Source: Prochlorococcus sp. AG-463-F15 (GTDB lineage Bacteria > Cyanobacteriota > Cyanobacteriia > PCC-6307 > Cyanobiaceae). Taken from it: 35,079 bases of DNA. Under the pieces are notes generated by a model. The model had not been told where the DNA came from, did not search any database, and saw only the letters and a list, made by a program, of their open reading frames with translations. Location of the stretch: assembly GCA_003211755.1 (NCBI GenBank), contig QCRS01000009.1, positions 1-35,079 of the forward strand. Direction: 5' to 3'. This document shows, in pieces, positions 1 through 35,079 of the stretch (its first letter is position 1; every line of letters begins with the position of its first letter). Position numbers and translations under genes: made by a program.

Positions 1-33
1 CTTATGGTTAATTAAACTTGTTAGATTGATTAA

Positions 34-50
34 TATAGTGCCACACTATA
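34..50. promoter_or_regulatory. perfect inverted repeat upstream of cpeY
   Basis: TATAGTG, then CCA, then CACTATA: 7-bp perfect arms around a 3-base centre, ending about 33 bp before the cpeY start codon. It may be an operator, or a transcript-end hairpin of the gene to the left. No T-run follows directly, so a classical terminator is less likely. The function is inference only. Confidence 0.3.
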
Positions 51-82
51 AAATATTTTACTAGACTATTTCCTACACTTGT

Positions 83-1435
83 ATGCAAAAATCATCTTTA
101 GAAATAAGTAAAACCCCTTTTAATAATCTGCCCCCACTTACTAAGGAGGAGGCTTTAAAAATTTTATCTAAGCCAATTGACCAACTAGAATTATCTAGTG
201 ATTATTATAAAGCTGTTTTTCATCTATTTGATTTTCCAGGACCTGATACAGAACAAGTACTTTTAGAGTTAGTTAAATCTGAATCGGAAGAACATTGTAT
301 TTTGATAGCAAGAAGAAAAGCTATTGAAGTTTTAGCGAGACATGGTTGTATCAATGCAATCCCTGAGATAGGTAAATGTTTGGAAAGTAGTGACCCTTAC
401 TTGGTAGAGAATGCAGCCTGGGCACTCCAAGAATTGTCTTGTAAGGATCAGATTTTGATTAAACGCATTTCTAATTTAATAGATGATCCCAAGCAAAACA
501 GGAGATTGTTGATACAGGTTCTAGGAACCTTAGGTGGAGTCTCAGAGGTTTCAAGAATAAAAGCTTTTTTAAAGGAAGAGTCCTTACATCCTGGGGTTCG
601 TGGAGCATGTATTGCTGCAATTATGCGATTGTCTGGTGAATCTATTCAAACAAATCAACTTATCAAGTATCTTGCTTTACCTAACCAGAATGACAGGCAA
701 TGTGCGGTAAATGATGTTATAAATTCAAGAAATATTAATCTACTTCCATGGGTTTTAAAGACTCCAGTTGCACCATCTTTTAGGCTGCGTGCATTGAACC
801 TTCTTTGGCCTTTTGATATTGAAAGTGTTAACCAATTAGATCTATTAATGACAATTGACTCGGTAATTATTGATGACCCTCATGATTTAGACCTTTTAGG
901 TGAAGATCATTTAATTAAAGAAGATAGTTCTCTTGTTAGGGAATTAATGAGCACTGACTTTAAAAAATGTTATATGGCTCTTAAAATATTAGCAAAAAAG
1001 AATCCCACTGAAATCTGGCCTATTCTATCTATGCACTTAGAAGACATGAAAAAAGACTATGGTGCACTGTACTTCTTGATGATTCTATTTAGATCTATTC
1101 CTGACTGGGATCCTATTTGTCTAAATGCAATCAAATCAATAGCCTTTTCATGCCTTGGGAAGGATTGGCCAGATTTCATGAAATTTAGACCAGCTGCAAT
1201 CTTGACCTTATTCAAACTCTACCCATCATTATCTATTAATTACGCTTCAAATTGGCTTAATGAATCTAGTACGCCTTTTTGGGCTTGTCGTTATGCAACA
1301 TTGTTAGCAATTGAACCACTATTAGGAAAAGGAGTTGATCCTATATTAACTGAACAGATACTAAAGAGTAAAAGCGATACTCATCGATTTGTTAGTGCTA
1401 AAGCTAAGAGAATAGAATTGGAATTGTTGACTTAG
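83..1435 (+). CDS. cpeY: HEAT-repeat phycoerythrin bilin lyase, CpeY-like
   Basis: Probable E/F-type lyase subunit that helps attach phycoerythrobilin to phycoerythrin. In cyanobacteria with full phycobilisomes, CpeY works with CpeZ on a cysteine of the alpha subunit. The protein is 450 aa with no membrane segment. Repeated helical pairs typical of HEAT/PBS-lyase repeats are clear at residues 70-200 (for example RRKAIEVLARHG and YLVENAAWALQEL) and weaker further on. The start is an ATG at 83. It converges on cpeT, whose stop is only about 30 bp away, and cpeS and ppeC lie just beyond, so the context is phycoerythrin biosynthesis. The exact subfamily (CpeY rather than CpeF or a related lyase) rests on length and neighbours. 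Confidence 0.8.
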   Translation: MQKSSLEISKTPFNNLPPLTKEEALKILSKPIDQLELSSDYYKAVFHLFDFPGPDTEQVLLELVKSESEEHCILIARRKAIEVLARHGCINAIPEIGKCLESSDPYLVENAAWALQELSCKDQILIKRISNLIDDPKQNRRLLIQVLGTLGGVSEVSRIKAFLKEESLHPGVRGACIAAIMRLSGESIQTNQLIKYLALPNQNDRQCAVNDVINSRNINLLPWVLKTPVAPSFRLRALNLLWPFDIESVNQLDLLMTIDSVIIDDPHDLDLLGEDHLIKEDSSLVRELMSTDFKKCYMALKILAKKNPTEIWPILSMHLEDMKKDYGALYFLMILFRSIPDWDPICLNAIKSIAFSCLGKDWPDFMKFRPAAILTLFKLYPSLSINYASNWLNESSTPFWACRYATLLAIEPLLGKGVDPILTEQILKSKSDTHRFVSAKAKRIELELLT

Positions 1436-1467
1436 TAGAAGATAGTCTTTGCACTTATCTTTCTAAG

Positions 1468-2079
1468 CTATGTGATTTGCAACCAATTTCCAACAAGTTG
1501 ATTATTTAGTTCTTTAACTTTCTTAAACCTTAAAGGTCCATGCTCGGAGCCCCATACTTTTTTATTTGTGGAAATATCAATTCCCTCGTCCAAGCTTATA
1601 AACTCTGCTTGATTAAGTTCAACTTTATTGACTAGGTAAGTCATCTTACCCTCTTTCTCAATTAGACATTTTTCCCCTGGTTCCACTTTTCCTATGTAAT
1701 GTCCAGGCCTAATTTCTGAGAAATGCATTGAACAACCCCATCTTTGAAGAACTTGATCAGGCTTGATGTTCTTAAGGAGTTTCGGTTTAAATCCGCTACC
1801 AGCAATTCTTAAAGGTGACTTTAATGAATAGTTTTCAACTATAAAAATATCTTCAAACTTTAAAATTTTATGGATAGCTTGTCTGTAAGGAGACCAAGGG
1901 TCGTAACTATAACTTTGTTCTGAGTAAAACCAAGGACCATTTAATAATGACCAATCTAATGGCCTAAAGTAGATTTTAATATGTGCAAAATCCCTAGGCT
2001 TTTCTTGTGATTGCTTGTAGTTAGAATATTCCCCGGCAAGAGTACTTGCGAACATAAAAAGTGAGCTTTTCTCTCCCAT
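1468..2079 (-). CDS. cpeT: CpeT-family phycobiliprotein lyase
   Basis: CpeT/CpcT family T-type lyase (chromatophore-lyase fold), expected to attach or carry bilin for the beta subunit of phycoerythrin. It has 203 aa, the usual family size. Family-like stretches are visible, such as LAGEYSNYKQS near the N-terminus, GPWFYSEQSYSYDPWSPYRQ in the middle, and WGSEHGPLRF near the C-terminus. It is the last gene of the leftward group ppeC - orf62 - cpeS - cpeT, nine bases after the cpeS stop, so it is probably co-transcribed. The gene is intact and its composition matches its neighbours. Confidence 0.85.
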   Translation of the reverse strand: MGEKSSLFMFASTLAGEYSNYKQSQEKPRDFAHIKIYFRPLDWSLLNGPWFYSEQSYSYDPWSPYRQAIHKILKFEDIFIVENYSLKSPLRIAGSGFKPKLLKNIKPDQVLQRWGCSMHFSEIRPGHYIGKVEPGEKCLIEKEGKMTYLVNKVELNQAEFISLDEGIDISTNKKVWGSEHGPLRFKKVKELNNQLVGNWLQIT

Positions 2080-2088
2080 ATTTATATA

Positions 2089-2637
2089 TCAGTTCTGACT
2101 TTCTTTGGGATTCAGAAGCTTCACCTCTGATGCAAATGAAGTTTGGATGATTCCTGTCTTCTTTGATGTATATACAACTGATGAACGACAACGCACAAGC
2201 TTAGAAAGAAACCAGATCCTTTCCTCAGTAATTGTCTGATCATATTTAGTCTCTAATATGAATGTTCCATCACTAAGAAAATAGTAAGAAGATAATGATT
2301 GAATTGGCTCTGTGTAACCTCGGCTCCTGAAAAGCACCCCACTATTACTTGTATTTGGCATAGGGATTAAGACACAAGAACCTGGCTTTAATTCGGGCTT
2401 ATCTTCTGTTTCCCAAAAGTCTTCTATTTCCCATTTTATATGAAAAGGAGCTATATAATCTATCTTCTCTTGATTTATTGATCTAAGTAATTCTAAAACA
2501 ATTGGATCATTTCTCTTTAATAATTTGACTGTGATTTTACTAATAACTTGTTCAAATTGTCTGAAGGCAAGAGAGTGCCCACTTCTCATAGATTTCCACT
2601 CTCCTTCACTTTGGGCAACGAAATTCTCAATTTTCAT
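2089..2637 (-). CDS. cpeS: CpeS-family phycobiliprotein lyase
   Basis: S-type bilin lyase (lipocalin-like beta-barrel) that ligates phycoerythrobilin to phycoerythrin subunits. The family N-terminus (IENFVAQSEGEWKSMRSGHS) begins right after the ATG at 2637. I chose this start (182 aa) over an in-frame upstream start at 2661 because an AAGAAGG ribosome-binding site lies about 6-7 bases upstream of 2637 and because family members start here. With this start the gene overlaps the end of the 62-aa ORF by 11 bases, which suggests translational coupling. cpeT follows after nine bases. Confidence 0.85.
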   Translation of the reverse strand: MKIENFVAQSEGEWKSMRSGHSLAFRQFEQVISKITVKLLKRNDPIVLELLRSINQEKIDYIAPFHIKWEIEDFWETEDKPELKPGSCVLIPMPNTSNSGVLFRSRGYTEPIQSLSSYYFLSDGTFILETKYDQTITEERIWFLSKLVRCRSSVVYTSKKTGIIQTSFASEVKLLNPKESQN

Positions 2638-2815
2638 CAATACCTTCTTCTTGCTCTTCATTCTCTAGGCTTGATTGATTATTACTTGCTCTTTGTATCA
2701 TTCTTACCATTGAATCAACCATCATTGACATTGCCATAGGAACTTTTTTCCCTGAAGGAGTTTTGGAAGATTGATCGCCTGGTCTTTCATCAGATGTTGG
2801 TCGAAGTATTGACAT
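2627..2815 (-). CDS. small hypothetical protein in the phycoerythrin cluster
   Basis: A 62-aa protein that I do not recognise. It is rich in Ser, Met and charged residues, has a Met-rich middle (PMAMSMMVDSMVRM) that could form an amphipathic helix, and an acidic C-terminus. There is no signal peptide or clear membrane span. It starts 44 bases after the ppeC stop and overlaps the start of cpeS by 11 bases. That tight placement in an operon is the main evidence that it is translated. A role in phycoerythrin assembly is inference from position only. Confidence 0.6.
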   Translation of the reverse strand: MSILRPTSDERPGDQSSKTPSGKKVPMAMSMMVDSMVRMIQRASNNQSSLENEEQEEGIDEN

Positions 2816-2859
2816 GGAATTTAGGATTGAGGGTTAGCGAGAAAGAAAATTAGTGAGAT

Positions 2860-3822
2860 CTAAAGATTTTGATCTATAAGTGATTCATCTTCCATCGCTT
2901 TCATGTATTCTTTTTTCTCGTTAGATAGGTATTTTGCATGTTCAGGAAAAATTACATCATTAGGCCTATTGCCAGATAAGTTATGGAGTAATTGGCTTTT
3001 CCCACCTGTTGCATTAGAGAGTGTTTTTCGCTCATGTATTGCGTTATCACTTGTAGCAAAACTCCTAGTTAATAAGGAAGTATTAATGAAACTTGACGTT
3101 CTGGACCCAGAAGGTGAATCCCAGCAACGTTGATATGGAACTGTAAATTGTCCGAAACTTTCTTGATATTCTAAGGAATCTATTAGGCTATCAATATGAT
3201 AATCAAATCCTTCACTATGAATCAACTCGATGTGCTTTACAACCTCTGCTTGACTGAATGGTGGTCTCCCTAGCAGATGCTTAAAACTAAGTTCGATACA
3301 TCTTTGTTGATTGACATTTTCGAAATAATGAGTCCTATAAAATGTTGACTTAGCAAGTAACCTGATAAATTCTTTGATTGTTATATCACCATTCCTTAGC
3401 CTTCTTTCTAACTCAATAGGTTTTTCACTTTCCATCAGAAAGAAGTTGCCAAAAACTTGCCTGTAAGAAGCCTTAATTGCTAGGTTTAATGATTCATCAT
3501 CATTAGGCACATATTCATCATATGTAAACGGATCACGTTGACTTTTAGGATATTTTTTTCCAATAGGAGGTTGGGATTCTAAATACCTTTCAAGGATAAA
3601 TGCATTGGTAACTGGATTAGATCCAACTGCGGAGCCAAGCCCTGGAGTAGTTCTTGAGTTTGTTGTAAATAAATTTTTCTGCCCAGGCATACATCCACCT
3701 TTGGAGTGAAGGATATAACTAGCTTTTGTACTTCCTGAAATCCTTGTCTTGTCATAGGAGATTTTTGATTCGGTCATGCTGCGAGCACCGAACTGAAGTG
3801 CATCAAATGGAATAGAAGACAT
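2860..3822 (-). CDS. ppeC: phycoerythrin-associated linker polypeptide
   Basis: Phycobilisome linker-domain protein, the PpeC type of low-light Prochlorococcus, thought to associate with phycoerythrin without a full phycobilisome. It has 320 aa from the ATG at 3822; an in-frame TTG two codons upstream is possible but less likely. The linker domain covers roughly residues 55-210: VTNAFILERYLESQPP, then ASYRQVFGN, LRNGDITIKEFIRLLAKS, and an FKHLLGRPPFSQAEVVKHIE-like stretch. The N-terminal part is Gly/Ser-rich, and the Ser/Asn-rich tail of about 100 residues has no recognisable domain. It is the first gene of the leftward group that continues to cpeS and cpeT. Confidence 0.85.
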   Translation of the reverse strand: MSSIPFDALQFGARSMTESKISYDKTRISGSTKASYILHSKGGCMPGQKNLFTTNSRTTPGLGSAVGSNPVTNAFILERYLESQPPIGKKYPKSQRDPFTYDEYVPNDDESLNLAIKASYRQVFGNFFLMESEKPIELERRLRNGDITIKEFIRLLAKSTFYRTHYFENVNQQRCIELSFKHLLGRPPFSQAEVVKHIELIHSEGFDYHIDSLIDSLEYQESFGQFTVPYQRCWDSPSGSRTSSFINTSLLTRSFATSDNAIHERKTLSNATGGKSQLLHNLSGNRPNDVIFPEHAKYLSNEKKEYMKAMEDESLIDQNL

Positions 3823-3936
3823 TTGCAACTATGTAGAGAACTAATAAATTGGAAATGGTCCTTGAAACTAATTCTATATCAATAATCAAATTTTTATTAA
3901 GGTTGTTTGGTTTAATATGATTTGTGAATTTATTTA

Positions 3937-5352
3937 TTAATCTAGCTCTGCCATCATAAATGTCTCGATTTTTGAAGAAGTTTCTTCTTTGAATTGTTTA
4001 ATATTTACCTTCTCGAGTACCCCTATTGCTAGAACCATAACAATTATCTCTAGAAAAAAAACAAATGAAAAGGCCATAAATGCATTCTCTTGTCCACTCA
4101 AAGAGCGCCCTATATCAAGTAATCCGCCGCCAAATACTTTGCCCATTGCTCTAGAGAGAGCTTGCGCAAGTCCCCAGACACCTACAAAAGTTCCTGCAAC
4201 TTCGGGCAGAGTTAGATCTAGCATTAAAGAAAGTGCACTATTAGTTGCTAGTCCTGCGGCTACACCAAAGATTACTAATACTCCATATAGTCCATTGACA
4301 CTTCCTGTTAATCCACTGAGAATCAGGAGAAAAAGAGAGACAGCTATCATCCAACAGCCAACTCTTGCGGTAGATAACTTTCCTAAGCGTGGTGTAACCC
4401 AGAGTCCTCCTAATAAAAGTCCAAAAAGTGTGCCTCCTCCCCAGAATGCATTAAGAAGTGTAGTCTTAGAAATTGGTAAATTAAATACCTCTGCGCCATA
4501 ACTTTCAAGTATTGGATCTTGAAGAAATAGTCCCAAGGTATAAAGAATAAGAAAAGTAAAAAATATCATTATTTGTGGGCTAGAAGTGACAAGAAACCAT
4601 GACTCTTTTAGACCTATTTGTTGATTAGAGCCTTTAGATGTTGAATCTAATCTTGGACTATTTGGCTCAATCCCCCAGCAAGCAAGTATAGAGATCACTA
4701 ATACGATTCCACTTACCCAAATCATGAATTTTTGGAGTGCAGGCTCCAATAAAGCCACATCACTAACTCCATCCAGGCCTTTGGTAGTGATTGAGATTGC
4801 AATTGCACCAACAACTATCCCGATAGTTAGCATGCACCAAATAACACCTATTGCTCTTGGGCGCTCCTTTTCTGTGGTGAGATCAATGACAAGTGCAAGA
4901 TATGGAGTTGTAGCCATAGAAACTGCAAGGCCATATAGGGAGAAAAGAATGCAAAGGGCTATTGAACAAGCTGTAATAGGAAGCCAATCCCCTTGTCTTA
5001 AGGCTTTTTCTGTAATAAAGATTAGAGGGATGGAAAGTACAGCCATAGTGCAAAAGCCAGCTGAACCAAGCCAGATATAAGGAGTTCGTTTCCTTCCACG
5101 TATTGGCCAACTATCTGAGATGTTCCCAAAAAGAACTCTTGATGGGGCCATCAATTGCTCGAATGCAAGGCCTCCCCCTACAAGAATTGCTGGGAACGCA
5201 AGCTCGGAAATCATTATTCGATTGAGCATCCCTGCAAAGATCACGGCAAGGCAACCTAGGCAGCCTTGAAATAGGCTTAATCTTGCCAATTTAAGAGGAG
5301 ATAACCGGTTCTCGATGCCTAAAGAAGTCTCACTTTGACTAGTGTTGTTCAT
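3937..5352 (-). CDS. PucC/BCD-family major facilitator membrane protein
   Basis: A 471-aa, roughly 12-span membrane protein of the BCD (bacteriochlorophyll delivery/PucC) branch of the major facilitator superfamily. Purple-bacterial relatives assist light-harvesting complex assembly, perhaps by moving (bacterio)chlorophyll. Visible family features are the N-terminal LKLARLSLFQGCLGCLAVIF, the loop LMAPSRVLFGNISDSWPIRG before KRTPYIWLGS, and GVWGLAQALSRAMGKVFGG near the C-terminus. It starts at ATG 5352 and lies about 115 bp upstream of ppeC on the same strand. Its substrate in cyanobacteria is not shown by the sequence; a role in pigment-protein assembly is inferred from family and neighbours. 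Confidence 0.8.
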   Translation of the reverse strand: MNNTSQSETSLGIENRLSPLKLARLSLFQGCLGCLAVIFAGMLNRIMISELAFPAILVGGGLAFEQLMAPSRVLFGNISDSWPIRGRKRTPYIWLGSAGFCTMAVLSIPLIFITEKALRQGDWLPITACSIALCILFSLYGLAVSMATTPYLALVIDLTTEKERPRAIGVIWCMLTIGIVVGAIAISITTKGLDGVSDVALLEPALQKFMIWVSGIVLVISILACWGIEPNSPRLDSTSKGSNQQIGLKESWFLVTSSPQIMIFFTFLILYTLGLFLQDPILESYGAEVFNLPISKTTLLNAFWGGGTLFGLLLGGLWVTPRLGKLSTARVGCWMIAVSLFLLILSGLTGSVNGLYGVLVIFGVAAGLATNSALSLMLDLTLPEVAGTFVGVWGLAQALSRAMGKVFGGGLLDIGRSLSGQENAFMAFSFVFFLEIIVMVLAIGVLEKVNIKQFKEETSSKIETFMMAELD

Positions 5353-5889
5353 TAGTGATGATTTGATATGGCAATTGTTGTTTTGTGGATCTTAATGAGA
5401 TAAATAGAACTTGAAGCACCGATAACATCAATATTATTACTTTCGGGGTTCATTATTTCATTACAGTGAGTGATCAGATTTTTCCTCTTAAAGGAAGGCT
5501 TATTAATTAATTTCATGATGTTGGCCACTTGACTGAGAGTGTGCAAACAAGTTTTATTGAACTTGAAGAGAGAACTTCTTCAGTTGAGAGAAGTCTATGA
5601 AACCAAAAGAACTTGATTAATCAGTCTTTTAAAAGCTTCTTAAAGCTAGTTAATTTAAGGTAATTTCATGGAAATATTCGCTTATTATGAACAAATAGTA
5701 CTACGGTGTACTGAGTATACTAGTTTTCGGAAAGGCTTATAATAGCAGATGTATCTTAAAATTTCTCCTGAATAGATAGATTCATGGCTTGTCAATTTGG
5801 ATAAAAAATATTTTCTATGTGATTATATTGATAGTCATCTCAGGGAAAATTTGATTTTCATATTTACTAACCACTTATTGATTAAATTT
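5353..5889. other. 537-bp AT-rich stretch without a convincing gene
   Basis: Between the PucC-like gene and the 79-aa gene. A 64-codon leftward frame here ends in a TAATG stop-start with the PucC-like gene, but its translation does not look like protein. A short inverted repeat, AGTAC-n6-GTACT, lies near 5697-5712. Promoters for both leftward genes may be here, but none stands out. Confidence 0.5.
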
Positions 5890-6129
5890 TTATTTTAGAT
5901 TTAAAAGACGGATGCGAAATTCAGCAACTTTTCTTGCTTCTTCTGGGCAGTCTTTTAGAAATGGATGATCTTTTATTTGTTTAAATATAATGTTGACTTT
6001 TTCCTCTTTATTTAGCTCCTTGCTATCTGTTTCTGATCTATAGTTTTTCCACTTTTCATCAAAGGCCATTGCAAAACTGTCAGGATTGCTGAAGAAACGA
6101 TCACCGCTTTGGTTCTCTTGAAAAGACAT
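5890..6129 (-). CDS. small hypothetical protein, 79 aa
   Basis: A 79-aa soluble, highly charged protein that I do not recognise. An AAGGAG ribosome-binding site lies about 8-10 bases before the ATG at 6129, which strongly supports translation and the start. The first part has aromatic and acidic residues (FSNPDSFAMAFDEKWKNY). The second half is a predicted helical pair with the motif IKDHPFLKDCPEEARKVAEF. There is no signal peptide or membrane segment. It stands alone in a gene-poor stretch. Confidence 0.7.
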   Translation of the reverse strand: MSFQENQSGDRFFSNPDSFAMAFDEKWKNYRSETDSKELNKEEKVNIIFKQIKDHPFLKDCPEEARKVAEFRIRLLNLK

Positions 6130-6273
6130 AGCTTTCTTTGCTCCTTATGGTTGTTTGCTCTTTAGATTTATTATCCTAATCAGTTTACAGCTAATTAGAA
6201 AGTAGGTATTTATGAATATGGTAAGGAGATGGCGCTTGCTTCTAATACAAGAGAAATTTAGAGTCGAAAATTA

Positions 6274-6453
6274 TTACTCAAGAGAGGCAAAGAATCTTGC
6301 TTCATGATTTAAGTGGTTCTGATCATAATTAGAGACACGGATCGCATGAGCAATGCAAATGATTTGTGTATATATTCTTTGACCCTTTAATAGAAGAAAT
6401 GGTGTTGAAGAGTTTTCATGAAAAGCATTTTGATTAATTTTTGCTGACTCCAT
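6274..6453 (-). CDS. candidate small protein, 59 aa
   Basis: A 59-codon frame from ATG 6453 to TAA 6274. Its translation looks like real protein rather than AT-rich noise. It has a hydrophobic/basic helix-like core (RIYTQIICIAHAIRVSNY), followed by a His/Asn/Glu stretch (DQNHLNHEARFFASLE). No close ribosome-binding site precedes the ATG, but the frame overlaps by 20 bases the end of an upstream candidate ORF on the same strand, so translation could be coupled. I do not recognise a family. It could still be chance. Confidence 0.42.
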   Translation of the reverse strand: MESAKINQNAFHENSSTPFLLLKGQRIYTQIICIAHAIRVSNYDQNHLNHEARFFASLE

Positions 6454-6583
6454 TTTTAGACATCTTTGCTTGTTTTTGTCTCCTAATCCCTTTCTCTTCG
6501 ATTAAGCTCTTTTGAATTGTTTTCTCTCTTTTCTTGGACATACTTTTAATCTGCTCTGGTAAATGCTGAGAGTGAGATTGCAA
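6434..6583 (-). CDS. candidate small basic protein, 49 aa
   Basis: A 49-codon frame from TTG 6583 to TAA 6434. An AAGGAAG motif lies 13-14 bases upstream; an ATG start at 6541 would give 35 aa. The product is extremely rich in Lys, Arg, Gln and Glu, with helical character (EQIKSMSKKREKTIQK, then LIEEKGIRRQKQAK) and very few residues typical of translated AT-rich spacer. The end overlaps the next candidate ORF by 20 bases. The open frame extends further upstream but has no ATG, GTG or TTG there, so the start is uncertain. Function is unknown; nucleic-acid binding would be a guess from charge only. Confidence 0.38.
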   Translation of the reverse strand: MQSHSQHLPEQIKSMSKKREKTIQKSLIEEKGIRRQKQAKMSKNGVSKN

Positions 6584-6910
6584 CCAAATCTCTTTCTTCC
6601 TTTGATGATTGGAATAGTTATGAATAGTACAAAAATAATTTAGAAGAGTTTATTTATATGTACAATGGGCTTTTATGGAAGGGATATATCTGCTTCGGCT
6701 TTGCGATAAATCTGTAGCAGGCAAATAGATTTCTGGTGTAAATCTGCAGGCAATAAGATTTGAATAATGCAATTGACCCTATTGTAATAAAGCTACACTT
6801 GCATTGTTGAACATTTGTGGTTTGAAAGCATCAATTATATTTTTCTATAAAAATCTTAAAACCTCCATTCAATGTTAGAGGCTGTTCATTCTTCATTTAC
6901 GAATTAGAGG
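6584..6910. other. non-coding stretch with a two-copy hairpin repeat
   Basis: About 330 bp between the candidate small ORFs and tRNA-Phe. The only structure I see is an imperfect tandem pair at 6707-6761, listed separately. A 19-codon ATG frame at 6658-6717 reaches into it but is too short to call. Confidence 0.4.
6707..6761. repeat. imperfect tandem repeat of two hairpin-forming units
   Basis: Unit 1 is 6707-6732 and unit 2 is 6739-6761. Both begin TAAATCTG, contain CAGGCAA and end AGATTT; they differ by a 3-base gap and a small rearrangement of A and T. Each unit begins AAATCT and ends AGATTT, so each can fold as its own hairpin. Function is unknown. Confidence 0.45.
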
Positions 6911-6983
6911 TGCCAGGACCCAGATTTGAACTGGGGACACGGCGATTTTCAGTCGCCTGCTCTACCAACTGAGCTATCCCGGC
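6911..6983 (-). tRNA. tRNA-Phe (anticodon GAA)
   Basis: On the minus strand a complete cloverleaf of 73 bases can be folded. It has acceptor stem GCCGGGA with TCCTGGC, D arm AGCTCAGTTGGTAGAGC, anticodon loop CTGAAAA (GAA) on a GGCGA/TCGCC stem, T arm with GTTCAAAT, and discriminator A. CCA is not encoded. Confidence 0.95.
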
Positions 6984-7144
6984 TTTTTGCCTGTGCAATT
7001 GCTCAGGACCTTTAAATCTTAGAACACAGTGAGATGAATTTTGCATGCTTTCTACTTTTTGCCTTGCTTTTCAGATTCAGGCTTAAAAGTAAGGTCTTGG
7101 ATACCTTTTAAGCTGTAATTTTAGGCAATATGTGGAGCGCTGCT

Positions 7145-7417
7145 TTAAGAAGTTCGTCTTATCTCTTGAAGCATTGCTACTAAGCTTTTGTGTGCATCTG
7201 AGCTGTCGGCCAGCTTGTGATCAAAAAGTATCTCTAAGAACTCCCCATCCACTTCCAACGTCATCGCTATAGCAGTTATGTCAATCATTTTCACCTTTTT
7301 AGGCGTGGGCATGCCACCATATCGCTTCGCTAATTGAATCAACGCTTCTGGATGATCAGCATTCATATGCCTGCAAATGCGGGCCGTTACGTTAGGGCTT
7401 AGGGGTTCTGTGCTCAT
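7145..7417 (-). CDS. DUF2470 (HugZ C-terminal-like) protein
   Basis: A 90-aa single-domain protein matching the DUF2470 domain, the small C-terminal domain of HugZ-type heme-utilisation proteins. The N-terminal ICRHMNADHPEALIQLAKRYGG is the family hallmark (an HMNxDH core), followed by a beta-rich MIDITAIAMTLEVDG stretch. Here the domain stands alone, without the flavin-binding split barrel. Stand-alone versions are common in cyanobacteria and their role is not established; tetrapyrrole binding is a plausible family-based guess. It sits between tRNA-Phe and the sugar kinase with no obvious operon partner. Confidence 0.8.
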   Translation of the reverse strand: MSTEPLSPNVTARICRHMNADHPEALIQLAKRYGGMPTPKKVKMIDITAIAMTLEVDGEFLEILFDHKLADSSDAHKSLVAMLQEIRRTS

Positions 7418-7607
7418 AAGAATTTGGCAATCAATAGACTCTTTAAAGTAATTTAATTATTTTTTCATTGCTACCAATACCAAAGTAATTTTTTCAGCTC
7501 TAATTCAGAGAAACCTAGATGAATTTCTATAGAACTAAAAGCCCATCAAAAAAGAATCATGGAAAGTTGGGATAAAAGGTTTTCTTGATGCTGGTTAGAT
7601 ACTTTGT

Positions 7608-8865
7608 TTAAATTAGGGGCTTGATTTTGCTTTTGATTGCACTTAAAGCAATTGTAGCGACCCCTTGAGCAGTCAAATTTTTGGATGTTTTGATAGGGAA
7701 GCCGGTGATTCTTTCCCTAATGCGTCTCCATTGGGGATTTGGAGCACCGCCTCCAATGGTGACAATTCTTTGTGGAGGTGGTGCTCCAAATTCGATAAGT
7801 TTTTGCCAACTTTGACTTTCTATTCTCGCTAGGCCTTCAAGTATTCCATGCAGGTACAGTGCATCGCTTACAGGCCTTGGTTCTAGGATTGGTTCTAAAT
7901 TCGGATCATTAATAGGGAAACGTTCACCTTTAGAGGGCATCGGTCGAAGCTTGAGCCCACTATCTAGTTCTGGATTGATTTGTTGACTTAACTCGACAAT
8001 TGCCATATCACTAAAAAATTTTTTTAGTACGACGCCTCCTGAATTAGAGGCACCTCCACTGACCCAGCGGTTGAACAATCGATGATTGGTGATGCCCATG
8101 CCATTTATAGGGTTGTCGACAAAACGTTTAACCACAATTGTGCTGCCTAATACGGTTAATCCATCCTCTTCTTCTAGTTCTGCACTTAGGACTGCTGCAT
8201 TGGAGTCTGTAGTTCCAGCAATTATTAGGAGATCTTTAGGGAGCCCAAGTTTTTTTGCTTGTTGCTTTGTAAGAGTAGAGAGAACACTACCGCTTGAAAC
8301 TATTAGTGGTAATGATTTCTGCCATGAAATTGTCCCCAGGTTTGGAGGCCATGATTTTTTTTGGGGATCCCATCCCATTCGAATATTGTTGCCTTCTTCT
8401 CCCCATCGCCAGTGGCCAAGGAACCAACCAGTCATCCAGTCCGCTTGATGTCTCAATAATAGGTTTTGACCATATTGGCCTCTCAAGCGCAGGGCTCTTG
8501 CGAGGCTGCTATTAATGTTTGAGGCACTTCCACCTTCAGGAAGAATCGCGGCTAAAGCCTGCTCCTGCTCGTGACAGCAAATGTTATAAGGAAGCGCTTC
8601 CCCTAGTGGTTGACCTTTTTTGGTCACAGGCAAGAAGGGTTCCTGATGTTCCATCTATTGCACATGCCTTTAGGCATTTTTTAATTGAACTTGGAATTTC
8701 TTGAATCAGTATTGAAGTGCACTCTTTCCAGTCTTCACATACTGATAGCCCCCTTGAGTAGAGGGTCTGTGCAGTATGAATTAATTCTTTCCTGTCATTT
8801 ATTACCACGACGCGGACACCACTTGTTCCAAGGTCTATCCCCATCACCAGAGGAGGTGTTGTCAT
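7608..8865 (-). pseudogene. FGGY-family sugar (D-ribulose-type) kinase, single-base frameshift
   Basis: Two overlapping frames together make one carbohydrate kinase of the small cyanobacterial/plant FGGY group that includes the Synechococcus elongatus kinase SePSK, reported to act on D-ribulose. The N-terminal frame (8584-8865) has the ATP-binding GIDLGTSGVRVVV and AIDGTSGTLLACDQ. The C-terminal frame (7608-8654) has ADWMTG, AGTTDSNAAVL, LGSTIVVK, GGASNSGGV, GERFPINDP and the adenine-loop IGGGAPNP. The natural join is ...ACDQK-GQPLGEALPYN. The break lies at a run of six A (six T on the plus strand, near 8617); removing one A restores a continuous protein of 418 aa, the family length. No other damage is visible. 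It could be a true recent pseudogene, a slippage-expressed gene, or a sequencing error in the homopolymer. Confidence 0.75.
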
Positions 8866-8883
8866 AGGGATTCAGGTTTTGTT

Positions 8884-10131
8884 TTATTTATGGGATTGAC
8901 CACTGATGATCTTTTTAAGTGCTGCAGCTTTACTTGCAACATCTTCCCAGGGAAGATTGAGATCAGTTCTTCCGAAATGCCCATAGGCTGCAGTATCTCT
9001 ATAAAAACGACCACCTCGTTCCTTGGGTAGATTCCTGAGATTGAATTGTTCAATAATTGCGCCTGGACGTAGATCAAAGTTCTCTTTAACTAATTGAGTT
9101 AGCTCATTGTTAGTAAATTTCCCAGTCCCAAAAGTTTCTACAAGGATTGATACTGGCTTAGCTATTCCTATTGCATAACTAAGTTGGACTTCAGCTCGTT
9201 TTGCGAAGTTAGCTGCAACTATGCATTTTGCGACATATCGAGCAGCATATGCTGCTGATCGATCAACTTTTGTTGGGTCTTTGCCTGAAAATGCTCCACC
9301 TCCATGCCTTGCATAACCACCATATGTATCAACGATAATTTTTCGGCCAGTTAGGCCAGCATCTCCTTGAGGCCCCCCTACTACAAATTTCCCTGTGGGA
9401 TTAACCATAAACCTTGTTTCATGTGGTTTTGGTTTTAAAGGAAGATCAGAAGTTGCAGGCTCTACAACCTGTTCCCAGAGATCTTTTTCTATTCGATTTT
9501 TGATAGCTTCTTCGTTCTCGAGGCCTTCAATATTGGAGGTGTGTTGGGTTGAAATTAAGATTGTGTCGATTGCTATGGGTCTGTCATCTTCGTAAACAAC
9601 ACTGACTTGTGTCTTCCCATCTGGAAGGAGGTATTTCAACAAACCATGATGACGAACGTTTGCCAGTTTCCTTGCTAAACGGTGCGCCAAGCTAATAGGT
9701 AAAGGCATCAACTCTGGCGTTTCATCACATGCATAGCCAAACATGATCCCCTGATCTCCAGCGCCTATTTGGTCTAAAGGATCTTTTGAGTGATCATGAG
9801 TATCATCCACCCCTTGAGCAATATCTGGTGATTGTTGATCTAGAGCAATTAGAACTGCACAGCTATTAGCATCAAAACCTCCAGCACGTGCTCCTTCATA
9901 TCCAATTTCACTAATCACATTCCTCGCGAGCTTGATAAAGTCAACTTCTGCTTTTGAAGTCACTTCTCCGGTAATGAGGCACAAGCCTGTATTTACTACT
10001 GTCTCACAGGCAACTCTGCTATCCGGATCTTTAGCTAGAAGAGCATCTAGCACTGCATCACTAATCTGATCACAAATTTTGTCAGGGTGTCCCTCTGTGA
10101 CGGATTCCGAAGTGAAGACGTAATTACTCAT
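8884..10131 (-). CDS. metK: S-adenosylmethionine synthase
   Basis: Makes S-adenosylmethionine from methionine and ATP in the cytosol. The signature motifs are intact: [20 protein letters not shown] at the N-terminus, [15 protein letters not shown] in the middle, [20 protein letters not shown], and [19 protein letters not shown]. The length of about 415 aa is normal. I prefer the ATG at 10131 (protein starting SNYVFTSES) because family members start there; an in-frame ATG at 10140 would add three residues. The HAD phosphatase gene ends about 30 bases upstream, so the two may be co-transcribed with rpsA. The sugar kinase follows 18 bases downstream. Confidence 0.97.
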
Positions 10132-10162
10132 TTGGACCATATTTAAAAGGAAGTTTAGTGTT

Positions 10163-10939
10163 TCATTGAATAGTTAGTTCATTCCAGTCGTGGACTAAGT
10201 GTTGGTGTTGGGTTAGATGTGGCTTTTTACTCCAGCCACCTGTATATCCAAGAGTTATTCCAACTCCTGATTGACGAGCCATTTGTAAATCTGAATCGGC
10301 ATCTCCAATGAGTGCACATTCAGAGGGGAGTAGTCGAAGGGTTTTACAGAGTTCTTGTACAGCAGCAGGATCAGGTTTGGATGGATAGTCATCAGCACTC
10401 CAAAAAGTACATACCATGTCTCTTAAATCATTTTGCGATAAGAAACTTTGTATCCCTAGTCGACTGTCGTTGCTTATAACTGCACAGATGACATTTCTTT
10501 TGTGAAGGCTTTGCAATGTGTTGGGAACTCCTGGTAGCAGAATTCTCTTCTTTGTACTCCCAGCAACGCCCCCGTCAAGCTCATCTACTATTTGAAAAAT
10601 CTGACGAGAAAGCTCTAATGCTTTAGGCCAGGTTTCACCTAAAAGGCAGAGAACAGTTGCTGTTGAGATCATATTGTTTTCACGTGATCCAATTGCAATA
10701 GTTCCATTAGGACTTATACCTTCATTGCTTAGTCCATAGGCAGCTGAAAGTAACTCCTGGAGTTCTCTGATCTCATGGCTACTTTTGCCATGATTGGTTA
10801 GTAGACGAGTGGCTTCTTTAACTCTTAACTGTGCTAGGTGGAACAGATGGCCTTCGCTATTTGAAAGGGTGCCATCTTTATCGAATAGCACCCCCTTAAC
10901 TGTGCCGATGGGTTTTCCCCTCAGCAAAAGAACTGGCAT
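10163..10939 (-). CDS. HAD-superfamily phosphatase
   Basis: A 258-aa haloacid dehalogenase-like hydrolase of the phosphoglycolate phosphatase type. Motif I is LFDKDGTLS with Asp20 and Asp22 as the nucleophile and general acid/base; motif II is VISNDS; motif III is the Lys of SKPDPAAV; motif IV is [10 protein letters not shown]. An alpha-helical cap of about 100 residues lies between motifs I and II. The substrate cannot be read from the sequence; phosphoglycolate is possible for a photosynthetic cell. It lies 14 bases after rpsA and shortly before metK on the same strand. Confidence 0.85.
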
Positions 10940-10953
10940 TAAATTGATTTAGA

Positions 10954-12060
10954 TCATACGGTCATAACTGCTATTGGATCTTCTCCTTCCTCTGCTTGCT
11001 CAAGGAGCATTTGCTTATAACGAGCTGCCATTTCCTCTGCTTTATCAAAGACTTTTTGTGGATCTGTAAGCATGTCCCCAGGTTCAGGCTCAAGAGCTTT
11101 TGTTGATAAGGAAATTCGACCACGTTCAGCATCTAGATCGATAATCATTACCTTCATTTGATCATTTACATTGAGGACCGAGTGAGGTGTCTCAATGTGT
11201 TCATGGCTGATCTCTGAGATATGAAGTAGGCCACTTACTCCACCGATATCAATGAAAGCTCCATAAGGTTTTATGCCACGCACTGTGCCAATAACAACTT
11301 CACCTACTTCTAAACGATTCATTTTCCTTTCAACCAAGGCCCTCCGATGACTAAGAACTAGCCGGTTGCGCTCTTCATCAACTTCGAGAAACTTTAGGGG
11401 TAAGAAGTCTGCAACCAGTTCTTCTTTTGCTTTGCGGGTACTTATATGTGAACCAGGTATAAAGCCTCGAAGTCCTTCTACACGAACAAGAGCTCCACCT
11501 CGATTGGTAGCAAAGACTTCAGAGTAAATTGTGGCATCTTCTTTTTGGAGTTGACGCACTCTTTCCCATGCCCGTTGATATTCAATTCTTCGAATAGATA
11601 GTGATAATTGACCATCTTCATTCTCTTCACTCATGATGAAAAATTGTCTGATTTCTGCTGGCTGAAGTACGTCGCTTAACCCTTCAACGCGGTTTATAGA
11701 AACTTCTTGCATAGGCATAAAGGCTGCTGTTTTTGCCCCTATATCAATCATTGCCCCCTTGGACTCAAGAGCAAAAACAGTGCCGTTGACAATGTCACCT
11801 GGCTTAAAGTTGTAATCGTATTTGCTTAAAAGCGAGGCAAATTCATCAATTGTGAATCCAGCACCATCTAAATCTTTTTTGTTGACCCTGCTACTTGGGT
11901 CATCGGCTGTTGGAACATCAGCAGGGATATTTGGCTCTTCTTCAGGGACCTCAGCATTTGCAATATCAGAATTCTCAGCCACTGCAACGGAATTCTGATC
12001 TGATTCGCTTATTTCTTCTGAATTGGATTCTTGATTGGTTTCTGTTGAGTTAACAGACAT
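10954..12060 (-). CDS. rpsA: 30S ribosomal protein S1
   Basis: Binds mRNA on the small ribosomal subunit. It has 368 aa, the short cyanobacterial form with three S1 RNA-binding domains. The first begins near residue 86 (FKPGDIVNGTVFALESKGAM), the second near 170 (ATNRGGALVRVEGLRGFIPG), and the third near 250 (VGEVVIGTVRGIKPYGAFID). The first 60 residues are a low-complexity acidic Ser/Glu/Asn extension. It starts at ATG 12060 and is followed closely by the HAD phosphatase and metK. A hairpin-forming leader lies upstream (12099-12126). Confidence 0.95.
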   Translation of the reverse strand: MSVNSTETNQESNSEEISESDQNSVAVAENSDIANAEVPEEEPNIPADVPTADDPSSRVNKKDLDGAGFTIDEFASLLSKYDYNFKPGDIVNGTVFALESKGAMIDIGAKTAAFMPMQEVSINRVEGLSDVLQPAEIRQFFIMSEENEDGQLSLSIRRIEYQRAWERVRQLQKEDATIYSEVFATNRGGALVRVEGLRGFIPGSHISTRKAKEELVADFLPLKFLEVDEERNRLVLSHRRALVERKMNRLEVGEVVIGTVRGIKPYGAFIDIGGVSGLLHISEISHEHIETPHSVLNVNDQMKVMIIDLDAERGRISLSTKALEPEPGDMLTDPQKVFDKAEEMAARYKQMLLEQAEEGEDPIAVMTV

Positions 12061-12098
12061 GGTGCTTTAGCGGTCTGCCCTTGAGCAGTGCGAAGGAG

Positions 12099-12126
12099 TT
12101 CCGAATAGCCCGCCTGCCTTTCGGAA
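12099..12126 (-). promoter_or_regulatory. hairpin in the rpsA leader
   Basis: TTCCGAA and TTCGGAA form a perfect 7-bp stem around a 14-base G/C-rich loop, about 40 bases upstream of the rpsA start codon. Its position in the leader would suit control of S1 synthesis, but no such element is known to me for this gene. It could equally be part of the nrdR/rpsA spacer. Confidence 0.3.
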
Positions 12127-12160
12127 TGATTGTGCCACTCTACAGATATGAGCCTCCGAC

Positions 12161-12637
12161 TTAAAGAACGTTGGCTAATTGTCCTTTTTTAGTATTAAAG
12201 GTTTCGAGGGTCTCTACGAAATCATTAATTCCATGAAATTGCCTATAAACCGATGCGAAGCGAACATATGCAACTTCGCTAATACCTTTTAAGTGATCTA
12301 GTACCATTTCGCCTATTTCTGAACTATGAACCTCTCGAATACTTCGTTGTTGGAGTTGAAGCTCAAGCTCATCAACTATTGATTTCACTTTGTTGCTTTG
12401 AATTGAAGTCTTCTCACAAGCTCTTGTTAGCCCAATGAGAAGTTTACTTCTATTAAATATTTCTCTGCTTCCATTTCTCTTTAAAACAGTTATTGGCGCA
12501 CTTTCTACCCTTTCATAGGTAGTGAAGCGAAAGTCGCAATTCAGGCATTCACGCCTCCTTCTTACGCTTCTACCTGCGTCTGCTGAGCGTGATTCGAGAA
12601 CCCTGCTATCTGTGTTTTGGCATGAGGGGCATTGCAT
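12161..12637 (-). CDS. nrdR: transcriptional repressor NrdR
   Basis: Zinc-ribbon plus ATP-cone repressor that senses ATP/dATP and controls ribonucleotide reductase genes. It has 158 aa, the normal size. The zinc ribbon is formed by Cys3, Cys6, Cys31 and Cys34, with the basic patch RSVRRRREC and then [10 protein letters not shown]. The ATP-cone follows from about residue 48 ([19 protein letters not shown]) to about 140 ([13 protein letters not shown]). It starts at ATG 12637. In this group of organisms it commonly sits downstream of psbB-psbT, as here, but a strong terminator separates them. Confidence 0.95.
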
Positions 12638-12805
12638 ACTTGCCCTATCTATTCAAAGGTAATTATCCTTACTGTATACATTTATTAGTCTTCTGAGAAG
12701 GGCTTGAGTTATTTATACGTGTAGAAAATAGTTTTAGATATCCTTTTTTAGGGAGTTAAGCGGTAGATATTCCTTTTGTTAGATGATTTTTATGAGATAT
12801 AGAAC

Positions 12806-12840
12806 AAAAAAAAAAGCTCCACTTATGTGGAGCTTTTTTT
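12806..12840 (-). terminator. rho-independent terminator after psbT
   Basis: AGCTCCAC-TTAT-GTGGAGCT, an 8-bp perfect stem flanked by an A-run on one side and a T-run on the other, lies directly after the psbT stop. Read leftwards it ends the psbB-psbT transcript. The symmetry means it could also work rightwards. Confidence 0.9.
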
Positions 12841-12841
12841 G

Positions 12842-12937
12842 TTATTTGTTAAATTTCGGCGGATCGCGGAATGCGACGCAGAAAAACAATGTGACAAGCG
12901 CTAAGGCTGTGATGAGGGTGTAGGTGAATGCTTCCAT
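12842..12937 (-). CDS. psbT: photosystem II protein T
   Basis: A 31-aa single-span thylakoid membrane subunit at the photosystem II dimer interface. The translation starts [20 protein letters not shown] and ends in the family tail [10 protein letters not shown]. It starts at ATG 12937, about 40 bases downstream of the psbB stop on the same strand, the usual arrangement. A strong hairpin terminator begins right after its stop codon. Confidence 0.95.
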
Positions 12938-12976
12938 AAAAAGTGTTAGGTATCAGAGCTTGAGAGTGTCCTGATA

Positions 12977-14536
12977 TTAGGCACGTCCAGGAACACGACG
13001 TGTAGATTCGTCTCCAAGTTTCTTGAATAGACCGAATTCCACTTGATCGCCGAGGTCTGGATCGATACCAGCGAAGACATCGCCGTAAAGAGATCTTGAT
13101 GCATGCCACCAGTGGCCAAACAGATAGAGGAGTCCAAAACAGAGGTGAGACCAAGCAAACCAAGTTCTAGGACCACTTCTGAAGACACCGTCTGACTTGT
13201 AGCGATCTCTATCAAACTTGAAGGATTCTCCTAGCTGAGCTTTACGGGCTAGACGCTTAACGACTACAGGGTCAGTAAAGGTTTGACCGTTGAGTTGGCC
13301 ACCGTAAATAGTTGCGGAAACTCCAGTTTGTTCGATTGAATACTTTGCTTCAGCACGACGGAATGGAATGTCTGCACGGACAACACCGTCTTGGTCTTCA
13401 AGTACTACAGGGAAGTTCTCGAAGAAGTTGGGAATTCTGCGAACTTCCAAATCATTCCCATCTTTGTCAGTAAAGCCAATATGGCCTTGCCAACCAGTTG
13501 GGAGCCCATCACCATTAACCATTGCCCCAGGTCTGAACAAACCACCCTTTGCTGGGCTGTTGCCAACGTAGTCATAGAAGGCAAGTTTCTCGGGTATAGC
13601 GCCATAGGCTTCTGCCTTGCTAGCCCCGTCAGCTATTGAAGCTTCTACTCTCCGGTTGATTTCGTTCTTGAAGTAATTGCTGTCCCACTGATAACGGGTT
13701 GGACCGTAAAGTTCAACAGGAGTACTAGCTGTTCCATACCACATGGTGTAAGCAACAATAATGCTTACAAAGTGGGTTGCAGCCAATGCACTAGAGAGAG
13801 CTCCTTCTAGGTTGCCGATTTTCAAAGTTCTATACAACCTTTCCCCTGGGCGGTTGAAAATGTGCCAATGACCTCCAACTACTCCTAGGAGACCAGCACC
13901 AATATGGTTCGCAACAATTCCGCCAGGGTTGAATGGGTTGAAGCCAGCTGCTCCCCAAACAGGTTCAATTTTTTCTACGTGACCAGTTAATCCGTAAGGA
14001 TCAGATACCCATAGGCCAACAAATTGTGAGCAATGGCCTAACCCAAACCAGAAACAAATTGTCCCTGCAAGAGTTAAGTGAATACCAAAGATCCTTGGAA
14101 GGTCTAGGGCAGATTCACCTGTACGAGAATCTTCCCAAAGTTCAAGATCCCAGTAAGTCCAGTGCCAAATGGCTGCCAATATCAGCAGGCCACTTAAAAA
14201 GATATGGGCTACGGCAACACCTTCAAAGGTGCAATAAGGGAGTGCCTTACCCCAGAAACCCAATGCATCAAAGTCAAATGAGCCAACTCCACCGGTGATA
14301 TCCCAGCCACTCCAGCTGCTTGTTACACCCAGTCTTGCTGTCATTGGCATGACATACATGCCTTGACGCCACATTGGGTTCAGGACTGGGTCGGTGGGGT
14401 CAAAGATGGCCAGCTCATATAGGAGCATGGAGCCGGCCCAGCCGGCTAACAAAGCTGTGTGCATGAGGTGCACGGCCAGGAGTCGGCCGGGGTCGTTGAG
14501 AACGACGGTGTGCACCCGATACCAGGGCAATCCCAT
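12977..14536 (-). CDS. psbB: photosystem II chlorophyll-binding protein CP47
   Basis: Inner antenna of photosystem II in the thylakoid membrane; it binds chlorophyll and passes energy to the D1/D2 core. It has 519 aa and six membrane spans. The N-terminus [20 protein letters not shown] is diagnostic, as are the chlorophyll-ligand His residues in the spans ([55 protein letters not shown]). The large lumenal loop lies between the last two spans (residues about 255-445). It is transcribed leftwards with psbT. The protein ends in a polar tail, [12 protein letters not shown]. Confidence 0.99.
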
Positions 14537-15259
14537 GGGCTCAGATTTCGTGAAACGAAGCTGCTCAATGCAGCTAGACCCGACGATCGTAAAGCTTCTC
14601 CCTTTATCTAAGGGCGATGTTGTCGTCAGCTGAAATGTCTAGTGACACTTATGACGGCCAGAAATAAGCTTTATTCTCGTTGGGGAGCAGTGTTTCCAAT
14701 GTTTATAGCCTTGAAGAATATTTGGTCACAAATCGCAATGCCATCTTCATAAAAGCGTTCTTGGGCTTTCCTATCCGACGAGCGATCGCTTTTTTAATTG
14801 TCCTCTCACATCAAATCAAGATTGATTGAGGTTTTGGTTAGATGGAGTTTTTTGAATGCATCAAGCTTTTTTGGATTCTTCTAATCAGTCTGTTTAGTTA
14901 ATTGCAAAGATCTAACTTTCAGTGCGGTTCAGATCAGTAGCTCAATTGATTAGCTAGTGGATATAGGCCATTGATCCATATGGATTAATGGATGATGATG
15001 GGTTGTTGGAGTTTATTTATTCATAGGGACGTGACTTTTGGTAGTTACAAATGCCTCTTCCAAATAATTACTAATTTTCAAATTTCTGGTTTTGGCTCAC
15101 CTACTTAATTGTGCTGCTGCTTAGGGCTTTAGGGTAGTTCAGTACCTGAAACCACTCTTTGGAGTGCTCTTTTCTTGCAAAGCCGGATGAAGAGCCCTGT
15201 CATGAATCACGCTTATAGTGCCTGTAAGTGATAGCTTCTCTGAGTAACCATTCGTCTCA
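14537..15259. other. 720-bp intergenic region between psbB and psbM
   Basis: Divergent promoter region for psbB (leftward) and psbM (rightward). I find no convincing gene on either strand; the longest start-to-stop frames are tiny (for example 19 codons at 14842-14901). It holds a GCGATCGC octamer (14782-14789) and a 24-bp near-palindrome (14968-14991). It is long for a genome this compact. Confidence 0.6.
14968..14991. promoter_or_regulatory. 24-bp near-perfect palindrome between psbB and psbM
   Basis: CCATT-G-ATCCAT and ATGGAT-T-AATGG are mirror halves with one G/T mismatch and no spacer. The 12-bp core ATCCATATGGAT is a perfect palindrome. It is a candidate binding site for a dimeric regulator; no known site is recognised. 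Confidence 0.4.
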
Positions 15260-15412
15260 ATGGAAACCACCAATTTTGGCGCTGCCGCCACCCTGCTTTT
15301 TGTTGCTGTTCCAGTGCTCTTTCTCCTTGGGACCTTTCTAGTTACCCAGACAGGAGAGAAGTCGAGTTTCTTCTCATCAAAAGGAAAGGGCAAAATAGGC
15401 CCAACCTTGTAA
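15260..15412 (+). CDS. psbM: photosystem II protein M
   Basis: A 50-aa single-span photosystem II subunit at the dimer interface. It begins METTNFGAAATLLFVAVPVL, followed by the rest of the membrane span (FLLGTFLVTQ), then a Ser/Lys-rich extension (GEKSSFFSSKGKGKIGP). Typical PsbM is about 34-36 aa; this longer polar tail is a form I associate with Prochlorococcus and supports the organism call. The ATG is at 15260. An antisense 84-codon frame across the same bases is a shadow. Confidence 0.93.
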   Translation: METTNFGAAATLLFVAVPVLFLLGTFLVTQTGEKSSFFSSKGKGKIGPTL

Positions 15413-15590
15413 TGATGAATTTTGCTTTAGAAGCAAAGTAAAAGCTCTTCTTCAAGATTTCACGAGGTCAAAGCATCAGGCTCAAACGGGCTTATATGTT
15501 GATGCTTATTTTTATTCCTTCTGGATATTTTTGTTTACTTCCTCATAACTACTATTAATTGTTTCTTTGAGCTAATTGATTAGACCAATC

Positions 15591-16031
15591 GTGATTGATA
15601 GAGCAGTTTTGAATCCATGGAAGCTCAATAAGTGTGTCTTACCTCAGCACACTGATCATGCAGGTGTCATGTGGCATGGGGCTTATCTCAGTTGGTTGGA
15701 AGAGGCACGAATTGAGGCATTAGATCAAGTTGGCTTGCCTTATAAGGAACTTTCAGATCAGGGGTTTGAGATGCCAGTTGTTGGTCTGAAAATTAATTAC
15801 ATCAGAGCACTTCTACATGGGGAAACAGTTTTATTAGAGAGTCATTCTTTGCCAAGACGACTTGCTCGTTGGCCTTGGATAACAAAGTTTTTGCGTGATG
15901 GTGATTTGGTCGCAGAGGCAAATGTGGATTTAGTTTTGGTAAGAAGAGTTGGTAAAGAGCATCATTTGATTAGGAATATTCCAAATAAGATTTCAACTTA
16001 TTTGCTAAAACTTCAGTTTGGGCCAAATTGA
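15591..16031 (+). CDS. 4-hydroxybenzoyl-CoA-type (hotdog) thioesterase
   Basis: Hotdog-fold acyl-CoA thioesterase of the YbgC/4HBT type. The active-site region is HTDHAGVMWHGAYLSWLEEA, with the conserved Asp followed by AGVMWHG; MPVVGLKINYIRALLHGE is the typical central strand pair. It has about 146-151 aa, a usual length. I chose GTG 15591; a TTG at 15576 is in frame and possible. Substrate is unknown; in cyanobacteria related proteins hydrolyse 1,4-dihydroxy-2-naphthoyl-CoA for phylloquinone, but this one need not. prmC follows 39 bases downstream. Confidence 0.82.
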   Translation: MIDRAVLNPWKLNKCVLPQHTDHAGVMWHGAYLSWLEEARIEALDQVGLPYKELSDQGFEMPVVGLKINYIRALLHGETVLLESHSLPRRLARWPWITKFLRDGDLVAEANVDLVLVRRVGKEHHLIRNIPNKISTYLLKLQFGPN

Positions 16032-16070
16032 TATTCAGCATTATTTGGTTGGCAACTTTACTGTCTCCTT

Positions 16071-16943
16071 ATGGCACTCCTAGAGTCTTCGGGTGAAGAA
16101 GTTTTGCTCTGGAGAAGAGAGCTTCTGACTAAAGGAGGTAGGGCTGTTGACCTTGACTGGCTTTTAGATATTGGGGGTGGAGTGCGTTGGAGCAGACTTC
16201 AACAAATACATTTTGATCCAAGTTGCAAATTGATTCTTGAGCAATCCTTAGATCATTTGGCAATTATCTGGCAAGAGCATTTAGATAATCAAATTCCACT
16301 CCAGCATCTTTTGGGTCGATGTCCTTGGAGGGATTTTGAACTAGAGATTAGTTCTGCTGCTCTCATACCTCGTCAAGAGACAGAACTATTGATGGACTTG
16401 GCTTTGCAGAGATTTGACCGTGGATTTTCCGGCCTTTGGGCTGACCTTGGCACCGGGTCAGGAGCTCTTGCGGTTGCCCTCGCTAGATCTTTCCCTAATG
16501 CAGTAGGTCATGCTGTTGACTTGAGTGATGAAGCTTTATCTCTTGCACAAAGAAATTTGAAGCGATTAGCGCCTAAGGCGTCAGTTGACTTTCATTTAGG
16601 TAGTTGGTGGGAACCTTTAAAGTCTTGCTGGGGAGCAATTGGATTGGTATTAGCAAACCCTCCTTATATCCCAACTGCTGTTGTCCATCAACTAGAACCA
16701 ATAGTCAGGCAAAATGAGCCATACTTAGCTCTATGTGGTGGACCTGATGGCCTAAATGCTTGTCGAGAAATTGTAAATAGTTCGTCTAATGCTCTTTCTC
16801 CAGGCGGTTGGTTGATTATTGAGCATCATCATGACCAAAGTGATGATGTTTTGACTCTTATGAGTAAAACAGGCTTGAAAGATGTTGCTTTTGAGACTGA
16901 CTTAAATGGCATAAAGCGCTTCGCTTTGGGGCGAAATCCATAA
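16071..16943 (+). CDS. prmC: release factor glutamine methyltransferase
   Basis: Methylates the Gln of the GGQ motif in peptide release factors, using S-adenosylmethionine. The SAM-binding motif is DLGTGSG (residues 125-131), and the catalytic motif is NPPY (residues 196-199), diagnostic for this family. The N-terminal helical domain carries QIPLQHLLGRCPWRDFELEI and the LIPRQETELL motif. It has 290 aa, normal length, from ATG 16071. The Sua5/YrdC gene follows after 19 bases, so translation factors are grouped here. Confidence 0.93.
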   Translation: MALLESSGEEVLLWRRELLTKGGRAVDLDWLLDIGGGVRWSRLQQIHFDPSCKLILEQSLDHLAIIWQEHLDNQIPLQHLLGRCPWRDFELEISSAALIPRQETELLMDLALQRFDRGFSGLWADLGTGSGALAVALARSFPNAVGHAVDLSDEALSLAQRNLKRLAPKASVDFHLGSWWEPLKSCWGAIGLVLANPPYIPTAVVHQLEPIVRQNEPYLALCGGPDGLNACREIVNSSSNALSPGGWLIIEHHHDQSDDVLTLMSKTGLKDVAFETDLNGIKRFALGRNP

Positions 16944-16962
16944 AATCTTAAGTATAAAAAGG

Positions 16963-17568
16963 ATGTACTCGTTTAATGAAAAATCTGTATTTGATGCCTC
17001 AGAACTTTCTTATAGGCTGCTTCAAGGATCTGCTGCTTTATTTCCTACAGATACCCTCCCTGCACTTGCAGCAGCTCCTAATGCAGCATCACAGTTGTGG
17101 GAGATAAAGCAAAGACCAACGAAAAAGCCTTTAATTTTGATGGGCTCAAGTGCAACTGAACTCTTTAAATTTGCCTCTTTGAAATCTATAGAGGATGCAG
17201 AAGCGATGGCAAGTAGATATTGGCCAGGAGCATTAACTATCATTTTGCCTGCTTCTGGTCCATTTGTTGATGTCCTTAATCCAGGTGGATTGAATATAGG
17301 GATGAGAGTTCCGGCTTGTGAAGCTGCCATTGAACTACTAACTAAAAGTGGCCCATTGGCAACTACTAGCGCCAATCTTTCAGGTCACCCGCCATCTATT
17401 AATGCAAGGGAAGCCTCCAATTATTTCCCAGAATTACCATTGCTAGGCCCTATCCCATGGCCAGCCCCGTCTGGGATGGCTAGTACTGTGATCGTGTGGC
17501 GGAGCATTGGCCACTGGCAAGTTTTGCGAAGAGGTGCTGTGATTCTTCCAGAGGTTTCATCAAAATGA
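16963..17568 (+). CDS. Sua5/YciO/YrdC-family threonylcarbamoyl-AMP synthase-like protein
   Basis: Makes threonylcarbamoyl-AMP for the t6A base in tRNAs reading ANN codons. It has 201 aa, a single YrdC domain without the extra Sua5 domain. The nucleotide/substrate region is AALFPTDTLPALAAAPN with KQRPTKKPLILM; later conserved parts are YWPGALTIILPA, IGMRVPA, and PLATTSANLSGHP. It starts at ATG 16963 and overlaps the following small gene by 4 bases (ATGA). Usual motifs have TxTxYGL; here the sequence TDTLPALAA is divergent, so enzymatic activity is likely but not certain. Confidence 0.88.
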   Translation: MYSFNEKSVFDASELSYRLLQGSAALFPTDTLPALAAAPNAASQLWEIKQRPTKKPLILMGSSATELFKFASLKSIEDAEAMASRYWPGALTIILPASGPFVDVLNPGGLNIGMRVPACEAAIELLTKSGPLATTSANLSGHPPSINAREASNYFPELPLLGPIPWPAPSGMASTVIVWRSIGHWQVLRRGAVILPEVSSK

Positions 17569-17738
17569 TTTGGCTGATAGGCCTGGTTTTGACTCTACAG
17601 GCTATTTTTTATTGGATTTTGAAGCCTGCAATCCACTTTTCAATGCCAATATTTGAAGTGAGAGGCTTTGGCTTACTGTTTTTGCTTTTAGGAGCGTGGC
17701 TTCTCTCAGGAAGAGTTGAAAGCCAAAGACCTCGTTAA
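17565..17738 (+). CDS. small membrane protein, 57 aa
   Basis: A 57-aa protein with two hydrophobic segments (IGLVLTLQAIFYWIL, and FGLLFLLLGAWLLSG) and a polar tail, likely a two-span inner membrane protein. It starts at ATG 17565, overlapping the Sua5/YrdC gene by 4 bases (ATGA), which is the main reason to accept it; a longer frame from 17496 exists but its first part lies inside the upstream gene. I do not recognise the family. Confidence 0.65.
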   Translation: MIWLIGLVLTLQAIFYWILKPAIHFSMPIFEVRGFGLLFLLLGAWLLSGRVESQRPR

Positions 17739-17832
17739 AGTGTTCATCACACTCTGGGGGGGCTTTCATTTAAAACACTTTTTTGATTTAGTTATATTGC
17801 TGGTAAATGCTTGTGGACACTTGGTGGCTTGA

Positions 17833-17904
17833 AGCCGGCTAACGGATTTGAACCGATGACCTTCGCTTTACAAAAGCGCTGCTCTACCACTGAGCTAAGC
17901 CGGC
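17833..17904 (-). tRNA. tRNA-Thr (anticodon TGT)
   Basis: A 72-base cloverleaf on the minus strand: acceptor GCCGGCT with AGCCGGC, D arm GCTCAGTGGTAGAGC, anticodon loop TTTGTAA (TGT) on a stem with the first pair mismatched, T arm with GTTCAAAT. CCA is not encoded. Confidence 0.95.
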
Positions 17905-18202
17905 ATCCTATAAATCTTAACTAAGCAGGCTTCTGAAATCTTGGATGAATCTTCTTAGGCTGAAAATTATTTATTTTAAAGATAGAGACATTCTTGAGCT
18001 TTTGGCGGCCTAAATTAAATACTCCTTGAAATGGAGATTATCTTTATTGTGCAGAATACACAATTTTGAGAGTATTAATATTGACATCTTTTGCTAATAA
18101 ATGAACATCTGGCAATGATTTTGTATGAATTAATTAACTATAAATCCATCTAAATAGTAAATGCAAGTCATTCTTTGTTGCTTCTCTCCAATCAATTACA
18201 GA
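17905..18202. other. AT-rich spacer, nothing recognised
   Basis: About 300 bp between tRNA-Thr and the end of minE. I see no gene, strong hairpin or repeat on either strand. Confidence 0.5.
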
Positions 18203-18526
18203 TTAACTTGAGATCTCTTGCTCTTCTATTGGTTGCTCAATTGGCTTTTTAGTTTTGATAGCCCCTGAGGTGTCCCTTCTTATTGGTAAATTTGCTACAA
18301 GAGCTGTCATTCGATCTTCAGTCTCTAGGCTTACAGCTCCTTCCTCTATGTCGATCTCAACATATTTGGCGACTACTTCAAGTATCTCTCGCCTCATTTG
18401 ATCCAAAAGATCAGGGCTGAGATCAGTGCGATCATGAGCAAGAACTAATTGAAGACGTTCTCGTGCAGTATTGGCGCTAGCTTCTTGGCGCCTAAGTAAT
18501 TTGTTGAGGATGTCGCGCAGAGTCAT
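18203..18526 (-). CDS. minE: cell division topological specificity factor MinE
   Basis: Activates MinD ATPase and drives the Min system so that the division ring forms at mid-cell. It has 107 aa with the typical N-terminal amphipathic, MinD-interacting part ([12 protein letters not shown]) and the dimerisation domain ([20 protein letters not shown], then [18 protein letters not shown]). The C-terminal tail is polar and rich in Glu, Gln and Ile. It follows minD after 5 bases on the same strand. Confidence 0.95.
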
Positions 18527-18531
18527 GGCAT

Positions 18532-19347
18532 TTAGAAAATCTTGGTTTGCATCAGACGCTTGAATTTGTCTCGGATGCCTGGGCCTTCTTTTGAAGGGTC
18601 AATCATGGGAATATCTTCCCCTTGCAAACGCCGAGCAATGTTTGTGTAGCAACGCGCCGCAGGAGAAGTGCCTCCACTTAGAGTGAGAGGCTCTCCTCTG
18701 TTTGTGCTCACAATTACTTGCTCATCCTCTAGGACTAATCCCAGTAATGGCAGCGCAAGAATATCTGTAACATCTTCAACTGAAAGCATCTCTTGACTGG
18801 CAATCATCTTTGGGCGCACTCTGTTGAGTACTAGCTGAGTGGGTTTTATCCCATTTGCATTAAGAAGGCCTATAACTCGATCAGCATCTCGAACTGCAGA
18901 AATCTCTGGGTTTGTTACCACTATGGCTTCTTTAGAGGCTGAAACTGCATTTTTGAACCCGTCTTCAACCCCAGCAGGACAATCAATTAATACATAGTCG
19001 AATTGTTCACTTAGCAAAGACACTATCCGCTGCATATCTTCTGGTTTAAGCCAATCAAGCATTCGCGGATTCCCTGCAGGGAGAAGAGCGAGATTTGGCT
19101 CTTGCTTGTGTTTGACAAGCGCTTGTTCTAATCGACAACTTTCTTCTAGAACCTCTTGGGCTGTATAGATGATTCGATTTTCTAGGCCTAGTAATAAATC
19201 AAGGTTTCGCAAACCAAAGTCTGCATCTAACACTGCAGTGCTCACGCCTTGCTTGGCGAGTGCAATGCCCAAATTTGCTGTCAGAGTTGTCTTCCCGACA
19301 CCTCCTTTGCCAGAGCAGATAAGAATGATGCGTGTATTTGTCGCCAC
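18532..19347 (-). CDS. minD: septum site-determining protein MinD
   Basis: Membrane-associated ATPase that recruits MinC. It has 271 aa. The deviant Walker A motif [10 protein letters not shown] carries the signature Lys14 and catalytic Lys19; [16 protein letters not shown] and [12 protein letters not shown] are the switch and Walker B regions. The C-terminal [11 protein letters not shown] is the amphipathic membrane-targeting helix. The order minC - minD - minE on one strand is standard; about 180 bases separate minC from minD. Confidence 0.97.
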
Positions 19348-19525
19348 GGACCTCTTAAAAGTGGGCGCATCCTAGGGGGCCTTTGGATCCGGAAAAAGAG
19401 AAATGGGTGAAGGTTTGCATTTAAAAGTCTTTAGAAATTTATAAAACTCACTTTTATTTTCCTGGAAAGCAGCTTCCCATGGAGCTTTCAGCCTGTTTGG
19501 CCGATCTGAGAAGGGTCAGGTTTTC

Positions 19526-20200
19526 TTAGGAAGTTTTGAAAGAATTAGTTCTTGCTGGTTTGATAACAATTTGATCAAATTCGATTATTGCTTCTTCCGC
19601 TAGTCCTGCTTGAGGGATTTCTTGGGGGCCACGAGCAACTTTGTTGGCAATCCTTAACTGGAGTGGCCTTAGTTGTAGTGCAACAATCTTTGCGTCATGG
19701 TTCCCTTCTTTACCTGCGTGAGCAATTCCGCGAAGCCTTCCCCATATCAATACATCTCCACCAGCAGAAATTTTTGCACCAGGGTTTACATCACCTAATA
19801 AAAGTACATCTCCTTCTGCCTCTAGGTTTTCGCCTGATCTCAGTGTCCCTTGATGGAATAACAAACATGGATTTTTAGTTTTCTGCACATCCGATGTGCT
19901 TGATGGATAAGAGATTTCTTCACTTTTTTCAGGCTTTAAAAGGGCTGGGTAACCTAGTGATGAAGCACTGACGATCGTTTCAGGAATATTTGACTGAATC
20001 ATATTGATTCGGAGCCCAGCCTGATCAAAAAGGACTTTAATTGTTTGAAAATCTTTGCAGCTAAGAAACCAGTCAAGACAATTGATTGTGACTAAACCTG
20101 GTTTAAGATTTATGATTTTCCGAGGTAATAACTCACGCCAATCTTCTCTGCGGGATGATGGAAAAATAATGCTTTGCAAATCTTGTGGATGTTCATTCAT
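19526..20200 (-). CDS. minC: septum site-determining protein MinC
   Basis: Inhibitor of FtsZ ring formation, activated by MinD. It has 224 aa. The C-terminal beta-helix domain is clear (GTLRSGENLEAEGDVLLLGD, NPGAKISAGGDVLIWGRLRG, then AHAGKEGNHDAKIVALQL), including the RGIAHAG MinD-binding region. The N-terminal domain is more divergent, as is usual. It follows the HD-hydrolase gene by 25 bases and precedes minD. Confidence 0.92.
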   Translation of the reverse strand: MNEHPQDLQSIIFPSSRREDWRELLPRKIINLKPGLVTINCLDWFLSCKDFQTIKVLFDQAGLRINMIQSNIPETIVSASSLGYPALLKPEKSEEISYPSSTSDVQKTKNPCLLFHQGTLRSGENLEAEGDVLLLGDVNPGAKISAGGDVLIWGRLRGIAHAGKEGNHDAKIVALQLRPLQLRIANKVARGPQEIPQAGLAEEAIIEFDQIVIKPARTNSFKTS

Positions 20201-20225
20201 TTACGGGAGGAAGATGGTGGTCAAT

Positions 20226-21482
20226 TTAGATAATTTGCGGCAAGAAGCTTACCTGTTTTTTAAGGTCAATGTGGATCTCTTTAGGATGAATTAGCCAAGC
20301 AGCACCTGCCGGATCAATGAGGCCTTTTACCACAGGGGAAACTTGTTCCAACGCCTTAAGCTTGTCCCCATCCCATAATCGAAGGCCCCGCTTATATGGT
20401 TGGTAACTTTCTATTTTTTGATGTCGAAGGGTACATAATTGATCAGGGTCTTGGCCTAGCTTCTCAACAAGTTTTCTGGCCTTTGCAAGTGCTTCTAATT
20501 GATCTTCAATTTTCAGGTGATTAACATCCAAGGCCTTTAAAAGATTTCTATTTATAAAACGGTTGCATAGCTTTGCAAGAATTTCAGGTGCTTCTTCTTG
20601 CCATCGCATTAGGTGATAACCAGTTCGGACATCATCATTTGCTAAAAAGGTTTCCAAGTCAATGTCATCTGATTGCCAAAGCCAAGTGGCCATATATTTA
20701 TCAGCCCAAATCTTTTTAGGCCCTAATTCTCTAGCAGTGCGAACCAGTTGTTCTAGTAACCAGCTGCAAACTTCATTGAGTCGATGGTTATATACGCTGC
20801 GATACATAAGGTTCCTAATGACAAGGTAATGCTCAACTGCAGTAAGGCCTTTGGGGTGAATGGCTAAATCTCCATCAGGAGCAAGAGTTAGTGCCGAAAG
20901 AATTCTTTCCAGGTCTAGTTGGCCATATGTTGTTCCAGTGCTGTAGCTATCGCGTAATAGATAATCAAGGCGATCACAATCAAGTTGACTACTGACTAGT
21001 GCTTTGACGACGTTGTTGGAAGATTGCTTCTTCTCAATAATGTTTGCCACCTGATCAGCAGTACCTTCCTCAAAGGCTTCTAGGGCTGTTTTGATTTGCG
21101 AACAATTTCTTATCAAATGTGCAGTCCATTTTTCATGCCTTAGCCCAAACATTTCCTCACCTGTATGGCTGAGGGGAGTGTGGCCAATGTCATGCAATAA
21201 AGCTGCGCCATATAGAACTCCTTTAATTCTTTGAAGATTGGGATCTAATTTCAACAATCTGCTTAATGCTCTTCTAGCTATATGAAAAACTCCTAGGGAG
21301 TGGGTAAAGCGACTGGATTCAGCTCCATGAAAGGTTAAGAATGCTGGCCCTAATTGCCTAATGCGACGCAGTCTTTGAAACGGAGAGGAATCGATCAACT
21401 TAATAACCATGGCCTCAGCAGGTTCATCGCTGTCCAGTGTTATCCCGAGATGAAGAGGGTCGTGATAGGTCCTTAGGCTCAT
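20226..21482 (-). CDS. HD-domain phosphohydrolase
   Basis: Metal-dependent HD-superfamily phosphohydrolase related to dGTPase-like proteins. It has 418 aa. The N-terminal DPLHLGITLDSDE is followed by the fingerprint PFQRLRRIRQLGPA, then SRFTHSLGVFHIARR and the HD motif LLHDIGHTPLSHTGEE (metal ligands His-Asp), with DCDRLDYLLRDSY further on. It starts at ATG 21482, overlapping the stop of ctpA by 4 bases (ATGA), and minC begins 25 bases later. The substrate is unknown; a nucleotide is likely from the family. Confidence 0.87.
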   Translation of the reverse strand: MSLRTYHDPLHLGITLDSDEPAEAMVIKLIDSSPFQRLRRIRQLGPAFLTFHGAESSRFTHSLGVFHIARRALSRLLKLDPNLQRIKGVLYGAALLHDIGHTPLSHTGEEMFGLRHEKWTAHLIRNCSQIKTALEAFEEGTADQVANIIEKKQSSNNVVKALVSSQLDCDRLDYLLRDSYSTGTTYGQLDLERILSALTLAPDGDLAIHPKGLTAVEHYLVIRNLMYRSVYNHRLNEVCSWLLEQLVRTARELGPKKIWADKYMATWLWQSDDIDLETFLANDDVRTGYHLMRWQEEAPEILAKLCNRFINRNLLKALDVNHLKIEDQLEALAKARKLVEKLGQDPDQLCTLRHQKIESYQPYKRGLRLWDGDKLKALEQVSPVVKGLIDPAGAAWLIHPKEIHIDLKKQVSFLPQII

Positions 21483-22804
21483 TGATTGGCCATAGGAATT
21501 TTTGAGGTGTCAATGATTGACCCTGATCCCTCTAAGTTTTCTTTTTGCGCTGATTTCTCAAGGTTTTTCAGGTCAAGAGTGGAGCTCATTAGAAGCTCAG
21601 CATCTTGAAGCCATCGATCTTCGCTTGTACCTGGATTAAGTGGTTCTGGTAAATCTAATAATCGGTCAGGTTCTATGCCTTGGTTTTGAATGTCAGTACC
21701 GTTCGGAGTTAGGTAACTAGCAACTGTTACGGCAAGGCCACTGCCATCACTAAGTTTGCTCAATGACTGTATTAATCCTTTCCCGAAAGTTCTGCTACCA
21801 ATAAGTTGAGATCGACCATTGTCTTGAAGTGCACCAGCCAGAATCTCGCTAGCACTAGCAGTTCCGCCATTGACAATAGTGACCATTGGTCCTTCATAGA
21901 GAGTTTCTAATCCTGCTGGTATCGCATCATTTATTCCTTCACGATTTCTAGTTTCTACTATTGGTTTATTACTTAGGAATGCATCTGCAACAGCCAAACC
22001 TGAGCTGACTAGCCCTCCAGAGTTGTTGCGTAAATCCAATACAAGACCCTCTACTTCTTTCTCCGAAAGCTCTTCGAGAGCTTCTTTGACCTGTCTTGGT
22101 ACTCCCTCACTGAACTGTGTAATTCGAAGGTAGCCAATCGTATGAGATTCATTCCTTAAGCGTCGAGTTCGCACTGGACGTAAATCAACACTGCGGCGTT
22201 CGAGGGTTATTTCTTGGTTCTCTCCGTTTGGAGTTTGGAGCTCAACAATTACCTGAGAGCCAACTTCTCCTCTCAATCTTGCTGCGGTGGCCTCTAGACC
22301 AAGATTTTGAGGAGATTCGCCATTTACCTTTAACAAAGCTGTGCCACTTGCCACCCCTGCGTCGGCAGCAGGGGATCCTTCGAGTGGTGAAATAACCACA
22401 ATTTGTCCATCATCATTCCTTGCCCCTAATTGCAGACCTACTCCATTGATCTCGCTCCCTAGATTGCTTGCTTTCAATGCGACGTAATCAATAGGTCTTA
22501 GTAGCCTTGTATATGGATCTCCTAGTGGTTGAAGCATTCTTTCAATGGCTGCATAAGCTTCTTCACTGGTTGTAATTGGTTGTTCTAGAGCCTTTTGCCT
22601 GAGGCGTCTCCAATGAATTTGATCAAACTTTGTTGGGTCTAGATACCCTTGATTGACGAGACTCCAACTCTCAAGAATGATTTGTTGACCATCATTCAAG
22701 GCATGAATCGCTTGGGCATTTAATAAGAAACAGATCGCCACGCTGCATAGCGCAATTAGGAGGCGTTGCACAGTTTTGAACCAGGATTTAACAGTTGGAG
22801 GCAT
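21479..22804 (-). CDS. carboxyl-terminal processing protease (CtpA/S41 family)
   Basis: S41 serine protease with a PDZ domain. CtpA in cyanobacteria removes the C-terminal extension of photosystem II D1 on the lumenal side; paralogues CtpB and CtpC exist, so the exact type is not settled. From ATG 22804 it has 441 aa; a TTG at 22822 is also in frame. There is an N-terminal hydrophobic segment (LLIALCSVAICFLLNAQA) likely acting as a signal. The PDZ covers about residues 110-195 (INGVGLQLGAR, SPAADAGVASG). The catalytic pair is Ser317 (GGTASASEILAGAL) and Lys342 (GSRTFGKGL). It overlaps the HD hydrolase gene and is divergent from petB. Confidence 0.92.
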   Translation of the reverse strand: MPPTVKSWFKTVQRLLIALCSVAICFLLNAQAIHALNDGQQIILESWSLVNQGYLDPTKFDQIHWRRLRQKALEQPITTSEEAYAAIERMLQPLGDPYTRLLRPIDYVALKASNLGSEINGVGLQLGARNDDGQIVVISPLEGSPAADAGVASGTALLKVNGESPQNLGLEATAARLRGEVGSQVIVELQTPNGENQEITLERRSVDLRPVRTRRLRNESHTIGYLRITQFSEGVPRQVKEALEELSEKEVEGLVLDLRNNSGGLVSSGLAVADAFLSNKPIVETRNREGINDAIPAGLETLYEGPMVTIVNGGTASASEILAGALQDNGRSQLIGSRTFGKGLIQSLSKLSDGSGLAVTVASYLTPNGTDIQNQGIEPDRLLDLPEPLNPGTSEDRWLQDAELLMSSTLDLKNLEKSAQKENLEGSGSIIDTSKIPMANQ

Positions 22805-22849
22805 TGGATTAATCCCTGGCAAGGATTTTGGAGCACATTTCAGTAGACT

Positions 22850-22863
22850 CTTTTGTACAAAAG
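22850..22863. promoter_or_regulatory. 14-bp perfect palindrome between ctpA and petB
   Basis: CTTTTGTACAAAAG is perfectly palindromic and lies 13 bases before the petB start and within the 72-bp divergent gap to ctpA. It may be an operator, or a hairpin in the petB leader. The A/T-rich arms raise the chance of accident. Confidence 0.35.
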
Positions 22864-22876
22864 CTCACCTCAATAA

Positions 22877-23533
22877 ATGGCGAACTCCTCACCTGTCTAC
22901 GACTGGTTCCAGGAACGTCTTGAAGTTCAGGACATAGCAGATGATGTCACTTCAAAATACGTCCCCCCGCACGTAAACATCTTTTATTGTTTGGGTGGGA
23001 TCACTTTGGTTTGTTTCCTGATTCAGTTTGCGACAGGTTTCGCAATGACTTTTTACTACAAACCAACTGTTGTTGAGGCTTATAGCTCAGTCAGTGCATT
23101 GATGACGGACGTGAGTTTTGGATGGTTGATTCGTTCAGTACATCGATGGAGCGCCTCAATGATGGTGCTGTGCCTGATTTTGCATGTCTTTCGTGTATAT
23201 CTAACTGGTGGGTTCAAGCGACCTCGAGAGCTGACTTGGATTACAGGAGTAACTATGGCAGTTATTACTGTTGCGTTTGGTGTTACTGGATATTCTCTTC
23301 CCTGGGATCAGGTTGGTTATTGGGCTGTAAAGATTGTTTCAGGAGTTCCTGCGGCAATTCCAGTTATCGGAGACTTCATGGTGGAATTGCTTCGTGGAGG
23401 GGAAAGTGTTGGTCAGTCAACATTGACTCGTTTTTACAGCCTCCATACTTTTGTTCTTCCTTGGGCTCTTGCAGTTTTTATGCTCATGCACTTTCTTATG
23501 ATCCGGAAACAAGGAATTTCTGGTCCTTTGTAA
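22877..23533 (+). CDS. petB: cytochrome b6
   Basis: Heme-binding subunit of the cytochrome b6f complex in the thylakoid membrane. It has 218 aa and four membrane spans. The heme-ligand His pairs are in [20 protein letters not shown] and [20 protein letters not shown]; the [20 protein letters not shown] and [11 protein letters not shown] motifs are family hallmarks, and the C-terminus [11 protein letters not shown] is typical. It starts at ATG 22877 and is followed by petD after 73 bases, the conserved petBD operon. Confidence 0.98.
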
Positions 23534-23606
23534 AGAAGGTCTTAATCTCCTCAAAGCTTCCTGCTTGATTTTTTTCTAGTTTCATTCCAAAAAAGTAGCT
23601 TTACAC

Positions 23607-24089
23607 ATGTCAACACTAAAGAAACCCAATCTGGCTGATCCCAAGTTGAGGGCAAAGCTCGCGAAGGGAATGGGGCATAACTATTACGGAGAGCCTGCTT
23701 GGCCTAACGATCTTTTATATATTTTCCCTGTAGTAATTCTCGGCACAGTTGCCTGCATAGTCGGCCTTGCAGTTTTAGATCCCGCAATATTGGGCGAACC
23801 AGCCAATCCTTTTGCTACTCCATTAGAGATTCTTCCAGAATGGTACCTATATCCAGTTTTTCAAATCCTAAGAGTTGTTCCTAATAAACTTCTTGGAATT
23901 GTCTTGCAAACTTTGATTCCTTTGGGATTGATGCTGATTCCATTTATTGAGAATGTTAATCCTTTTTATAATCCCTTTAGAAGACCAATTGCAACTAGCT
24001 TCTTCTTGTTCGGAACTTTGTTTACTATCTATCTTGGGATTGGTGCATGTCTTCCAATAGATAAGTCTTTAACGTTGGGATTGTTTTAA
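23607..24089 (+). CDS. petD: cytochrome b6f complex subunit IV
   Basis: A 160-aa, three-span membrane subunit that completes the quinol-oxidising site with cytochrome b6. The N-terminus [20 protein letters not shown] and [15 protein letters not shown] are diagnostic; [20 protein letters not shown] contains the PEWY quinol-site motif. It is co-transcribed with petB. The start is the ATG at 23607. Confidence 0.98.
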
Positions 24090-24159
24090 GAACCCTATAT
24101 TTCTATTTAACTTTAGACAGAAAATCTTTAAATAATCTTTATCAGATTTAATTACTGAA

Positions 24160-25614
24160 TTAAGGCATAATTTCTTCCAGATCTAGCATTAATACATCAT
24201 CTGGACAAACGCGTAAAAGGTGATGAAGTAATAGAAAACCAACTATTGTCCAAGTTTGATATGTTCTTGATTGCTGTCCAACCCAAGTGCCAGTAGGACC
24301 ATCGAAGTATTCCGCCCATTTTTGGCGTGGCAATTGATTTAGCTGGCTCCAATAGCATTCCTCAAGGAGAGCTCGCATTTGTCCCATTAGCAATACATCA
24401 GCATGTGGATACCGTTTCTCATGTCTAATGATTGAGGCACCAAAGAACCAAAGAAGACTGGGCCAATGTCCACCATTGTGGTAACTCCAAGGCCAGTTTT
24501 TGGGATCAGATCCGGTTTTGTTTTGCCATTCGGCACCGTCCATTGGCGGATGGCATATGCGCATTGGCATTTGAGCCATAAGATGTTCTCTGTTATGCAG
24601 TACAAGACGAAACAGTGCTCTTTGTTGCGGAGCTGTTAGTACTCCAAACATGCATGCAAGAGAATTCCCAAGGCTGTAAAAACGAAAATCAGGACGCCCC
24701 GTGCGAATGTTCCCAATCAGATAGCCGCCTCGGTCTTCTAACCAGTCTTGAAGCCATGATGGGACAACTTGTGGCTGGACATTGAATTCGTTTTGGTGCT
24801 GATCTTCTCCATATTGCTCAGTTGGTCTTCTCCTTAGTACTTGCATTGTTTTACTGGTTACCCAGTAGTGCTTTAGGAGAAATTGACGCAAGTCATGTAC
24901 CCATTGCCTTGTTAATACGAGCCTCTGATCAAGTAAGCGACTTACTTGATGTTTTCGACTGAGTTCCATAAGTTCTATGCAACTTCGCAGACTCGCGTAT
25001 AGCAGTACTTCAACTTCTAGTGGTGCTCCCCATACATCCATCGGACGGTCAATCATGAACGCACAATCAGGGACAAAGAGAACAGGAGTCCCTTCAAAAG
25101 TGGGGTGGAGAACTAAATCTAGAAGTAGTTGAACTCCTCTTTGCACCCTTTGACTTGTCCCGAAGCTTGTGTCTCCACTCCTTCTGACATAAAGCCAGCA
25201 CAATATTGGCCACCAAAGACTTGCATCTGCAGAAGTGATTCGACCTATAGACCTTTGTCCATAGTCTGCAATTAATTCGCCCTGTTCCTCAACAAAGCTT
25301 GTAGGGAAAACTCCACGAGTTTGGTATGTGGTGCTTTGTAGATCTAGGCAGACACTCAGAAAATGTTTGACGATGTCATATCTTTTTTGTGTCAGCAAAT
25401 AGATCATTACTGGCACGTTGTCGCGCAGAAAGATCTCGCCGTAGTTCAGAGCATCATTATTAGCTGGATGTTCGAGAGCGGCGACACTTCCACCAAGTTT
25501 CCCTGCGACTTCAATGAGTGTGCGCTCGAAATGCTCTTTGGCTCTTTTGATTACTTGGTCTTCATTAGAGTTGGGACGAACACGTTTGTGCTGTTGGCTG
25601 AAGCGACCTGCCAT
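24160..25614 (-). CDS. alkaline/neutral invertase (GH100)
   Basis: Hydrolyses sucrose to glucose and fructose in the cytosol; sucrose is made by marine picocyanobacteria, which fits. It has 484 aa, normal for glycoside hydrolase family 100. Conserved stretches include LNYGEIFLRDNVPVMIYLL near the N-terminus, TSFVEEQGELIADYGQRSIG with SADASLWWPILCWLY, PDCAFMIDRPMDVWGAPLEV, and PKNWPWSYHNGGHWPSLLWF near the C-terminus. It is a lone leftward gene whose start faces the rRNA operon. Confidence 0.93.
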   Translation of the reverse strand: MAGRFSQQHKRVRPNSNEDQVIKRAKEHFERTLIEVAGKLGGSVAALEHPANNDALNYGEIFLRDNVPVMIYLLTQKRYDIVKHFLSVCLDLQSTTYQTRGVFPTSFVEEQGELIADYGQRSIGRITSADASLWWPILCWLYVRRSGDTSFGTSQRVQRGVQLLLDLVLHPTFEGTPVLFVPDCAFMIDRPMDVWGAPLEVEVLLYASLRSCIELMELSRKHQVSRLLDQRLVLTRQWVHDLRQFLLKHYWVTSKTMQVLRRRPTEQYGEDQHQNEFNVQPQVVPSWLQDWLEDRGGYLIGNIRTGRPDFRFYSLGNSLACMFGVLTAPQQRALFRLVLHNREHLMAQMPMRICHPPMDGAEWQNKTGSDPKNWPWSYHNGGHWPSLLWFFGASIIRHEKRYPHADVLLMGQMRALLEECYWSQLNQLPRQKWAEYFDGPTGTWVGQQSRTYQTWTIVGFLLLHHLLRVCPDDVLMLDLEEIMP

Positions 25615-25707
25615 TTAGTAATTCTAATTGTCCATGCTCAAACGCTAGTTATGACAGGCCAATCGCACAGTGGAAGCAAGTCTGGAGATATTGTTAATTC
25701 ATTTTTC

Positions 25708-25737
25708 TTGCAAGTGGGCTGCTTAATGGTCTAAATT
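25708..25737 (+). promoter_or_regulatory. possible promoter of the rRNA operon
   Basis: TTGCAA (25708-25713), an 18-base gap, then TAAATT (25732-25737): a weak match to a sigma-70 type promoter. It lies just upstream of the structured leader and downstream of the divergent invertase start. The choice is uncertain. Confidence 0.25.
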
Positions 25738-25761
25738 ATTTGGATGTGCAAAGGGCTGAGC

Positions 25762-25913
25762 CCTGAAGCACTTCCCACAGATCTCAAGGCGAAGGTCTTG
25801 ACTTGGTCAGTGGGTGCTTACAAAGCTTGAAGGAGAAATCCTTCGGTGTTGTAAGTTTCAAGTACGGCTATACGGCCGTATCTCCTGATACTTCTTGTAT
25901 GGGAAGTAACAGG
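25762..25913 (+). ncRNA. structured RNA element ahead of the pre-16S stem
   Basis: Closed by CCTG (25762-25765) plus ACTTCCCA (25770-25777) pairing with TGGGAAGT (25900-25907) plus CAGG (25910-25913). Inside are a long hairpin, CTTACAA (25817-25823) with TTGTAAG (25849-25855), carrying GAAGGA-GAAA-TCCTTC with a GNRA-type loop, and a TACGGC/GCCGTA hairpin (25863-25880). It is either the 5' domain of the rRNA leader or a separate small RNA. A 6S-like layout (closing stem, open middle, inner hairpins) is a possibility but not proved. Confidence 0.5.
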
Positions 25914-25919
25914 ACTGAA

Positions 25920-25948
25920 CCTGGACAACTGAAAAGTTTAGGAACTGA
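25920..25948 (+). other. left arm of the outer pre-16S processing stem
   Basis: CCTGGACA (25920-25927) and AAAGTTTAGGAACTGA (25933-25948) are complementary to 27936-27958, after the 16S gene (TCAGTTCCTAAACTTT and TGTCTAGG). The pairing is perfect in the 16-bp part, with one G-T pair in the other. This is the expected RNase III-type stem that brackets pre-16S rRNA. Confidence 0.8.
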
Positions 25949-26044
25949 CGCTTTTATCGCGTCTAGAACTTCTTAGAATTAGCTTTTAAAGGCTTTTTTA
26001 TGATTTCTGGATAGATATGCGATAAGAGTGTGAGGTCCCGTCAA

Positions 26045-26059
26045 AAGAAATTAGTTTCT
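26045..26059 (+). other. left arm of the inner pre-16S processing stem
   Basis: AAGAAATTAGTTTCT occurs here and identically at 27908-27922, on the other side of 16S. The sequence is nearly self-complementary, so the two copies can pair over 14 bases with G-U pairs, nested inside the outer stem. Confidence 0.6.
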
Positions 26060-26320
26060 GAAACCTTTTTGCCACATTTTGTTTAGTTTTCACGGACCAA
26101 GCAAAGTGTGAATGGTGTATCAGGTGGATGAAACGACCGGATCTGAGATCCTGGATAGTCACAAGGAAGAGATTCTTACGTGCACTCTACGAACCCTTCT
26201 CTTTGAATTAAGAGACAGGAGGCTAAAACTACTTTCAGTACGCCAGTGTTGATAAGTGGGTTAAGCAAATCAGACTGAATAGATGCGTTCTAAAAGACTC
26301 TCTATAAAAGGGCCTGATCT

Positions 26321-27804
<1,484 letters not shown>

Positions 27805-27907
27805 ACAGGGAGACAACAACTGATTTTGATGCCTGAATTATTTATTTTTAGGCCATAATCCTGTCACCTTAGGTCGATCGGTACCTCAGTTTTATATTGG
27901 AAAAACT

Positions 27908-27958
27908 AAGAAATTAGTTTCTAAAATCTTAAAATTCAGTTCCTAAACTTTGTCTAGG
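27908..27958 (+). other. right arms of the pre-16S processing stem
   Basis: Holds the inner repeat AAGAAATTAGTTTCT (27908-27922), then TCAGTTCCTAAACTTT (27936-27951) and TGTCTAGG (27951-27958). Both partners lie in the leader upstream of 16S, in nested order. Confidence 0.75.
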
Positions 27959-27981
27959 TCACACCCAACAAGGGTACTCCT

Positions 27982-28055
<74 letters not shown>

Positions 28056-28064
28056 TTCGGTGTT

Positions 28065-28137
28065 GGGGGTATAGCTCAGTTGGTAGAGCGCCTGCTTTGC
28101 AAGCAGGATGTCAGCGGTTCGAGTCCGCTTACCTCCA
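28065..28137 (+). tRNA. tRNA-Ala (anticodon TGC)
   Basis: A 73-base cloverleaf just nine bases after tRNA-Ile: acceptor GGGGGTA with TACCTCC, anticodon loop TTTGCAA on a CCTGC/GCAGG stem, T arm with GTTCGAGTC, discriminator A. Confidence 0.97.
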
Positions 28138-28611
28138 CTGATCACCTCCTGATGACGATGCTTAAGGAGAACTTTTGTTTGATTTGATCTAGAATTTGTT
28201 CTTGATGAATGAACCTAGCTTCTTGTCATACCTTCTGAAATTTTTTCAAGGTTGATAGGATGCTGGGCTCTCTGCAATTTAATTGCAGTGATGTTCAGTA
28301 GAACCTTGACAACTGCATAGGTAAGTCTGGAAAGAATAAAGCATCTCATGGATGCATTGTTTTTTTGGGTCAACTATTAGGATTCTGATTTAATTGGAAT
28401 TTTCGTTTGACTTGAATTGATAATGTTTGATTCTTGAGCAAGAGCCGAGACTCTATAACGCCCTTTCATTGCTTAATTGCTAATGAGAGTTCGATTTTTA
28501 ATTTTCCTTTTTGATACTAATGTATTAGATTATTTCTATTGTATTAGATCAAATTAACTCGAAAATTAAAGAGAAAAGTGTTAACAACACATAGCGTTTT
28601 AGAGATTATAT
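28138..28611 (+). other. second half of the 16S-23S spacer
   Basis: About 470 bp without a gene. It contains a hairpin CTGCAA-n5-TTGCAG (28272-28288) and the left arm of the pre-23S processing stem (28301-28321), whose GAACCTTGACAACTG start resembles the box A region of cyanobacterial spacers. The rest is AT-rich. Confidence 0.7.
28301..28321 (+). other. left arm of the pre-23S processing stem
   Basis: These 21 bases are complementary to 31551-31571, between 23S and 5S, at 20 of 21 positions. This is the expected double-stranded stem for RNase III cutting of pre-23S rRNA. Confidence 0.85.
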
Positions 28612-31486
<2,875 letters not shown>

Positions 31487-31550
31487 TTTTTTGGCTCTTC
31501 GAAAAACAGTTTTATTCTTTTTAGCTTTTAATTCCTTTTGGATTTAAAAG

Positions 31551-31571
31551 CCTATGCAGTTCTCAAGGTTC
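31551..31571 (+). other. right arm of the pre-23S processing stem
   Basis: Complementary to 28301-28321 with one mismatch. It lies between the 23S end and the 5S start. Confidence 0.85.
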
Positions 31572-31591
31572 ACTCTTTGGGAATTTAACTA

Positions 31592-31709
31592 TCTTGGTGT
31601 TCATGGCGATGTGGAACCACTCCGACCCATCTCGAACTCGGTTGTGAAACGCATCAGCGGCGAAGATATTTGGGGGGTAGCCCCCTGAGAAAATAGCTCA
31701 ATGCCAGGT
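31592..31709 (+). rRNA. rrf: 5S ribosomal RNA
   Basis: About 118 bases. It contains the conserved GATGTGGAACCACTCCGACC and CATCTCGAACTCGGTTGTGA core and ends AATGCCAGGT, which pairs with CTTGGTGTT at the start. Ends are approximate to one or two bases. Confidence 0.95.
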
Positions 31710-31710
31710 A

Positions 31711-32037
31711 AAAAAATTCCTAACATCAGATCACCATTTTCTAATAAGTAAATAGTGAATCTGAACAAAAAAGCCACCTCATAGAGGTGGCTTTTTTGTT
31801 TGAAATTCATTTGAAATTGACATGTGATTATAGCTAGATTTTTTATTGAAAGTGATTAGTAACTTTTGGAAGAATTGCAAATTGCATAAGAAATGAAATA
31901 AAAAATTAATCATATTCATAGTGCTCTATATATTGGCTTTACTTGATTTTTGCTTAATTAGTTGATTCAATTATTGATTTTGAATTTTTGATCAATTCGT
32001 AGTTATTGATTTTGTAAGCAAAGAAATTCAAAGGACT
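31711..32037. other. spacer after the rRNA operon
   Basis: About 330 bp. It holds the operon terminator (31767-31797); the rest, to the end of mutM, is very AT-rich and I see no gene. Confidence 0.6.
31767..31797 (+). terminator. rho-independent terminator of the rRNA operon
   Basis: GCCACCTC-ATA-GAGGTGGC, an 8-bp perfect stem extended by A6/T6, followed by the T-run. It lies about 60 bases after 5S. The symmetry could also stop leftward transcripts from the mutM side. Confidence 0.92.
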
Positions 32038-32913
32038 CTATTGTTGGCACTTGGAGCACCAATGTGTACTTCTCCCTGATAGCTTTTGACGTTCAATTCT
32101 TGTTCCACACCTTCGGCAAGGTTTCCCCTCTTTCTTGTATACCCATGCTGCTCCTCCATATTTGCCATTCCCCCCATCTAAATCCCTGAAATCACTAAAA
32201 GTTGTTCCACCTTTGCCAATACTTACTTTGAGAACTTTAGTTATACTTTTGCAGAGACGCTCAATCTCTATTCCTTTGAGTTCACCTGAAGGTTTTTGAG
32301 GCAATATTCTTGCTAAGAATAAACTTTCATCTGCATATATATTCCCTATCCCAGCGATAAGTGATTGGTCAAGTAAAGCTGATTTTATAGAACGATTTCT
32401 ACCTTTGAGGCATCTTTTGAGGTAAGTGGCGTTGAACTTTGTGCTAAATGGTTCTGGCCCAAGATGTTTTAACCCCGTGATGACTTTTTGGGGCGAGCTA
32501 TCTGAAGGCACCCACCACATTTGCCCGAAACTACGAATGTCAACAAATCGAAGCTCCTCTCCTTGCTTGTTCCAAAAACGAACCCTTGTATGAGGACATG
32601 GTATGACTTTTTGCTCATGCCATTGGAATTGTCCGGTCATGCGCAAGTGAACGCCCCACCATCCATGAAGTTTGGATTGTTTGTGCTCTTTTTTGTTTTG
32701 TGAAGCGTCCCTGTGTAAGGAAGCAATCAGATATTTGCCACGTCTTTGCCATTCTCCGACTTGTGAGCCAGTTAGGTTGGCTGTGAACTCGACTACACCT
32801 CCAGGGCTGGCAATTGCTCTTTCTCTAAATACTTCTACTCCTTCAATACAAAAAAATCTAAGACGATCCGCTAAGCCTTTGCGAACCGTCTCGACTTCAG
32901 GAAGTTCTGGCAA
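32038..32913 (-). CDS. mutM: formamidopyrimidine-DNA glycosylase
   Basis: DNA repair enzyme that removes oxidised guanine and cuts the abasic site. It has 291 aa, slightly longer than usual (about 270-285) owing to a Lys/Gln-rich insert after KYLIASLHRDASQ. The catalytic N-terminus PELPEVETVRKGL supplies Pro2 and Glu3; RRGKYLIASL carries the conserved Lys; DQSLIAGIGNIYADESLFLA is the helix-two-turn-helix; the C-terminal zinc finger has CRRC and CSKC. It ends five bases after the psaE gene boundary, on the same strand, so the two may be co-transcribed. Confidence 0.96.
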   Translation of the reverse strand: MPELPEVETVRKGLADRLRFFCIEGVEVFRERAIASPGGVVEFTANLTGSQVGEWQRRGKYLIASLHRDASQNKKEHKQSKLHGWWGVHLRMTGQFQWHEQKVIPCPHTRVRFWNKQGEELRFVDIRSFGQMWWVPSDSSPQKVITGLKHLGPEPFSTKFNATYLKRCLKGRNRSIKSALLDQSLIAGIGNIYADESLFLARILPQKPSGELKGIEIERLCKSITKVLKVSIGKGGTTFSDFRDLDGGNGKYGGAAWVYKKEGKPCRRCGTRIERQKLSGRSTHWCSKCQQ

Positions 32914-32918
32914 GCTAG

Positions 32919-33131
32919 TTAAGCGGGCTCTAATTCAGATTCTGCATAGTTTGAAGTGGTAATACCACCGTCTACCCCGCTGTAGACCTTGTAGTCCACC
33001 TTCTGGAAGCGAACAGTGACAGGGTACTTCCCGCCACCTTCAGAGGTTACTGAAGCGACTGTTCCTACTTCGTTGTACCAATAAGACTCTGGACGCTTGA
33101 TGCGCACCTTGTCACCTTTAGATACCGCCAT
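32919..33131 (-). CDS. psaE: photosystem I reaction centre subunit IV
   Basis: A 70-aa stromal-side (cytoplasmic) subunit of photosystem I that helps ferredoxin docking and cyclic electron flow. It has an SH3-like fold. The N-terminus [20 protein letters not shown] and the conserved [20 protein letters not shown] with TSNYAESEL are diagnostic. It starts at ATG 33131 and is divergent from the 346-aa gene across about 130 bases. mutM follows after five bases. Confidence 0.98.
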
Positions 33132-33262
33132 CGCTGCGTTGTAGAAAACACTTCGTTAATAAGGTTATCGCTGAGAGGGTAAGAGTTTGCTTTAGCGTCA
33201 CAGAATGTCGTCGCAGCTGGCTAAGTCTGTGGCAGCATCCAGCTCATATTTAGTCTGTTTTT

Positions 33263-34303
33263 GTGACATCGACCATTTCGCTTGATCCTTCATTGCTTCA
33301 CTTAGATCTTCCAGATCCCGAAAAGGACGATTTAAGCAATATCGAGTTTTTGGATCAATTGGAGAAGGCTTGGGCGGTTTGCGATCGATTTGATTTGCAG
33401 ACTGAGATATGGAGAGGCAGAATTTTGCGGGTAGTTAGAGATCGGGAAAAGCGTGGTGGAGAAGGTCGTGGTGCTGGATTTTTGCTTTGGCTGAGAGAAA
33501 GAGAAATAAGCAAGACCCGTGCCTATGGATTGATCCAACTTGCTGATTCTGCTGATGATCTCGTTGGTGAAGGGGTTCTTGAGGAAGCAAGTGTTAATAA
33601 TTTTTCAAGGAGAGCTTTTATTGAAACTGCACAAGCCGCTCCAGAAGTGCAGCAGATGATTTCTGAAGCTGCGAATGAAGGGCAAGAAATCACGAGGAAG
33701 CAGGTTCGCCAGCTTACAGATGAGTTCACTTCCGCAACTAGCCCACTCTTGCCAGAAGAGATACGTGAGCGGACTCAGTCGAACTTGTTGCCGCCAAGAA
33801 TTGTTGCTCCATTAGTAAAGGAATTAGCAAAGTTACCTGAGGCTCAGCTAGAAGACTTACGCAAAACTTTGCGCGAAGAACCAGAAATTGATTGCATCAA
33901 AGATGTAACGAGTACTGCACGCTGGATTAGTAAATCTCTTGATGCATCTCTTGCTTTGCGGGCTTTTCAGGTTATGGATTTGAATCTTGAGAAAGCTATG
34001 GAGGAGGCGAAAAGGCTAGATGCTATGGGATTACTTGCGGATGCATGCAGCCAAGCTCAGGCGATTGAATCTTCAGTTCTTAAATTGCATACGGCATGGC
34101 GCAGATTAGGCGGCTTGCAGGAAAGACTCTGGTTAGAAAGTGGTACAAGCACTCCTTACTTGAGAGATGTCTTGAATATTTTGCAAACCCTTAGTGGTGC
34201 AACAATGCGGGTCTCTCTTGGCGAACTTTCTGGCGGAAAGAAATTGCGATTGCAGATAGTTGAAGAGGCTGCTGATCAATTGGAACCTCCAATATTAGGT
34301 TGA
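33263..34303 (+). CDS. conserved-looking hypothetical protein, 346 aa
   Basis: A soluble, almost wholly alpha-helical protein that I cannot assign. An in-frame stop just upstream leaves GTG 33263 as the only early start. Residues about 60-110 (RGAGFLLWLREREISKTRAY, then GLIQLADSADDLV) could form a helix-turn-helix-like segment, and the next part (NNFSRRAFIETAQAAPEVQQ, then ITRKQVRQLTDEF) resembles the helical region after the helix-turn-helix in ParB-like proteins; this is a pattern impression only. The middle is a proline/leucine linker (LLPPRIVAPLVKELAKLPE). The C-terminal third is helical (EKAMEEAKRLDAMGLLADAC) with a basic strand end (LGELSGGKKLRLQIVEE). No signal or membrane segment. It is a full-length, clean gene divergent from psaE. 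Confidence 0.8.
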   Translation: MTSTISLDPSLLHLDLPDPEKDDLSNIEFLDQLEKAWAVCDRFDLQTEIWRGRILRVVRDREKRGGEGRGAGFLLWLREREISKTRAYGLIQLADSADDLVGEGVLEEASVNNFSRRAFIETAQAAPEVQQMISEAANEGQEITRKQVRQLTDEFTSATSPLLPEEIRERTQSNLLPPRIVAPLVKELAKLPEAQLEDLRKTLREEPEIDCIKDVTSTARWISKSLDASLALRAFQVMDLNLEKAMEEAKRLDAMGLLADACSQAQAIESSVLKLHTAWRRLGGLQERLWLESGTSTPYLRDVLNILQTLSGATMRVSLGELSGGKKLRLQIVEEAADQLEPPILG

Positions 34304-34463
34304 TTTTTTATTATGGATTTGAATGCTATTGCTAATATTTTAGATAAGTATCTACTCCTTTTATGATCGTTATGGAGATAAAACTCTGGTTTTATCTCCT
34401 ACTTGCAGGGTGAATATGTTTTTCAGAACTTGGAAATTCTCTAGTTATGTTCAAATTAAGTCC

Positions 34464-35079
34464 TTAATTGCATAGATCATTCATTAGATCATGTTCGAAT
34501 TCATCTGCAGGTGGAATCCAATTCTTCCACTCTCCATTCTCGCCTGTGGAATTAATCCTACGAAATGAACAGTTAATAGCTATGTATAGTGATTTTCCAT
34601 TGCTGTGGATTATTGGAGCTACATGACTACCATCCATAATCTTCCAATTTGACCAATCGATATGGAGAGGGCCATATTTACGATTTTCAACTTTCTCAGA
34701 TGTAATTTTGTTATCTCGTAATGGCAATTGTTCCTGGTCATATTTTGTTAGGCTAAGCTTGGTCCCTGAAGACAATCTGTCAGGGGACTGAATGTTGTTT
34801 AGATTGATTAGATCCTTTATTGAAACTTTATGTACTTTAGATATCGAAGTTAAAGTTTGTCCCGGTAAAACTATATGAAAAGCTTGCTTCTGGTTTCTAT
34901 TGTGTTTTTCAGATTCTATTTCTTTGCTTGCTTCCAAATTGGATTCAGATAATTTAATATTTTGCCCTATATATAAATAATCAGCATTTTTAAGGTGATT
35001 TATTCTCTTCAATTCTTCTTCATCCTTTTTATACCTTATGGCAATATTATTCAGAGTATCCCCAGGAACTACTTTATGG
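34464..35079 (-). CDS. LysM-repeat protein, 5' end cut by the window
   Basis: The frame stays open to the right edge of the window, so the N-terminus is missing. Two LysM domains can be read: one at the edge (KVVPGDTLNNIAIRYKKDEE, then NADYLYIGQNIKL), including residues beyond the first internal start at 35012, and one after it (HIVLPGQTLTSISKVHKVSI, then LNNIQSPDRLSSGTKLSL). LysM binds peptidoglycan or other N-acetylglucosamine polymers, so an envelope location is likely. The roughly 75-residue C-terminal region, with YGPLHIDWSNWKIMDGSHVA and LYIAINCSFRRIN, is of a type I do not recognise and contains no catalytic motif I know. Confidence 0.85.
   Translation of the reverse strand, partial: HKVVPGDTLNNIAIRYKKDEEELKRINHLKNADYLYIGQNIKLSESNLEASKEIESEKHNRNQKQAFHIVLPGQTLTSISKVHKVSIKDLINLNNIQSPDRLSSGTKLSLTKYDQEQLPLRDNKITSEKVENRKYGPLHIDWSNWKIMDGSHVAPIIHSNGKSLYIAINCSFRRINSTGENGEWKNWIPPADEFEHDLMNDLCN

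Follow-up and report, generated by a model that had tools for sequence, protein, structure and literature searches.

RNA elements that act on RNA polymerase from the 5' end of a transcript are known from phage HK022 (put) and Bacillus (EAR). In the rRNA operons of E. coli, the Nus factors have been argued to serve mainly in rRNA maturation, by tethering boxA to the polymerase (PMC4807359). The leader-trailer helix of that organism is essential, the effect of boxA is 2- to 3-fold, and deletion of the boxB part of the leader has little effect (PMC10250234). For the locus class described here, an rrn operon leader was already predicted in 2005: cluster 92 of Axmann et al. ("rrn operon leader") was predicted from MED4, SS120, MIT9313 and WH8102, has a 756-column alignment with a Z of -4.47, and is marked as not tested (PMC1242208). 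The main texts of Voss 2009 (PMC2662882) and Weinberg 2010 (PMC2864571) mention neither rRNA operons nor 16S.

The DNA analysed here (the window) is a stretch of 35,079 nt from Prochlorococcus sp. AG-463-F15, whose genome assembly is 55% complete in 69 contigs. Rfam matches place one rrn operon in the window, on the + strand, which also includes tRNA-Ile and tRNA-Ala (Table 1). The rrn promoter given in the table was not called by a consensus scan; aligned relatives share its layout of TTGC(A) followed by a TA-rich hexamer. The rrn operon leader begins with the region 25744-25914, which reaches from the promoter to 2 nt before boxA. We infer that transcription begins at the proposed start, and that the hairpin domain described below is the start of the rRNA transcript. 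No Rfam family covers this domain. Elsewhere in the window, positions 12067-12147 (- strand) match the Rfam cyano-S1 ribosomal protein leader with 58.4 bits.

Table 1. Features of the rrn operon and its leader in the window.
Feature	Coordinates	Strand	Remarks
Probable rrn promoter	25709..25737	+	TTGCAA (25709-25714), 17 nt, TAAATT (25732-25737); predicted
Hairpin H1	25746..25771	+	GUGC..GGGC-UGA-GCCC..GCAC; MFE in 30 relatives; outer and inner stems covary
Hairpin H2	25774..25814	+	CCCAC..GUGGG around GGC-GAAG-GUC; MFE in relatives; covariation at both levels
Hairpin H3	25816..25856	+	CUUACAA..UUGUAAG around GGA-GAAA-UCC; MFE in relatives
Hairpin H4	25862..25881	+	UACGGC..GCCGUA; passes tree-based test
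Hairpin H5	25883..25914	+	directly 5' of boxA, boxB-like position; MFE in relatives; covariation
Leader boxA-like element GAACCTGGACAACTGAAAAG	25917..25936	+	nearly invariant in family; twin in ITS
Pre-16S leader-trailer helix, 5' strand	25919..25948	+	includes boxA
Small hairpin after boxA	25949..25965	+	GACGC-UUUUAUC-GCGUC; consensus fold, near-invariant stem
16S rRNA	26321..27805	+	Rfam RF00177
Pre-16S helix, 3' strand (trailer)	27935..27961	+	duplex with 25919..25948
23S rRNA	28612-31487	+	
5S rRNA	31593-31709	+	

A first description, made from the letters alone and hereafter called the sequence-only reading, had singled out the 152 bases from 25762 to 25913 as highly structured. This was borne out: the segment has an MFE of -63.2 kcal/mol, whereas its shuffles average -40.0 (sd 3.8; z -6.15), and none of 200 shuffles folded as well. 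Chance structure as the source of the fold is ruled out by this z-score and by the excess of covariation given below. Rather than forming one closed domain, 25744-25914 folds as five local hairpins in a row (H1-H5). Three details of the sequence-only reading hold within this fold: its GAAGGA-GAAA-TCCTTC stem-loop is the upper part of H3, its TACGGC/GCCGTA hairpin is H4, and its six-base gap to the pre-16S stem agrees with a helix that starts at about 25919.

We excised 30 family leaders that span the hairpin region, taken from records of Prochlorococcus, Synechococcus and Cyanobium, and folded each singly. All 30 fold unaided into five abutting hairpins in the same order, with a short linker between H3 and H4 only. 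In a structure-blind MAFFT alignment of these sequences, 86.3% of the cells at the 50 named pairs are paired, a percentage that is partly built in because the pairs were taken from the window's fold and pruned by pairing quality; sliding the partners by one column lowers pairing to 43%. The stronger argument comes from compensating changes: the covariation among relatives that had been proposed as a check was found for H1-H5, with both-side changes at 33 of the 50 pairs and 131 compensating cells against 50 +/- 6.4 in shuffles. In H4, 96% of cells are paired and double changes occur at five of six pairs. G-U cells outnumber A-C cells by 182 to 47. This agrees with folding of the + strand RNA, but base composition by itself would already favour G-U.

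Covariation was also assessed by a tree-based test, which is our own imitation of R-scape and not the program itself. Restricted to the structure, it passed 5 of the 50 pairs in the 30-sequence alignment. Under the strict all-pairs form no pair passed in this structure-blind alignment, and three passed in a model-fitted alignment of 51 sequences, all within the structure. The way this second alignment was built favours the structure; in it, every one of the 10 strongest covarying column pairs and 18 of the first 20 belong to the structure, and 19 of the 50 structure pairs pass, located in H1, H2, H4 and H5. A further stem enclosing H1-H3 (P0; UUUGGA 25739-25744 with UUUCAA) was rejected: it is paired in 73% of cells but still in 68-69% after a one-column slide, and the transcription start may lie downstream of its 5' arm. 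At the P0 position of a low-GC genus, CUGG/CCAG is invariant and hence uninformative.

The shape of H1-H5 is kept more than its letters. Column identity averages 64-83% across the hairpin region and 93-100% across boxA and the helix, placing the hairpins among the less sequence-conserved parts of the whole leader. The conserved spots within the domain are the H1 loop CUGAG and the H3 stem CUUACAA/UUGUAAG, the latter being the most conserved of the stems, with changes that are mostly G-U; loop sequence elsewhere mostly drifts. Between boxA and 16S, two leader blocks (26015-26054 and 26135-26194) are about 90% conserved in the family, above the hairpin domain. A second hairpin with the CUGAG loop of H1 (GGAUC-UGA-GAUCC, 26138-26150) lies in a leader block of 97% conservation, and it is possible that the two hairpins share a protein site.

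The sequence-only reading also had the segment closing on itself by 4 + 8 pairs. The letters are indeed complementary (CCTG 25762-25765 with CAGG 25910-25913; ACTTCCCA 25770-25777 with TGGGAAGT 25900-25907), yet these pairs are missing from the MFE fold, where the arms belong to H1, H2 and H5 instead. Across the 30 relatives the 12 pairs form in 54% of cells and show no covariation (18 compensating cells against 18.4 in shuffles), and none of the 12 passes the tree-based test. The true unit begins at 25744, about 18 nt before the segment, and adds H1 and H2, which had gone undescribed. In favour of the suggested likeness to 6S RNA, a polymerase-binding RNA, are the length and this closing stem as read by eye. 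With the stem not conserved, the MFE fold a chain of hairpins, and no RF00013 match reaching the gathering threshold at the segment, a 6S-like role is extremely improbable, and membership of the 6S family is refuted: the proper 6S gene of this genome lies elsewhere (G000:C1:19328-19510, 83.5 bits). What survives of the interpretation offered there is its other half, an rRNA-operon leader domain that precedes antitermination signals: each rrn operon has one such domain, placed between its promoter and boxA, and the domain covaries in relatives.

Such a domain might instead act as an attenuator or sensor, in which a ribosomal protein, a nucleotide or a dedicated protein binds the hairpins, sets the flow of polymerase into 16S and tunes rRNA output to growth. 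The fold is elaborate and lineage-restricted and carries the conserved H1 loop and H3 stem, and Axmann et al. placed the rrn leader among leaders for autogenous control (PMC1242208). We nevertheless regard this as unlikely: a scan from promoter to 16S found no terminator-like site, no conserved, mutually exclusive fold was found (the one alternative stem tested, the closing stem above, does not covary), and most of the loop sequence drifts.

Matches to the leader were found in 210 of 300 family genomes and in 52 of 59 genera, many of them spanning boxA and the helix core alone. A covariance model of the domain (R1) finds it at rrn operons of Cyanobiaceae only, in two copies in genomes with two operons and at one place in its own genome. 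Weak matches outside rrn operons, in G489 (L054, both strands overlapping) and G036:C14 (73 nt, 21 bits), are probably palindrome noise. The covariance model misses one genus of small, low-GC genomes (g18), presumably the high-light Prochlorococcus, yet its leaders fold into H1-H5; the sequence of the hairpins is unrecognisable and boxA is altered to GCACCTAGAAAATTT. In some GC-rich family leaders, one hairpin is missing.

This distribution bears on whether the leader acts in trans, as a stable small RNA of about 180 nt, released when RNase III or another activity cuts at the pre-16S helix. The fold is compact, stable and of small-RNA size. However, there is no conserved accessible seed stretch, no copy outside rrn operons and no terminator after the domain, and the MED4 ncRNA paper mentions neither rRNA nor a leader (PMC2518516); a separate small RNA therefore seems quite improbable.

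In other cyanobacterial families, where the promoter could be recognised, the interval from promoter to boxA is 33-68 nt and holds one long hairpin; the folding of these short leaders exceeds that of shuffles only slightly (z -0.6 to -2.8). Based on these short leaders outside the family, the expansion of the leader is assigned to the picocyanobacteria. RNAs are generally stabilised by 5' hairpins, and at most a few bases separate H1 from the inferred start, so the hairpins might simply shield the rRNA precursor from RNase E or a 5' exonuclease until subunit assembly. As the other cyanobacteria illustrate, one hairpin would be enough for this and five are left without a reason; protection as the sole function is an unlikely explanation.

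Next to the hairpins stands the leader boxA (GAACCTGGACAACTG, 25917-25931), which lies 0-2 nt from H5 in family leaders and has a twin, GAACCTTGACAACTG, in the spacer before 23S (28301-28315). We take both elements to be boxA from their position and from the cyanobacterial spacer literature; 0.17 boxA-like matches are expected by chance per window. For both rRNAs, boxA sits in the 5' strand of the leader-trailer helix. The pre-16S duplex (Table 1) reaches -34.2 kcal/mol, where the best of 300 shuffled trailers reaches -19.1, and around the spacer boxA 28286-28329 pairs with 31540-31591 of the 23S trailer at -41.6 (best shuffle -32.7). Being protein-bound and being paired are mutually exclusive states of boxA, which suggests a hand-over from one to the other. 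An invariant local hairpin around boxA (CCUGGAC/GUUUAGG, 25920-25945, -6.6 kcal/mol) can also form and would compete with the leader-trailer helix as well as with Nus binding. No viral copies of the boxA/helix core were found.

NusB (TIGR01951) exceeds its cut-off in 10 of 10 genomes, including that of the window. Rho exceeded its cut-off in none of 96 cyanobacteria and in 8 of 14 control genomes, and the weak Rho matches in cyanobacteria have lengths that fit ATP synthase subunits. As Rho was not found in cyanobacteria, a role in protection from Rho cannot apply and a folding role fits better. For the same reason, we claim only the boxA and processing side of the antitermination scheme.

We therefore propose, at about an even chance, that H1-H5 is a co-transcriptional insulator and a boxB-like platform for boxA/Nus-assisted folding of pre-16S in bacteria without Rho. 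As the polymerase clears the promoter, the first ~170 nt of transcript would immediately fold into a run of five hairpins, leaving hardly any linker free, and this stretch would be kept from base-pairing to boxA, the leader strand or 16S. boxA would then reach the elongating polymerase single-stranded, beside H5, which occupies the position of E. coli boxB. NusB-S10 and other Nus factors may keep boxA on the polymerase until the trailer, made about 2 kb later, pairs with boxA and the strand behind it; the resulting pre-16S helix would be cut by RNase III and the hairpin domain discarded.

By analogy, the order of the leader (hairpins, boxA beside the last one, helix strand) fits the E. coli tethering scheme. 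Conserved structure does not by itself demonstrate insulation, and the tolerance of E. coli to loss of boxB is the main caution: the corresponding domain here might be almost dispensable. Other cyanobacteria achieve the same with a one-hairpin leader a third as long, which leaves the expansion unaccounted for. H1-H5 might alternatively be a picocyanobacterial processivity element that binds a lineage-specific factor or the polymerase and alters rrn elongation in organisms without Rho, which we consider rather doubtful.

Prochlorococcus and marine Synechococcus rank among the most abundant phototrophs, and one or two operons supply their rRNA. With a fold, boundaries and a searchable model, their rrn leader becomes testable, and the H1-H5 domain could become an Rfam family. 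Our results also raise the questions of why boxA and Nus factors are kept although Rho is missing, and why a streamlined genome retains ~170 nt of shape-conserved RNA where relatives have ~50.

Among known systems, put and EAR are likewise hairpins that stand close to the 5' end of a long operon's transcript; H1-H5 has no Rfam match, and binding of the polymerase by it would be hypothetical. The nut-like boxB-boxA-boxC leader of E. coli rrn shares the order of promoter, hairpin, boxA and pre-16S helix strand, and likewise has a boxA copy in the spacer before 23S. The marks of an antitermination region found here are the leader boxA with its copy before 23S, a hairpin directly upstream (H5, ending at 25914) and an encoded NusB; binding of boxA RNA by NusB-S10, and antitermination itself, are putative. 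The locus departs from E. coli in having five hairpins (~170 nt) for one boxB, in the position of boxA inside the leader-trailer helix, and in belonging to a lineage without Rho. The short leaders of other cyanobacteria keep the same order of promoter, hairpin, boxA (GAACCTAGACAA), leader strand and 16S, and differ in their length and single long hairpin. Cluster 92 of Axmann et al. belongs to the same locus class, a conserved structured rrn leader; it is a whole-leader cluster, given in the accessible part of that paper without hairpin anatomy, boxA, helix overlap or distribution (PMC1242208). The present analysis adds the hairpin anatomy, its covariation, its lineage limits and the finding that boxA overlaps the processing helix.
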